A stretch of 64,000 bases of DNA from an uncultured Bacteroidales bacterium (GTDB lineage: Bacteria; Bacteroidota; Bacteroidia; Bacteroidales; UBA932): contig CALVAC010000001.1 in NCBI GenBank assembly GCA_944325435.1, positions 62,001-126,000 on the forward strand, given 5' to 3'. Numbering within the stretch: the first letter of the stretch is position 1; each line of letters starts with the position of its first letter. The notes beneath the pieces were generated by a model. The model was not told the DNA's origin. It did not search any database and was given only the letters and a program-made list of their open reading frames with translations. Below are positions 1-64,000 of the stretch, one piece after another. The position numbers and the translations under genes are program-made.

Positions 1-356
1 ATCTCCGTCACAAGGGTCTCGGAAAGGTCTATCCCGTCCGCCCACTCATCTCCCTCGACGGCAATCTCTATATGGGTCACCTTGTTGCCCGCAAGATCAG
101 GACGCGGCCCTATGGACTTGACGGTACCCGATACGGATGAATGCACGTATGCGGAAATGAATCCGGCAGGCTCTCCTATCACCTGGCCGGCCTTCACCTT
201 GTCCCCCACAGCCACCACGGGAGTCGCTGGAGCTCCGAGATGCTGGGACATCGATATATACACGGTCTGGGGAGTAGGAAGCACCTCTATCCTGCACCCT
301 GCGGAAATCTTTTTGTCAGCAGGATGAACACCGCCTATTGAAAATGTCTTTTTCAT
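1..356 (-). CDS. rnfC: RnfC, N-terminal part (runs off the left edge)
   Basis: This is the first 118 codons of the membrane-associated NADH-binding subunit of the Rnf ion-translocating ferredoxin:NAD oxidoreductase. The N-terminus begins MKKTFSIGGVHPADKK and continues with LPTPQTVYISMSQHLGAPA and a VGDKVKAGQVIGEPAGF biotinyl/lipoyl-like segment, which is the typical RnfC opening. The flavin, NADH and ferredoxin-like parts lie outside the window. It starts 3 bases after the rnfB stop, so the two genes are in one operon. Identity is from family recognition of the N-terminus only. Confidence 0.9.
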   Translation of the reverse strand, partial: MKKTFSIGGVHPADKKISAGCRIEVLPTPQTVYISMSQHLGAPATPVVAVGDKVKAGQVIGEPAGFISAYVHSSVSGTVKSIGPRPDLAGNKVTHIEIAVEGDEWADGIDLSETLVTE

Positions 357-359
357 ATT

Positions 360-1301
360 CTACTCCTCCTTTGTTTCTGGTTTTTCCTTTACGGCCGCTT
401 CCTTTGCCCCGGCTGCCGGGTGTGCCGATACCGGACCTGCAGACGATGCCGGTGCCGCAGCAGTGGCCGGCTTCGGTTTCACTGCCGGAAAATTCACTGC
501 ATGGATTGCTCCGGTAGGGCATTCCGCAACGCATTTCTTGCAGAGCTTGCACTTTGTGAAATCTATATAGGCAAGGTTGTTCTCTACCGTAATCGCTCCG
601 TGAGGGCAGACCTTGGCGCATTTGCCGCAGCCGATGCAGGCGGCCGAACATGCCTTCCGGGCTGCAGCCCCCTTGTCCCTGTTGACACAGCTGACGAACA
701 CCCTCATTCCGCGCGGGCCCTTGTTCCTGAGTTCAATGACATTCTTAGGACACGCCTTGACACACGCCCCGCAGGCCGTACACTTCTCCTGGTCCACTTC
801 AGGAAGGCCGGTCTGCGGATTCATCTTTATCGCCCCGAACTGGCAGGCAGCCACGCAGTCGCCGCATCCGAGACAACCGAAGGCGCATCCGGTGTCGCCG
901 CTGTAGAGGGAAGCCTTCACGCGGCAAGATGAATATCCGCCGTAATCGTTTACCTTAGGGCGGTTTTCACAGGTTCCGTTGCAGCGCACCACGGCTACCA
1001 TAGGAGCCTTTTCCTTGACCTCGAGACCGAGCACGGCTGCAACTTTCTTCATCGTCTCGTTGCCACCGACAGGACAGAAATTGCTGTCCAGGTTCATGGC
1101 ATCGACACAAGACTTGGCGAAAGCACGGCAGCCGGCATTGCCGCAACCGCCGCAGTTCGCTCCTGGCAGCACCTTCTCCACATCATCGATCCTCGAATCT
1201 TCCTCCACCTTGAACTTCTTGGCCACAAGATAAAGGACGACAGCAAGCACGACCCCCAGCAGAGTAAGGATTGCGATTGTCCAGATAATTGTTGTTGTCA
1301 T
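360..1301 (-). CDS. rnfB: RnfB, multi-cluster iron-sulfur subunit of the Rnf complex
   Basis: RnfB passes electrons from reduced ferredoxin into the Rnf complex at the cytoplasmic face of the membrane. The 313-residue protein has one N-terminal membrane helix (about residues 4-27), a CGGCGNAGC-type cluster domain (residues about 49-75), and then four ferredoxin-like CxxCxxCxxxC motifs: CLGCGDCVAAC, CTACGACVKAC, CIGCGKCAKVC and CKLCKKCVAEC. The last 40 residues are rich in Ala, Pro and Lys and look disordered. It lies 18 bases after the RseC-like gene and 3 bases before rnfC. The extra ferredoxin motifs make it longer than the E. coli protein, as in many anaerobes. Confidence 0.95.
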   Translation of the reverse strand: MTTTIIWTIAILTLLGVVLAVVLYLVAKKFKVEEDSRIDDVEKVLPGANCGGCGNAGCRAFAKSCVDAMNLDSNFCPVGGNETMKKVAAVLGLEVKEKAPMVAVVRCNGTCENRPKVNDYGGYSSCRVKASLYSGDTGCAFGCLGCGDCVAACQFGAIKMNPQTGLPEVDQEKCTACGACVKACPKNVIELRNKGPRGMRVFVSCVNRDKGAAARKACSAACIGCGKCAKVCPHGAITVENNLAYIDFTKCKLCKKCVAECPTGAIHAVNFPAVKPKPATAAAPASSAGPVSAHPAAGAKEAAVKEKPETKEE

Positions 1302-1319
1302 CTCAATATTCCGTTAAAA

Positions 1320-1739
1320 TTACTTTTCCTTGATATAGAACACGAAATCATTGGCCAGTCTCTCTCTAAACAGGTAAATGACAAGGTAATACAAAGCCAC
1401 ACCTCCAATCGCCGCCAGTCCTGCATAGACTTCGTGCACGGTAACGGACGACAAAGATAATATTAAAATCATTAAAATGAACAACGGAATCACATAAGAT
1501 ATCCATACCGCCTTCATTCCCATTGATTTCTTGAGCATGACAAGCACGCTGTCCCCCACCTTATAGCTGGCGTACGGGTCCGTCGGCACCATAATTATCT
1601 TCCGCTTCTCATCCGCCACCCCGCACAACCCGCGCGCATGACAGGCGGCACAGGCAGACTGCGCGACAATCTCGACCGTTGTGTATTCGGGAGTTATCTC
1701 AAGTATTGTCCCCTCGTGGGACACTTCATTCTTCGACAT
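1320..1739 (-). CDS. RseC/MucC-like positive regulator, SoxR-reducing system family
   Basis: A 139-residue membrane protein with an N-terminal soluble part holding a cysteine cluster (CAACHARGLC, residues about 29-38) and two hydrophobic helices (about residues 79-98 and 107-125). This is the RseC/MucC architecture. Members are repeatedly found beside rnf genes in Bacteroidetes, and here rnfB follows 18 bases downstream. A role in maturation or redox regulation of Rnf is inferred from context; the motif may bind an iron-sulfur cluster. No separate promoter was seen. Confidence 0.8.
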   Translation of the reverse strand: MSKNEVSHEGTILEITPEYTTVEIVAQSACAACHARGLCGVADEKRKIIMVPTDPYASYKVGDSVLVMLKKSMGMKAVWISYVIPLFILMILILSLSSVTVHEVYAGLAAIGGVALYYLVIYLFRERLANDFVFYIKEK

Positions 1740-1761
1740 ATCTGTTTCCTTAGAAATTCAT

Positions 1762-2664
1762 TCAACGCCTCGCCTTGACAAGAGAACTGAACGGATGTTT
1801 CAGCCCGGACCAGCCGGAAAGCCTGCCGGATGCTGTCCCTACAATAATCGGGGCTTCGAAAAGGACAGGAATCCTGTTCTCATCATCCGAGACCCATATC
1901 AGCATATCCTCCTCTCCCGTGAACACCTCCCCTGCAAGAAGCTTGGCTGCAAACTTTATGGTATTGACAGTCCCAAGTCCCTTTATCTTCTTCGTCTCCC
2001 GGCCGAGAAGGATGAAATATACATTATAGACATCATCATCTATGGCAAAAGTCATCGGATAGCGCACTCCGGGCGAGATGGCATCGAAATCCATATTTCT
2101 CGCGAGGAAGAAAAGCGCAGGCAAATCGTATGTACAGCTGTCAAGAGGCAGTTCCACATTGCGCTGACCTGAACTTGATGAGTAGACATCCGCCTGGATA
2201 TGAGGCTCCGGCACTCCCCACATATAATGATATGTATTCTTCGCGACATATTTTCCCTCTTTCGTGTCTCTGGTAAACCTGAGAGGGACTATACCATCCA
2301 CAGTGAACCAGGACTGGAAATCCTCCCTCACCTTGAACAGGAGGTCATACCAGCTGACAGTCTTCCCGTAGACAGCACAGTGGAATGCCTTGCGCCCATC
2401 CAGAGTCAGAGTGTCAAGAGCGACAGTAGCCTTGCCGACATCGGAATTGATGATCCCCCACGAATAATGGACAGTGAACTCGAAACGCTCCCCCGCCTGA
2501 TACGCCAGGTCCTCCTCCGCAAGGGACAGCACAGGGATGCAGCTGCCAGCGCTGCCTCCCGTCCTGACGGAACCATCGCCTGCCGTCCGGGCATATATCT
2601 CCTGAGACATGGCGACGGCGACCAGGGCTGCGACTGTCAGCACAATGTGGCGAAGGTTTTTCAT
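1762..2664 (-). CDS. DUF3108 domain exported protein
   Basis: A 300-residue protein with a Sec-type signal (MKNLRHIVLTVAALVAVAMS). The body (YQAGERFEFTVHYSWGIINSDVGKATV and the later WYDLLFKVREDFQSWFTVDG segment) matches my recollection of the DUF3108 family, periplasmic or outer-membrane-associated beta-rich proteins of unknown function. I chose the ATG at 2664 because it begins the signal peptide; longer readings run into dnaB. It lies 16 bases after dnaB and 22 bases before the RseC-like gene. No catalytic residues can be named. Confidence 0.75.
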   Translation of the reverse strand: MKNLRHIVLTVAALVAVAMSQEIYARTAGDGSVRTGGSAGSCIPVLSLAEEDLAYQAGERFEFTVHYSWGIINSDVGKATVALDTLTLDGRKAFHCAVYGKTVSWYDLLFKVREDFQSWFTVDGIVPLRFTRDTKEGKYVAKNTYHYMWGVPEPHIQADVYSSSSGQRNVELPLDSCTYDLPALFFLARNMDFDAISPGVRYPMTFAIDDDVYNVYFILLGRETKKIKGLGTVNTIKFAAKLLAGEVFTGEEDMLIWVSDDENRIPVLFEAPIIVGTASGRLSGWSGLKHPFSSLVKARR

Positions 2665-2680
2665 AGACAGGCTGAATGTT

Positions 2681-4204
2681 TTACGCGAAATCTGGATTAG
2701 GGCCGAAGTCGGCTCCCCCGCCGGGGAAGTCCGATGATCCGGCCGGCATATCGGATACAGGCATATAGTCCTGCTGCATGTCCATATAGGCAGACGGGGC
2801 AAGAAGGGTGTCTTCCGCATCCACGAACTTCACTTCCGAACTTCTGAACATAAGGTTGATGTCAGCTATCTCTCCGTTACGGTGCTTTGCAATGATGAGA
2901 AGAGTCTTGCCTGCCTCTGACGGGTCGGGAGAAAGGTTCTGGTAATCCGCCCTGTGGATGAAAAGCACCATATCCGCATCCTGCTCTATTGAACCGGACT
3001 CCCTAAGGTCATTGAGCTGAGGCCGGCCGTTGGAACCCTGCCTTGTCATTGTAGCCCTGCTGAGCTGCGACAGGGCGATAATAGGGACATTGAGCTCCTT
3101 TGCAGTCGCCTTGAGCGTCCTCGATATGGCAGCGACCTCCTGCTCCCTCAACCCCCTCAGTTCCGCCGGTCCCTGCATAAGCTGCAGATAGTCCACTATA
3201 ATGAGTTTCACCCCTTTCTGGTTGACAAGCCTCTTGGCCTTGGAACGGAATTCCATCACCGGAAGACTCGGAGTGTCATCTATATAGAGAGGAGCCTTGG
3301 AAAGGTCTTTCAGTTTCTGCTCCAGCTGGACCCACTCGAACGGTTCGAGCTTTATGCCTCCCTTTATCTTGTCCGCAGACAGCCCCGTCTCTGACACCAT
3401 CATTCGCTTGCAGAGCTGGATTGCAGGCATTTCAAGAGAAAAGATGGCCACCGGCTTGTGATGGTCCACCGCAGCGTTTCTCGCCACATTGAGCACGAAC
3501 GCGGTCTTTCCGACGGAAGGACGGGCGGCCAGAATGATGAGGTCGGAAGGCTGCCAGCCCAGCGTTATCTTGTCCAGCGAAGGGAAACCGGACGGGACTC
3601 CGCTCAATCCGGTGGAATCCTGCAGTCGCTCTATGTCAGTCATGGCCTGGGTGATGACCGAGCCTATCTCCTGGACATCTTTCTTGACTCCGTTCTCCGT
3701 GGCCTTGTAGACCTCGCTCTGGGCCACATCGATCAGGTTGTCCACATTGATGCTCTCATCAAACGAGGATTTGAGTATGGTATAGGCTGCAGATATCAGG
3801 TTGCGCTGGATGCTCTTCTGTCTGAGTATCTTGATATAGAATTCAATATGCGCGGCCGCCCCTATCTTCTGGGACAGCTGTGCAAGCACCACGGGACCGC
3901 CTGTCGCCTCAAGGTTACCCTCCGACTTGAGCTGCTGGGATACAGTGAGAGGATCGATCGAGACATGGGAATTGACCAGATGGGTCATTGCCTCGAATAT
4001 CATCCTGTGCTTCTCGTTATAGAAACAGTCAGGTGACAGCTCCTCCATCGCGTCGTCCACGCAATTCGGCTCCACAAGGAGAGCACCGAGGACAGCCTCT
4101 TCGACATCAAGAGCTTGAGGCGGTCTGTTTCCCATCTCAAGCCCTAACGTATCCAGATTGACAGACTTTGTCTGTCGTCTTCTTTTCCCATCCGCTGCCG
4201 GCAT
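2681..4204 (-). CDS. dnaB: Replicative DNA helicase DnaB
   Basis: Ring helicase that unwinds DNA ahead of the replication fork. Numbering from a TTG codon four codons upstream, the N-terminal domain starts around residue 35 (PQALDVEEAVLGALL), the linker ends near 200, and the RecA-like domain has Walker A ARPSVGKTAF near 231-240, a Walker B-like LIIVDYLQLM, and the LRESGSIEQDADMVLFIHR region of the DnaB family. The length (507 residues from this ATG) is normal. I use the ATG at 4204 because the longer frame would need a TTG start and would overlap the preceding gene. It is 4 bases after the zinc-ribbon gene stop. Confidence 0.96.
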   Translation of the reverse strand: MPAADGKRRRQTKSVNLDTLGLEMGNRPPQALDVEEAVLGALLVEPNCVDDAMEELSPDCFYNEKHRMIFEAMTHLVNSHVSIDPLTVSQQLKSEGNLEATGGPVVLAQLSQKIGAAAHIEFYIKILRQKSIQRNLISAAYTILKSSFDESINVDNLIDVAQSEVYKATENGVKKDVQEIGSVITQAMTDIERLQDSTGLSGVPSGFPSLDKITLGWQPSDLIILAARPSVGKTAFVLNVARNAAVDHHKPVAIFSLEMPAIQLCKRMMVSETGLSADKIKGGIKLEPFEWVQLEQKLKDLSKAPLYIDDTPSLPVMEFRSKAKRLVNQKGVKLIIVDYLQLMQGPAELRGLREQEVAAISRTLKATAKELNVPIIALSQLSRATMTRQGSNGRPQLNDLRESGSIEQDADMVLFIHRADYQNLSPDPSEAGKTLLIIAKHRNGEIADINLMFRSSEVKFVDAEDTLLAPSAYMDMQQDYMPVSDMPAGSSDFPGGGADFGPNPDFA

Positions 4205-4208
4205 ACGA

Positions 4209-5018
4209 CTATTCAAAATCCGGATTGACCAGAATCCTGCCGCAATACTCGCAGATGATCATCTTCTTGTTCGATGCGATGTCAATCAGACGCTGCGGAG
4301 CGATGGTGCTGAAGCATCCGCCGCACGCATTGCCGTTGAACACAGACACCACGGCAAGATGGTTGTTGCTGCTGTTGCGTATATGGTTGTATGCGCTCAT
4401 TGTCCTCGCATCTATCCTGGAGGCACACTCCTCCCTCCTGGCAAGGAGTTTCTCTTCATCCTTGGCAGTGGACTCCACTATTGTGGCAAGCTCCTGTTTC
4501 TTCGCCTTGAGGTCATCGTTCCTGACGGAGAGTTTCTCCTTTATCGCCTCTATGTCACCCTTTTTAGCCACAATAGCCTCCTTGGCCTCCCCGATGTTCT
4601 TCTCGGCTATCAGCCTGAGCAGGTCAAGGTTCTCTATCTCCTTGCTCAGCGAGTCGTACTCGCGGCTGTTGGCGACATGATCCACCTGGGCCCTGTACTT
4701 CTCTATTGCCGCTTCATAGTCAACAATCTGGTTCTTGCACTCGGCAATCCTCTTTGTCGACTCCTCTATCTGTGAAGTTACATTGGCCACCTTAGCCTTC
4801 AGGTCGGCTATCTCGTTCTCCAGATTCTCGACCTCTACAGGGAGCTCTCCCCTGAGCTGGAGAATCTTGTCTATCTCTGTATCTATCAACTGGAGAGAGT
4901 AGAGGGTCTTGAGCTTCTCCTCTACACTGATGTCGGAGTCAGCGAAATTCTTCTGGATCGACACGAAGGTCTCCCTCTGGTCGATAGGAGTTTCGATTTT
5001 CTTTGTCTTCTTAGCCAT
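4209..5018 (-). CDS. Coiled-coil protein with C4-type zinc ribbon
   Basis: A 269-residue cytoplasmic protein whose central part (about residues 35-200) is a long heptad-rich coiled coil, followed by a C-terminal zinc ribbon with two CxxC pairs (CGGC and CEYC, about residues 233-259). This is the widespread zinc-ribbon/CT398-like family, thought to bind nucleic acid or act as a scaffold. In this genome it sits between nif3 and dnaB, an order I associate with Bacteroidetes. A promoter-like box inside the end of nif3 may serve it. Confidence 0.82.
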   Translation of the reverse strand: MAKKTKKIETPIDQRETFVSIQKNFADSDISVEEKLKTLYSLQLIDTEIDKILQLRGELPVEVENLENEIADLKAKVANVTSQIEESTKRIAECKNQIVDYEAAIEKYRAQVDHVANSREYDSLSKEIENLDLLRLIAEKNIGEAKEAIVAKKGDIEAIKEKLSVRNDDLKAKKQELATIVESTAKDEEKLLARREECASRIDARTMSAYNHIRNSSNNHLAVVSVFNGNACGGCFSTIAPQRLIDIASNKKMIICEYCGRILVNPDFE

Positions 5019-5023
5019 ATCGC

Positions 5024-5800
5024 TTAAAAATAAAATATCGGGTTACTGTATGAATTCTCCGTAATGCGGACTGCAAAGGTAGGAAAATTTTTCCGTATCA
5101 ATGAAAATAAAATATTAACTATATCTATTTCACTTTCATAATGTCCGATGTCGGCAAGCATAAAGCCGTCAGGAGTGAAGAAATGATGGTAGGAAATGTC
5201 ACCGGAGACATAGAGCTGGGCACCGGAAGACATCGCCTTTCCTATAAGCGAGCCCCCCGAGCCTCCACACAGGGCAACCTTCTCCACGGGGATTTCCACC
5301 GGCCGGGAACACCGGACCATCCTGAGCGAAAAACGTTCCTTGACAAGAGCGATGGCATCTTCCGCAGACATAGGTTCCGGCAGATAGCCTGTCACTCCGA
5401 GACCGACTCCATCCGACTCTGGATCGAGAATCCGGACATCCTTCAGACCGAGCCTCGCAGCCATCGCTCCGCTCACCCCCGCGATAACCTTGTCCGCTGA
5501 TGTATGGGCGGCATAGACTGCAATTCCTGCCGACACTGCCTTGATGACAGCCAGTCCCACAGGGTCATCCGGAGAGATTTTCTTCAGCCCCGAGAAAATC
5601 AGAGGATGATGGGTTATTATCATATCCGCACCATAAGCCACGGCCTCGTCCACCAGTTCAGGAGTGCAATCCAGACCTATGAGGGCCGATGTCACCGCAG
5701 CATCCGGCGAACCTATGCAGAGTCCGCTGTTGTCCCAGCTCTCCTGGTTCGGAAGCGGGGCGAAATCCTCTATCACCCTGATTATGTCCTTTACCTGCAT
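5024..5800 (-). CDS. Nif3-like dinuclear metal centre protein
   Basis: A 258-residue Nif3/YbgI family protein. It has the metal-binding segments IITHHPLIFSG (residues about 62-72), YAAHTSAD and a C-terminal DIGHYESE, which together bind a di-metal centre. The family's function is unsettled (GTP cyclohydrolase-like fold, toroidal hexamer). It lacks the large central insert common in longer relatives and is about the size of E. coli YbgI. The ATG at 5800 gives the canonical start MQVKDIIRVIEDFAPL; the upstream frame overlaps the MerR gene. Confidence 0.88.
   Translation of the reverse strand: MQVKDIIRVIEDFAPLPNQESWDNSGLCIGSPDAAVTSALIGLDCTPELVDEAVAYGADMIITHHPLIFSGLKKISPDDPVGLAVIKAVSAGIAVYAAHTSADKVIAGVSGAMAARLGLKDVRILDPESDGVGLGVTGYLPEPMSAEDAIALVKERFSLRMVRCSRPVEIPVEKVALCGGSGGSLIGKAMSSGAQLYVSGDISYHHFFTPDGFMLADIGHYESEIDIVNILFSLIRKNFPTFAVRITENSYSNPIFYF
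5074..5101 (-). promoter_or_regulatory. Possible internal promoter for the zinc-ribbon/dnaB run
   Basis: On the minus strand a TACCTTTG box (5074-5081) fits the Bacteroidetes -7 consensus TAnnTTTG, with TTG 17 bases upstream (5099-5101). It lies inside the 3' end of nif3, about 50 bases before the zinc-ribbon start. The spacing is slightly short, so this is tentative. Confidence 0.35.
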
Positions 5801-5825
5801 AATACCTATATATAATATATAATCG

Positions 5826-6143
5826 CTACAGTCCTTTGCGTATCCCGTCCAGCTGCTCCCGGATGCGGCGCAGGGACTCGAGTACCCGTATCGTCCTGTC
5901 CACTTTTGCCGTATCGCGGGCGAGCCGCTTTGCTGCCCCCTCAAGGGTCAGGCCTTCATTCTTGACGAGGAAATGTATCCTCTTGAACATCTCCACATCA
6001 GCCGCCGTGAAAAGCCGGTTGCCCTTGGCGTTGCGCCTGGGTCTGATAAACTTCGGAAACGAGTCTGACCAGAACCTGACCAGGGAGACATTTTCCCCGA
6101 GAATCTCGGCCACATCTCCGATACTGTAATAAAGTTTGTCCAT
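5826..6143 (-). CDS. MerR-family transcriptional regulator
   Basis: A 105-residue protein that is almost only a MerR DNA-binding domain: KLYYSIGDVAEILGENVSLVRFW recognition helices, then RPRRNAKGNRLFTAADVEMFKRIHFLV and the LTLEGAAKRL segment. There is a short helical tail and no effector domain, typical of the Bacteroidetes version found near M23 peptidases. The ATG at 6143 places the conserved DKLYYSIG at the N-terminus; the frame could extend upstream to 6185. It follows the M23 gene by about 43 bases. Confidence 0.85.
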   Translation of the reverse strand: MDKLYYSIGDVAEILGENVSLVRFWSDSFPKFIRPRRNAKGNRLFTAADVEMFKRIHFLVKNEGLTLEGAAKRLARDTAKVDRTIRVLESLRRIREQLDGIRKGL

Positions 6144-6186
6144 ATCCGTAATACCTATAGCATCCTGCCCCGCCATCCTCTGCACA

Positions 6187-7137
6187 TCAATCCATCGACT
6201 GGCCTGTCATGACCGACATAATGAGGATGTCTGCATATTCATACGGGTCAACCTCGGCGAAAAAGCAGTTCACAGGGTCGAGAATCTTTCCATCTTTCAG
6301 CACCTCATAATGGAGATGCGGTGCGATGGTCATCCCTGAAGTTCCGACACGGCCTATCACCGTCTGCTCATCCACCTTGCTGCCACGCCTGACCAGTATG
6401 TCATCCAGATGTGCATATCTCGTAAGATAGCCGCCGTCATGCGTTATCTCCACCACATTGCCCTGGCCTCTCTTCGACCTCGTAACTTCAGACACCACCC
6501 CTTTCCCTGCAGAATACACCTCGGTCCCGGAATGGGCAATCATATCAAGGCCGTGATGTTCGACTTTGACCTTATAGAAAGGATTTATCTTCGCTCCCGT
6601 GGTCGCCCCGGTCTGCGTATAGCTGAACCCTTTCAGAGGGAACCTCATCGGCGGCGCTATAAAATCCTCTCCCGAACAAGTCTCGGCTATCTTCCTGAAA
6701 TTGCGTTCTACCTTTTCCGCACAGTCCTCGAGCATATCCAGCTTGTCGGAAGTGATCGCCACTATATCCGCATCCCTGAGGGTATCCCCTCCTGCCAGGA
6801 AGTCGACTGAAGACAGACGCTCCACATTCGGAGCCTCGGTATGGAATATGTCCCGGTATATCTCATCATCCCGCATCTGAAGGCCGGCGACCACATCAGA
6901 CAGGAGGCGGTCTTTCTTGACCATCTCTGGATAGACCTTGGAATACATCCTGTTCTCCTGCCTGAGCCTCCTCTCGGTATCCGTACTGAACAGCAGTGAG
7001 AAGATGCCATAGTACACCGCCGCAAGGGCTATGGAAACAAGGAAATATTTCAGGACGCGGAACATGACACCGCCGAAGGTCCGCGTGGAACGGCGGAACT
7101 TCACCTGCTTGTCATCGTAGATATACTTGGGAGACAT
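6187..7137 (-). CDS. M23 family metallopeptidase, membrane-anchored
   Basis: A 316-residue LytM-type peptidase predicted to cut peptidoglycan cross-bridges or act as a scaffold in the periplasm. It has an N-terminal cytoplasmic tail, one membrane helix (about residues 30-48), a helical stalk, and a C-terminal M23 domain with zinc motifs HHGLD and HLHYE, so the catalytic residues look complete. It is a paralogue of the next gene upstream, with similar N-terminal layout (SPKYIYDD versus DSRKYIFN). I chose the ATG at 7137 by that similarity; upstream ATGs overlap the previous gene. Confidence 0.88.
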   Translation of the reverse strand: MSPKYIYDDKQVKFRRSTRTFGGVMFRVLKYFLVSIALAAVYYGIFSLLFSTDTERRLRQENRMYSKVYPEMVKKDRLLSDVVAGLQMRDDEIYRDIFHTEAPNVERLSSVDFLAGGDTLRDADIVAITSDKLDMLEDCAEKVERNFRKIAETCSGEDFIAPPMRFPLKGFSYTQTGATTGAKINPFYKVKVEHHGLDMIAHSGTEVYSAGKGVVSEVTRSKRGQGNVVEITHDGGYLTRYAHLDDILVRRGSKVDEQTVIGRVGTSGMTIAPHLHYEVLKDGKILDPVNCFFAEVDPYEYADILIMSVMTGQSMD

Positions 7138-7138
7138 G

Positions 7139-8134
7139 TTACATGACATCAGAATGCGCAGCCCCGGACCTTGCTCCGACCTGCCTTACCATAGACGCAT
7201 ATTCCTCTGCCGGGATATCGAGGTCAAGATAGTTGACAGGGTTGACATGCCTGTCCATATAGATCACTTCATAATGGAGATGCGGCCCGGAAGACTTGCC
7301 GGAATTTCCCGTTCTCCCGAGGAAATCGCCTCTCTTTACGGCCATACCTTCATGCACATCGATAGAACTCAGGTGGGCATACCTTGTCTTGTATCCGAAA
7401 CCGTGGTCCACAACTATGTTGTTGCCGTAGCCCCAGTGGCTCCGCTGCACCTTCACGACCGTACCATCCCCGGTGGAATACACAGGGTTGCCGACCTCTA
7501 TCGCGAAGTCCAGCCCCTGATGCCTCGCCCTGCGGCCCGTAATGGGGTCTTTCCTCACGCCGAAACTGCTGGACAGCCTGTAGACAGACCTGTCCGGCAC
7601 AATCGGAGCAATCTTCGGGATGCAAGACACCATCTCCCCGGACCTTTCAGCCACCACGGACACATCATCGAAAGATTTGCTCTGCACATACGATTTCTTC
7701 GTGAGGATGTCGAGACGGACTACGGTGTTCTTTATATGGCCGCTTATATCGGCCCCCTCCAGATATGCATACCTGTTCACTCCTCCGAACCCGGCGTTCC
7801 TGACCTCCTTTGAAATCGGGGACATCCCGAAAATCGAGCGGTAGATGTCATCATCGCGCATCTGCATGGCCGCCAGGACATCATCGTACTCATCCAGATG
7901 TCTGTCTATCAGATCCACTTTCGCACTCCACCCATCATTGATCCTCTGGAGTCTCGCAGTCTTGGGAAGATCCTCCCCCAGCACATCCGTATATATCCAG
8001 ACATACAGAACCGTCATCGCCACACTTGCAAGAAAAAGGCACGAATACTTGACTATCCGTGACCTCCTTGACTTTATCTGCTCCTCGTATGAAAGGGTTT
8101 CGCTGTTGAAAATGTATTTTCTGGAATCGCGCAT
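7139..8134 (-). CDS. M23 family metallopeptidase, membrane-anchored (paralogue)
   Basis: A 331-residue paralogue of the following gene with the same plan: cytoplasmic tail, membrane helix near residues 32-52, coiled stalk, and a C-terminal M23 domain with HQGLDF and GPHLHYEV, giving the HxxxD and HxH zinc ligands. It is the first gene of the long minus-strand run. Its start codon lies only 5 bases past a TATCTTTG promoter box, so the transcript may have almost no leader. Divergent from alaS. Confidence 0.88.
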
Positions 8135-8139
8135 GAGCA

Positions 8140-8147
8140 CAAAGATA
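8140..8147 (-). promoter_or_regulatory. TATCTTTG -7 box for the M23-dnaB-rnf run
   Basis: The minus strand reads TATCTTTG, an exact match to TAnnTTTG. No clear -33 TTTG was found upstream. The box ends 5 bases before the ATG at 8134, which predicts a leaderless or nearly leaderless message unless a later start codon is used. Confidence 0.5.
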
Positions 8148-8168
8148 GTCTTTTTCCGGAAAAAATTA

Positions 8169-8176
8169 TAATTTTG
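8169..8176 (+). promoter_or_regulatory. TAATTTTG -7 box for alaS
   Basis: An exact TAnnTTTG match 18 bases before the alaS ATG at 8195, oriented away from the M23 promoter box 21 bases to its left. No convincing -33 element was seen. It implies a very short alaS leader. Confidence 0.5.
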
Positions 8177-8194
8177 CACGATATTTTGTTTTTT

Positions 8195-10825
8195 ATGATG
8201 ACTTCAAAGGAAATAAGGAAAGCTTTTCTGGACTTTTTCGCGTCCAAAGGACACACCATAGTGCCATCGGCTCCGATGGTAGTCAAGAATGACCCTACAC
8301 TCATGTTCACCAATGCAGGCATGAACCAGTTCAAGGACTGGTTCCTCGGCAACAGCGCACCCAGATACAGAAGGGTGACCGACAGTCAGAAATGCCTCAG
8401 GGTGAGCGGCAAGCACAATGACCTGGAGGAAGTGGGGCACGACTCGTACCATCACACCATGTTCGAGATGCTCGGGAACTGGAGTTTCGGAGACTATTTC
8501 AAGGCGGAAGCCATCGACTGGGCCTGGGAACTGCTCACAGAGGTTTACGGCATCGACAGGGAACGGCTTTACGTAACCGTTTTCAAAGGAGATGAGGCAG
8601 ACGGGACAGAAATGGACGTAGAGGCGAGAGACAGATGGAAACTTCACGTCCCGGAAGACAGGATTCTGCTCGGGGACAAGCATGACAATTTCTGGGAAAT
8701 GGGGGACACAGGTCCGTGCGGCCCGTGCAGCGAGATACATATTGACCTGAGAAGCGATGAGGAGAGAGCGGCAGTGCCGGGACGGGAACTGGTGAACACG
8801 GGCAACCCTCTGGTCATCGAGATCTGGAACCTCGTGTTCATGCAGTTCAACCGAAAGGCCAGCGGAGAACTGGAGCCGCTTCCTAACAGGAATGTGGACA
8901 CGGGAATGGGTTTCGAGAGGCTTTGTATGGTACTCCAGGGCAAGACGAGCAACTACGACACCGATGTGTTCACTGGGATGATCCGCAGGATAGAGGACCT
9001 TTCCGGCCACAGATACGGCGAAAACGGCAAGACGGATGTGGCAATGAGGGTGATCGCTGACCATATCAGGGCCATCAGCTTCTCCATAGCCGATGGACAG
9101 CTGCCCTCAAATGTCAAGGCGGGATATGTCATAAGGAGGATACTCCGTCGTGCAGTACGTTACGGATATACATTTCTCGGGTTCAGTGAACCGTTCCTCT
9201 GCCGTCTGGTCGGACAGCTCGTGGAGGATATGGGAGAGTCGTATCCGGAGATAGCCGCACAGCAAGAGCTCGTAGAAAGGGTGATCCGTGAGGAGGAAAT
9301 GGCTTTTCTCCGCACCCTTGACAGAGGTATCCGACTGATGGACAACATTATGGAGAAATCCAAGGCCGACAGGGTAATCAAGGGAGAAGATGCTTTCGTG
9401 CTGTATGACACTTTCGGCTTCCCTATCGACCTGAGCGAGCTGATAGCTTCCGAGAACGGCTACACCATCGACCTTGATGGTTTCGAGAAAGAGCTGCAGA
9501 AACAGAAGGAGCGCGCCCGCAACGCCACTGCGATAGAATCGGGAGACTGGGTGGAGTTCCATCACTGCGAGAATGTGGAATTCGCTGGATATGACTGCAC
9601 ATCCCTGGAAGGGGCGATACTCACCCGCCACCGCACCGTCAGGGCGAAGAACAGGACAATGTACCAGCTCGTATTCGACCGCACCCCTTTCTATGCGGAG
9701 ATGGGTGGCGAAGTAGGAGACACCGGATATATAGTGGCAGGAGATGGAGAGAAGATAGCCATCACGAACACAATCAAGGAGAACAATCTGACAATCCATA
9801 TCGCGGAACGGATACCATCCGACTGCGAAGACAGCTTCAGCCTCGTCGTCGATGCCAGGAGACGGAGGATGATATCATCCAACCATACTGCCACACACCT
9901 GCTTCACAAGGCATTGAGGGAAATACTCGGGCCCCACGTGGAACAGAAAGGCTCGTTCGTGACCGACTCGTACTTCCGCTTCGACTTCTCCCATTTCGAG
10001 AAACTCTCGGATGAACAGATAGACCTTGTCGAGAACAGGGTGAATGAACTTGTACGCGAGAATTCACCTCTCGAAGAAAACCGCGCCGCCACCATGGAGG
10101 AAGCCCGAGCAATGGGAGCGATGGCCCTTTTCGGAGAGAAATACGGAGACCGGGTGCGCATCGTCAAGTTCGGTGATTCCGTGGAACTGTGCGGAGGCTG
10201 CCATGCAGCCGCCACAGGGCAGATAGGGTTCTTCAAGATTGTCTCGGAATCAGCGATTGCCGCAGGAGTGCGCAGGATAGAGGCAGTCACCGGACCGTAT
10301 GCGGAGAAGGTGGTGGATGCGATGGAGAATTCTTTCCGCGCAGCGAAGGCTCTGTTCAACAACGCTCCTGACCTTGCCGGTGCAATCGGGAAACTGATTG
10401 AAGAGAACGAGCATTTCAGGAAAGAAGTCGAGGCGGTTGCCAGGGAGAAGAGTGCGGCTTTCAAGAAGACCATACTCGAAATGAGCCACCCTGTAAACGG
10501 CATCAATGTAGTGGCTATCGGTCCTGACAAGGCCGCGCAGGTCAATCCAGACATAGCGAAAAGGGCATGTCAGATGCTCCAGAAAGAGGCAGAGAATCTT
10601 GTGGTCGCAGCCGCATACGAATCCGGGGGAAAACCGCAGCTCCTGCTGATGTATTCCGATGACCTCGTCAGGAACGGGCACAATGCCGGGAAAGATGTCA
10701 AGGAGGCTGCCGGACTCATCCTCGGAGGAGGAGGCGGACAGCCGGGGTTCGCAACTGCCGGAGGCAAGAACCCGGCCGGTCTCGCGGATGCTCTCGACAA
10801 GATGGTAGAGCTCGCCACCCGGTAG
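8195..10825 (+). CDS. alaS: Alanyl-tRNA synthetase
   Basis: Charges tRNA-Ala with alanine and edits mischarged Ser/Gly. The 876-residue protein starts (M)[19 protein letters not shown] with the class II catalytic core ([35 protein letters not shown]). The editing domain has HTATHLLH near residues 563-570 and ELCGGCH near 664-670, followed by a coiled linker and a glycine-rich C-terminal domain ([14 protein letters not shown]). Either of two adjacent ATGs (8195, 8198) could start. All expected domains are present. Confidence 0.97.
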
Positions 10826-10923
10826 CCGGAACGGCCTTTGAAGACTTGATGGCCCGGTCTGCATCAATCCGCAGATGCAAGGCCGTCGAGGAATGAAAAG
10901 ATGCCTTTAATTCAGACCAGGGG

Positions 10924-13392
10924 ATGAAGAAACTGGACCAGTTCATATTAAAATCATTCGTAGGACCGTTCATAGCGATCCTGCTGGTCGTCATCTTCAT
11001 TCTGATGATGCAGTTCCTGTGGCTCTACATCGATGAACTTGTAGGCAAAGGCTTGAGTTTCAAGGTTATACTCGAATTTCTCGGATGGGGAAGCATAACG
11101 CTTATCCCTCTTTCACTGCCGCTTGCCACCCTGCTTGCATCGATGATGACCCTGGGCACTCTCGGGGAGAACAACGAACTGCTCGCAATCAAGGCTGCAG
11201 GAATATCGTTGCGCAGGGTGCTCGTACCTCTGATATTCGCTTCTGCTGTCATAAGTATCGGTGCGTTCTTCATATCCAACAACCTCATTCCTGTCGCATA
11301 CAACAAGATTTTCACTCTGAGGGATGACATAGGCAGGACCAAGGAGGAAATCAAGATTCCGACAGGGACCTTCTATGATGGGATAGATGGATATGTGTTG
11401 AGGGTAGATACAAGAAACGATGAGACAGGGATGATGTACGGTGTAATGGTCTACAACCATACCGGGAACAAGGGGAACACGAGCCTGACCCTTGCCGACT
11501 CTGCGATGATGAAGATGACAGCCGACAAGAAAGCATTGACTTTCACCCTGTTCAGCGGAGAGAACTATGAGGAGACCAACACCAGAAAATTCAGGGATAC
11601 GACACTGCAGCTCCAGAAGATAGACTTCGACAGGCAGTCGCTCGTGATTCCTCTGGAGAACTACGCTTTCCAGAAATCGGAGGACACCAGGTTTGATGAT
11701 GAGGTCAAGTCCATGAACCTCAAACAGCTGGAACACAGCCAGGATTCGATAGGAGGCCTCGCGACAGGTATGAGGAGCGACCAGCTGGCAAGCCTTAGGT
11801 CAGGACGGGCTTTCAAGTACAATGACCAGCTGGACACTGCCAGACGGTCTGGTATCAGAAGCAATTTCGACTATTCCGTGCTGGAAGATGAAGAGACTGA
11901 TTTCGACAAGGAAATCTCTATGAGGGAAAAGGCGATAAACAGCGTGAACGAATACATATCGACCCTGACGACATTCTCCCGGGAAAGCTACCATTACACA
12001 TTTCTGTTGAGGAGGATAGATGTGGAGATACTGAAGAAGTTCGCCCTCTCCCTCGCATGTTTCATCTTCTTTTTCATCGGCGCCCCGTTAGGAGCCCTGA
12101 TCAGGAAAGGAGGACTCGGCACTCCGGCCATCATTTCCGTGCTGTTCTTCGTGCTGTACTGGGTGATAGACATTACAGGAACCAAGCTGGCGAACGACGG
12201 GGCCGTCGGTGCCCCGATGGGGGTATTCATTTCCTCATATATACTTTTCCCTATCGGCATCTTCCTGACCTACAAGGCAATCAACGACTCTTCGATATTG
12301 AATATGGATAAAATCAGCGCAATAGTCAAGAAAATAAGGAACGCAGTGATGGGCAGACTCAGAAAGACAAGGATAGTATTTATGGGAACACCGGAATTCG
12401 CTGTCGCATCCCTCGATGCACTGGTACAGAACGGATACAATGTCATCGGGGTGGTCACTGTGGCGGACAAGGCCAGCGGCAGAGGGCTCAAAGTCCACGA
12501 AAGTCCTGTGAAGAAATATGCCACGGAGCACAATATCCCTGTCCTGCAGCCGGTCTCCCTGAAAGATCCCGCATTCCTCGAAGCCCTCGGGGCGTGGAAA
12601 GCGGACCTGTTTGTGGTGGTAGCCTTCCGTATGCTGCCCAAAGCCGTATGGGAGATGCCGAGACTGGGCACATTCAACCTCCATGCCGCCCTTCTGCCAC
12701 AGTACAGGGGTGCAGCCCCTATAAACTGGGCCGTAATCAACGGCGACCATATCACAGGAGTCACCACATTCATGATCGATGACGGTATGGACACTGGACA
12801 TATCATCTATAGGGAACAGTGCAGAATCCTCGATACCGATACGGCAGGAGATGTCCACGACAAGCTTATGGAGACCGGAGCGAAAGTCGTTGTCCAGACT
12901 GTCGACTCCATCATAGACAAGAACATAGAACTGAGACTGCAGAAGAGTTTCATACAGGGTTCGGAAGTCCTCAGGCCTGCGCCTAAGCTGACAAGGGAGC
13001 TGTGCCATATAGACTGGGACGACACTACAAGGCATATATACAACCTCATCAGGGGGTTGAGCCCGTATCCGGCAGCCTACACCGAACTGGCCGGAGATGA
13101 CAAGGCCCCTGTTCAGCTCAAGATATACTCCGGATACGAGGCCAACGGGGATGAATACCGCCGGATGCTGGAAGAAAACGGTATGGACAAGGCTGCCCCG
13201 GGCACGGTCCTTTCTGATGGCAGGACATATCTCGCCATAGCAGCCAGGGATGGGGCGATAGCCATCACCGACCTTCAGCTCGCAGGCAAGAGGAGGATGG
13301 ATGTCAAGGATTTCCTGATCGGATTCAGGAATCCGCAGTCTTACACCACGACCCGGGGCACATCATCCGCATTCCTCGGGAAGCATGCATAA
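10924..13392 (+). CDS. LptG-like permease fused in frame to methionyl-tRNA formyltransferase
   Basis: One uninterrupted 822-codon frame encodes two unrelated proteins. Residues 1 to about 475 are an LptF/LptG (YjgP/YjgQ) permease that moves lipopolysaccharide out of the inner membrane: N-terminal helices, a periplasmic beta domain, and three C-terminal helices (KKFALSLACFIFFFIGAPLG). Residues 476-822 are a complete Fmt, which formylates initiator Met-tRNA: RIVFMGTPEFAV, FNLHAALLPQYRGAAPIN with catalytic Asn/His, VTTFMIDDGMDTG with catalytic Asp, and the C-terminal domain. No stop separates them. Fmt could also start internally at ATG 12349. Losing one A from the AAAA run at 12331-12334 would create TAA right after the permease, so either a real fusion or a one-base change or error is possible. 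thiN follows by 11 bases. Confidence 0.85.
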   Translation: MKKLDQFILKSFVGPFIAILLVVIFILMMQFLWLYIDELVGKGLSFKVILEFLGWGSITLIPLSLPLATLLASMMTLGTLGENNELLAIKAAGISLRRVLVPLIFASAVISIGAFFISNNLIPVAYNKIFTLRDDIGRTKEEIKIPTGTFYDGIDGYVLRVDTRNDETGMMYGVMVYNHTGNKGNTSLTLADSAMMKMTADKKALTFTLFSGENYEETNTRKFRDTTLQLQKIDFDRQSLVIPLENYAFQKSEDTRFDDEVKSMNLKQLEHSQDSIGGLATGMRSDQLASLRSGRAFKYNDQLDTARRSGIRSNFDYSVLEDEETDFDKEISMREKAINSVNEYISTLTTFSRESYHYTFLLRRIDVEILKKFALSLACFIFFFIGAPLGALIRKGGLGTPAIISVLFFVLYWVIDITGTKLANDGAVGAPMGVFISSYILFPIGIFLTYKAINDSSILNMDKISAIVKKIRNAVMGRLRKTRIVFMGTPEFAVASLDALVQNGYNVIGVVTVADKASGRGLKVHESPVKKYATEHNIPVLQPVSLKDPAFLEALGAWKADLFVVVAFRMLPKAVWEMPRLGTFNLHAALLPQYRGAAPINWAVINGDHITGVTTFMIDDGMDTGHIIYREQCRILDTDTAGDVHDKLMETGAKVVVQTVDSIIDKNIELRLQKSFIQGSEVLRPAPKLTRELCHIDWDDTTRHIYNLIRGLSPYPAAYTELAGDDKAPVQLKIYSGYEANGDEYRRMLEENGMDKAAPGTVLSDGRTYLAIAARDGAIAITDLQLAGKRRMDVKDFLIGFRNPQSYTTTRGTSSAFLGKHA

Positions 13393-13403
13393 ATGCAAGT
13401 TAT

Positions 13404-14066
13404 ATGGGTAAAAGTGCTGCAATCATAGGGAACGGGTTGTTCCCGAAGAAAGAATACCCTCTGTACCTGCTTTCCAAGGCAGACTACATCATCTGCTGCG
13501 ATGGAGCCTTCTCCAGCTATCTGCGGTATTCCAGGGCTGCCGGGGAAACGAGACTCCCGGATGCTATAACCGGAGACATGGATTCACTTCCTCCCTCACT
13601 CCAGAAAAGATACGGCGACCTCATCATAAGGGATGCGGACCAGGAGACCAACGACCAGACAAAGGCCTTCCGCCATATAATCGATAACTGCAGGGATGTG
13701 ACGGAGATATGCTTTCTGGCAGCCACAGGCAAACGCGAGGACCATACGATAGGCAATATGTCCCTGCTGATGGATTATGCAAGGGATGCAGAGGTGAAAG
13801 CAAGGGGGATAAGCCTGCAGATGGTATCCGACTTTTCCACAATACTGCCGGTGACGGACAGCATCGAGATAGACTGCGGGACCGGACGGAAGATTTCCAT
13901 CCTCTCTCCGGACTGCAGCCTGAAGATACGTTCCACCGGCCTCCAGTGGCCGACAGACAATGTAATATTCGACAACTGGTGGAAAGCCACGCTGAACCGG
14001 GCCTCCGAAGATACCGTGAAACTCACATTCAGCCACCCTTCGGTTGCTCTCATCATTATGGACTGA
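13404..14066 (+). CDS. thiN: Thiamine pyrophosphokinase
   Basis: Transfers pyrophosphate from ATP to thiamine to make thiamine diphosphate in the cytoplasm. The 220-residue protein shows the family signatures ITGDMDSL (about residues 52-59), DADQETNDQTKA, and TGKREDHTIGN, then a C-terminal beta domain with the SxxTGLQW-like IRSTGLQWP segment. The start follows the fused lptG-fmt stop by 11 bases, so it is probably co-transcribed. No TPP riboswitch was recognised upstream. Confidence 0.88.
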   Translation: MGKSAAIIGNGLFPKKEYPLYLLSKADYIICCDGAFSSYLRYSRAAGETRLPDAITGDMDSLPPSLQKRYGDLIIRDADQETNDQTKAFRHIIDNCRDVTEICFLAATGKREDHTIGNMSLLMDYARDAEVKARGISLQMVSDFSTILPVTDSIEIDCGTGRKISILSPDCSLKIRSTGLQWPTDNVIFDNWWKATLNRASEDTVKLTFSHPSVALIIMD

Positions 14067-14151
14067 CCGCAGATCCATACGGTCCACATCCCGGATATGG
14101 ATTTTTCAGGAAGAATTTATTAACTTTAGGGTTTTATATCAGTTTAGCTAT

Positions 14152-15411
14152 ATGGGCACAGAAAAATATTTTCCTTCGACCAGGGATATCGAAAAGGCGG
14201 CGGAGACCCTTTCCGAGATACTGGAGCCGACAATGCTCCAGAAGAACGCCAACCTCTCCGAAAGATACGGTTGCGACGTGTTCCTCAAACGTGAAGACCT
14301 CCAGATGGTGCGTTCATACAAGATAAGGGGGGCATACAACAAGATAAGGACGCTTTCTCCAGGAGTGCTGAAATACGGGATCGTATGCGCAAGCGCCGGA
14401 AACCATGCGCAGGGGGTTGCGTTCTCATGCAACAAGCTGCATATAATGGGCTCCATCTATATGCCGACGACCACTCCGAGGCAGAAGATCGAATCAGTGA
14501 AGATGTTCGGGAAAGAGTATGTGGACATCGTGCTCACCGGAGACACCTTCGATGCGGCGAATTCAGCGGCGATAGAGTATGCAAAACGGAGCGGCAAGAC
14601 ATTCATTCCCCCATTCGATGACAAGAAGATAATCGAGGGACAGGGGACGATAGGCTATGAGATGGTGAAGCAGATGCAGGAACCTCTCGACTATGTCTTC
14701 ATCCCTATCGGAGGAGGAGGACTCGCATCGGGAGTCGGGGCATATCTCAAGGAGAAATGGCCGCAGACTAAAATCATAGGAGTGGAGCCGGCAGGAGCGG
14801 CAAGCATGAAGGCATCCATAGAGAACGGACATGTCACCGAACTGGACACCATCGACAAGTTCGTGGACGGGGCCGCCGTGAAAAAGGCCGGAGAACTGAC
14901 ATACGAAATCTGCCGTCAGGTGCTGGATGACATCATCCCGGTACCGGAAGGAGCAGTCTGCACCACCATCATCGAGATGTACAACAAGAGCGCGATAGTG
15001 GTCGAACCTGCAGGAGCCCTCTCCATCTCCGCATTGCGGTTCTATGCGGACAAGGTAAGGGGCAAGAGGGTCGGCTGCATAGTCAGCGGCAGCAACAACG
15101 ACATCATCCGTATGGAGGAGATTCGCGAAAAGTCCATGCTGTACGAAGGGCTCAAGCACTATTTCATAGTGAATTTCCCTCAGCGCGCCGGAGCCTTCCT
15201 GTCGTTCATACGGGACAACCTCGGCCCCAAGGATGATCTGGTGCTCTTCCAGTACATCAAGAAGACCAACAAGGAGGAGGGACCTGCCCTTATAGGCATT
15301 GAAGTCGCCAGCCCGGAAGATTTCCACGCCCTTCTCAAAAGGATGGAAGCCAACAATGTGCTCTACGAGTATATAAACGAAAACAACAGACTACTTGAAA
15401 TTCTTATCTGA
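14152..15411 (+). CDS. ilvA: Threonine ammonia-lyase (biosynthetic threonine dehydratase)
   Basis: PLP enzyme that converts threonine to 2-oxobutanoate, the first step to isoleucine. The 419-residue protein has the PLP lysine in RSYKIRGAYN, the phosphate-binding loop PIGGGGLASG, and a C-terminal ACT-like regulatory segment (KHYFIVNFPQRAGAFLSFI onward, from about residue 340). That makes feedback control by isoleucine likely. I chose ATG 14152; an imperfect promoter box TAACTTTA (14121-14128) lies just upstream. ilvE begins 2 bases after its stop. Confidence 0.93.
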   Translation: MGTEKYFPSTRDIEKAAETLSEILEPTMLQKNANLSERYGCDVFLKREDLQMVRSYKIRGAYNKIRTLSPGVLKYGIVCASAGNHAQGVAFSCNKLHIMGSIYMPTTTPRQKIESVKMFGKEYVDIVLTGDTFDAANSAAIEYAKRSGKTFIPPFDDKKIIEGQGTIGYEMVKQMQEPLDYVFIPIGGGGLASGVGAYLKEKWPQTKIIGVEPAGAASMKASIENGHVTELDTIDKFVDGAAVKKAGELTYEICRQVLDDIIPVPEGAVCTTIIEMYNKSAIVVEPAGALSISALRFYADKVRGKRVGCIVSGSNNDIIRMEEIREKSMLYEGLKHYFIVNFPQRAGAFLSFIRDNLGPKDDLVLFQYIKKTNKEEGPALIGIEVASPEDFHALLKRMEANNVLYEYINENNRLLEILI

Positions 15412-15413
15412 CC

Positions 15414-16454
15414 ATGGAAACAATCAACTGGGACAATCTGGGTTTCGCATACAGAAAGACTGCGACAATCCTGAGGTGCACTTACAAGGACGGTGCATGG
15501 GGAGAGGTTGAAAGCCTAACTGATGACAACATCGCAATCAGTTCTTTTGCCGGATGCCTGCACTACAGCATCGAATGCTTCGAAGGGCTGAAGGCATTCA
15601 GGGGAAAGGACGGCAAGGTCAGGATATTCAGGCCGGAGGAGAATGCAAGAAGGCTGCAGTCATCTGCCGCATCGCTTTTCATACCGGCACCATCTGAAGA
15701 ACTGTTCATCTCAATGTGCAGGAGGCTTGTGAAGGAGAACATCGACTATCTCCCTCCATACGGGCACAATGCATCCCTGTACATCAGGCCTACACTTATC
15801 GGGTCAAACCCACAGCTCGGAGTGAAATCCTCGAACGAGGTAGTGCTGTATATGCTCTGCTCGCCTGTAGGGGCATACGTCGGAGGGACTCTCCAGCCAT
15901 GCAACGCAGTCATCGCGAGGAACCACGACAGGGCCGCCACGTACGGGACAGGCAGATTCAAGGTCGGCGGTAACTATGCGGCATCCCTTTACGCACTCAA
16001 CATCGCACATCAGCAGGGATATTCAGCCGTACTCCACCTCGACCCTGCTGAACACAGGTTCATCGATGAGTTCAACTCATCCAACTTCTTCGGCATCAAA
16101 GGCAACACATACATCACTCCCAAGTCTGATTCGATACTTCCGTCCATCACCAACAAATCCCTGATCACGGTGGCAGAACACCTCGGCATGACAGTGGAAA
16201 GGAGGCAGGTGCCGGTAGAAGAGATGGATACATTCGAGGAGGTGGGAGAATGCGGCACCGCAGTGGTTATCACTCCGGTATCGTATATAGATGACAAGAC
16301 CCGCCTCGAGGACAAGGATATCACGAAGAGATATTCATTCTATTCGGATACGGAATGCGGACCGAAGAGCCTCCGTCTGTACAGGATGATCACCGGCATC
16401 CAGTACGGGGAAATAGAAGACCCGTTCGGATGGTGTACATTCGTGGAAGAGTGA
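15414..16454 (+). CDS. ilvE: Branched-chain amino acid aminotransferase
   Basis: Class IV PLP aminotransferase that makes valine, leucine and isoleucine from their 2-oxo acids. The 346-residue length and the motifs (HYSIECFEGLKAFRG, YIRPTLIGSNPQLGV, and GRFKVGGNYAASL containing the PLP lysine) fit the longer, eukaryote-like BCAT subgroup. It is tightly coupled to ilvA (2-base gap). Its stop is only 2 bases from the end of the convergent transporter gene, leaving no room for a terminator between them. Confidence 0.94.
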   Translation: METINWDNLGFAYRKTATILRCTYKDGAWGEVESLTDDNIAISSFAGCLHYSIECFEGLKAFRGKDGKVRIFRPEENARRLQSSAASLFIPAPSEELFISMCRRLVKENIDYLPPYGHNASLYIRPTLIGSNPQLGVKSSNEVVLYMLCSPVGAYVGGTLQPCNAVIARNHDRAATYGTGRFKVGGNYAASLYALNIAHQQGYSAVLHLDPAEHRFIDEFNSSNFFGIKGNTYITPKSDSILPSITNKSLITVAEHLGMTVERRQVPVEEMDTFEEVGECGTAVVITPVSYIDDKTRLEDKDITKRYSFYSDTECGPKSLRLYRMITGIQYGEIEDPFGWCTFVEE

Positions 16455-16456
16455 CA

Positions 16457-17740
16457 CTAAGCAATCTTGGAATAAGGGCCTTTGCCCGGATTCCTGAAAA
16501 AGATTGCAAACAGGATTGCCACAACAAGAGCATAACCGGCAAAGACATACCAGGCTGCACTCCAGTCTGGTATTTCTGCGTTATAGACAAGACGGTTCAC
16601 CACCGCCTGGGCGGACAGAGTACCTATAGTCGCACCTATCCCATTGGTCATCAGCATAAAAAGACCCTGTGCGCTGGACTTTATCTCATCCGATGACCTC
16701 TGCTCCACATACAAGGCCCCCGATATGTTGAAGAAATCGAAAGCGACACCGTAGACAATCATTGAAAGGATAAACATCCACACTCCGGCCCCCGGATCTC
16801 CAAGGCCGAACAGGCCGAAACGGAACACCCACGCTATCATTGCGATGAGCATAACCCTCTTGATACCGAAAAACTTCATCGCAACCGGTATCAGAAGAAT
16901 CCCGAGAGTCTCTGACATCTGCGATATAGATATCAGCGCGTTCGCGTTGCGCGCGCCCCAGGTGTCGGCAAACTCCGGAACCTCCTTGAAATGCGAGATG
17001 AACGGATTCGCAAAGCCGTTAGTTATCTGGAGAGCGACACCAAGAAGCATCGAGAAGACGAAGAATGTTGCCATTCCCCTGTCCTTGAACAGCCTGAAAG
17101 CCTTCGCTCCCAAAGCATCCGCGACACTCTGTGATTGGGCCTTTCTGTTGACCGGACAGTCAGGCAGAGTCAGGCAGTAGACAAAAAGGACGAATCCGAT
17201 GATACCGGAGACAAAAAACTGGTTGTATGTATGCTGGAACTGCACACCGTCCCCATCAGTCATGAAGTTGACGAAAAGCATGCTGCAGATGAAGCCTATC
17301 GTCCCGAACACTCTCACCGGAGGGAAATCCTTGACAGTATCATAGCCGTTCTTTACCAGCACCTTGAATGCCACCGAATTGGAAAGGGCTATAGTCGGCA
17401 TATAGAAAGCGACACCGACAGCATAAAGAGGGAACAGTATCCCGAACTTCACATCCGCCCCTGTGACAAACCCGTAATACCCGGCAGCGACCATTGCCGC
17501 TCCTGAAACGAGATGGCACAGACCAAGAAGCCTCTGCGCCGGGATATACTTGTCGGCGATTATGCCTATTACAGCAGGCATGAATATCGAGACGACACCC
17601 TGCATCGCATAGAAGAGACCAATCTTTTCGGCAAGCCCCACAGACACAAGATAACTCCCCATTGAAGTGAGATATGCCCCCCATACTGCCCACTGCAGAA
17701 AATTCATCAGGATCAGCCTGATACGCACCGCATTGTCCAT
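16457..17740 (-). CDS. Nucleoside:H+ symporter family MFS transporter
   Basis: A 427-residue inner-membrane transporter with 12 predicted helices. The N-terminus (MNFLQWAVWGAYLTSMGSYL) and the LWFLQF-like loop pattern match the NupG/XapB nucleoside:H+ symporter family of the major facilitator superfamily. Substrate is probably nucleosides, inferred from family only. It is a single-gene unit with a TATATTTG promoter box 56 bases upstream, divergent from tgt and convergent with ilvE. Confidence 0.85.
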   Translation of the reverse strand: MDNAVRIRLILMNFLQWAVWGAYLTSMGSYLVSVGLAEKIGLFYAMQGVVSIFMPAVIGIIADKYIPAQRLLGLCHLVSGAAMVAAGYYGFVTGADVKFGILFPLYAVGVAFYMPTIALSNSVAFKVLVKNGYDTVKDFPPVRVFGTIGFICSMLFVNFMTDGDGVQFQHTYNQFFVSGIIGFVLFVYCLTLPDCPVNRKAQSQSVADALGAKAFRLFKDRGMATFFVFSMLLGVALQITNGFANPFISHFKEVPEFADTWGARNANALISISQMSETLGILLIPVAMKFFGIKRVMLIAMIAWVFRFGLFGLGDPGAGVWMFILSMIVYGVAFDFFNISGALYVEQRSSDEIKSSAQGLFMLMTNGIGATIGTLSAQAVVNRLVYNAEIPDWSAAWYVFAGYALVVAILFAIFFRNPGKGPYSKIA

Positions 17741-17795
17741 ACCGGTATAGTTCTATATGTTTACGTGGCCCTGCATCCTTCAGGACACAGGTAGA

Positions 17796-17803
17796 CAAAT
17801 ATA
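17796..17803 (-). promoter_or_regulatory. TATATTTG -7 box for the nucleoside transporter
   Basis: Exact TAnnTTTG match on the minus strand, about 55 bases before the transporter start. No good -33 TTTG at the usual distance. Confidence 0.45.
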
Positions 17804-17826
17804 CGAAGATTTTGGACAAGTTTTAC

Positions 17827-17834
17827 TATCTTTG
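17827..17834 (+). promoter_or_regulatory. TATCTTTG -7 box for tgt
   Basis: Exact TAnnTTTG match 50 bases before the tgt start, pointing away from the transporter promoter. A TTTG (17811-17814) lies upstream, but closer than the normal spacing. Confidence 0.48.
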
Positions 17835-17884
17835 GAGGTTGAATTCACTTATATGGCTGCCCGGCAGCCGCAAGAGAGCGGACA

Positions 17885-19021
17885 ATGAAATTTGTGAAGA
17901 CTGCCGCCGATCCGCAGTCGGATGCCAGATGCGGGACAATCACGACTGACCACGGCGAGATACATACACCCATATTCATGCCTGTCGGCACGGCAGGCTC
18001 AGTCAAAGGCGTGTACCACAGGGATCTGAAAGAGGACATCGGAGCCGAGATAATCCTCGGCAACACCTATCATCTCTATCTGCGGCCAGGGCTGGACACG
18101 CTGCGGTCCGCCGGAGGACTGCACAGGTTCATCTCGTGGGACAGGCCTATACTTACGGACAGCGGAGGGTTCCAGGTGTTCTCCCTCGCCCCGATACGGA
18201 AATTCGCCAAGGACGGGAGCGGAGTGACATTCTCATCGCACATAGACGGCTCCAGGCACACCTTCACCCCTGAAAACAACATGGACACCCAGAGGGTGAT
18301 AGGTGCCGACATCGTCATGGCCCTGGACGAATGCACCCCGGGAGATGCGGACTACAGATATGCCAGGGAATCCCTCGTGAGGACGCAGGCGTGGCTGGAG
18401 AGATGCATCAGACATTTCGATGCCACGGAGCCTCTCTACGGATACTCGCAGGCTCTGTTCCCAATTGTACAGGGGTGCGTATATCCCGACCTCCGCAAGG
18501 CAGCCGTGGAACATGCGGCGAAGTTCGACAGGGAAGGCTATGCAATCGGCGGGCTCGCCGTCGGTGAACCTGTAGAAAAGATGTACGAAATGCTGGAGGT
18601 CACATGCCCTCTCCTGCCGGATGACCGTCCGCGCTACCTCATGGGCGTGGGCACACCCGCAAACATACTGGAGGCGATATCAAGAGGTGTAGACATGTTC
18701 GACTGCGTGATGCCTACCCGCAACGGACGCAACGGCATGATATTCACATGGAACGGCATCATGAACATGCGCAACCGCAAATGGGCGGATGATTTCTCCC
18801 CGATCGACCCTGAAGGGACATCTTTCGTGGACCGCACATACTCAAAGGCATACCTGAGGCATCTCTTTGTCGCAGGTGAGATATTCGCCGGACAGATAGC
18901 GAGCGAGCACAACCTGGCATTCTATCTTGAACTTGTCAGACAGGCCAGGCAACACATCCTGGCAGGGGATTTCAGACAATGGAAAGATGAGACCGTCAGG
19001 AGGGTGATGCAGAGGCTCTGA
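17885..19021 (+). CDS. tgt: tRNA-guanine transglycosylase
   Basis: Exchanges guanine 34 of certain tRNAs for the queuosine precursor. The 378-residue TIM-barrel protein has LTDSGGFQVFSL (catalytic Asp), GGLAVGEP, and DCVMPTRNGRNG with the second Asp. The zinc site of the classic enzyme (CxCxxC after SPIDPE) is absent here: the stretch reads PEGTSFVD with no cysteine, although the downstream SEHNL histidine remains. I recall the same loss in other Bacteroidetes Tgt proteins. The LptF-like gene follows by 31 bases. Confidence 0.93.
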   Translation: MKFVKTAADPQSDARCGTITTDHGEIHTPIFMPVGTAGSVKGVYHRDLKEDIGAEIILGNTYHLYLRPGLDTLRSAGGLHRFISWDRPILTDSGGFQVFSLAPIRKFAKDGSGVTFSSHIDGSRHTFTPENNMDTQRVIGADIVMALDECTPGDADYRYARESLVRTQAWLERCIRHFDATEPLYGYSQALFPIVQGCVYPDLRKAAVEHAAKFDREGYAIGGLAVGEPVEKMYEMLEVTCPLLPDDRPRYLMGVGTPANILEAISRGVDMFDCVMPTRNGRNGMIFTWNGIMNMRNRKWADDFSPIDPEGTSFVDRTYSKAYLRHLFVAGEIFAGQIASEHNLAFYLELVRQARQHILAGDFRQWKDETVRRVMQRL

Positions 19022-19052
19022 TGGCGGCAACATGTAAACAGATTGACAGACG

Positions 19053-20156
19053 ATGAGGAAATTCGATCTCAAGCCAAGGATTCTGGACCTTTATATCATG
19101 AAGAAGTTCATCATGACCTTCTTCATCGCCCTGCTGCTTATCATCGGCATTGTGATCATATTCGACATAAGCGAGAAGATAGACGACTTCGTGAGCAACG
19201 AAGCCCCGCTGAGCGAAATCATCTTCGACTACTATGTCAATTTCATCCCCTATTTCATGAACATGTTCAGTCCACTGTTCGTGTTCATCACGGTCATCTT
19301 CTTCACCTCAAAGATGGCTTCCAACTCGGAGATAGTGGCAATCCTGTCCTGCGGCATCAGCTTCCACAGGATGATGGTCCCGTACATTGTCTCCGCCGCA
19401 CTGATCGCCCTCTTTTCGCTGGGTCTCAACCTGTTTATCATCCCGAACGCCAACGCCCAGAGAGGCGAGTTCGAGGCGAAATACATCAGAGGGCACGGCA
19501 ATGTCATCACGGGAAGGAATGTGCACTACCAGATCTCTCCGGGAGAATTCGTCTTCGTGGAGTCGTTCAGCACATGGAACAACACCGCATACAGGTTCAC
19601 CCTTGAAAAGATAGAGGACAACAAGCTCGTGTCCAAGATATCGGCCGAGACGGCAGTCTGGGACAGCACATTCAGCGGATGGAGACTGAAAAAATATTTC
19701 ATCCGGGACTACACCGACAACCTGGAGGACCACATAAGGAGCGGCAGCGAGCTGGATACGGTCATAAACCTGAGTGTCAGCGACTTCTATATGAGGAAGC
19801 ACACAGTGGAGACTCTCTCGTACAAGAAGCTGAATGAACTTATCGCGACCCAGAAGATGAGAGGGGATGCGAATGTCAAACTCGCACAGATAGAAAAGCA
19901 TACACGATTCGCCATGCCTTTCTCCGCATTCATCCTGACCATCATGGGTGTGGCCCTGTCATCCAAGAAAAGGCGCGGAGGTATCGGATGGAACATAGCC
20001 ATCGGCATCGCCTTGGCTTTCACCTACATACTTTTCCTGCGATTCAGCCAGATGTTCGTCCACACAGGGGCAATGCCACCGGGACTTGCCATGTGGTTTC
20101 CTAACATCGTCTATGCCTTCATCGCCGGATTCTTGTACAAGATCGCTCCGAAATAA
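19053..20156 (+). CDS. LptF/LptG family permease
   Basis: A 367-residue inner-membrane component of the lipopolysaccharide transport bridge. It has three N-terminal helices (KKFIMTFFIALLLIIGIVII onward), a periplasmic jellyroll between about residues 130 and 270, and three C-terminal helices (FAMPFSAFILTIMGVALS). With the LptG-like part of the fused gene at 10924, the window holds both likely halves of the LptFG heterodimer, at separate loci. This shorter one is the probable LptF. It converges on the M3 peptidase gene with 14 bases between stops. Confidence 0.87.
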   Translation: MRKFDLKPRILDLYIMKKFIMTFFIALLLIIGIVIIFDISEKIDDFVSNEAPLSEIIFDYYVNFIPYFMNMFSPLFVFITVIFFTSKMASNSEIVAILSCGISFHRMMVPYIVSAALIALFSLGLNLFIIPNANAQRGEFEAKYIRGHGNVITGRNVHYQISPGEFVFVESFSTWNNTAYRFTLEKIEDNKLVSKISAETAVWDSTFSGWRLKKYFIRDYTDNLEDHIRSGSELDTVINLSVSDFYMRKHTVETLSYKKLNELIATQKMRGDANVKLAQIEKHTRFAMPFSAFILTIMGVALSSKKRRGGIGWNIAIGIALAFTYILFLRFSQMFVHTGAMPPGLAMWFPNIVYAFIAGFLYKIAPK

Positions 20157-20170
20157 CGGGACTGCCATCA

Positions 20171-22279
20171 TTATTCCAGAGATTCAGGATGGTCCAGGCC
20201 AAGTTTCTTCAACAGGGCCTCAGGCTCCGGGTCATGGCCTCTGAAATTCCTGTACAGTACAGATGGATCGACGCTGCCGCCTTTCTCCAGGATATTGTGG
20301 CGGAACGAGGCCGCCGTCGCCTTGTCGAATATACCGTTCTCCTTGAAGAGAGAGAAGGCATCAGCCTCGAGCACCTCTGCCCATTTGTAAGAATAGTACC
20401 CGGCAGAATACCCTCCGGAGAAGATGTGTCCGAAAGTCGGTGACATGGCAGTGCCCGGCACGGCAGGCAATACCGCACATCTGCTGACAGTCTTCTGCTC
20501 GAACTCTACAGTGCTTTCTTCCGGAAGCTCTTTCAGGGTGTGCCAGGCCATGTCAAGGATACCGAACTGCAGCTGCCTTACCTGGGAATAGCCGGACAGA
20601 TAGTTCTTGGCCGCGACAATCTTGTCTATCAGTTCATCCGGGATTACCTCCCCTGTCCTGTAGTCCCTTGCAAACGAATCCAGATATTCCGGTTCGTATG
20701 CCCAGTTCTCCATGATCTGGGACGGGAGCTCCACAAAATCCCTTGCGACATTGGTCCCCGTAAGGGAACCGTACCGTCCTTCCGCCAGCATCCCGTGCAG
20801 GGCATGTCCGAACTCGTGCAGGAATGTGGTCAGCTCGTCATGGGTGATGAGAGATGGTTCCGAACCTGTCGGTCTGGTGAAATTGGTCACTATGCTGATG
20901 AAAGGCCGGTACTCCACACCATCGTATATGCTCTGCCCCCTGAACTCTGTCATCCATGCGCCGCTGCGCTTGCTCTCCCTCGGGAAGAAGTCCGCATAGA
21001 ACAGGGCAAGATGCTTTCCATCCTCATCCTTCACATCATATACCTTCACATCCTTGTGATATCCAAGGATATCCGGTCTCTCCTCGAAAGAGATGCCGTA
21101 AAGCCGTTCAGCCAGGCCGAACACGGCATCGATGCAGTTCTCCAGCCGGAAATACGGCTTGAGCTGCTCCTCATTGAAAGCGAAACGCGACTCCTTGTAT
21201 CTCTCCGCCCAGAAGCTGAAATCCCATGGCATCAGCTCATCCCCGGTAAAGCCATGCTCCTTCGCATAGCCGAAGATCTCTTTCACCTCATGTACCGCAT
21301 ACGGGAGCGACGGTTCGAGAAGCCGCTCAAGAAAATCTTCAACTGCCGCCGTTGTCCTGGCCATTTTCTCCTCCAGGGCATAGTCCGCGTAAGTTCCGTA
21401 ACCGAGCAGCTCCGCTATCTTCATTCTCAGCTCCACAATCTTCCTGACCGTCCCGGTATTGTCGAATTCTCCCCCGACAGCCTTGGTGGAATTCCCCATA
21501 TACATTTGCTTGCGCAGTTCCCTGTCGACGCAGAACTTCATGAACGGGGCATAGCACGGATAGTCCAGAGTGAAGACCCAGCCATCAAGCCCCTTTTCCC
21601 GGGCATACTGCTCCCCCATATCCCTGACATACTGGGGCAGACCTGCCAGGTCGTTGACATCCGTCACGTGGATATAGAATGCGTTGGTCGCCGCCAGACT
21701 GTTCTTCTGGAACTGGAGAGACAGCAGAGACAGTTCTTCAGAATATCTGCTGAAAAGCTCCTTGTCCTCCGGAGACAGGTTCGCGCCGTTCCTTGCGAAT
21801 GACCTGTATGTATCCTCCAGAAGCTTCATCTGGTCCGGAGCGAGGGAAAGGGAATCCTTCTGTGCATAGACAGCCTTGACCCTCTCGAAAAGCTTTTCGT
21901 TGAGGGAGACATACATGGAATATTCCGTCATCATGGGAGAGACCTTCTCCGCAATCTCCTGCATACTGTCATCCGTATCTGCCTCGTTGAGATTATAAAA
22001 AATGCCGGAGACCCTGTCCAGAAGCCTGCCGCTGTATTCCAGAGCCTCTATCGTGTTGGCGAAGTCCGGAGCATCAGGATTGGCGACTATCGCATCTATC
22101 TCCGCCTTGGCCTGGCGGATACCCTCCTCGAAAGCCGGAATGTAATGCTCGTTCCTGATTCTGTCAAACGGCGGAGCCCCGTACGGAAGGGCCGATTCGG
22201 TAAAAAAAGGATTTTCCATAGTATTGCACGATGTAAAAATGGCCAGTGCGGCACCGGCCGCTGCAACTGTTCTTTTCAT
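20171..22279 (-). CDS. M3 family oligopeptidase/dipeptidyl carboxypeptidase lipoprotein
   Basis: A 702-residue zinc peptidase with the thimet-oligopeptidase motif FLHEFGHALH (about residue 475), and the distal SGGYSAGYYSYKW segment typical of Dcp/OpdA relatives. It cuts short peptides. The N-terminus (MKRTVAAAGAALAIFTSCNTM) is a lipoprotein signal with lipobox Cys18, so this copy acts in the periplasm or on the outer membrane, unlike the cytoplasmic E. coli enzymes. It starts 7 bases after the zinc-ribbon gene and is probably co-transcribed with it. Confidence 0.93.
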   Translation of the reverse strand: MKRTVAAAGAALAIFTSCNTMENPFFTESALPYGAPPFDRIRNEHYIPAFEEGIRQAKAEIDAIVANPDAPDFANTIEALEYSGRLLDRVSGIFYNLNEADTDDSMQEIAEKVSPMMTEYSMYVSLNEKLFERVKAVYAQKDSLSLAPDQMKLLEDTYRSFARNGANLSPEDKELFSRYSEELSLLSLQFQKNSLAATNAFYIHVTDVNDLAGLPQYVRDMGEQYAREKGLDGWVFTLDYPCYAPFMKFCVDRELRKQMYMGNSTKAVGGEFDNTGTVRKIVELRMKIAELLGYGTYADYALEEKMARTTAAVEDFLERLLEPSLPYAVHEVKEIFGYAKEHGFTGDELMPWDFSFWAERYKESRFAFNEEQLKPYFRLENCIDAVFGLAERLYGISFEERPDILGYHKDVKVYDVKDEDGKHLALFYADFFPRESKRSGAWMTEFRGQSIYDGVEYRPFISIVTNFTRPTGSEPSLITHDELTTFLHEFGHALHGMLAEGRYGSLTGTNVARDFVELPSQIMENWAYEPEYLDSFARDYRTGEVIPDELIDKIVAAKNYLSGYSQVRQLQFGILDMAWHTLKELPEESTVEFEQKTVSRCAVLPAVPGTAMSPTFGHIFSGGYSAGYYSYKWAEVLEADAFSLFKENGIFDKATAASFRHNILEKGGSVDPSVLYRNFRGHDPEPEALLKKLGLDHPESLE

Positions 22280-22286
22280 GGCTGTA

Positions 22287-22724
22287 TCATTTCTCTTTCA
22301 AGGAAACATTCTGCAAATTTAATGAAACATCCCGAGATTTGTCCCAATTCTTCAAAATCCCTGGCCTTGATATGGAAATCACCCTGTCCGACATGACTGT
22401 GAATGTGATGTCGAAGCACCCGAACTCATCATGTCTCCTGACCTTATGATATGATGTGACATAGTCGAAGTTGAACCCCATCTGACGGAGTTCCGCGACA
22501 CTTATATTGTCCAGCCCGAGCTTCAGGACCCTTTCCAGGATATTGTGGTTCTTTTCCAGAGCCGACAGGACCTTGACCTTGATGCCACGGCTTCCCCTTG
22601 CCCTGCGGTTGTTGTACCTGTTCTTGCAGGTCTCGCAGCAGAATTTCTTGTCCTGCCGTCCGTATTCTATCCTGTCGCCGCATTCCAGGCACCTGGCCTT
22701 GTATGTTCCTGAATCGTATTCCAT
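22287..22724 (-). CDS. Small zinc-ribbon protein of unknown function
   Basis: A 145-residue cytoplasmic protein. The N-terminal 35 residues hold a zinc ribbon (CLECGDRI and CCETCKNRYNNRRAR), followed by a basic stretch and a helical/mixed domain (LEKNHNILERVLKLGLDNISVAELRQMGFNFDYVTS). The ribbon resembles those in short Bacteroidetes proteins annotated as DUF2116-like, but I cannot assign a function. DNA or RNA binding is a guess from the ribbon and basic tract. The ATG at 22724 starts directly before the ribbon. Confidence 0.7.
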   Translation of the reverse strand: MEYDSGTYKARCLECGDRIEYGRQDKKFCCETCKNRYNNRRARGSRGIKVKVLSALEKNHNILERVLKLGLDNISVAELRQMGFNFDYVTSYHKVRRHDEFGCFDITFTVMSDRVISISRPGILKNWDKSRDVSLNLQNVSLKEK

Positions 22725-23057
22725 CTTTTTTGTCCAAATATCACTCTGCAGACGCACATAAACAACCCCTCCCGGCTCACTTTATACGTTTCGGGTGATG
22801 TTTTTTCTGTTTTGAGTATATCTGTCTCAGGTTCCGATATCTTTTAACCTTTTTTATTGATTTACAGCGGAACACAAGAAAAGCACCATCGCCTGAACCG
22901 TTTCCGCAAAAAAAGGAAAAACAAAACCATAAAAAAGAAAAAGCCGCAGCGGTCTCCGGTCCGGCTCTCGGAACGGAAACATATTTTCGTTTACTTTGCC
23001 CTGTCCCGCAGTGTGCACACGGAAACGGGGAAGAATAACCTGATAAACAGACATTTT
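22725..23057. other. 333-base intergenic stretch between divergent genes
   Basis: Separates the zinc-ribbon gene (minus) from ssb (plus). The strand carrying ssb has several A-rich and T-rich runs (for example around 22801-22860 and 22905-22945). A TACTTTG sequence (22992-22998) is one base short of a TAnnTTTG promoter box for ssb. An in-frame extension of ssb into this stretch exists but is lysine-rich with no family match. No clear RNA gene or terminator was seen. Confidence 0.5.
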
Positions 23058-23396
23058 ATGGAACAGCTGAACAGAATTGAACTGAGGGGGAATGTCGGTA
23101 ATGTACGGTTCTCCGAAGCAGGAACAGGGAAGATGGCCAGGTTCTCACTCGCCACCAACTATCTCTACAAAAACAAGGACGGGGATGGCTCAGTCGAAAC
23201 CACGTGGCACAATGTGGTGGCGTGGGAAAGCAGGTCCATTCCGGATATCTCCATCATAGAAAAAGGCTGCCCGCTGTATGTGTGCGGAAGAGTCAGGAAC
23301 TCGAAATACACAGCGGCGGACGGTGTCGAGAAGCAGTTTTTCGAGGTGGTTGCAAGCAGAATATGCAAGGTTGAGGAGACTGCAGTGAACCGCTGA
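23058..23396 (+). CDS. ssb: Single-stranded DNA-binding protein, short form
   Basis: A 112-residue OB-fold protein: MEQLNRIELRGNVGNVRF, GKMARFSLATNYLY, TTWHNVVAWES and the GCPLYVCGRVRNSKY strand are standard Ssb features. It ends right after the OB fold and lacks the acidic C-terminal tail (DDxxPF) that recruits partner proteins, so it may be a second, specialised Ssb rather than the main replication protein. The ATG at 23058 starts the domain; the longer frame is rejected. No neighbour suggests a special role. Confidence 0.87.
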   Translation: MEQLNRIELRGNVGNVRFSEAGTGKMARFSLATNYLYKNKDGDGSVETTWHNVVAWESRSIPDISIIEKGCPLYVCGRVRNSKYTAADGVEKQFFEVVASRICKVEETAVNR

Positions 23397-23465
23397 TTCA
23401 AGGTCAATGGCCAGGCATCGCGCTGCATTGCCGTCAGATACCTGCCGACAAATATCTGCAGCAGA

Positions 23466-23497
23466 TTTGAATTTTTCAAAATATAGACATATCTTTG
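23466..23497 (+). promoter_or_regulatory. Promoter for pflB (TTTG-N20-TATCTTTG)
   Basis: TTTG at 23466-23469 and TATCTTTG at 23490-23497, separated by 20 bases, match both Bacteroidetes promoter elements and their spacing. The predicted start is about 25 bases before the pflB ATG. Confidence 0.65.
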
Positions 23498-23526
23498 CGC
23501 CCTCGAAAACTTAAGGCAGATAAAAT

Positions 23527-25755
23527 ATGAATATCGACGGAAAATTCAAAGACGGTGCCTGGTCCTCCAGAATCGATGTATCAGATTTCGTTTACAACAA
23601 CATCACCCCATACGAAGGGGATGCATCATTCCTTCAAGGACCGACAGACCGCACCAGAAAGCTCTGGGCAATATGCACAGGAGCTCTGGCCGAAGAAAGG
23701 GCCAACGGCGGAATCCGCGCAATCGATCCCAAGACCATTTCGACAATCACTTCCCACGCAGCCGGGTATATAGACAGGGACAACGAGCTGATTGTCGGCC
23801 TGCAGACCGATGAACTGCTCAAGAGGGCCATCAAGCCATTCGGAGGATGGCATGTGGTGGAAAAGGCGTGCAGGGAAAACGGAGTCGAGCTTGACCCTGA
23901 AGTGAAGAAGATATTCACGCATTACAGGAAAACGCACAATGATGGTGTATTCGATGTATATACCGAAGAGATACGCAGGTTCCGCTCACTCGGATTCCTG
24001 ACAGGTCTTCCGGACAACTATTCGAGAGGCCGCATCATAGGTGACTACAGGAGACTTGCCCTCTATGGGGCCGACAGGCTGATCGAGGCGAAGAAAGCGG
24101 ATCTGGCCGGGCTCACCGGCCCGATGACTGAATCGAGGATCCGTCTCCGCGAAGAGGTGGCCGACCAGATCAAGGCTCTCGGTGAAATAAAGACCCTCGG
24201 AGAGATGTACGGACTTGAGCTGGGCCGTCCTGCCCTCAATGCCCACGAAGCCATACAGTGGGTGTATATGGCATATCTTGCCGCTGTGAAAGAGCAGGAT
24301 GGGGCAGCAATGTCTCTCGGGAACGTGTCATCGTTCCTGGACATCTACATCCAGTATGACCTCGATCACGGCATCATCGACGAGACATTCGCACAGGAGC
24401 TCATTGACCAGTTCGTGATGAAGCTCAGGATGGTGAGACACCTGAGAATGAATTCCTACAACGACATATTCGGAGGTGACCCTACCTGGATCACGGAATC
24501 GATAGGAGGAAGGTTCAAGGATGGGAAGGTCAAGGTGACAAAGACATCGTTCCGCTTCCTGCAGACGCTGTACAACCTCGGGCCAGCCCCGGAACCTAAC
24601 ATGACCGTCCTCTGGAGTCCGGATCTCCCGGAAGGGTTCAAGGATTTCTGTGCGAAGGTATCCATCGACACAAGCTCCGTACAGTATGAGAACGATGACC
24701 TCATGAAGAAAGTGCGTGGCTGCGATGACTATGGGATAGCATGCTGCGTATCTTACCAGGCCATCGGAAAGGCAATCCAGTTCTTCGGTGCGCGCGCCAA
24801 CCTCGCAAAAGCGCTTCTCCTGGCAATCAACGGAGGCCGTTGTGAAAACACAGGCACGCTGATGGTCTCCGGCATCGAGCCTCTCAAGAGCGATGTGCTC
24901 GACTACGAGGAAGTGCTTGCAAACTACAAGAAAGTGCTGCATGAAGTGGCCAGAGTCTACAACGATGCAATGAACATCATCCACTACATGCATGACAAAT
25001 ATGACTATGAAAGATCACAGATGGCATTCATAGACACGGATCCTGCCATCAATCTCGCATACGGGGCCGCAGGGCTTTCCATTGCCGCCGACTCGCTTTC
25101 CGCAATCAAGTATGCCAAAGTGACGGCGCACCGCAATGCGGATGGGCTTACGGATGCGTTCGACATAGAGGGAGAGTATCCTTGCTACGGCAATGATGAT
25201 GACAGGGTGGACAGCATCGCCGAAGGCCTTGTGAAGTATTTCAACGAAGAGCTGTGCAAACTGCCTATATACAAGAACGCAATGCCGACACTCTCCATCC
25301 TCACCATCACCTCGAACGTGATGTACGGGAAGAAGACCGGAGCCACACCTGACGGCAGGCTGAAAGGCGTGGCATTCGCACCTGGGGCAAACCCGATGCA
25401 CGGACGCGACAGCCACGGAGCCATTGCTTCATTGAGCTCTGTCGCAAAGCTGGACTATAACGATGCAATGGACGGCATCAGCAACACATTCTCCATCGTT
25501 CCGAAATCCCTTGGCCCGACAGACAGGGACAAGGTGGAGAATCTCGTGACAATGATGGACGGGTACTTCACCAAGGGGGCACATCACCTCAACGTGAATG
25601 TTCTCAACAGGGAAATGCTGGAAGATGCCATGGAGCATCCGGAGAACTACCCGCAGCTTACCATCAGGGTATCAGGCTATGCCGTGAACTTCACGAGACT
25701 CAGCCGCGAACACCAGCTGGAGGTAATCGCCAGGACATTCCACGAGTCAATGTAG
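23527..25755 (+). CDS. pflB: Formate C-acetyltransferase (pyruvate formate-lyase)
   Basis: Glycyl-radical enzyme that splits pyruvate with CoA into acetyl-CoA and formate under anaerobic conditions. The 742-residue protein has the catalytic Cys406-Cys407 in GIACCVSYQ and the radical Gly717 in RVSGYAV, together with the conserved [20 protein letters not shown] and [14 protein letters not shown] segments. The activase gene follows after 2 bases. No formate transporter is adjacent. The presence of pfl fits a strictly fermentative lifestyle. Confidence 0.97.
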
Positions 25756-25757
25756 AC

Positions 25758-26486
25758 ATGGGACTTAAAGTACATTCATACGAATCTCTTGGGACATACG
25801 ACGGGCCGGGCATAAGGCTCGTCGTATTTCTTCAGGGATGTCCTTTCCGCTGTCTCTACTGCGCGAATCCGGATACGATAAGTTTTGAAGGAGGCACAGA
25901 CACTGCGGCTCAGGAGATTGTCAGGAGGGCACTGAACGAAAAACCGTTTTTCGGGAAACGGGGTGGCGTGACTTTCTCGGGAGGAGAACCGACCGCCCAG
26001 GCAAAGGATCTGATACCGATAGTGAAAGACCTGAAATCAAACGGCATAAATGTCTGTATCGACACCAATGGCGGTATCTGGAACAGCGATGTGGAGGGAC
26101 TCCTCGGACTTGCCGACCTCACCTTGCTGGACATCAAGGAATTCAACGGCACACGGCACAGAGAGATTACGGGACGGGACAATACCGTCACCCTCCGTAC
26201 TGCACAGTGGCTGGAAGAGAACGGGAAGCCGTTCTGGCTGAGATATGTCCTTGTGCCTGGACTGAGTGACTTCGAGGAGGATATCAGAGCACTCGGTGAG
26301 CATTTCAAGGACTACAGGATGATACAGCGTGTGGAGATTCTGCCATACCACACTCTCGGCAAGCACAAGTACGAGACATTGGGCTGGGAATACCTGCTGA
26401 AAGACACGCCTCTGAACACTCCGGAACAGCTGGCCAGAGCCAGAGCCATATTTGATGGATATTTCAGCTGCGTAATGGTGAACTGA
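25758..26486 (+). CDS. pflA: Pyruvate formate-lyase activating enzyme
   Basis: Radical SAM enzyme that installs the glycyl radical on PflB. The 242-residue protein has the CxxxCxxC cluster at Cys28, Cys32 and Cys35 (GCPFRCLYC), the GGEPTAQ motif, and the DTNG segment. It begins 2 bases after pflB and is clearly co-transcribed. Length and motifs are standard for PflA. Confidence 0.96.
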   Translation: MGLKVHSYESLGTYDGPGIRLVVFLQGCPFRCLYCANPDTISFEGGTDTAAQEIVRRALNEKPFFGKRGGVTFSGGEPTAQAKDLIPIVKDLKSNGINVCIDTNGGIWNSDVEGLLGLADLTLLDIKEFNGTRHREITGRDNTVTLRTAQWLEENGKPFWLRYVLVPGLSDFEEDIRALGEHFKDYRMIQRVEILPYHTLGKHKYETLGWEYLLKDTPLNTPEQLARARAIFDGYFSCVMVN

Positions 26487-26529
26487 AGACAGAACTTGCT
26501 ATATTAGCAGTCTGTTAAAACATACTGCA

Positions 26530-27381
26530 ATGTCACAGAAGGTAGCGCTGGTCCTCTCAAGCGGAGGACCGAGAGGTTTTGCATATATCGGAGCCATTGA
26601 AGAACTCGAGAGCAGAGGCTATGAGATAACATCCGTGGCCGGGACATCAATCGGCTCTCTCATCGGGGGCATCTATGCAGCCGGGAAACTGGAGGAGGTC
26701 AAAGAATGGCTGTTTGACCTGGATGCCTGGAAAGTTTTCTCACTTATGGATATCTCCATCAGTTTCAGCCATCTCGTAAAAGGAGACAGGATAATCGAAG
26801 CCCTCAAGGAGATTGTCCCGGATACGGACATCGAGAACCTGAGGATTCCATACAAGGCTATAGCCACAGATTTCTACACAGGAGAAGAGGTCGTGTTCGA
26901 GACAGGCAATCTGTTCAAGGCAATCCGGGCCTCCATATCCATACCATCCCTGTTCCGTCCTGCGGAAACAGATGGAAGAACCCTTATCGATGGAGGCATC
27001 GCCAATGTCATCCCGCTCGACCGCGTGTCAAGGACTCCGGGAGACATTATGGTCGCATTCGATGTGAACGCAATAGATGTGGAACAGATAAAAAAGATCA
27101 GCGAAGACGATTCTTGGGATGAATACAATCTCTCGGATCCGGAAAGAGGCTTCCATTCCATACTTGGCAGGACCTTCTCCCTGATGAATATGGTCAACAC
27201 CAGGCTCTCCCTAAGGATAACTACCCCGGACATTCTGGTAAAAATGCCGTTTGATGCATACGGAGCCATATCTGACTATGCAAAGGCAAGGGAAATCTCC
27301 GGGAAAGGACGGGAGCTTATGAGCGCGGCACTTGACGAATACGAGGCGTTGAGGACAATTCCGGGAAATGCTGTCATCTGA
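26530..27381 (+). CDS. Patatin-like phospholipase
   Basis: A 283-residue cytoplasmic or membrane-associated lipase of the patatin/RssA type. It has the oxyanion loop SSGGPRGFAYIGAIEEL (residues about 10-26), the nucleophile motif GTSIGS, and DGGIAN with the catalytic Asp. It likely cleaves phospholipid acyl chains; substrate unknown. The gene is 43 bases after pflA and could share its transcript. It converges on the histidine kinase gene with 17 bases between stops. Confidence 0.87.
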   Translation: MSQKVALVLSSGGPRGFAYIGAIEELESRGYEITSVAGTSIGSLIGGIYAAGKLEEVKEWLFDLDAWKVFSLMDISISFSHLVKGDRIIEALKEIVPDTDIENLRIPYKAIATDFYTGEEVVFETGNLFKAIRASISIPSLFRPAETDGRTLIDGGIANVIPLDRVSRTPGDIMVAFDVNAIDVEQIKKISEDDSWDEYNLSDPERGFHSILGRTFSLMNMVNTRLSLRITTPDILVKMPFDAYGAISDYAKAREISGKGRELMSAALDEYEALRTIPGNAVI

Positions 27382-27398
27382 CAGAGAAGCAATGCGTG

Positions 27399-28229
27399 TC
27401 ACACATGCATGGAGAACCGGTATTCCAGCCCTCCGCCATGGTGCGCAAGCGCAGATATCTCACCGCCATGGAAAGAGACAGCGTTCCTTACTATCGACAG
27501 GCCGAGCCCTGATCCTCCGGCCTCCCTTGTGCGTCCTTCCTGAACCCTGTAGAATCTCTCGAATATCCGTTTCAGATGCTCCCTGCCGACACCTTTGCCG
27601 GTGTCATAGTATCTGAAACTGCACATCCCCGATTCTATACCGGAACTTTCAAGATGGACAGTGACATGCTCTCCGGCATATTTCAGGCTGTTCTCCACGA
27701 GATTCCGGAAAATCGCGTAGACAAGGGTCCTGTTGGCAGTTATCTCAAGGTCAGGGGAAAGCATGTTCTCCACATTGATTCCCTTTGTCCGGATGTTCTC
27801 CTTGAATTCCTCGAACACCTCGTTGGCCACCTGCCTGAGGTTGACCTTCTCTTTCACAAGCTTCGAGGATGCCTCCTCGATCTTCGTTATCAAGGCTATG
27901 TCCCGGATAAGGTCAGACAGCCGTATGGACTGGGCGTATGCCCTTTCGATGAACATCTGCTTGCGTACAGGGTCTATGTCCGGACAAGTGGTCAGTGTCT
28001 CGAGATATCCTCTGATACTGCTCACCGGAGTTCTCAGTTCATGGGCTATGTTGTTGGTCATCTGCTGCTTCATCTCCCTGTACTTCTCTTTCTCCCTGTC
28101 TATCTTCAGGGTCATGTCGAGGAGGCTCCGGCCGACGTTCCTGTGGACCACGACCCATATTATGACAACGGCAGCCACTATTGCCGCCAGAATATACAGC
28201 AGAGTATCCAGCCTGATATATCCGTCCAT
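27399..28229 (-). CDS. Sensor histidine kinase with minimal input region
   Basis: A 276-residue kinase with one N-terminal membrane helix (about residues 8-28) and no periplasmic sensor domain. Phospho-acceptor His63 lies in NNIAHELRTPVS, with the N box RNLVENSLKYA, G1 DTGKGVG and G2 GGSGLGLSIV all intact. It follows the response regulator gene by 9 bases, so the pair works together. Signal unknown; with no extracytoplasmic loop the input is probably membrane-derived or through another protein. Confidence 0.9.
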   Translation of the reverse strand: MDGYIRLDTLLYILAAIVAAVVIIWVVVHRNVGRSLLDMTLKIDREKEKYREMKQQMTNNIAHELRTPVSSIRGYLETLTTCPDIDPVRKQMFIERAYAQSIRLSDLIRDIALITKIEEASSKLVKEKVNLRQVANEVFEEFKENIRTKGINVENMLSPDLEITANRTLVYAIFRNLVENSLKYAGEHVTVHLESSGIESGMCSFRYYDTGKGVGREHLKRIFERFYRVQEGRTREAGGSGLGLSIVRNAVSFHGGEISALAHHGGGLEYRFSMHV

Positions 28230-28238
28230 GGCAGCCTC

Positions 28239-28928
28239 CTATTCGACCGGACTGAAACAATAGCCGTATCCGGAACGGTTGGTAAGGTAATTCTTATAGG
28301 GGCCGAGCTTGCCCCTTATCCTTGCGATATGGACATCCACTGTCCTGTCAAGCACATACGGGGCATCTTTCCACAACTCATTGATAATGTCCTCCCTGGA
28401 ATAGACCCTGCCCTCATGAGATGCAAGCAGATATAGAATCTCAAACTCTTTTTTGGAAAGAAGCACAGGGTTGTCAGCTGCATACACCATTTTTTTCGAC
28501 ATATCTATCCTGATCTTGCCTGAAACGATATTGTCTTCCGGATGTTCCGCAGACATGCCGCCCGACCTTCTCAGGACGGCCTTCACCCTCGCAATTACCT
28601 CGTGTATGGAGAATGGCTTGCTGATATAGTCATCCCCTCCTGCGGAAAACCCTGTCAGGAGGTCATTCTCAGCGTTCTTTGCAGTAAGAAAAATGATAGG
28701 TATCCGACTGCCCCTTTCCTTGCGGACAACTTCCGCCATCTTGAACCCGGACATTCCCTCCATCATGACATCGAGAAGGATAAGGCTGTGCTCGGGAGAA
28801 AGTTTATCGAGAGCCTCCTCGGCAGACGAGGCACAGTCCACATCATAGCCGGCGTTCTCAAGGTTAAACTGCAGGATTTCACAAATGTCGGCTTCATCAT
28901 CGACAATCAGAATCTTACCTTTCTCCAT
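28239..28928 (-). CDS. OmpR/PhoB-family response regulator
   Basis: A 229-residue regulator. The receiver domain has the acidic pair in LIVDDEAD, phospho-acceptor Asp53 (LILLDVMMEG) and the lysine in SKPFSIHEV. The C-terminal winged helix (VYSREDIINELW, RTVDVHIARIRGKLG) binds DNA. It is the partner of the kinase 9 bases downstream. I chose ATG 28928 because it starts MEKGKILIVDD; a longer frame lies upstream. An inverted repeat and a TACCTTTG promoter box lie within 55 bases upstream. Confidence 0.93.
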   Translation of the reverse strand: MEKGKILIVDDEADICEILQFNLENAGYDVDCASSAEEALDKLSPEHSLILLDVMMEGMSGFKMAEVVRKERGSRIPIIFLTAKNAENDLLTGFSAGGDDYISKPFSIHEVIARVKAVLRRSGGMSAEHPEDNIVSGKIRIDMSKKMVYAADNPVLLSKKEFEILYLLASHEGRVYSREDIINELWKDAPYVLDRTVDVHIARIRGKLGPYKNYLTNRSGYGYCFSPVE

Positions 28929-28941
28929 ATATGAAAATTTA

Positions 28942-28970
28942 GACGGTCCGCCCTCGCGGGGCAAACCGTC
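28942..28970 (-). promoter_or_regulatory. Inverted repeat at the predicted start of the response-regulator message
   Basis: GACGGT (28942-28947) pairs with ACCGTC (28965-28970), and inside it GCCC (28950-28953) pairs with GGGC (28959-28962) around a 5-base loop, with a 2x2 internal mismatch. It begins next to the predicted transcription start and ends 13 bases before the start codon. It may be a leader hairpin or a DNA operator for autoregulation. Confidence 0.5.
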
Positions 28971-28971
28971 A

Positions 28972-28979
28972 CAAAGGTA
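28972..28979 (-). promoter_or_regulatory. TACCTTTG -7 box for the two-component operon
   Basis: Exact TAnnTTTG match on the minus strand 43 bases before the response-regulator start. A TTG (29003-29005) lies 23 bases upstream, slightly beyond the usual spacing. Confidence 0.45.
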
Positions 28980-29064
28980 TTTATTTTAGACTAATCTTTA
29001 TGCAACAATCCTGTAAAGTTTTTGTTACATGCCGCAGGGAAGTCCCCGCGCAGCCGCATAAAGG

Positions 29065-30948
29065 CTATTCCCCGAATCCCTCCGGAACCTTGGAGAATAT
29101 GGCGTGTATCCTGTCCATGTCGAACTTGGATGTGCGGTCGTAGAAATAGACCCCGTTCTCCTCCTGCTCGACATCCGTCAGCTGGGTATAGCAATAGCCG
29201 CACACCTGGTCCGAGAGCGAGAGCATGGCATCCACCTGTCCTTCGAGACGGGCATAGAATTCTTCCAGCGACCTCGGAGCCTGGCCGTATCCCCATGATT
29301 CCGTCTGCGAATTCATCGCCTGACGGTCCTGGTCCTTCACCCACTTGATTCCTCCGAACTCATCCACCAGATATGGCATCTTCCCATCGTAGTGCATCCA
29401 GGCGTATCCGGTATCAGGGGCGAGATCGTTGAACCCGATATTCCTCACAGTCCCCTTATATGTCTGAGGCATGAGGGAATAGAGTTCGCCGTCATTGTAT
29501 ATGATATCCTTGAGTTTCGCCGGATCCTGCTCGTAGTGATGCACCGTCCAGATGTCCGTATGGGCCGTCAGTACGCCTCCGCTGCAGACATTCACCGGCC
29601 TGGTAGGGTCGAGCTGTTTCGTAAGGGAATAGAGGTCTTCCGTGAAACGCGGATACTGGACATCATCCGGCCAGAACTCCTCGTTCATCGGAGTCCATAC
29701 AATAAGGGAAGGGTGATTCCTGTCCCTGACGACGCACTCCTCCCATTCAGCAAGGAAATTGCGGGCTGCCAGAGGATTGTTCGCATCCATTCCCCAACTT
29801 GCGGCTTCTCCCCATGTCAGATAGCCGAGCCTGTCGGCCCAGTAATAATATCTTTCTTCAAATACCTTCTGATGCAGCCTCGCACCGTTGAAGCCGGCCT
29901 GCATGGACAGTTCGATGTCATGCCTGAGGGCCTCATCCGAAGGGGCGGTCCAGATGCCATCAGGATAGAAGCCCTGGTCGAGGACAAGTCTCTGGTAATA
30001 CGGCCTGTTGTTGAGGAATATCCTGTTGCCCTCTATGTGCACCTTCCTCATGCCGGTATATGAACTGATACTGTCGACCACATTTCCGTCTGCATCCAGC
30101 ACCTCATAGACAAGCCCGTAAAGGAACGGATCCTCCGGACTCCATGTCCTCATCTTCCTGACAGGGATGACGATGACGCTGCTGTTGGATGCGGCCGCTG
30201 TCTTTTCAGCCACTGTCTTCTCCCCTTCCTTCAGGGTGACTTTCAGCCTGTACCCGGCCACCTCGGACCAGAACCACGGACGCACCACGACCTGTTTCTG
30301 GTCAATGTCAGTCATCACCTGCACATTCTGCAGTGCGGCCTCTGCCACCGGCTCCATCCATACGGTCTGCCAGATACCGGTGGTCCTGGTATAGTTGCAG
30401 GCATGCGAAGCATACTGGAGAGACTGTTTTCCCGCACCCTGCAGACCGCTGCGGATATCGCTGGATGCCTTGACCACAAGGTCATGTTCAGCCCCATCGG
30501 ACACGTACCGGGTAATGTCATACGAAAACGAAGAACTGCCGCCGAAATGTCTTCCGACAAACTGTCCGTCTATGTACACTTCCGAAGTATAGTAAACCGC
30601 CCCGAAATTGAGTCTCACGTTCCTGCCGGCCCACTCCTGAGGCATCCGGATCGTCCGGTGGTACCAGATGTTGCTTATATAGTCCTTGTATCCGACTCCG
30701 GAGAGTTCGCTTTCCGGCGCGAACGGCACGATGATGCTGCCATCGAATCCTTCAGAAGCATGCAGGCCTCTCTGGAATCCGGTACCGGCGAAATCGAACG
30801 TATATGTCCACTCTCCGTTAAGGTTAACCCAGTCTGCACGTTCGAACTGAGGACGCGGATACTCCGCCCTCGGCAGATCTCCGGCCTCCGCCGTCAACCC
30901 CAGACCGGCAAGGGCTGCGATGCAAATCATCAATAGACTCTTTTTCAT
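29065..30948 (-). CDS. Glycoside hydrolase family 2 enzyme, exported
   Basis: A 627-residue protein with a Sec signal (MKKSLLMICIAALAGLGLTAEAG). It has a jellyroll sugar-binding domain (about 35-190), an immunoglobulin-like domain (about 200-295) and a TIM-barrel catalytic domain with the acid/base Glu in WTPMNEEFW and a likely nucleophile Glu in LVDEFGG. These fit GH2 (beta-galactosidase, beta-glucuronidase, beta-mannosidase). Specificity cannot be fixed. It is a single-gene unit divergent from the TIM-barrel lipoprotein gene and carries no SusC/SusD partner. Confidence 0.9.
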   Translation of the reverse strand: MKKSLLMICIAALAGLGLTAEAGDLPRAEYPRPQFERADWVNLNGEWTYTFDFAGTGFQRGLHASEGFDGSIIVPFAPESELSGVGYKDYISNIWYHRTIRMPQEWAGRNVRLNFGAVYYTSEVYIDGQFVGRHFGGSSSFSYDITRYVSDGAEHDLVVKASSDIRSGLQGAGKQSLQYASHACNYTRTTGIWQTVWMEPVAEAALQNVQVMTDIDQKQVVVRPWFWSEVAGYRLKVTLKEGEKTVAEKTAAASNSSVIVIPVRKMRTWSPEDPFLYGLVYEVLDADGNVVDSISSYTGMRKVHIEGNRIFLNNRPYYQRLVLDQGFYPDGIWTAPSDEALRHDIELSMQAGFNGARLHQKVFEERYYYWADRLGYLTWGEAASWGMDANNPLAARNFLAEWEECVVRDRNHPSLIVWTPMNEEFWPDDVQYPRFTEDLYSLTKQLDPTRPVNVCSGGVLTAHTDIWTVHHYEQDPAKLKDIIYNDGELYSLMPQTYKGTVRNIGFNDLAPDTGYAWMHYDGKMPYLVDEFGGIKWVKDQDRQAMNSQTESWGYGQAPRSLEEFYARLEGQVDAMLSLSDQVCGYCYTQLTDVEQEENGVYFYDRTSKFDMDRIHAIFSKVPEGFGE

Positions 30949-30980
30949 AAAAATCAAGGATTATGTTTTACAAATCGTAA

Positions 30981-30988
30981 CAAAGATA
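30981..30988 (-). promoter_or_regulatory. TATCTTTG -7 box for the GH2 gene
   Basis: Exact TAnnTTTG match on the minus strand 32 bases before the GH2 start; no clear -33 element. It is back to back with the divergent box at 31002-31009. Confidence 0.48.
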
Positions 30989-31001
30989 CGCAGATTATTC
31001 G

Positions 31002-31009
31002 TATATTTG
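31002..31009 (+). promoter_or_regulatory. TATATTTG -7 box for the TIM-barrel lipoprotein gene
   Basis: Exact TAnnTTTG match 47 bases before the ATG at 31057, oriented opposite to the GH2 promoter 13 bases away. The closeness suggests the two genes respond to a shared regulator. Confidence 0.48.
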
Positions 31010-31056
31010 ACTTTTGTTGGCATAGAAAACTACTGTTCATCATTAAAATAAACATT

Positions 31057-31986
31057 ATGAAAAAGTTTTTCAGATTCAACCACAAGGCTCTGGCAGCATT
31101 CGCCTTTGCCGCAGCAGCTGTGCTGACCATCAATTCTTGCGGACAGGCACAGGAAAAGAAAACAATCGGAATACAGCTCTATTCCGTCATGGATGCAGTA
31201 AAGGCTGACCCGCAAAGCAGCATCGAGAGGCTCACTGGAATGGGCTACAATGCATTCGAACTTGTACAGTGGGGAGGAGACCCTAAGGTGTTCGGACTTC
31301 CTGCAGAAGAATTCAAGGCCATCTGCGATGCTAACGGAGCAAAGATAATCTCGACCCATTCCAGCATCCAGGAAGACCCGGCCAACGAGGCGGAAATCAT
31401 GCAGCGCTGGCGTCAGCTTTTCGAGATACAGAAGTCCTGCGGAGGCAGCTATTTCGTAATCCCGAGCTACAAGGCAGAATACACCGAGGCCGGCATCAAG
31501 CAGATGGCCGACTATTTCAACAAGGTCGGAAAAATTGCCTCGGAATACGGGCTCAAGCTCGGATACCACAACCATTCAGGGGAATTCCAGACTCTCAAGG
31601 ACAGCGACAAGGTGATGTGGGAATATCTGGTGGAAAACACCGACCCGCAATATGTATGCTATGAACTGGATGTGTACTGGTGTACAAAGGGCGGCAAGGA
31701 TCCTGTGGAATACCTCAAGAAATATCCAAACCGCATCGAACTGCTCCACATCAAGGATGATTTCGTGATCGGAGAAAGCGGCACCATCAATTTCGAAGCC
31801 ATATTCAACCAGTTCTACGCCAACGGAATGAAGGACTACGTGGTCGAAATCGAGACTCCGGGCTGGCTCCGCGAGAAAAAGAATGCCGACGGTTCAGCCT
31901 ACACCAAAGACCAGATTTCAGAAGAGATGTTCCAGGCTGCAGCCGAAAGTGCAGAATACCTCCGGAATGCGCCGTTCGTGAAATAG
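31057..31986 (+). CDS. Exported sugar isomerase/epimerase-like TIM-barrel lipoprotein
   Basis: A 309-residue protein of the xylose-isomerase-like/AP endonuclease 2 fold: IGIQLYSVMDAVKADP, STHSSIQEDP, GYHNHSGEF and LLHIKDDF contain metal-binding His/Glu/Asp positions typical of sugar phosphate isomerase/epimerase proteins. The N-terminus is a lipoprotein signal with the lipobox cysteine in INSCGQ, so it acts outside the cytoplasm. Related exported proteins occur with Gfo/Idh/MocA oxidoreductases in 3-keto-sugar pathways, and four such oxidoreductases are in this window. That link is inference. Confidence 0.87.
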   Translation: MKKFFRFNHKALAAFAFAAAAVLTINSCGQAQEKKTIGIQLYSVMDAVKADPQSSIERLTGMGYNAFELVQWGGDPKVFGLPAEEFKAICDANGAKIISTHSSIQEDPANEAEIMQRWRQLFEIQKSCGGSYFVIPSYKAEYTEAGIKQMADYFNKVGKIASEYGLKLGYHNHSGEFQTLKDSDKVMWEYLVENTDPQYVCYELDVYWCTKGGKDPVEYLKKYPNRIELLHIKDDFVIGESGTINFEAIFNQFYANGMKDYVVEIETPGWLREKKNADGSAYTKDQISEEMFQAAAESAEYLRNAPFVK

Positions 31987-32011
31987 TCTGCCGGCAAACA
32001 CTATACAGAAT

Positions 32012-32045
32012 TATCCCCGGGATCTTTCATCGGATGCCGGGGATA
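32012..32045. terminator. Bidirectional terminator hairpin
   Basis: TATCCCCGG (32012-32020) and CCGGGGATA (32037-32045) form a perfect 9-base-pair stem with a 16-base loop. It sits between the convergent ends of the TIM-barrel gene (stop 31986) and the last BACON-like gene (stop 32047). The flanking U-tracts are short (TTTATT on the plus side), so efficiency is uncertain. Confidence 0.65.
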
Positions 32046-32046
32046 T

Positions 32047-32460
32047 TTATTCCACGTCGTCATCATCCAGTCCAGGGATATTCTGCGCCTGCTGATCAAT
32101 GTCTATCCAGTCATAATTTGCGCCTCGATAGACATCTATGGAACATGATCTCTTGTAAGATATATCGTTAGGCTCCACCTTGATGGTCAGCGTCCGGTAT
32201 CCATCCTCATAATCCGATGCCGTGACTGTCACCCAACCGAACAGTTCCTCCCTGTAATAATAACTGGAATTGGAATAAGAGACAGAAAAACCGGAAAAGC
32301 CTGTCTCTGCCTGCACCGTGACCTCCCCGCCTCCGCTGCCGAAATATAGAACTGACTGCGTGAATATACCGTCATCCCTGACATACAGATAATCATCATC
32401 CCTGCATCCGGCAATCAGGACGGATGCAACTGCAAGAACAAACAGATTAATCTTTTCCAT
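32047..32460 (-). CDS. BACON-like lipoprotein, B type, copy 1
   Basis: A 137-residue lipoprotein (MEKINLFVLAVASVLIAGCRDDD, lipobox Cys near 19). The body is one beta-rich BACON-like domain: VLYFGSGGGEVTVQAETGFSGF, GWVTVTASD, LTIKVEPND, CSIDVYRG and a closing IDIDQQAQ. It ends in an acidic tail (LDDDDVE). The start follows the A-type gene with the junction TGATATG. Most of it is nearly identical to copy 2 at 32924-33352. It may bind glycans or, as a partner of the nearby C10 peptidase, act as inhibitor or anchor; neither is shown. Confidence 0.78.
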   Translation of the reverse strand: MEKINLFVLAVASVLIAGCRDDDYLYVRDDGIFTQSVLYFGSGGGEVTVQAETGFSGFSVSYSNSSYYYREELFGWVTVTASDYEDGYRTLTIKVEPNDISYKRSCSIDVYRGANYDWIDIDQQAQNIPGLDDDDVE

Positions 32461-32461
32461 A

Positions 32462-32842
32462 TCAATCGGCATATTGGGTTATATATACCCTTGTCGCGAT
32501 ATCAAACGCATCAAGACGCATTCTGCACTTCCGTATGGAACCCGAGGTGTTCTCTTCTGCCCGTATCGTAACCGATTTCCAGAATCCCAGTTCCGTCACA
32601 TCCTCGCTGGACACGTTGATCCAGTTGTCTGCCGTCATATCAGACCCTCCCGGACTCTCATAAGAATATATCATATCTGATATCCAGAAGGAATCCTGTG
32701 CATATATTGTACATTCTCCTCCGGAAGCAGGAAATGCCACCCTGTCCGCCGACACTTCCAGCACTCCTCCTCCTTTCTTGCACCCTGCGGCAAGTGACGC
32801 CAGCGCCAGCATCAGCACGGCATATTTCATTACCTTTGCCAT
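32462..32842 (-). CDS. BACON-like lipoprotein, A type, copy 1
   Basis: A 126-residue lipoprotein (MAKVMKYAVLMLALASLAAGCKKGGG, lipobox cysteine about residue 21). The mature part reads like a single BACON domain: LEVSADRVAFPASGGECTIYAQ, WINVSSEDVTELGFWKSVTIRAEEN, CRMRL and a closing VYITQYAD. The first 40 codons and last few codons are almost the same as in copy 2 (33354-33743), but the core (32483-32717) is quite different. A 155-base stretch of this core is repeated almost exactly at 35221-35375. It follows the peptidase remnant with TGATATG. Confidence 0.78.
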   Translation of the reverse strand: MAKVMKYAVLMLALASLAAGCKKGGGVLEVSADRVAFPASGGECTIYAQDSFWISDMIYSYESPGGSDMTADNWINVSSEDVTELGFWKSVTIRAEENTSGSIRKCRMRLDAFDIATRVYITQYAD

Positions 32843-32843
32843 A

Positions 32844-32978
32844 TCAATCGTATGTTATCATCCTGAACTGCCAAGAATAATTCCATGATTTAACATCAGC
32901 GCCAGAATCAACCGGATCTGTATCTACTCTCGCTCGTGTATCGAAGACTCCACAGTCATAATACCCATCTCCTGCGCC
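32844..32978 (-). pseudogene. Duplicated 3' end of the C10 peptidase gene
   Basis: About 135 bases essentially identical to 33745-33879, the last 45 codons of the peptidase (from GDGYYDCGVF to the stop). The sequence stays in the peptidase frame to its own TGA at 32844-32846, but no peptidase precedes it. It was carried along by the tandem duplication. Its 5' part also encodes, in a different frame, the tail of the B-type copy 2 gene. Confidence 0.85.
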
Positions 32979-33352
32979 TGCTGATCAATGCCTATCCAGT
33001 CATAATTTGCGCCTCGATAGACATCTATGGAACATGATCTCATGTAAGATATATCGTTAGGCTCCACCTTGACAGTCAGTGACCTGTAATATCCATCCTC
33101 ATAATCCGATGCCGTGACTGTCACCCAACCGTAACGGAACAGTTCCTCTCTGGAATAAGAACTGGAATAAGAGACGGAAAAACCGGAAAAGCCTGTCTCC
33201 GCCTGCACCGTGACCTCCCCGCCTCCGCTGCCGAAATTTAGAACTGACTGCATGAATATACCGTCATCCCTGACATACAGATAATCATCATCCCTGCATC
33301 CGGCAATCAGGACGGATGCAACTGCAAGAACAAACAGATTGACCTTTTCCAT
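32924..33352 (-). CDS. BACON-like lipoprotein, B type, copy 2, with altered C-terminus
   Basis: A 142-residue lipoprotein almost identical to copy 1 through IGIDQQAQ (lipobox cysteine in IAGCRDDD). After the duplication junction at 32972-32978 it reads duplicated peptidase DNA in another frame, giving the tail EMGIMTVESSIHERE instead of the acidic tail of copy 1. Small in-frame changes separate the two copies elsewhere (SYSSSYSREELFRYG versus SYSNSSYYYREELFG). The ATG at 33352 follows the A-gene stop as TGATATG. Confidence 0.76.
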   Translation of the reverse strand: MEKVNLFVLAVASVLIAGCRDDDYLYVRDDGIFMQSVLNFGSGGGEVTVQAETGFSGFSVSYSSSYSREELFRYGWVTVTASDYEDGYYRSLTVKVEPNDISYMRSCSIDVYRGANYDWIGIDQQAQEMGIMTVESSIHERE

Positions 33353-33353
33353 A

Positions 33354-33743
33354 TCAATCGGCATATTGGATTATCCAGAGATAGCCGTATAAAATAGCCC
33401 CATCGCTAAACGATACGCGGCATTTCCTGTCGATACCATCCGCATTCTCGCTGACCTCCACTGTCATGGAACGCAAATCACTCTTTCCCTCATCCACTTC
33501 CCTGATATGCAGCCAATCAGATGTCTGGAACTCCGCTGACGACAATTCTTCATCTGTATAATACATGGATATGGAATTTATATTGAACGTCCTTTCATAC
33601 GAATACACTACCTTGAACCCTCCGGAAGCAGGAAACAGCAAGACATTCTCCGACACTTCCAGCACCCCTCCTCCTTTCTTGCACCCTGCGGCAAGTGATG
33701 CCAGCGTCAGCATCAGCACGGCATATTTCATTACCTTTGCCAT
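33354..33743 (-). CDS. BACON-like lipoprotein, A type, copy 2
   Basis: A 129-residue lipoprotein with the same signal peptide and first strand as copy 1 (AGCKKGGGVLEVSENVLLFPASGG) and the same ending (IIQYAD), but an unrelated-looking core (33375-33617: FKVVYSYERTFNINSISMYYTDEELSSAEF, WLHIREVDEGKSDLRSMTVEV). The predicted fold is still BACON-like (WLHI, MTVEVSEN, CRVSF strands). It begins one base after the peptidase stop (TGATATG), so it is translationally coupled to the C10 peptidase and is a candidate dedicated partner. Confidence 0.78.
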   Translation of the reverse strand: MAKVMKYAVLMLTLASLAAGCKKGGGVLEVSENVLLFPASGGFKVVYSYERTFNINSISMYYTDEELSSAEFQTSDWLHIREVDEGKSDLRSMTVEVSENADGIDRKCRVSFSDGAILYGYLWIIQYAD

Positions 33744-33744
33744 A

Positions 33745-35130
33745 TCAATCGTATGTTATCATCCTGAACTGCCAAGAATAATTCCATGATTTAACATCAG
33801 CGCCAGAATCAACCGGATCTGTATCTACTCTCGCTCGTGTATCGAAGACTCCACAGTCATAATACCCATCTCCTGCGCCGTGCCAGCCCCAATTGACATG
33901 GAACATATTGTCATGCTCAACCCCATCATCATCGACATATCCTACATAGTAACCATCAAGTACCCATGCATGACCTTGATGATGATCCCGCGTCCCACCC
34001 AGAAATACCGGACGGCCTACCTTTAACTGTGCAATAGCTTTCTCCTGATTGCATTTTCCAAACCCGCAATGCAGTTTCACATTGCTGTAGCCGTAATTCT
34101 TCAATGTACGTCTGGCATTCTTCGGATAAGCCCCTGATGATTGGCCATAATCTGTATTGATATTTTCTTTCTTACCCAATTCATATATGAAATTTGCCGC
34201 CTGTGCTTTCGCAGCTTCTACCCCTCCATCCACATCATCCCACCGGCAGACCGATTCCAAAGCATCCCAGCTACATGCCATGCCATTAAATATCATAGTA
34301 TTTGAATGTCTATAAGATACCATTATCTGACCTGTTGCAATAGCTACACATCCTGCTGCAATATTATTATTTTCTTTTTCATCATCATTTTCATTAAGCA
34401 AGTCATTGAATGGACTTTCCTGATGCCATTTTGTCATAAGATATGGTCCCCAGACATTTTGTGGAGGACCAGCCACAGGCACATCTGCCACCTCCTGCAC
34501 CGGCAGTATCTGCATAGTCGGATCAAAAATGTCAATTTCATCAAGAAGTCTGTACACAATCATATCGGATATCACATCCGGTATATCATCTTCATCGGAC
34601 ACAGCAGACTTTATATATAGCGTATCTTCATCTGCTTCAGCATCCGACATTGTCCTGTCTTCCGGATCCGCCTGCTGATACCAGCGAGGCGCAGTTGTAG
34701 AATCAGCAACATGAGCAGGGGGAGAAATCCCCATCGTTTTCATGCTGCCTTTTTCCGTTATACAGAATATCTTCTCTTCGAAAAGAGTATTGGCAGAAAT
34801 TACCGCGAACCCGTTCTCTCCCTCGAAATTGACAATATATACCAAGGGGCCATCAATGTCGACACCGGAGGATTTTGTCGATGGCCCTAACAGGTCTTCA
34901 CCATCTACACTCATAACATCGGAAATGTCATAAGACTTTGTCGTGGTCCTGGTGAAAGAGCCATAGAGTTCATCGATACGGTTATCCAATGTAGCAAGGG
35001 CACTTTCCACCGGAATGGTCTCTATTTTTCTCGGGATTCCAGATAAGGCATCCGTCGACATAACAGTTTTGCTGCAGCCTGTCATTATAACCAGACAGCA
35101 CACTGCAATACGAATAACAATATTTTTCAT
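33745..35130 (-). CDS. C10 (streptopain/SpeB-like) cysteine peptidase lipoprotein
   Basis: A 461-residue secreted peptidase precursor. It has a lipoprotein signal (CCLVIMTGCS, Cys19), a long propeptide with the Spi-like GFAVISANT strand near residue 107, the oxyanion Gln in MTKWHQESPFND, catalytic Cys261 in AAGCVAIATGQIM, and His387 in GHAWVLDGYY, followed by NWGWHG. The family includes SpeB and the Bacteroides Bfp proteases. The gene is visibly more A+T-rich than its neighbours (for example 34350-34420), suggesting transfer. Two lipoprotein genes follow directly; in Bacteroides fragilis, C10 peptidases are encoded with small inhibitor-like proteins. Confidence 0.9.
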   Translation of the reverse strand: MKNIVIRIAVCCLVIMTGCSKTVMSTDALSGIPRKIETIPVESALATLDNRIDELYGSFTRTTTKSYDISDVMSVDGEDLLGPSTKSSGVDIDGPLVYIVNFEGENGFAVISANTLFEEKIFCITEKGSMKTMGISPPAHVADSTTAPRWYQQADPEDRTMSDAEADEDTLYIKSAVSDEDDIPDVISDMIVYRLLDEIDIFDPTMQILPVQEVADVPVAGPPQNVWGPYLMTKWHQESPFNDLLNENDDEKENNNIAAGCVAIATGQIMVSYRHSNTMIFNGMACSWDALESVCRWDDVDGGVEAAKAQAANFIYELGKKENINTDYGQSSGAYPKNARRTLKNYGYSNVKLHCGFGKCNQEKAIAQLKVGRPVFLGGTRDHHQGHAWVLDGYYVGYVDDDGVEHDNMFHVNWGWHGAGDGYYDCGVFDTRARVDTDPVDSGADVKSWNYSWQFRMITYD

Positions 35131-35144
35131 GGCTATCAGTTTTA

Positions 35145-35155
35145 TGTAGTCTACA
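35145..35155. promoter_or_regulatory. 11-base palindrome upstream of the C10 peptidase
   Basis: TGTAGTCTACA is a perfect palindrome around one central base, 15 bases before the peptidase start. No TAnnTTTG box was found in this gap, so this or an unrecognised promoter may control the gene. Short palindromes occur by chance. Confidence 0.2.
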
Positions 35156-35220
35156 ATACCGTAAAATTACTGAAATTTCCTGAAATATCCTCCGGATTCG
35201 GAGAAATAATAAATAGAATG

Positions 35221-35375
35221 CTTGTCGCGATATCAAACGCATCAAGACGCATTCTGCACTTCCGTATGGAACCCGAGGTGTTCTCTTCTGCCCGTATCGT
35301 AACCGATTTCCAGAATCCCAGTTCCGTCACATCCTCGCTGGACACGCTGATCCAGTTGTCTGCCGTCATATCAGA
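35221..35375 (-). pseudogene. Isolated copy of the A-type core (no start, no signal peptide)
   Basis: These 155 bases match 32490-32644 with one difference (T to C, changing WINV to WISV). The matched part lies entirely inside the variable core of A copy 1 and lacks the conserved flanks found in both intact genes. It keeps an open frame but has no start or signal sequence. It lies between the peptidase gene and the GlpT-like gene, and its right end overlaps the latter's stop codon. Confidence 0.85.
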
Positions 35376-36777
35376 TGTCTTTGCGCTGCATCTTCTTCCA
35401 GAAGAGGACAGGGAGAAGGAATGCAATCAGGGCTGCGATGAGCCAGAAGATGGAGACAGGGCCGAAATCGTAGGTGGTTGCGGCAAGTATCTCGGTCTCT
35501 GTGAGACCCTCCGTAATCTGTGGCGCAACGGAGAAACCCTCAATCAGATATCCGCTTGTAATGTCCTGGAGACCGGCTGCCACATAGCTTGAAATACCCA
35601 CCACACCGAGAGCCGCGCCTGTAGCCTTTCTCGGCACGATATCGACAGCCATCAGGCCGGCCACGATACAATAGAGCACCCCTATGAAAAGGCTGAACAG
35701 GGAGACATAGACCACATTGACGATATAGCTTCCATTGGTGAAAAGGAAGAATGCGAGGGAAATGAAGCCGAAAATCCCGGAAATGATTGCCGGCTTGACC
35801 CTGTCACCCTTGAAAAGGGTATCGGAGAACCAGCCGGCGATGACAGTGCCGACCACCCCGAAAGCAGCCGAGAATGCGATTATCTGCGTCGCATCCTCCA
35901 GGGAATATCCCTTGGCTTTCTGAAGGAACAGGACACCCCACCCTGCGACTGCATATTTCGTGATGTAGACGAATGCGCTGGAGGCCGCGATAATCCATAT
36001 CCCGGGATGGGAAAGGACCATCTTCTGCAGCTTCACGGTCGGCATCGAATCCTCGTTTCTCGGAGCCTCCCCGGAAATCTCCTGAATGGATGGAAGCCCT
36101 TTGCTCTCAGGGGTGTCCGACACGAATATCAGGATGACGGCAGAGCCGATCAGTCCGGCGACTGCGGCAAAGATAAAGCCGTACTGCCATCCGAGAGCTC
36201 CCACGACTGCCCCCACTATGATAAATGCAAGGAACTCTCCGATATACGGGGTCGAGCTGAAAATGCTGTAATAGGTGCCCCTCTTCGAGAGCGGGAACCA
36301 TCTGGACAACTGGATGACTCCCGGAGGGGACCCCATGGACTGCGCCCAGCCGTTGATGCCCCACACTACTGCAAATATAAAGAATATCAGCAGCGACACC
36401 AGACCGACAGTACCTTCCAGAAGGCCGGTGACACCCATAATAAGGTTGATAAGCGAGGAAACGAGCAGGCCTGTCGCCATGAACCGCCTTATATTGCAGT
36501 AATCCGCAATGAATCCGTTGGTGAACTTGCCTGCCGCATAGACAAAAAGGAAAGCGGAGCCGACAAGACCCAGCTGGCCGGGTGTCATGACTCCGCTGTC
36601 GATTATCGGCTGCTTGACTACGCTCAGGCTCATACGGCAGACATAATACATGCTGTATGCCGCCACCATGGCCCAGAATGTTTTGTTTCGCAATGTCTTA
36701 TACCTTGACTGCACCTGCTCCTGAGGCACCTTGTCCGCTGACGGCTTGCTTATCCTGTAGAACGAATATAGGCTCAT
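35371..36777 (-). CDS. GlpT/UhpT-like organophosphate:phosphate antiporter (MFS)
   Basis: A 468-residue inner-membrane transporter with 12 predicted helices. The motifs (YSMYYVCRMSLSVVKQPIIDSG, GWAQSMGSPPGVIQLSRWFP, KYAVAGWGVLFLQKAKGYS) fit the organophosphate:phosphate antiporter family (glycerol-3-phosphate or hexose-phosphate uptake). The substrate is unknown. The ATG at 36777 agrees with a promoter box just upstream; a longer frame starts inside that promoter. Its stop codon (35371-35373) lies within the copied A-core fragment, so the last codons may have been altered by that event. Confidence 0.86.
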   Translation of the reverse strand: MSLYSFYRISKPSADKVPQEQVQSRYKTLRNKTFWAMVAAYSMYYVCRMSLSVVKQPIIDSGVMTPGQLGLVGSAFLFVYAAGKFTNGFIADYCNIRRFMATGLLVSSLINLIMGVTGLLEGTVGLVSLLIFFIFAVVWGINGWAQSMGSPPGVIQLSRWFPLSKRGTYYSIFSSTPYIGEFLAFIIVGAVVGALGWQYGFIFAAVAGLIGSAVILIFVSDTPESKGLPSIQEISGEAPRNEDSMPTVKLQKMVLSHPGIWIIAASSAFVYITKYAVAGWGVLFLQKAKGYSLEDATQIIAFSAAFGVVGTVIAGWFSDTLFKGDRVKPAIISGIFGFISLAFFLFTNGSYIVNVVYVSLFSLFIGVLYCIVAGLMAVDIVPRKATGAALGVVGISSYVAAGLQDITSGYLIEGFSVAPQITEGLTETEILAATTYDFGPVSIFWLIAALIAFLLPVLFWKKMQRKDI

Positions 36778-36801
36778 GACTGTTCCGGTGAACTTGGACG
36801 G

Positions 36802-36809
36802 CAAAGGTA
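36802..36809 (-). promoter_or_regulatory. TACCTTTG -7 box for the GlpT-like gene
   Basis: Exact TAnnTTTG match on the minus strand, 24 bases before the ATG at 36777. It suggests this transporter has its own transcription start after the long susC operon ends at 36836. Confidence 0.45.
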
Positions 36810-36835
36810 TAAAAGTTCAGCGAAATATCATAATC

Positions 36836-38179
36836 CTATACGCGTGGCTCCCAGCCTTTCTCATATTTGCGGCTCCACAGTCCCCTGATCTCCGGATCCT
36901 TGTCGAGAATGTATCCCGAAACAGGGTCTATCTCAATGGAATGCCCAACTCTCTGGGCAATATTGCCGTACTGTACGAGCTGCGTGGAGATGCAGGCATC
37001 CACAAGGCTTGAATTGAGCCGTGTCCCTTTCCTTATGGCATCAAACCAGTTGCGGAAATGGAACACATCCAGGGCCTCGGAAGGATTCAGCAGGTTACCT
37101 GTCTCGAACTTGAGGTCGCTCTTTACTTCCTTGACGGTCTTGCCTTTCATGTCCGCTATCCTGTAGTCGTTGCCGCCTGTCAGATAGAGAGAGCCTGTCT
37201 CCCCATAGAATACAACCCCGAGCGGCTGGCCATCCACAGGAAGAGAGTTGCAGCTGCGGCCTTCCCATGAGAAAGATGCCCTGTCCCCGAACTGACAGGT
37301 TATGAGCTGGGTGTCCGGAGTCTCCCAGTCATCATTGTACCGGTAGCGTCCACCGATGGAATCCACCTTTGTGGGATAGCTCACATCAAGCCCCCACCGG
37401 AGCAGGTCCACGAAATGCGTACCGTTGTTAAGAGCCTCTCCTGTACCCCAGTGCCAGAACCAGTGCCAGTTGTAATGCACGATGTTGTCCCTGTATTCCC
37501 GTCTGGGGGCAGGCCCCTGCCAGAGATCCCAGTCCAGCCACTCCGGTACCGGCACTGCCTTGCCGGTACCTATCGAAGGCCTGTTGTTCACATACCACGA
37601 CTTCGCATAATGTACCTTGCCGACAGCCCCTGCCTTGAGTTCATCGATAGCCGCTATCACATTGGGCCACGACCGTCTCTGGTTTCCTACCTGGACTACA
37701 GTGCCGTATTTCGCCACTGCCCTGACAAGCATGTCGTTCTCTGCCGGATTATGGCTTGTCGGTTTCTCGAGATATACATGCTTGCCGGCCTGCATCGCCA
37801 TAATGGCTGCCGGAGCATGCCAATGGTCAGGCATCGCTATTACGACGGCATCGACATCCGGGGATTCCAACAGATTGCGGATATCCTTCTCTCCCGCAGG
37901 GGTCTTTCCGGTAATCTGCCGCACCGTTGCCTGGCATTTCGCTATTGCCCGGCTGTCCACATCGCATATCCTGGTAATCTCACAGTCCTTCAGTTTCGAA
38001 AGGCCGGAAGCAAGGCCTTTGCCACGTGAATTGACCCCGATCATACCTATCCTTATCCTGTCATTGGCTCCGTTGACCCTGCCTGCAGAATCGAATGCCA
38101 GAGAACTGAAAGTGTTGCCCAAAGTGAAAGCGGCCGCCCCTGAAACGGCACGCTTCAAAAAACTGCGTCTTGATACCAT
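36836..38179 (-). CDS. Gfo/Idh/MocA oxidoreductase with Tat signal
   Basis: A 447-residue NAD(P)-dependent oxidoreductase. The N-terminus (MVSRRSFLKRAVSGAAAFTLG) is a twin-arginine signal, so it is exported folded with its cofactor. The Rossmann motif is IGMIGVNSRGKG, followed by VIAMPDHWHAPAA and the active-site LEKPTSHN containing the EKP lysine. The C-terminal domain holds GGRYRYNDDWETPDTQ. Members oxidise or reduce sugar derivatives; substrate unknown. It ends the long operon and is 44 bases after the next Gfo gene. Confidence 0.88.
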   Translation of the reverse strand: MVSRRSFLKRAVSGAAAFTLGNTFSSLAFDSAGRVNGANDRIRIGMIGVNSRGKGLASGLSKLKDCEITRICDVDSRAIAKCQATVRQITGKTPAGEKDIRNLLESPDVDAVVIAMPDHWHAPAAIMAMQAGKHVYLEKPTSHNPAENDMLVRAVAKYGTVVQVGNQRRSWPNVIAAIDELKAGAVGKVHYAKSWYVNNRPSIGTGKAVPVPEWLDWDLWQGPAPRREYRDNIVHYNWHWFWHWGTGEALNNGTHFVDLLRWGLDVSYPTKVDSIGGRYRYNDDWETPDTQLITCQFGDRASFSWEGRSCNSLPVDGQPLGVVFYGETGSLYLTGGNDYRIADMKGKTVKEVKSDLKFETGNLLNPSEALDVFHFRNWFDAIRKGTRLNSSLVDACISTQLVQYGNIAQRVGHSIEIDPVSGYILDKDPEIRGLWSRKYEKGWEPRV

Positions 38180-38223
38180 GATTATAAAGCTTTATAAACT
38201 GTTTTTACCCTGTTTATGCTGTC

Positions 38224-39549
38224 TCAGAATTTCATATATGGAATCCTGTATTCTTCCGGGAAAATGACCGTCCTGCCCTCCTCCATGGCCTGGTTGGCAA
38301 GCAGGCAGAGCAGAGTAGCGCAATAGGCCTCCTCGACCACATCCCTGGCCTTCTCTCCAGTGATGCAGGCCTGGCAGAAAGAGGAAAGTATGACATCGGA
38401 TCCATCCTTGTCAACCCCTACGGTGCTCTGCCCGGGATTCACATATACCCTTCCCTCCACAATGCTGTGCGGAGGATATTCTTTCTTCGTCTCGGACCGC
38501 CAGCTCGGCCCGGCGGCAGGAATGGCCTCGAACGCCTTTTCCTTTATCTGTGCAAGCAGCTGCTGTATCCCGGACAGAGAATTGTCATTCTCAAGATAAT
38601 AAAGGCCCTTGGTCAGATCCATTGTTCCGGAATTGCCGAGAATCTGATCCTCCATTCCATTGAACCGATTGGAAATAAGTGACTCGTAATTAATCTTGAC
38701 CCCATCGGAATACCGGTAGATGACATTGACGCTGTCATAGACTTCGCGTCCATCCTTCCAGTAGACGATATCACCCATTCCTGCCACGCTCAGGGGCATA
38801 CGCCCGACAGCCCAGTTGCATACTTCAAGCTGGTGGGAGGCCAGTTCCGTCATGAGTCCTCCGGAACTTTCCCTGTAAAGGCGCCAGTTGATTCTCCTCT
38901 CCAGTTCGGGCGATGGGACCGGACGGCGCCAGTCGGCATTGCGGAACCAGTGGCATCTCATCCCTACCACATCCCCTATCAGTCCATTGTGGACAAGCTG
39001 CATCCCTTTGATATACTTTTCGTCATACATCCGCTGCATACAGAAATACAGCACCCTGTCAGAATGTGTGTACGCCTGATATATCGCCTTGCACTCATCC
39101 ATTGTCCTTGCCATCGCCTTCTCGCAGAACACATGTTTTCCGGCAGAGAGTCCATCCAGAACCATTCTGGCATGCCAGTTCAGCGGTGTCGCAATGACCA
39201 CTCCATCTATGTCATCCTCCTCGAGAAGCTTACGGTAGTCTGCATATCTCCTGGCGGCCGGGACAAGGGCTGAAGCCGCATCCAGATTTGGAGCGTAGTC
39301 ATCGCACAGCGCCACTATCCTTGCATGAGGTATCTGCAGAAGATTGTGGATATGGTACTGCCCTCTGGAGCCTGTCCCGATGACGGCAATCCTCGCCTGC
39401 CCTCCACGTATCTCAGACAGTTTCTCCTGAGTACACGAGACAAGCCACGGAGCCATAGACAGGATTGCGGTGCCTCCTGCAATATATCCGAGACTCTTTA
39501 TGAATCTTCTGAGACTCAAGTCTGTTCCGGGTTCATTTTCACTCTTCAT
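38224..39549 (-). CDS. Gfo/Idh/MocA oxidoreductase, exported lipoprotein-like
   Basis: A 441-residue oxidoreductase with a Tat-type N-terminus (SLRRFIKSLGYIAGG) ending in LVSCTQE, a lipobox-like cysteine, so it is probably a Tat-exported lipoprotein. Rossmann motif IAVIGTGSRGQYH, then VIATPLNWHARM and FCEKAMART with the catalytic-lysine region. It recalls GH109-type NAD-dependent glycosidases (GSRGQYHIHNL), but the key residues cannot be checked without an alignment. It lies 3 bases after the ApbE gene. Confidence 0.86.
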   Translation of the reverse strand: MKSENEPGTDLSLRRFIKSLGYIAGGTAILSMAPWLVSCTQEKLSEIRGGQARIAVIGTGSRGQYHIHNLLQIPHARIVALCDDYAPNLDAASALVPAARRYADYRKLLEEDDIDGVVIATPLNWHARMVLDGLSAGKHVFCEKAMARTMDECKAIYQAYTHSDRVLYFCMQRMYDEKYIKGMQLVHNGLIGDVVGMRCHWFRNADWRRPVPSPELERRINWRLYRESSGGLMTELASHQLEVCNWAVGRMPLSVAGMGDIVYWKDGREVYDSVNVIYRYSDGVKINYESLISNRFNGMEDQILGNSGTMDLTKGLYYLENDNSLSGIQQLLAQIKEKAFEAIPAAGPSWRSETKKEYPPHSIVEGRVYVNPGQSTVGVDKDGSDVILSSFCQACITGEKARDVVEEAYCATLLCLLANQAMEEGRTVIFPEEYRIPYMKF

Positions 39550-39552
39550 ATC

Positions 39553-40356
39553 CTACAGTTCATATATGTTAGCTTCAACATCTGCGGACAGTTCCGCTAT
39601 CTGCCTCCTCTGCTCCGGAGAGGCTATCATCCATACAGTGCTGAGCACCTCTGCATCCAGAGAGTCACCTGCAACGACAGTAGCAGCCATTTTCCTCCTG
39701 TTGGCAACACCTGTCAGCGGATTGACTATATGTCCGCTATAAGACGGTGTGTTGCCGGATGTGGAAAGGGAACTGTCATACAGCCTGAAGTCACGCAGCC
39801 TCACTCCCGTCTCCGGACTGTCGAACCCCACCTTCCAGCAGTCCCCGTATGGATGATGCCCCATCCCGATTATTGAACTGCCGCCGAAATCCACAAAGGC
39901 ATTCTTCACACCGTTTGCCGCAAGAAGCCTGCGCACCGACCTCAACGCATAGCCTTTCGCAAATCCTCCGAAATCCAGCCTTACCATCGGATTGCGGAAA
40001 ATGACTTTTCCTGCGCCGACAGTGACATCCCGAAAATGTCCGAGAGTGACATCAAACAGATGCAATGTCCTTTCATAATAGTCACCGCACAGCCGGAGGG
40101 CATCCTCCATGACCGGACTTATGTCCACAATATCCCGGCTGCGAGAATTCAGCCTCGAAACTTCACTGTCAGGAGCGAACCTGTCGAAAACACGATCCAT
40201 GGATTCAAGCAGACCGGCCACATCCCGCCAGAGCCTTGACAGCATCTCGATATCGGGATGCACCATCAATACTTCCAGCCTCGTCCCCATCACCCGGGAC
40301 ACGGCCCCGTGAAACAGGGATTCATCCTCATGCCAGTCTGTTCTGTCCTCTATCAC
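39553..40356 (-). CDS. ApbE-like FAD:protein FMN transferase without signal peptide
   Basis: A 267-residue ApbE-family protein. Typical members attach FMN to threonine residues of target proteins, usually in the periplasm. Motifs present are VMGTRLEV, RLNS, LDFGGFAKGYALR (metal and flavin binding), HIVNPLTG (normally HIIDPxTG) and DSLDAEVLST. Most ApbE proteins are lipoproteins; this one has no signal, and its apparent start is a GTG at 40356 that overlaps the preceding stop (GTGA). No FMN-binding partner is nearby in this operon, so its job here is unclear. Confidence 0.85.
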   Translation of the reverse strand: MIEDRTDWHEDESLFHGAVSRVMGTRLEVLMVHPDIEMLSRLWRDVAGLLESMDRVFDRFAPDSEVSRLNSRSRDIVDISPVMEDALRLCGDYYERTLHLFDVTLGHFRDVTVGAGKVIFRNPMVRLDFGGFAKGYALRSVRRLLAANGVKNAFVDFGGSSIIGMGHHPYGDCWKVGFDSPETGVRLRDFRLYDSSLSTSGNTPSYSGHIVNPLTGVANRRKMAATVVAGDSLDAEVLSTVWMIASPEQRRQIAELSADVEANIYEL

Positions 40357-41714
40357 TCCACAGTCGTATTTCCCGCCATCGCGACTCCTTCAGTCGTAAT
40401 GTAATACTTCGACAATGTATTCTTCACTTCCTGCTCCGGAACCTTGCCCTTGCCTGCGTAATGCAGGAAATCGGCTGCCACTTCCGCAAAATGTTCCTCA
40501 TGTCCCGTTCTGTTTTCTTCAGGGATATCTATCAGGTAAACGCCATCATCCACCGGCACGACAGAAACGAAAGCATACTTCTTCAAAGCCCTTTCAAGCC
40601 TCTTTTCAAAATCGGAATCATCAATATCCGAGGTCTTGCGGACATAAAGCTGCCTCGTGAATCCCGTTCCGGCATCCTGGACGGTCTCTATAGATGACAG
40701 GGTCCCTTTCTTGACGGATACGGATATGTCACCGCCTCCCTCAGAAGCGAAGTCCCATCGCACGGTAATCCTCGCATTGACCCCTTTCATGCGGAAATCT
40801 ATCGTCCCGTTTGCCATGACTTCCAGTATTCCGTCCCGGATACAGCCATCGAGATAGTCCGGAAAGGCGGCAAGACCGGTGGACATCTTGTATTCCTCAA
40901 GAGAGACAGGAGTCGGCCAGTGGCTTGCGCCAGTCACCCTGACATCTTTTTCATAATCGATGGCATCTTCCGGAAAGCACTGCCACTGTATCTGGTCTAC
41001 AAGATGCGTGGTGACATCCGCAATGCCTTCCCCCTGCTGTCTCACATCATAATACCATCCCGGACGCATTGATGGCTTGCCGGAAACATTCTTGTAAAAA
41101 TAATGTACGCTTTCCATAGTCACCGCCGGTTCATCCGGCGTACCATGGCACAGCTCTCCGAAAACATCATGCCGGGAAAGCAGATATCTCTCCACCATAT
41201 TGATTACATCATGCCTTTCCGTCATAAGCTCATATATGACGGTCCCGTTGCTCCGGGCAAGCGCGTATGCCGACACAAGCAGGCCGAAATCCTCCCTCGA
41301 GATTGCCAGCGGCTTGTCTGCAAGCACATCATATCCGGCCTTGACAGCCTCGTAGATATACCTCGTCTTCTTCATGTTGTTGCCGGAAATCACGACAATG
41401 TCCCCTCTGCGGTCCGCAACCATCCTCTGCAGGTAATCCTTCCCGATATAAGGGACAGTAACCCATGATGTCGGCGACTTTTCACGGGTGTTGTATGATC
41501 TGATGGCCGACAGATACTGTTCCACCTCATTCCCCGGCGGAGCATAGACATAGACGGTATCATCTATCCCCGGGACGTCCGACTTCTGAAGCAAACTTGC
41601 GTGGAAATGCCCTGGATCAAGTACCACCAGTCTGTAACCTGCCACCTCGCCGCCGGAACACGACACCGCCAGAGAAAGGGCAATCCCGGACACGATATTT
41701 CCGCAAAGCCGCAT
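40353..41714 (-). CDS. Divergent Gfo/Idh/MocA-type lipoprotein oxidoreductase
   Basis: A 453-residue exported protein with a lipoprotein signal (MRLCGNIVSGIALSLAVSCSGG, cysteine near residue 19). The Rossmann-like start is unusual (YRLVVLDPGHFHASLL instead of GxGxxG), then IVVISGNNMKKT and LADKPLAIS, and a distinct C-terminal domain. I recall this subgroup annotated as putative oxidoreductase C-terminal domain proteins in Bacteroidetes. Cofactor use is uncertain given the changed motif. It overlaps the ApbE start by 4 bases and starts 4 bases after the previous gene. Confidence 0.8.
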   Translation of the reverse strand: MRLCGNIVSGIALSLAVSCSGGEVAGYRLVVLDPGHFHASLLQKSDVPGIDDTVYVYAPPGNEVEQYLSAIRSYNTREKSPTSWVTVPYIGKDYLQRMVADRRGDIVVISGNNMKKTRYIYEAVKAGYDVLADKPLAISREDFGLLVSAYALARSNGTVIYELMTERHDVINMVERYLLSRHDVFGELCHGTPDEPAVTMESVHYFYKNVSGKPSMRPGWYYDVRQQGEGIADVTTHLVDQIQWQCFPEDAIDYEKDVRVTGASHWPTPVSLEEYKMSTGLAAFPDYLDGCIRDGILEVMANGTIDFRMKGVNARITVRWDFASEGGGDISVSVKKGTLSSIETVQDAGTGFTRQLYVRKTSDIDDSDFEKRLERALKKYAFVSVVPVDDGVYLIDIPEENRTGHEEHFAEVAADFLHYAGKGKVPEQEVKNTLSKYYITTEGVAMAGNTTVE

Positions 41715-41718
41715 CAAA

Positions 41719-42732
41719 TTACCGTCTGCCATATTTCCTCATCAGTTTTTTCGCATCCTTGAGACCTGCCTTATATGCCTCTGCCAGTTTCACTGTCCGT
41801 CCGCCGTCCGACTTGCTCATGTTGGCCGCCTTCATGAATGTGAATATCTCTATCGTCTCAGCCGCCGGGACAGGGGATATGCCTGTCCTGAAAAACTGCA
41901 GAATCTCCTTGAGGAGCTCACTGTAACCTTCATATCCGCCGGCCGGGATTGTCTTGCCGGAAACCATGACAGTACCGCCATAGACCTGCGGTCCCTTGAC
42001 TATCGCCCTGAAAGACCCGAGCCTGCCATCATTCCATCGTCCGGTCACGATGTCACCCCATTCCGAGGAAATCCTGTTAACTTCCTCGCATCCGGTACCC
42101 ATAATGGTATAAAGGGTTTCCACACCGTGTATCCCGTAGAATCCGAAATCAGGATGAGTAGGCTCGACCTTGTGTGGAGACCAGCAGTCGGCACCGAGAA
42201 CCTTCCCGAATTCCCCATCATGCAGCTGCCTGTTACGCGGTGTAAACCGGAGTGTCGATGATGAGAATATCGGCACTCCGTATCTTTCAGCCATCTCGCA
42301 GATGGCTATGGCCTCTCCGAGAGTGGCTCCGAGCGGCTTGTCTATATAGCATGTCTTTCCGGACCTGAATACCTCGACGGCCTGATCGAGATGCAGCCTG
42401 CCATCATTGGTCTCGATGAATACGCAGTCTACCTTGTCAAGAAGGTCCTGTATGGAGCCGACAATCTCCACTCCCATGGAAGACACATCCTCGACATATC
42501 CGGGAATCCGGCTGTAGCTAGACTCTATCGTACGGGAACCATAAGGATAGGCGGCAACAACCCTGAAGCCTTCCGCCCATTCTTCCTTTCCCCCGTTGAT
42601 AAGGCTGGTGAAAGCGACAGAATGCGAAGTATCCAGACCGATGATACCGAGCCGGATCACATCCTGTGCAAAAGCTCCGGCACCGCACAGCATCAATGCT
42701 GCAAGAAGTGAAATGATTTTTCCGATTCTCAT
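41719..42732 (-). CDS. Gfo/Idh/MocA oxidoreductase with Sec signal
   Basis: A 337-residue oxidoreductase with a Sec-type signal peptide (MRIGKIISLLAALMLCGAGAFAQ). The Rossmann start IRLGIIGLDTSHSVAF lacks the usual last glycine, and the catalytic region reads YIDKPLGATL. The mature protein is shorter than its two larger neighbours. As the first of the four oxidoreductase genes it follows nagB by 12 bases. Periplasmic sugar or inositol derivative is the likely substrate class; nothing more can be said from sequence. Confidence 0.84.
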   Translation of the reverse strand: MRIGKIISLLAALMLCGAGAFAQDVIRLGIIGLDTSHSVAFTSLINGGKEEWAEGFRVVAAYPYGSRTIESSYSRIPGYVEDVSSMGVEIVGSIQDLLDKVDCVFIETNDGRLHLDQAVEVFRSGKTCYIDKPLGATLGEAIAICEMAERYGVPIFSSSTLRFTPRNRQLHDGEFGKVLGADCWSPHKVEPTHPDFGFYGIHGVETLYTIMGTGCEEVNRISSEWGDIVTGRWNDGRLGSFRAIVKGPQVYGGTVMVSGKTIPAGGYEGYSELLKEILQFFRTGISPVPAAETIEIFTFMKAANMSKSDGGRTVKLAEAYKAGLKDAKKLMRKYGRR

Positions 42733-42744
42733 GATATTTCCTTT

Positions 42745-43527
42745 TTAAGACAATTTCCGTGACCTTATCTGAAGAAGCCTGGAACTGTCATTGTCCAGGT
42801 AAAGCGTGGCATCAGGTTTCGTCCTGAGGATACTCGCGGGACAGGATTCACATATATCACCATCCACGGCAGACTTGACTGCAGCCGACTTGGTCCCCGA
42901 TGGCACTATGCAGAATATCCTTGCGGCCGACATCAGGGCCGGGACCGTCAGGGTCAGAGCAAAAGAAGGCACCTCATCTATCGTACTGAAACAGCCATCA
43001 TGGACCTGCTGCATGCGGCATTTCTCATCCAGATCCACCACCTTCATGATTCTGGTGTCACTGAAGTCGGCGACATGCGGGTCGTTAAAGGCGATATGGC
43101 CATTCTCCCCTATCCCCATGAAGACAATGTCCGCGGGATTTTCCATGAGCAGTCCTGAATACTGGCGGCAGGCATCTTCCGGAGCGGACTGTCCGTTGAT
43201 ATAGTGGACACTGCGGAACGGAGCACGGTCAAATATGGTTCTGCGGAGATAGTTTCCAAAGCCCTGCGGAGCATCTCCCGGAAGTCCTATATACTCATCC
43301 ATATGGAACGCGTTCACCCTGTCCCATTCGATACCTGCATGAAGCAGAGCCTCCAGAAATTCATTCTGGGAAGGTGCTGCCGCAAAGATTATATTCACAT
43401 GCTCCCTTTCGGCAAGAAGATTGCCGATACACGCGGCTGCATCCGCCGCAGCCCCTTCTCCCATACACTTGCGGGTATCATATATCTTGACCCCGAGCTT
43501 ATCTTTCCTGAAATACATTGTCAACAT
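42745..43527 (-). CDS. nagB: Glucosamine-6-phosphate deaminase-like protein
   Basis: Converts glucosamine-6-phosphate to fructose-6-phosphate and ammonia in the cytoplasm. The 260-residue length, FHMDEYIGL and IVFMGIGENGHIAFNDP fit the NagB family. Compared with E. coli, the usual GxGNDGHIAFNEP reads GIGENGHIAFNDP, so the equivalents of Asp141 and Glu148 are Asn and Asp, while the His is kept. Activity or preferred substrate may differ. Its start overlaps the nagA stop, indicating translational coupling. Confidence 0.85.
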   Translation of the reverse strand: MLTMYFRKDKLGVKIYDTRKCMGEGAAADAAACIGNLLAEREHVNIIFAAAPSQNEFLEALLHAGIEWDRVNAFHMDEYIGLPGDAPQGFGNYLRRTIFDRAPFRSVHYINGQSAPEDACRQYSGLLMENPADIVFMGIGENGHIAFNDPHVADFSDTRIMKVVDLDEKCRMQQVHDGCFSTIDEVPSFALTLTVPALMSAARIFCIVPSGTKSAAVKSAVDGDICESCPASILRTKPDATLYLDNDSSRLLQIRSRKLS

Positions 43528-44726
43528 GACCGTGTGCTTTTAGATTTGTCGTAAACAATCTGCCCTCCCACAATCGTGTACAGGACATCCACATTCTCAT
43601 CAAAGACCACGATATCGGCATCATATCCTCTCCTCAGAGAGCCTTTCCTGTCCGATATCCCCATTATTCCGGCAGGGATTTCGGTCGCGCACCGGACAAT
43701 CTCCGCAATGGGTCTCCCGGTAAGACGGGCCACAGTTCTTACCGCCCTGTCCATTGTCGCGACACTTCCTGCAAACGCAGTCCTGTCCGGAAGCTTTGCA
43801 ACCCCATCCTCTACAATGACTTCCTGTCCTCCTGACAGGCTTCCGAGAACATACCTGCCATCCGGCATTCCTGCGGCTCTCATCGAATCCGTGACAAGGG
43901 CTATGCGGTCCGCCCCCTTTATCTTGAATATCAGTCTCAGCAGGCTTTCCGGAACATGTATCCCGTCACCTATCACTTCCACAGTGACATCATCGTTATA
44001 ATATCCGTACTCCACGGCCCCCGCATACCGGAAAGCATTGCGTCTGGAGACCGTACTCATACAAGAATAGAAATGGGTGATATGGGTAAAACCTGCCCGG
44101 AATGCCGCATCGCACTCATCGAATGTGGCATCCGTATGCCCCATAGCCATCAGCACTCCCTGACGCTTCAATGTCTCCGCCATTTCCAAGGCTCCGGGAA
44201 GCTCAGGAGCGAGGCTCCATCTGGCAATGTCTCCATCCGCCAACTCCATAAGAGGGCCATACTCGGCCGGGTCGGGATTACGCAAATATCTGCGGTCCTG
44301 GGCTCCTGCCTGAACCGGAGAGAAATAGGGACCTTCCAGATGCAGACCTCCCATCGCCGCTCCTCCGGTACAGGATTTCCAGGCGGACCTGTAAAAGCCA
44401 ACGGCATCGGCAAGAGACTGCCGGGAGCCAGACAATGTGGTCGGGTACAGCATGGTGGTTCCGTGCACAGCATGCATGTACAGGGCCTTTCCGTATGCTT
44501 CAATGCTGCCATCCATAAAATCCGCCCCTCCGGCTCCGTGGGTATGAAGATCAATGAAACCTGCCGACACATACTTCCCGGTGACATCCAGGACTTCCAT
44601 GTCAGGCGAAGCCTCCATACCATGACCTATATGATCTATGAGACCATCTTTCAGAACCAGGTCTCCGGTGAAACAGCCACCTCCGGTGACCATGTTCCCT
44701 CCCCGTAACAGAATCATTCTTTTCAT
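43521..44726 (-). CDS. nagA: N-acetylglucosamine-6-phosphate deacetylase
   Basis: Removes acetate from GlcNAc-6-phosphate, feeding NagB. The 401-residue amidohydrolase has the first metal motif HTHGAGGAD, the metal Glu in GLHLEGPYFSP, GHTDATFDEC and THITHFYSCMS histidines, and LVTDSMRAAGMPDG with the catalytic Asp. I chose ATG 44726, which overlaps the upstream transporter stop (ATGA). A sugar kinase that would make the 6-phosphate is not in the window. Confidence 0.92.
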   Translation of the reverse strand: MKRMILLRGGNMVTGGGCFTGDLVLKDGLIDHIGHGMEASPDMEVLDVTGKYVSAGFIDLHTHGAGGADFMDGSIEAYGKALYMHAVHGTTMLYPTTLSGSRQSLADAVGFYRSAWKSCTGGAAMGGLHLEGPYFSPVQAGAQDRRYLRNPDPAEYGPLMELADGDIARWSLAPELPGALEMAETLKRQGVLMAMGHTDATFDECDAAFRAGFTHITHFYSCMSTVSRRNAFRYAGAVEYGYYNDDVTVEVIGDGIHVPESLLRLIFKIKGADRIALVTDSMRAAGMPDGRYVLGSLSGGQEVIVEDGVAKLPDRTAFAGSVATMDRAVRTVARLTGRPIAEIVRCATEIPAGIMGISDRKGSLRRGYDADIVVFDENVDVLYTIVGGQIVYDKSKSTRSC

Positions 44727-46039
44727 TTCCGTATCCTCCAATGCTCTATCCTGTGTCCATATATCGCATAGAACACCAGATATGCGAAACAAGGTATCAG
44801 TATCCAGTACCCCTGCTGGAAACCGAACCTGTCAGCCAGGGCTCCGTATATCAGGGGAAGAATGGCATTGCCGCACAGCCCCATGACCAGCATGGATGAC
44901 CCGAGATTGGTGAACCTGCCGAGATTGCGTATCGCCAGAGGCCATATACCGGCATATATCAGGGAGTTCGGAATCCCGAGAAGCACCAGGAACCAGAGCG
45001 AAATATCGGTGTCAAGACCGAAGACCCTCACCGTCCCTGATGTCAGGACTACACACAGAGACAGCACCAATCCGAGGGATGTGCAGCCGAGCAAAGCCTT
45101 CTGCTGACTGAGATACTTGGGTATCAGCACTATCCCGCACAGATAACCTACAAGGATACAGGCAAGGGTCAGGGATGGCAGGATCTTGGCTGCATCCAGC
45201 CCTACCCCCATCGTCGCAGCATAGCGGATGCTCGTGTCTATGGAAATGACCTGCGAACCAGTATGGCAGAACATGGCCATGGCCCCGAGAATGAGGTAAG
45301 GATAATGGAAAATGCTTTTCCTTTCATAGACTTCCCCATCTTCGACCCTGTTGTCCCTACGCGGGTCTATATCCGGTATAGAGGAACGGTAGAAGACTAT
45401 TCCGAAGATGAACAGCAGGACTGCCAGACAGATGTACGGGACAATGACACCGCTGATGAGTTCATCCAGTGCAGCCTCGCGTCCTGCCCCTGACAATGCT
45501 CCGGATGTCACCATATCCATAATGGTCTTGTCCGACTGCCGTATGACAAGTGCGGAAAATACCAGAGGAGATATTATCCCTGCGAACTTGTTGCAGATTC
45601 CCATAATGCTTATCCGCCGCGCCGCGCTCTCTATCGGTCCGATTATGGTAACGAACGGGTTGGCCGCTGTCTGCAGGATTGCAAGACCTGTCCCGAGAGC
45701 GAACAGGGCAAGGAGGAAAAGCCCGTATGTCCTGGACAGTGCCGCCGGGACGAAAAGCGCAGCCCCTGCCGCCATTATCCACAGTCCGTATTTCACTCCT
45801 TTCTTGAAACCTGTCCTGTTGAGCATTAAGGAAGCCGGGATAGTGAACACGAAATATGCGATATAGAACGCAAATGTCACCAGATAGCTCTGGACCTCAT
45901 TCTGGAGATCGCACGCAATTCTGAAATACGGAATGAGAATCGAGTTCATCCATGACACGAACCCGAATATGAAGAACAGACATCCGGTCATCAGGAGAGA
46001 CTGGATATAAGTCCTGCCTGCAGTCTTGGTTTCACTCAT
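44723..46039 (-). CDS. FucP/NagP-type sugar:H+ symporter (MFS)
   Basis: A 438-residue transporter with 12 predicted helices. The N-terminal CLFFIFGFVSWMNSILIPYFR and the following TFAFYIAYFVFTIPASLMLNR are signatures of the FucP/GluP/NagP group of sugar MFS transporters. Because nagA overlaps its 3' end, N-acetylglucosamine or a related amino sugar is the most likely cargo (inference from context). It overlaps the GH26-like gene stop by 8 bases. Confidence 0.88.
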   Translation of the reverse strand: MSETKTAGRTYIQSLLMTGCLFFIFGFVSWMNSILIPYFRIACDLQNEVQSYLVTFAFYIAYFVFTIPASLMLNRTGFKKGVKYGLWIMAAGAALFVPAALSRTYGLFLLALFALGTGLAILQTAANPFVTIIGPIESAARRISIMGICNKFAGIISPLVFSALVIRQSDKTIMDMVTSGALSGAGREAALDELISGVIVPYICLAVLLFIFGIVFYRSSIPDIDPRRDNRVEDGEVYERKSIFHYPYLILGAMAMFCHTGSQVISIDTSIRYAATMGVGLDAAKILPSLTLACILVGYLCGIVLIPKYLSQQKALLGCTSLGLVLSLCVVLTSGTVRVFGLDTDISLWFLVLLGIPNSLIYAGIWPLAIRNLGRFTNLGSSMLVMGLCGNAILPLIYGALADRFGFQQGYWILIPCFAYLVFYAIYGHRIEHWRIRK

Positions 46040-47651
46040 GCGTAAGGGTGTTTTTCCTGGTCTCTATCTCCCGATATACATAGTCCGGAATCATGTCGAG
46101 GAAATAACTGTCCTTGACCGCTTCACGATATGCATCCAGCGCATCCGGGAATATATGGATGCGTCTGTCCCCGTTGCCATCCGTCTTGTGGTTCTCCCAG
46201 ATAAAGGCCTTGATCCCGAGTTTCTTTATCTCATCAAAAAAGGCCGTGACCCATTCTGGCTTGTCTGCATCAGGAATCTGCTGTCCGTAACCTCCCTCCG
46301 ATATCATCAGTGGCTTGCCATGCTCTTTCGCAAGGGTACTGACTTCTTTCAGCAGATCTTTCGGCCACAGATATCCGGCACGTGATGTAGGATAACAGCT
46401 CACCCCCACCCAGTCCACATAGATGTCCCCGGGATAGAAATCCGCCATGGACGCATCCGGCATCACATGGTTGGTCGCATTGAAGGTCACATCGTTAGGA
46501 GACCAGACAAAGACATTGTAGCCGGTCAGGCCATACTGCTCTGCAATATTGTACATTCTCCTCCAGAACTTGACATAGTTTACAGGATCCCCTGTATATG
46601 TCAGCCAGTTTGAGTTCATCTCATTCGCAGGCCTGAACCAGACAGGCCCCATATCCGCCACCTCGGATGACTCCGATATCTCCCGGAAATACCTGTCCAG
46701 ATATCCGTCAAGTCTTCCGCCTGCCAGCTGTGCGGCAGTATAGTCATCAGGAAGCCAGCCGTAAAGGAAGAACCTGTACCTGCCATCGTATGCAAATCCA
46801 GAATGCCGTGCACGGGCCTGCTGCATCTCATCGAAATACCTCAACTGTCCGGAAGCATTGGTGAAACTCTGATACCAGAGCATCATCGAAAGCTGTTTTC
46901 CGACCAGGGACTCATATGTGTCGATCGGGCAGGATTTGTTGTTGATCACGATATCGGGGTCGGTATTGTCTGCAAAAGATGTCCCGTTGTTGAATGCCCC
47001 ATGATAGCACCCGGACTCAGGGACATATTTCAGATCAGGCTCGAACTTGCCGAAAACCTTCACCTCATCCACCATCATAACCTTGGCCGCATCCGCCGAT
47101 GTCAGGACCAGCTTCACATACCGGCAGTCCACCTTGGGGAGAACCAGTTCTCCCCAGGCTGCCGACTTGCTTCCATCAAATGCAATAGCACCCTCAGCCT
47201 GGTCCCAGGCTGATTCTTTATCCTCGGCATACTGCACCTCTATCTTCCCTGGGAAAAGTACAGATGCCGCAGCATCATTGAATGAGTGGACAAAGATGTT
47301 CTCCACATTGCGTACAGAACCGAGATCCACGACAATCTCCACTTTATCACCCATCCAACCCACAGATGTCCGGCTTCCATATCCTGTTCCTACGGCATCA
47401 TCCGTCAGTCTTGTACCTGATGTCCACGGAGACAGTGGTTCGACATCCGAATATCCGCTGACCGCATCCGTATCAAAGAGATAGAACTTGCCTGCCGCAA
47501 AATCGGTCAGGCCATCAGGCACCACCAGGCCTGTGTCCGGTCCCGATGGATCCTCCTTGCCGGGAATCACCCATCCGCTCCTGTCCACCTTGTCGCAGGA
47601 GCATAGCATCAGAGTGCATACGAGAATATCTGTTATCATCTTGTTTTTCAT
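46032..47651 (-). CDS. GH26-like lipoprotein with N-terminal F5/8C-type domain
   Basis: A 539-residue lipoprotein (MLCSCDK lipobox). Residues about 60-205 form a discoidin-like (F5/8 type C) carbohydrate-binding domain (VEIVVDLGSVRNVENIFVHSFND, GSKSAAWGELVLPKVDCRYVKL). The C-terminal TIM barrel has GH26-like features: SMMLWYQSF, acid/base Glu in WFRPANEMNSNW, NVFVWSPND, and a nucleophile Glu in LMISEGGYG. GH26 members are mostly beta-mannanases. It likely acts on the cell surface beside SusC/D. Family confident, exact substrate not. Confidence 0.8.
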   Translation of the reverse strand: MKNKMITDILVCTLMLCSCDKVDRSGWVIPGKEDPSGPDTGLVVPDGLTDFAAGKFYLFDTDAVSGYSDVEPLSPWTSGTRLTDDAVGTGYGSRTSVGWMGDKVEIVVDLGSVRNVENIFVHSFNDAAASVLFPGKIEVQYAEDKESAWDQAEGAIAFDGSKSAAWGELVLPKVDCRYVKLVLTSADAAKVMMVDEVKVFGKFEPDLKYVPESGCYHGAFNNGTSFADNTDPDIVINNKSCPIDTYESLVGKQLSMMLWYQSFTNASGQLRYFDEMQQARARHSGFAYDGRYRFFLYGWLPDDYTAAQLAGGRLDGYLDRYFREISESSEVADMGPVWFRPANEMNSNWLTYTGDPVNYVKFWRRMYNIAEQYGLTGYNVFVWSPNDVTFNATNHVMPDASMADFYPGDIYVDWVGVSCYPTSRAGYLWPKDLLKEVSTLAKEHGKPLMISEGGYGQQIPDADKPEWVTAFFDEIKKLGIKAFIWENHKTDGNGDRRIHIFPDALDAYREAVKDSYFLDMIPDYVYREIETRKNTLTHE

Positions 47652-47670
47652 ACATTTTTGCTGTTATGGG

Positions 47671-49404
47671 TTACATGTCTATGCAGTCATACTGCACACA
47701 TCCTATGCTTCCGTTCGCAAACACGAAACAGGCATAGAGATAATATCCGTTCCGCGACACATACAGATCCACATCGCTCGTGCTTGTATTGACCGGATCC
47801 CTGCCCATTCCTGTAGGGCCGTATATCTTAGACTCACAGACATCTATCTTTACAGAAATGCCATCTCCCGATGAGATATCGTACAGATTCACGGCATCGG
47901 ATGCTGAAATGGCCCAAGTGAATGTGTTTACATAATTGTATATCAGATATGCACCTCCATTGAAATCGGCATAGTCCACACTGTTCAGCATCGTATTGCT
48001 CGGTGCACCAGGACCTCTGGCTTTTACCGAATTGTCCCCGCCGTCAATCCAGAACAGGTATCTGGATCCATCGGTATCTTTCGAATGGCTGGCAAGGAAA
48101 TAGTCTCCTCCAGGTTCTGTCGTGGCATAGACAATATCCCCTCCCCATTTGCTGTTTGCCCAGTTGCCGGTATCTGTGACAGGAAGATCGATAATATCAG
48201 GTATCTGCGATACAAGGTTCCCGTCCAGCACCTGCCACCTGGCGAATTTAGGGGTTCCATCATAATGTACCGGTGTCGTGATAACCGCATCATCATCTAT
48301 GCTGCCCTGGACAGAGATTTCCCAGCCATATCTCGGCATTCCTGAAGACTGGATAGTATATTCAATATATTTCTCCGGCTTCGCATCAACACCGGAAGCC
48401 TTCCATATAGTGAAGATCTTGCCGTTGTCTCCGTTGGTACCCGTCGAATTGCATATCAGGATATTGCCATCGCTGTCCGCCGTAGCATGGAAATTCCCGT
48501 ATCCCGATGGCGATACCGCACTGATATCCATCGTCCCGGCCACTGCTCCTGTCTTGCTGTTCAGATATACAAGGGAACTGCTGCCCCTTTCGTTTATCAC
48601 CACATAGTTCTCGGTAACGGCTATGCCTGAAACCATGACAGGATCCGTAATCCCTGCAATCTCATGCAGCCCTTTCACCCACAGCATAGTACCGCTGTTG
48701 CCGCGAATTCCCATCGGAACCTTGTCAGGAATGGATTTCTGCACTGTGTATTCCTGCCTGTCCACCCCGTTCTGGGCAGTGACAGTGAATGTCTGGACAT
48801 CATCATAGTCCAGTGCCACAGTCCTCGGATCAGGAGAGATGGTGGCTCCGTGAGAGATGATTATGTCATCTTCCGTCAACTGCTGCTCACCTATATCCTC
48901 AATGGAAATCAGCGACACCGTCCTTGCTGCAGGATTGATCACTCCGGAAAGACCCGCTGCAGATATGTTGAACTGGGAAAGTTCACAATCCGCGCTCTTC
49001 CTTATCTCGGCTACAATCCTGTATTCGACCCTTGTCCCTGCCGAATTGTCAATGACCGTTATCGTATTCTCCTCAGTCAGGTCCATAAACAGAAGAGGCG
49101 GCTCTATGACAACATTGTTTTCAAGATTTGCCTGCATCCTTACCCTTTCAAGACGGTCTTCTGTCAAGACCACATCCGAAAGTAAAGGATAATTGTACGG
49201 GAACACTATGGTTATCAGATGATTCTCGTAGTCTATCTCCCCGGCAAAACTGTTGTCCATGCTGTCATCCCCCGGAAAACTCGCCGTAATGCTGTTGATG
49301 GCGTTTCCCTGACGGGATGACTCTATCATCTCGGGCTTCTGGCAGTGCCAGAGCAATACCAGAGACATGATCGAGATTGCTGCAAGTGATATTCTGTTTT
49401 TCAT
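47671..49404 (-). CDS. DUF5018-type surface lipoprotein in the SusE/F position
   Basis: A 577-residue lipoprotein (LVLLWHCQKPE lipobox). Residues about 30-225 are two Ig-like DUF5018-type modules (INSITASFPGDDS, TITVIDNSAGTRVEYRI, CELSQFNISAAGLSGVINPAARTVSL). The rest (about 235-577) is a repeat-rich beta-propeller-like region (MVSGIAVTENYVVINERG, GNFHATADSDGNILICNSTG). It lies between susD and the hydrolase, where glycan-binding surface proteins are usual. Likely binds the target glycan; no catalytic motif seen. Confidence 0.78.
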   Translation of the reverse strand: MKNRISLAAISIMSLVLLWHCQKPEMIESSRQGNAINSITASFPGDDSMDNSFAGEIDYENHLITIVFPYNYPLLSDVVLTEDRLERVRMQANLENNVVIEPPLLFMDLTEENTITVIDNSAGTRVEYRIVAEIRKSADCELSQFNISAAGLSGVINPAARTVSLISIEDIGEQQLTEDDIIISHGATISPDPRTVALDYDDVQTFTVTAQNGVDRQEYTVQKSIPDKVPMGIRGNSGTMLWVKGLHEIAGITDPVMVSGIAVTENYVVINERGSSSLVYLNSKTGAVAGTMDISAVSPSGYGNFHATADSDGNILICNSTGTNGDNGKIFTIWKASGVDAKPEKYIEYTIQSSGMPRYGWEISVQGSIDDDAVITTPVHYDGTPKFARWQVLDGNLVSQIPDIIDLPVTDTGNWANSKWGGDIVYATTEPGGDYFLASHSKDTDGSRYLFWIDGGDNSVKARGPGAPSNTMLNSVDYADFNGGAYLIYNYVNTFTWAISASDAVNLYDISSGDGISVKIDVCESKIYGPTGMGRDPVNTSTSDVDLYVSRNGYYLYACFVFANGSIGCVQYDCIDM

Positions 49405-49423
49405 TATCCGTAAGATTTAAATG

Positions 49424-51055
49424 TTAGAGCCACTCGTCATACTGTCTGATACCGGAACGGTTGTTCCTGAGTTCTGCAGAAGGTACCGGAAGGACATAGA
49501 GCTTCTCTTCAAACCATCGGTCTGCGCCATCGCAGTCGACATATTCATACACAGATCCGGTTATCTTCATCCCGTGACACCTGTAATTGTCGTACTCTAT
49601 ATGCGCAAGCCTCCATCTCCTCATGTCCCAGAACAGATGACCCTCGAACGCAAGCTCGACCTTCCTTTCATTCCTGTATCTGTCAAAGAATTCCCCTTCA
49701 GCCGGATAGACGGCAGGAAGACCGACCCTCTCCCTGACCTCATTCATAGCATCCTGCGCTTCGGACAGCTTCCCTCCAAGGCGGAAAGCAGCCTCTGCCT
49801 TGTTTAGCAAGACCTCCGCATAACGGATTTCAACCCAGGTCTGGGAACTCTTCACATTCTTTATGTCCGTAAGGTTTTCATCGAGAAGCTTTCTCAGGAA
49901 ATATCCGGTAGTGGTCTTCCCGTAAACCGTGGGCTGTTCCCTGTAAGGGATGAAAACCCCGTTCTCCCCATCTGTACTGCAGTCCATGACCTTGCCTTTC
50001 CAGGTACATCCACGATAGATTATCGTAGCATGGAACCGTGGTTCAAGTTCGGCATACGGAGGGGCTACAGAAGTAGGGCCTTCATGCCACTGGCTCCAGT
50101 CGACCGTGGTACCGTCCGCCTTTTCATAGCATTCTACCATCTCCTGAGTAGGAGTCCCCCTGCCTCCGTTGTCCCATCCATCGCACTGCGGGACATAATG
50201 GGAATCAAAATCATGATACGGCCCGTTCATGGCATCATACGAAAACTGCAGAATAGACTCGACATTGTCACCTTTCCACGAATCCGCATAATTGTCCACC
50301 AGATCATACTTATGAAGCGCTATCACGGCATTTGCAGCATCGTATGCATCCTGCCATCGTCCGGCATACAGCATCGCCCTTGACTGCATGGCGTATGCAG
50401 CCCCCTTGGTTACCCTGCCGCTGTTGGCCGCATCCCATTCATCCGGGAGTTTCTCTGCTGCATATTTCAGATCCTGATAGATAAATTCCCAGGTCTCTTC
50501 CGCGCTGCTCCTGTCCTTGCCTCCATCCACAGGAAGGTCATCATACAATATCACTCCTCCGTGTCTCCTGGCAAGCTGGAAATAGACAAATCCCCTGAAA
50601 AAACGGACCTGGGCCTCCCACCGTTCATTCTTGTCATCCGAAAATTCAGAATACTTCCTCTGCAGCGAGAGGAACTGGTTAAGCCGCCTGATATCCTCGT
50701 ATGCCTTACCGTTTGCCCAGATACTGTACAGACAGCCATCAGGATTTATGGCATCCGGATTTGTCACATAGTTGTTAGAGTGTCCGGCCCTGTTTCCAAG
50801 GGTGACGCTGCCATATTTGAAAGAATCAGTAAGGCTTTCTGTGAGGCTGCCCTGGAACTGGGCCGTGCCGAACTGGCCGTAATCATGCAGAAGGACATAG
50901 AAACTGTTCACATAACTGTCCACAGATGCCTCGTTTTCCCAGACAATATCTTCAGTGACCTTTGATGTCTGCCGTACATCATCGAGCCAGCCGTTGCAGC
51001 CGGCAAGCAAGGACAAGGAGGCGAACAAAATTACCGTCAATATATTGTTTTTCAT
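49424..51055 (-). CDS. SusD/RagB-family glycan-binding lipoprotein
   Basis: A 543-residue outer-membrane lipoprotein (SLLAGCNGWLDD lipobox) that covers the SusC channel and binds oligosaccharides. It has the TPR-like helices of the family, DEVWENEASVDSYVNSFY-like N-terminal helix, AEVLLNKAEAAFRLG, and the C-terminal ERKVELAFEGHLFWDMRRW signature. It starts 12 bases after susC and is in the same operon. Confidence 0.95.
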   Translation of the reverse strand: MKNNILTVILFASLSLLAGCNGWLDDVRQTSKVTEDIVWENEASVDSYVNSFYVLLHDYGQFGTAQFQGSLTESLTDSFKYGSVTLGNRAGHSNNYVTNPDAINPDGCLYSIWANGKAYEDIRRLNQFLSLQRKYSEFSDDKNERWEAQVRFFRGFVYFQLARRHGGVILYDDLPVDGGKDRSSAEETWEFIYQDLKYAAEKLPDEWDAANSGRVTKGAAYAMQSRAMLYAGRWQDAYDAANAVIALHKYDLVDNYADSWKGDNVESILQFSYDAMNGPYHDFDSHYVPQCDGWDNGGRGTPTQEMVECYEKADGTTVDWSQWHEGPTSVAPPYAELEPRFHATIIYRGCTWKGKVMDCSTDGENGVFIPYREQPTVYGKTTTGYFLRKLLDENLTDIKNVKSSQTWVEIRYAEVLLNKAEAAFRLGGKLSEAQDAMNEVRERVGLPAVYPAEGEFFDRYRNERKVELAFEGHLFWDMRRWRLAHIEYDNYRCHGMKITGSVYEYVDCDGADRWFEEKLYVLPVPSAELRNNRSGIRQYDEWL

Positions 51056-51067
51056 ATTCGCTGTTTT

Positions 51068-54000
51068 TTAGAAAGTAAGTTTGACTCCGAGGGTCATCGT
51101 CCTCTGTTGAGGATAATAGCCATTCTGTACAGAAGGGGATTCAGGGTCGATGTTGAATTTCGACAACGCGCTGAAAGTAAGTAGGTTGTATCCTTCAAGA
51201 TAGATTCGTAACGTCTCCACTCCAATCCTGCCCATCCATTTCTTCGGGAAAGTATAGCCTATCTGTGCCGTCTTGAGACGAAGATAGTCTCCTTTCCTGT
51301 ACCAGAAAGTGGATGCATAGCCGTTGTTTAGGCTTCTCGGAGTGATTTCGAGACAAGGGAATTCTGCATCCGGATTCTCCGGAGTCCAAGAATTGACAAC
51401 AAGATATTCAGGGGCATTCCCGAGCTGATAGAAAGGCCTCGAAAATGAAGTTGCACCATGTGAACCGTTAGCTGCACCTTCTGTCCCGCTATATATCCCC
51501 TGTATGGCTATGTCATGCCCCAATCCCCAGGAGAAAAGAAGATCGATGTCAAAGCCTTTCCAGCTTGCATAGAAATTGAATGAACCGGTATGCGTCGGAA
51601 CCGTGCTCCTGCCGACATACGCGAGGTCCTGCTGGATAGATATCGTGCCATCTCCATTCAGATCCACATACCTGATATATCCAGGATATGCCGGGCGGGA
51701 AGGATCGGTAGGAGAATTGTCGATCTCCTCCTGGGTCTGGAAGAGTCCATCGGCCACAAGTCCGCGCTGGGCTCCGACCTGTTTCCCCGTGAGTCTCTGA
51801 TATTCAGGTGCATTCCCTGAATCTCCCGCATATTTCAGCCATCTGGCATAGGCGTATGACCATACGACCTTCATGCTGTAGAAGAAATCACCTACCGTGT
51901 TGTAGTGGGACAAGGTAAGGTCAAAGCCTTTGTAGTCCACCTTGTTGACATTGGCTGTGCTGAAGTAATATCCTCCGGCAGATGGAGGATATGCTCCGGT
52001 GACAGTGCTGAGCTTACCGTATTCGTATTTATAGAAAGCATCCAGCTCCATCCCGAAAAGGCCGTTCCAGAGGGTGGCATCCAGTCCGATATTGTAGTTG
52101 AGGCACTGGGCCCATGTAAGGTTAGGATTACCGAGCACGCTTGCAGTTATATCGGACTGGCTCGCACCACCGATCACGACGGCATTCTGGTTAAGGGCCA
52201 TCGTATTCAACCACTGGAACGACGAGATTCCGCTCGTCGCCGTCTTTCCTATTCCGCCACGGAGTTTCAGGTTATTGACCCATGAGGCATTGAACCAGTT
52301 CTCCTTGTTGATGCGCCAGGCGACAGATGCTCCCGGAAGCACCACCCAGCGCCTGTTCATGCCTCCGAAGAGATAACTGCCATCATACCTGACAGATGCC
52401 TCCACATAATATCTGTCCGCATAGTTGTAGTTAACCCTCCCTACAAAACCTGCGACACGGGAGTGACCGCTTGATCCGGCTATTTCAGGTATCTTGTTTT
52501 CGCCTGCCGTGGTCAGGTTGGTTATATTGGACAGTTCATCCAGTTGAAGGAAATCAAGTCCGTACCCCGTTGCGCTTACAGAATGGCTTTTAGACTCCCT
52601 TGTCTCTGCCAGAAGGAGCACATCCAGCGAATGGTCGCCGAAATCATTGTCGTAAGTGAGACTCGACTGGGTGGTGAAAGTCCACTGGTTGCTCGCTGCC
52701 TCCGACAGGGTTGCAGTATCGCCTATGACCGAATAATAGCCTTTGGTATATGACAGTGTTTCAGTTGCAGAATTCGGAAGGGTGAGCAGCATGACTTCCA
52801 TAGGAGTACGGAGACTCCTGGTTGTGGTGTATCTCATGTCGTACCCCCCTTGGAACTTGGCGCTCAGGCCTTTGAGCCACGGGGCATCGTATCTGAGACT
52901 GAAATTGGTCTGTATATACGTATTCCTCGAACGGCTGTATCCTGAATTGTCCCTTGATGCAAGAGGAGTTGCAGGAGAGCCATTTGACGGTGTAGCCACA
53001 GGAATGAGGTCACCGTTCTCATCTGCGACGGCCTCCGGCACATACGGCAGCGCATAGCATGTCTGCTGGGGTATATTCATGAACGACTTCGGCGAAGCAG
53101 AGAAAAACGGTGCGTTCCTGTCCTCTATCCTTCCCGCAATTCCCACATTGAGGGTCCAGGCCTTCCTTATCCTGGCCTCCGCATTCAGTCTAAGGTTGAT
53201 ACGGTCATAATCATAATTCTTGATATTCCCCTGCTCATCCAGATAGCCCATCGATGCGAAGAACTTCACCTTCTCCCCTCCTCCGGAAGCCGATATGTTG
53301 TGGGTCTGGCGGAATCCTGTCCCGTATATCTTGTCGTACCAGTCGGTATTTCCCCAACCATCGACTCCATCTTTCATTTTCTGGACCTGCTCTGCTGTGA
53401 ACACGGCCTCATCTCCCTGGAGCACACGGGCCTTGTTGTACCAGTATGCATAACTCGGGGCATCAAGCCATTTCTGCTTCTCCGCATTCTGGCTGATGCC
53501 GACAGTCCCGGTATAGCTTATCCTCACCTTCTCATCACGTCCCTGCCTTGTGGTCACCACGAATGCCCCGCTGGCATCCAGGCCGTAGACTGCCACAGCC
53601 GAAGCATCCTTCAGCACCGAAATCGATTCTATCTCGTTTGGATCCAGTCCGTTGAAATCCTCTGCAGTACGTCTGATACCATCTATGACATAGATGATGT
53701 TGCCCTGTCCTCTTATGGTCAGGGAGGCATTGTCCTCTCCCGGCTGGCCGCTGGCCTGGAACGAAGCTATACCGGCTATCCTCGAACCGACCATATTGCT
53801 TATGCCCATTGTAGGAGCGCGAAGAATCTCCTCGTCGGAGACTGTCGAGATGGCACCGGTCAGACTTGACCTTTTCTGGGTACCGTATCCGACGACCACT
53901 GTCTCTTCAAGGAAAGCGACATCCTCCTTCATGGCCACATCTATCATGGCCCTGTCTCCTACGCGGATGTCCTGTGTCTCCATTCCGAGGTAGGAAAACT

Positions 54001-54217
54001 GGAGAATGTCCTTGTCCGTGACAGGCAGAGACCAGTTCCCGTCTGCATCGGTCACGGTGCCCACATTTGTACCCTTTATCAGTACCGAGACGCCAGGCAA
54101 CGGATTGCCCTCGCTGTCACTCACTTGACCTTTGACAGATGTCTGCGCGTACATCTCTGCTGCAAACAGGATAAATGCAGACATAAGGGTCAACAATTTG
54201 GGAGCCCGATTATACAT
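51068..54217 (-). CDS. SusC/RagA-family TonB-dependent outer-membrane transporter
   Basis: A 1049-residue importer. Domains in order: signal peptide (residues 1-24), carboxypeptidase-regulatory-like domain (VKGQVSDSEGNPLPGVSVLI, about 27-110), the TonB box/plug region with the SusC marker VVVGYGTQKRSSLTGAI (about 107-123), plug, and a 22-strand beta-barrel ending in ...TMTLGVKLTF, with the terminal Phe of outer-membrane proteins. With SusD it forms the pump for glycan pieces driven by TonB. It is the first gene of the long operon. Confidence 0.96.
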   Translation of the reverse strand: MYNRAPKLLTLMSAFILFAAEMYAQTSVKGQVSDSEGNPLPGVSVLIKGTNVGTVTDADGNWSLPVTDKDILQFSYLGMETQDIRVGDRAMIDVAMKEDVAFLEETVVVGYGTQKRSSLTGAISTVSDEEILRAPTMGISNMVGSRIAGIASFQASGQPGEDNASLTIRGQGNIIYVIDGIRRTAEDFNGLDPNEIESISVLKDASAVAVYGLDASGAFVVTTRQGRDEKVRISYTGTVGISQNAEKQKWLDAPSYAYWYNKARVLQGDEAVFTAEQVQKMKDGVDGWGNTDWYDKIYGTGFRQTHNISASGGGEKVKFFASMGYLDEQGNIKNYDYDRINLRLNAEARIRKAWTLNVGIAGRIEDRNAPFFSASPKSFMNIPQQTCYALPYVPEAVADENGDLIPVATPSNGSPATPLASRDNSGYSRSRNTYIQTNFSLRYDAPWLKGLSAKFQGGYDMRYTTTRSLRTPMEVMLLTLPNSATETLSYTKGYYSVIGDTATLSEAASNQWTFTTQSSLTYDNDFGDHSLDVLLLAETRESKSHSVSATGYGLDFLQLDELSNITNLTTAGENKIPEIAGSSGHSRVAGFVGRVNYNYADRYYVEASVRYDGSYLFGGMNRRWVVLPGASVAWRINKENWFNASWVNNLKLRGGIGKTATSGISSFQWLNTMALNQNAVVIGGASQSDITASVLGNPNLTWAQCLNYNIGLDATLWNGLFGMELDAFYKYEYGKLSTVTGAYPPSAGGYYFSTANVNKVDYKGFDLTLSHYNTVGDFFYSMKVVWSYAYARWLKYAGDSGNAPEYQRLTGKQVGAQRGLVADGLFQTQEEIDNSPTDPSRPAYPGYIRYVDLNGDGTISIQQDLAYVGRSTVPTHTGSFNFYASWKGFDIDLLFSWGLGHDIAIQGIYSGTEGAANGSHGATSFSRPFYQLGNAPEYLVVNSWTPENPDAEFPCLEITPRSLNNGYASTFWYRKGDYLRLKTAQIGYTFPKKWMGRIGVETLRIYLEGYNLLTFSALSKFNIDPESPSVQNGYYPQQRTMTLGVKLTF

Positions 54218-54264
54218 ATCAGAAAGTTTTAGTTTGACTGTTATTACCTGTAGTTAGCTGGAGA

Positions 54265-54272
54265 CAAATTTA
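54265..54272 (-). promoter_or_regulatory. TAAATTTG -7 box for the susC operon
   Basis: Exact TAnnTTTG match on the minus strand 47 bases before susC, in the gap after the XylR-like gene. A TTG (54295-54297) is 22 bases upstream, just beyond the usual spacing. Confidence 0.5.
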
Positions 54273-54310
54273 CGACAGCATCTACATGGATAACGCAATA
54301 AAAACGACAA

Positions 54311-55471
54311 TCAATCCTCACATTGCGCAAAAATATGGTTTTTGTTACGGTATTCCTTGGGGGAACAGCCGAAAATCTTCCTGAATACACGGGCTATGTT
54401 GGTATAGTCATTGAATCCTGCTTCAGCGGCCAGATCTATAAGCTGCCTGTCTGTTGTGATCAAAAGCTCAGCCAGATGCCTGCACCGGCAGCCAAGAAGA
54501 TACTGCCAGATGGAGGTGCCTACCGCCTGTCTGAACTTGGCCTCGAGGTTTCTCCGGGACATCGGTATGTCGGCAAGCAGAGTCCCGACAGTCAGCGGCT
54601 GGGCGTAATCATTGTCTATCCGCTGTACGACCTTCTTTATATACGGGTCTGATATGTCATATTTTTCCGTCGACTGGCGGGTTACGATACGGACAGGGCT
54701 GATCACTACATCCCTGACACCGTTGAAGTGCCCGTCAATCATCTCATGTATGAGCCGTCCCAGGGCATATCCTCCCGCCTTGACATTGAGCTCCACAGAT
54801 GAAATCGGAGGGTCTGATATGCTGCAGATGAGCTCATCGTTGTCAACCCCGAGCACCGAGATGTCATCCGGAATATGAAGATCCCCCATCTTGCATGTCT
54901 CGGAGACATAAAGGGCATTCTCATCATCACAGCAAAACAAAGCCACAGGTTTCGGCAGCATCTCCAGCCATGACCTGAGGCTTTCCCTCAACCCCGGGTC
55001 ATCTTTCTGCGCATATTCAAAACAGAAGAACTTCCCTCCGCGCGAACTGACATATTCACGGAACGCATCCCTCCGCTCACACGACCACACCACTCCCTCG
55101 ATGCCCATATATGCAAAATTCCTGTATCCTTTCTGCAAAAAGAACTGTGCGGCCATATACCCCGCACTCCTGTAGTCTCCGGTCAGGTTTGAGCAGTCTA
55201 AGCGCCTGTGATGATAGTTCTGGTAGACTACGGGAATGTCCAGTTCTTTCCGGATATCGAGTTCATCATTGTCCCATCTGCCGATGACTGCATCCGCCTT
55301 CCATTCCCTGGCATACCTTATTATACCTTCATCCCCGTATATCGCCCGAAACGATGGGGGAAGACGATAGAAAAGCCACGGCCCGTGCTCGGAAGAATAC
55401 TTCACCAGCCCGCGCAGAATGTTCCTCTCAAATTCGCTGGCGTAGTCCAGCAGAAGCAGAATCTTGTACAT
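54311..55471 (-). CDS. XylR-like AraC-family transcriptional regulator
   Basis: A 386-residue regulator with an N-terminal LacI-type sugar-binding domain (FERNILRGLVKYSSEHG, ADAVIGRW, ISVLGVDNDELI, residues 1-270) and a C-terminal AraC helix-turn-helix pair (MSRRNLEAKFRQAVG, AGFNDYTNIARVFRKIFGCSPKEYR). This is the xylose-regulator architecture. It lies upstream of susC in the same orientation and divergent from the esterase gene, so it probably senses a sugar from the target glycan and controls this locus. The start is ATG 55471; a TTG start lies 9 bases upstream. Confidence 0.9.
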   Translation of the reverse strand: MYKILLLLDYASEFERNILRGLVKYSSEHGPWLFYRLPPSFRAIYGDEGIIRYAREWKADAVIGRWDNDELDIRKELDIPVVYQNYHHRRLDCSNLTGDYRSAGYMAAQFFLQKGYRNFAYMGIEGVVWSCERRDAFREYVSSRGGKFFCFEYAQKDDPGLRESLRSWLEMLPKPVALFCCDDENALYVSETCKMGDLHIPDDISVLGVDNDELICSISDPPISSVELNVKAGGYALGRLIHEMIDGHFNGVRDVVISPVRIVTRQSTEKYDISDPYIKKVVQRIDNDYAQPLTVGTLLADIPMSRRNLEAKFRQAVGTSIWQYLLGCRCRHLAELLITTDRQLIDLAAEAGFNDYTNIARVFRKIFGCSPKEYRNKNHIFAQCED

Positions 55472-55552
55472 AAGCAACAATGGTTGGCACTAATATACCG
55501 GAAAAATTCTTAAATTAGCGCCCTGTCGGGAATAAAAACGCATAAAAATATC

Positions 55553-56638
55553 ATGACACGAATCCTATTGGCCGCAATCATGACTGCAATTACAGTCCAG
55601 GTCTTTGCGCAGACACCGAAGAATGTGAAATATGTCTTTACGGAGGCTTCTGACCTCAACCTCATCGGAAAACTGATGGATACACCCAACCCGTACCACC
55701 GGGTGGACACATGCGTGTTCAAGGGTTTCACCAAAGGGGAGAACGACCAGGTGAGATGCTCGGCCGGACTGGCTGTCCTTTTCCGGACAAACTCGACCAC
55801 CATATCCGTCAAGTCGGAATTCGGGTTCATGAACTACGGTGAAAATACTATGGGTATCGCCCTCCGGGGATATGACCTCTATATAAAGGACACTGACGGC
55901 AAATGGATTTATGCTGCCTCCAAGGCTGATGGGAGAAACCGGGGCAACTGCGTGCTCATCAAAGACATGGACAATTCAGAAAAAGAGTGTATGCTGTATC
56001 TGCCGATCTACAGCGAAGAATATTCCGTCAAGATCGGAGTGGAGGAAGGCTCCACAATCGAAGCTCTCGACTCCCCGTTCAGGCACAGGGTGGCAATCTT
56101 CGGATCAAGCTTCACACAGGGTATCAGCGTAAGCCGGGCCGGTATGAGCTACCCGATGCAGTTCATGCGCAACACCGGAATCCAGCTGCTGAGCCTCGGA
56201 TGCAGCGGCAACTGCAAACTCCAGCCATATTTTGCCGATGTACTGGCCGCTTCAGATGTCGATGCCATGATATTCGATGCATTCTCCAATCCATCGGCGG
56301 AAATGATAAAGGAGAGGCTTTTCCCGTTCATCGAAAAGATACAGGCTGCCAAACCGGGCATTCCGCTGATCTTCATGCAGACAATCTACCGTGAAAGCCG
56401 CAATTTCTGCAAGTCATCCGACAGTTTCGAACAGGCGAAACAGGATATGGCCGAAACCCTGATGGAAGAGGCGGTAAAGAAATATGAAAATGTCTATTTC
56501 ATCCGGACAAATGCTTCAGACCCGAGCAGGGACACCTCTGTGGATGGGACACATCCATCCGACTGGGGCTATATGTACTGGGCGAAATCAATCGAGAAAC
56601 CAGTACTGAAAATCCTGAAGAAACACGGCCTGGAATAA
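55553..56638 (+). CDS. Exported SGNH-family hydrolase/esterase
   Basis: A 361-residue protein with a Sec signal (MTRILLAAIMTAITVQVFAQ). It has an N-terminal beta domain common in Bacteroidetes SGNH enzymes (residues about 30-170) and a GDSL-type catalytic domain with the nucleophile Ser in IFGSSFTQG and Asp/His in VDGTHPSDWGY. It probably removes acyl (for example acetyl) groups from glycans. It is divergent from the XylR-like regulator and is followed by the thioredoxin-like gene with overlapping stop/start (TAATG). An imperfect promoter box TAAATTAG lies at 55511-55518. Confidence 0.88.
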   Translation: MTRILLAAIMTAITVQVFAQTPKNVKYVFTEASDLNLIGKLMDTPNPYHRVDTCVFKGFTKGENDQVRCSAGLAVLFRTNSTTISVKSEFGFMNYGENTMGIALRGYDLYIKDTDGKWIYAASKADGRNRGNCVLIKDMDNSEKECMLYLPIYSEEYSVKIGVEEGSTIEALDSPFRHRVAIFGSSFTQGISVSRAGMSYPMQFMRNTGIQLLSLGCSGNCKLQPYFADVLAASDVDAMIFDAFSNPSAEMIKERLFPFIEKIQAAKPGIPLIFMQTIYRESRNFCKSSDSFEQAKQDMAETLMEEAVKKYENVYFIRTNASDPSRDTSVDGTHPSDWGYMYWAKSIEKPVLKILKKHGLE

Positions 56639-57234
56639 TGAGAAAAGAGTCCTGCATATCCGGAACAATTCCCGGATGGATACGGCGGCTGGCACCGGTG
56701 CTGGTTGCAGTCTGCCTGACATCGTGCATAAAGGACAGGATACCGCAGGGAGCGGACCTTGAAGTCGGTGACAGGCTGCCGGAATTCTCCGTGACTATGG
56801 ATGATGGCTCCACGATATCCACTGCCGACATGCTCGGAGGCATATCATGCATCGTATTCTTCCACACGGGATGTCCGGACTGCCAGAAGACCCTGCCTCT
56901 GATACAGCAGCTCTATGACAGATATGAAAGCGCTGAGTTCCGGTTTCTCTGTATCAGCAGGGAAGAAGGGGCAGCGGAAATAGCGGAATACTGGACTGAA
57001 CACGGATATACGATGCCGTATTCAGCCCAGGAAAGCCGGGAAATCTACAACCTGTTCGCGACATACGCCGTCCCGCGCATCTATATTTCCGACATTGACG
57101 GTGTCATCCGCTCAATCTGGACAGACAATCCCCTCCCGACTTTCGATGAGCTCGAAACCGCCCTTTTAGATGCCATGCCGTTCGGCATGAACCCGAACGA
57201 ATTCCAGAAGAAAATGGCCGACCAGCCGTCTTGA
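56638..57234 (+). CDS. Thioredoxin-like (TlpA/ResA) lipoprotein
   Basis: A 198-residue protein with a lipoprotein signal (VLVAVCLTSCIKD). The mature part is a thioredoxin fold: VGDRLPEFSVTMDDGSTIS, active-site FHTGCPDCQKTLP (CPDC, about residues 79-82) and the cis-Pro strand AVPRIYISDIDG. It probably reduces or oxidises disulfides in the periplasm. Its start overlaps the esterase stop, so both are made together; why an esterase needs it is unclear. Confidence 0.86.
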   Translation: MRKESCISGTIPGWIRRLAPVLVAVCLTSCIKDRIPQGADLEVGDRLPEFSVTMDDGSTISTADMLGGISCIVFFHTGCPDCQKTLPLIQQLYDRYESAEFRFLCISREEGAAEIAEYWTEHGYTMPYSAQESREIYNLFATYAVPRIYISDIDGVIRSIWTDNPLPTFDELETALLDAMPFGMNPNEFQKKMADQPS

Positions 57235-57289
57235 TATATCCATTCCTATCCGTCTGAATCCAGCCGGACAATTTTACCTGCAATGCCGG

Positions 57290-57895
57290 TCACGGCAGGA
57301 GAAGATGCTCCATCTGACTGACTATGTATGGCTTCCACTGGGAGAGGATATCGCTGTAGCTGAGACCTTCCGTGACAAATACGGCATTGACCATGGCGCG
57401 AGAGAGGACGGGGAAGAGCATAAGCCCGTAGAAAGCGAACAGCACATCATAGATGGGCACCTGCCTGAGTCTGCCTGCATCCATCTCCGCCTGCAGGATC
57501 TCCTGTATCCTGACAAAATAGCCGGGCATCCCCATATCCTTTACCGTAGCCTCAAGATGCGATATGTCCCTGTTCGCCTCTCCGAGAACAAAGGCAGGCA
57601 GATAGGGATATTCCATAAAGGTCTCCATATATTCATCCACTATCTCCCCTATCCTTTCCCCTATGGGCCTGTCTTGTGTCAGGATGTATTCTATCTTCGG
57701 GACCACGGCCGAGATAATGTCAGCGAATACTGCAGAGAACATCTTGTCCTTGGTCCGGAAATAATAGTGCAGGGCGGGACGGTTGATTCCGGCAGCCTGG
57801 GCGATGTCGCTCATGCTGGTTTTCTCGTATCCCCGCTCTATGAACAGACGGCGGGCCTCCCTGATTATCCTTTCTTCTGTGTCGTTGCCGGTCAT
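57290..57895 (-). CDS. TetR/AcrR-family regulator
   Basis: A 201-residue regulator. The N-terminal helix-turn-helix (IIREARRLFIERGYEKTSMSDIAQAAGINRPALHYYFRTKD) is intact, followed by a helical ligand-binding domain of unknown specificity. It begins 13 bases after the large activase gene and is presumably co-transcribed. A 16-base inverted repeat at the activase promoter (62290-62305) is a fitting operator, so it likely represses its own operon. Ligand unknown. Confidence 0.92.
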   Translation of the reverse strand: MTGNDTEERIIREARRLFIERGYEKTSMSDIAQAAGINRPALHYYFRTKDKMFSAVFADIISAVVPKIEYILTQDRPIGERIGEIVDEYMETFMEYPYLPAFVLGEANRDISHLEATVKDMGMPGYFVRIQEILQAEMDAGRLRQVPIYDVLFAFYGLMLFPVLSRAMVNAVFVTEGLSYSDILSQWKPYIVSQMEHLLLP

Positions 57896-57908
57896 GGATG
57901 TCTATGTT

Positions 57909-60900
57909 TTAGCGGGATGGTATAACTGTATCTTCACTCATTTCAGGATGACATTCCCGCGCAGCTTGTCCAGAAGCGATGGGATGTTCCGGATCCGGCA
58001 TCCTTATATTGTCGATGAAAAGGAGGAGGCGGTTGATAATGTTCACATCGCTGACTCCGCTGTCGAAATCTACAGAAAGCAGGTTTACCTCCGGATATAC
58101 CTTCTTTATCCTGTTCTCTATCCCCCTTTCGACTATATGGTTGGCTATGCATCCGAACGGCTGCAGAGAAATCACATTTCTGACACCGTGCCGGCAATAG
58201 GAGGCTATCTCGGCAGGAAGGAGCCAGCCCTCCCCGAAAATCGCATTGAGGGAAACCAGTTCCCTGCCGTACTCGGCCTCCTCGAATATGTCACCGAAAG
58301 GCCTGTAATATCGGAACCCGGATGCCCTGCGGTCAACCTCCCGCACTTTCTTCATCAGGAAGCCGTAGAATCCGCTGAAGACAAACTCCGGCACACGGCT
58401 CTTTTCCAGGCCTGTCTGCTTCTTGGTCCTGCGGTTCACGAAATACTGTAGAAAGAAATCCGTCAGCACAGGAGGGACAATCTCTATTCCTCTGTCCATC
58501 AGCCATCCGGTCACATTCCTGTGTGCGAACGGATTGAATTTCAGATATATTTCTCCGACAACCCCGACTTTTGCAGTCTCCCTGTCCTCGCATACGCCAT
58601 CAAAATCCTCCGCAGCCTTTTCTATGAGGGAAAGCAGCCGTCCGGGAATGTCCTTCCCATCACTTATTACCTTTGCGGCCAGGTCCAGATACCGGTCCTT
58701 CAGCCTTGCCGCCGCTCCGGGGACTGTCTCCCTGACCGCTGCCGGATAATAGAACTTGGCGATACAGTCACTGTAAAGTATGGCATAGAATGCCGGTATG
58801 ACAATCCTGGCCCAGTTGACCCTGAATCCGGGCTGCTCATTCTCTATCCCGCTTCCGACAGAGACGGAAACGACAGGCACATCGCCGTACCCGGCATCGA
58901 CAAGAGCCTTCTTGATCAGGGATATGTAATTGCTCGCCCTGCACTGGCCTCCCGTCTGTGTAATGGCCACTGCGGTACGGGATGTATCGTATCTGCCTGA
59001 TTTCAGTGCCTTGATTATGTCCCCTACCACAAGCGTGGCCGGATAGCAGACCTCGTTGTTGGCATATTTCAGCCCCCAGTCACAAGATTCCGCATCGCTC
59101 AGAGGAAGGTTCTCCACATCATATCCGGCAAGTTCCATCACTGCAGGGATAAGAGGGGAAATGAACGGGGTGAAGAACGGGACCAGTATCTTCCTGTGCC
59201 TGTCCTCTTCCCTGAACACAGGCACGGTACGGAATCCCGTTGCATCACATTGCTTTTTGCGAGACAGTTTAAGGCTTTCCACAAGAGACCTTATACGCAG
59301 TTTTATCGAACCCGCATTGTCTATGTCATCGAGTTTCAGCAAAGTCAGAGACTTGCCGTGTGCGAGCAGCATATCCCTCACCGCATCCGTAAGGAAGGCA
59401 TCCGGACCGCAACCGAATGATGTAAGCTGGACACACTGTACATCATCCCCTTGCATTGCAGCCCATTTTGCCGCCTTGAGAATCCTGTTGGTATAGGCCC
59501 ACTGCGAGACGAAGTGCACATCATCAAGTGGGACATCCATACATCTCACGATATCATCCGTTATCACATCCGCTCCCATATCAGCCACGATGTCCGATAC
59601 TTTATGCTGTATCAGAGGATCCGCATGGTACGGACGTCCTGTAAGCAGTATGACAAGCCGTCCTTGCTTTCTGGCATCCTCGAACTGCTCCCGACAGGCC
59701 CGTGCGATGTCTTCCGCATACTTCTCCTGTTCCTCTTCTGAGCGCAGGACTGCATTGAGAGCGGTCTTGCGGTCCACCCCAAGACCGGCCAGATAAGAAA
59801 TACACTGACGATGCAGCTGTTCCCTGTCCTTGAATGTCACAACAGGAGAATCTATTGGCACCCATCCAGACTGGACGCTGCGGATCACCTCGGAATAGCC
59901 TGTGACTATGGGGCAGTTGTAGCTGTTCTGCTCCTTTCCGGGCTTCTCGTAGACCACAAACGGCATGAAAATCCTGTCTACCGGCTTTGCCGCAAGATTC
60001 TCTATATGACTGTGGACAATCTTTGCCGGGAAGCATATGTTGTCCGACATGACCATACATGCAGATCTCTCGTATGCCTTGTAAGATGACGGATCCGACA
60101 GGACCACATCCATCCCGCATGATGTAAAGAGAGTATGCCAGAACGGGAAATCCTCATACATGTTGAGACATCTCGGTATGCCTATCTTCAACCCGGGTTG
60201 CTTTCCTGACGTGCAGCCTGATGACACAGCATTGTTTCCATCTCCGTGTCCTGTCCTGTTGCCGTCCATAGCCTCGCCGAAAAGAAGCCGGAGCTTTTTC
60301 CCATAGACATTGCCGCCGTGGATCTGCGCCCCGGCCCCATTGGAAAACACTCTCTCGCACCTGTTTCCGGAGTAATAGTCCTTCCCGTTCCCGAAATGGT
60401 AACGCACCACAAGACAGCTGTTGTCGCAACCTCTGCAATTCAGCGAAGCTGTCGTATATTTCGCCTTTGACAGCATATCCTGCAGTCCGACAGGCACACA
60501 ATGGACAGTCTTTCCTGCCTCTTCCTTCTCCTTTGCGTACAAGGCACATCCGTATGCCCCCATCAGTTCCGGAGCATCACACCTCGACACCTTGCAGCCG
60601 GTAAGATTCTCGAGAGCCTTCACCACTGCATCATTGCGCATTGTGCCGCCCTGTACGACGATATGACCGCCCAACACTGACGGGTTGTTGAGTTTCAACA
60701 CCTTATACAGGCAATTTCTGACCACTGAATACGACAGACCTGCAGCGATGTCCTCCATCTGCGCACCTTCGCGGAGCACCTGTTTCACCTTGGAATTCAT
60801 AAAGACCGTACACCTGGTCCCGAGATCGCACGGAGCCTTGGAACGGCAGGCTGCCTCCGCAAATTCAGATGCGGAAAAACCGAGAGACTTTGCAAAAGTC

Positions 60901-64000: not shown

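Follow-up and report, generated by a model that had tools for sequence, protein, structure and literature searches.

A gene cluster on the reverse strand of the 64,000-nucleotide stretch of Bacteroidales DNA analysed here (the window) is probably a C10 protease-inhibitor locus that evolves in the manner of a toxin-immunity array, and in which the core domain of one inhibitor gene was exchanged by recombination (Table 1). Read along that strand, the order is an MFS transporter gene, the stump of a core-1 gene, the protease gene, A2, B2, a copy of the 3′ tail of the protease gene, A1 and B1. The genes of the cluster lie 1 nt apart or overlap, the ORFs of A1 and A2 are both intact and encode lipoproteins, and a lipobox is present in both the A and the B proteins.

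Table 1. Features in and around the C10 protease cluster, with positions numbered from the first letter of the window
Feature	Position	Strand	Description
MFS transporter gene	35371..36804	(-)	Upstream of cluster; gene end unlike that of sister species, with a core-1 fragment abutting the stop codon
Truncated third core-1 copy	35221..35375	(-)	Corresponds to ~A1 codons 66-117; 154/155 nt identical to 32490-32644
C10 cysteine protease (SpeB/interpain-like)	33745..35130	(-)	Lipoprotein signal, Spi-like prodomain, catalytic Cys and His
A2, BACON-like lipoprotein, 129 aa	33354..33743	(-)	1 nt past protease stop codon; bears core 2
Core 2, exchanged domain of A2, codons 32-122	33378..33650	(-)	
B2, second BACON-like lipoprotein	32924..33364	(-)	Start overlaps the end of A2
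Orphaned copy of protease gene 3′ end	32844..32978	(-)	0/133 differences; joined to B2 at CTGCGCC
A1, lipoprotein, 126 aa	32462..32842	(-)	Signal peptide and end like those of A2, but with core 1
Core 1, exchanged domain of A1, codons 32-119	32486..32749	(-)	
B1, second copy of B	32047..32472	(-)	dS 0.09 to B2; in-frame codon indels in loops
TIM-barrel isomerase-type gene	31057..31986	(+)	Convergent; borders the cluster

The cluster contains two tandem copies of a unit of ~890-901 bp, each made up of the protease-gene 3′ tail, A and B. The unit begins within the protease gene, and the joint lies at CTGCGCC, a string common to the end of B and the protease gene. A preliminary description of this DNA had taken A1 and A2 for products of a tandem duplication; the extent of the unit was drawn too narrowly there, in that it also takes in gene B and ~135-145 nt of the protease gene. 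The tail, the copy of which is mostly non-coding, does not differ between the units (0/133 nt), codons 1-31 of A differ at 3/93 nt (dS 0.08) and the last 21 nt of A at 1/21, and exact repeats shared by the units reach at most 172 nt. Because B1 and B2 differ more than the tail does (18/389 nt, Fisher p 0.01, in addition to in-frame indels in loops; dS 0.09), one simple duplication giving identical copies is, on these counts, insufficient and leaves part of the pattern unexplained. The last ~15 codons of B2 (32924-32978) consist of the copied protease tail read in a different frame, giving this protein a new C terminus (EMGIMTVESSIHERE).

Between nearly identical ends, the middles of A1 and A2 differ strongly, as the preliminary description had noticed. 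Across codons 32-119, the codon alignment has mismatches at 148/261 nt (Fisher p 8e-23 relative to codons 1-31), amino-acid identity is 25-28% compared with 96.8% in the 5′ flank, and dS is 1.30 compared with 0.08-0.09 in the flanks, a 15-fold jump. A core this divergent is incompatible with the flank rate, again in line with the earlier account. Because synonymous sites jump, and because the tail copy is mostly non-coding besides, selection at the protein level cannot yield the step between flank and core; the same two observations contradict purifying selection as the source of the flank similarity, the alternative that had been set against exchange. On the sequence evidence, the core difference between A1 and A2 is the product of recombination.

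The exchanged region comprises nearly the whole folded domain, leaving constant the signal peptide, the lipobox, the residues adjoining it and the last residues of the protein. Its 5′ border is at about codon 32 (32749 in A1, 33650 in A2), and its 3′ border lies just before CATATTGG, where it is constrained because it overlaps the start of gene B. The motif CTCCGGAAGCAGGAAA (codons 37-42, FPASGG), formerly proposed as an outer crossover border, falls inside the exchanged region: codons 32-36 already differ at 10/15 nt, the motif itself at 1/18 and codons 43-119 at 137/228. Perhaps this island represents a second crossover patch.

Tree-based comparison assigns the core and the flank of A1 to different relatives. 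The A1 core is 43% identical to the A gene of G377, another species of the same genus, and 25% identical to A2, whereas the 5′ flank of A1 is 97% identical to A2 and 39% identical to the G377 gene, a pattern that argues for recombination. A core tree of 11 sequences (~88 residues) joins A1 with the G377 A gene (UFBoot 97), and a forced grouping of A1 with A2 is rejected for the core (AU p 0.025). Given the ~88 residues on which it is based, this incongruence gives moderate rather than overwhelming support, and it agrees with the synonymous-site jump. The proposal that the core was exchanged with a different donor is thus borne out by the rejected grouping, by the dS step and by a truncated third copy of core 1, overlooked in the earlier account, which lies 2.7 kb away from A1 and differs from its core by one base.

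The 5′ end of this third copy reads TGATATG, that is, the MFS stop codon followed by T and ATG. The same stop-T-ATG string is found at the protease/A2 joint and, in G377, at the joint between the MFS and A genes. The simplest reading would be that a core-1 A gene formerly resided right behind the MFS gene, as it does in G377, and that its 5′ part was deleted between the 7-nt repeats. Core 1 of A1 could plausibly have come from an intact earlier form of the third copy; the stump as it now stands lacks codons 32-65 and is too short for this role. An in-frame fusion of the stump with the MFS gene was considered and dropped, since the frames differ. The tail of the MFS gene in G377 (RNVTSE-stop) resembles that of the protease (RMITYD-stop) at ~22/29 nt by eye, a hint that it may be the scar of a deleted protease tail.

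The protease, the single C10 gene in the genome, matches Peptidase_C10 (PF01640) at 1.4e-28 (100.9 bits, gathering score 26), the Spi-like prodomain family (PF13734) at 1.3e-5 (26.0 bits, cut-off 25) and streptopain in the PDB at 7.5e-9. Its catalytic Cys and His motifs, AAGCVAIATGQ and QGHAWVLDG, match GC..A and GHAW and align with those of 13 other C10 proteins. No C10 genes were found in 14 control genomes.

Against the BACON family (PF13004), A1, A2, B1 and B2 score 17.0, 12.1, 21.3 and 17.2 bits, respectively, all under the gathering score of 25, which is passed by some relatives (36.3 at locus L073). The AlphaFold2 model of A1 exceeds a pLDDT of 90 across most of the domain, and among solved structures it best matches that of the BoGH5A BACON domain (3zmr; Z 9.9, 83 residues, rmsd 2.8), followed by 2mw1 from B. 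thetaiotaomicron (Z 9.7), a 'Lipocalin-like protein' in the PDB sequence table. A1 is predicted from this model to have the BACON Ig-like fold; the model of A2 is poor (pLDDT 65). The Foldseek rows under the top ones are mostly antibody-like Ig domains, which indicate merely 'Ig-like', and staphostatins are not among the structure matches listed, a circumstance of no weight either way. The more familiar setting of BACON domains is in glycoside hydrolases, as accessory modules. Stand-alone BACON-like lipoproteins distant from C10 genes also occur (L073, L077 and L079); at L077 and L079, the lipoprotein gene adjoins a putative GTP-cyclohydrolase-like gene (named from sequence).

The slot behind the protease is occupied in a consistent manner across the genus. 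Among 400 congeneric genomes searched, 20 carry C10 genes, at 22 loci with this one counted. A gene for a lipoprotein of 122-146 aa lies no more than 30 nt from the protease end, or overlaps it, at 16 of the 22 loci, and at two others a lipoprotein gene is found 209-255 nt from the protease. At the G345 locus (L037, reverse strand; a genome with 9% contamination), the slot holds a lipoprotein serpin gene (Pfam 3.4e-76), ~7 nt past the C10 gene. Within a set of 14 pairs, protease and slot-protein distances correlate (Mantel r 0.51, p 2e-4, shared species history still being included in this value), and the slot protein is the more diverged partner in 90 of 91 comparisons. Co-transcribed pairs of C10 proteases and inhibitor-like proteins, some of them lipoproteins, are known from B. 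fragilis and B. thetaiotaomicron (PMC2873492, PMC3462683). Because of the genomic slot, the serpin found in it and the protease-deletion scars described below, A and B are most likely protease inhibitors rather than variable surface proteins, and the earlier assignment to surface or specificity proteins gives way to this one.

In several relatives, the protease has been lost and the inhibitor spared. By comparison with G104, where the pair is intact, G047 and G082 retain the beginning of the protease signal peptide, joined in frame to that of the inhibitor. By comparison with G296, G211 has kept the promoter region and ~nine protease codons ahead of the inhibitor. In G377, which is without the protease, the A gene lies 1 nt behind the MFS gene. 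No C10 match at 1e-20 was found in G047, G082, G211 or G377, an absence that is provisional because these MAGs are 82-95% complete. These genomes thus appear to retain genes of the protective type without the effector, which is the mark of an orphan array. Orphan inhibitors could also be products of neutral decay, because the A gene of G197 is truncated. In that genome (L008), a 5′-truncated A-like ORF is followed by an intact BACON lipoprotein gene, with no protease, and the two are possibly a decaying orphan pair. G052 (L096, L104) has tandem related BACON-like lipoproteins, with no protease in view.

The inhibitor of G104 is 99.4% identical to those of G047 and G082, whereas the DNA behind it is 65-87% identical (L074, L075, L076, L100, L101, L103), and inhibitor genes therefore also pass between species. 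In G104, the protease-inhibitor pair is flanked by repeats of ~62 nt, which could serve as recombination anchors.

The nearest relative found, G313, is without the cluster, its MFS and isomerase genes lying ~65 nt apart. Its DNA (L061/L098/L099) is generally ~84% identical to the window, rising to 98-100% at ~28873-31000 and over much of 36242-42744, and is 80-91% identical between these blocks, where the cluster sits. The 36242-42744 block contains shorter, less-identical stretches near 38750-39000 and 40250-41250. The 98-100% stretches reflect recent exchange between this lineage and that of G313, interrupted by the cluster block; because identity drops across the cluster, the history of that block differs from that of the recently shared flanks. 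Cluster DNA was absent from the 190 relatives searched. The comparison of relatives' cores that the preliminary description had called for was run between species, and no other genome searched carries the locus. No relatives of A1 were found in IMG/VR, and a GTDB scan with A4 matched the G377 locus alone.

Several other explanations bear on the same observations. It is highly improbable that the copies diverged in place after duplication, with no exchange and with the core under strong diversifying selection: the loop indels and amino-acid changes between B1 and B2 show that such selection may act, but the core is almost saturated at synonymous sites (dS 1.30) beside flanks at 0.08-0.09 and a tail at 0/133, and the A1 core groups with the gene of another species. 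An assembly artefact, by which the cores of two strains were joined in one contig or cores were misassigned across the 172-nt exact repeat, is quite unlikely, even though the genome is a 44-contig assembly and the repeat exceeds common assembly k-mers. With ~7 nt shared, the junction between B2 and the protease tail offers too little sequence for a k-mer misjoin; the units are told apart by many differences, codon indels among them; and the 155-nt stump, one base off A1, abuts a unique gene. Misassembly could have affected which core comes first, but not that two cores are present. It is also unlikely that A and B are surface-exposed binding or adhesin lipoproteins, with BACON as a glycan- or mucin-binding module and a recognition domain varied by cassette exchange. 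The BACON-like fold, the lipobox in A and B and the position of the exchanged domain behind a constant anchor would suit such a role, as would the start of B, C-R-D-D-D at the lipobox cysteine, which resembles the surface-export signals of other Bacteroidota. Set against this are the location of the slot directly behind the C10 protease at 16 of the 22 loci, the serpin that occupies it in G345, the covariation of slot protein and protease, the lack of any cassette bank past one 155-nt stump and the fact that no recombinase was noticed among the adjoining ORFs. The last two points also tell against ongoing cassette switching, as the preliminary description had envisaged it. Shuffling by a diversity-generating retroelement or an invertase was rejected, as neither was noticed in a reading of the ORFs around the locus.

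A possible variant of the preferred reading is displacement, in which a protease-A2-B2 module arrived and displaced an older protease-A1-B1 module, whose protease tail, A1 and B1 are all that is left. Such an event would account for a protease 3′ tail directly preceding A1 and for B1 and B2 being more diverged than the tail, and it has parallels both in the protease deletions sparing the inhibitor within the genus and in the T6SS immunity arrays of V. cholerae (PMC5361080). However, the identical tail (0/133) and the near-identical codons 1-31 of A imply that the proteases of the two modules were almost identical, and an extra core exchange would still be required. Duplication and displacement predict nearly the same junctions; the greater divergence of B1/B2 than of the tail would slightly favour a second module or extended conversion.

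Similar arrangements can be found among known systems. Like A and B, the 'staphostatin-like' Bfi and Bti proteins of Bacteroides (PMC2873492, PMC3462683) are small exported or lipoprotein beta-rich proteins encoded a few nucleotides from a C10 gene, and several can be present per locus; they measure 116-138 aa next to the C10 gene, comparable to A2 (129 aa) and to A1 (126 aa) behind the protease-tail copy. The present locus differs from theirs in that its four copies belong to two types, a domain has been exchanged and the protease tail has been copied, and its fold is predicted to be BACON/Ig-like, rather than shown to be staphostatin-like. With SpeB-Spi (streptopain and inhibitor I69) it shares a protease of the same Pfam family and a Spi-like prodomain, but neither A nor B matches the Spi family, and both are exported lipoproteins. 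The orphan-immunity arrays of the V. cholerae T6SS likewise contain serial immunity-like genes left after effector loss, effector 3′ remnants and mosaic exchange via recombination (PMC5361080); here, in contrast, there is no T6SS, the partner is a secreted protease and cell-cell antagonism is conjectural. Bacteroidales rAID orphan-immunity islands (PMC12247911) similarly gather fast-evolving orphan protective genes, although no recombinase-associated island is seen at this locus and the putative target is a protease rather than a T6SS effector. In the tps islands of meningococci, for which the collecting of immunity ORFs has been proposed, truncated cassettes beside an intact gene can recombine with it (PMC3848433), but it is the toxin end that is exchanged there and the inhibitor domain here. 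Antigenic variation from silent cassettes involves several silent donors, an expression copy and variants within a population; a single 155-nt stump was found at this locus.

In the preferred reading, A and B would be BACON-fold domains that, once exported and held by a lipid anchor, bind and block the SpeB-like protease of their own cell or of neighbours, with A2, which adjoins the protease, as the presumed cognate inhibitor. Tandem duplication, or loss of a second protease, would have given rise to the copied protease tail followed by A1-B1, and the binding domain in one copy would then have been replaced via recombination with a second inhibitor lineage (core 1), in an exchange that spared the signal peptide and anchor on one side and, on the other, the stretch overlapping B. 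Inhibition, the matching of cores to proteases and this order of events are what we infer from gene arrangement and sequence comparison.

The C10-linked inhibitors of Bacteroides have been treated as self-protection (PMC2873492, PMC3462683). Here, C10 inhibitors are duplicated, domain-exchanged, kept past the loss of the protease and moved between species, which is the behaviour of immunity genes, and this analogy suggests that gut Bacteroidales may trade and stockpile protease inhibitors as other bacteria do toxin-immunity genes. A1 and A2 offer two natural domains on one scaffold, usable for direct tests of specificity. Conceivably, though we advance this only tentatively, operons of C10 proteases and BACON lipoproteins constitute a polymorphic interbacterial weapon-and-immunity system of vesicle- or surface-borne proteases that attack neighbours and of recombining orphan inhibitors kept as immunity, in which domain swaps behind an unchanging lipoprotein signal load new specificities. 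Should foreign proteases prove to be targets of the inhibitors, the secreted enzymes would count among the weapons of gut bacterial competition.
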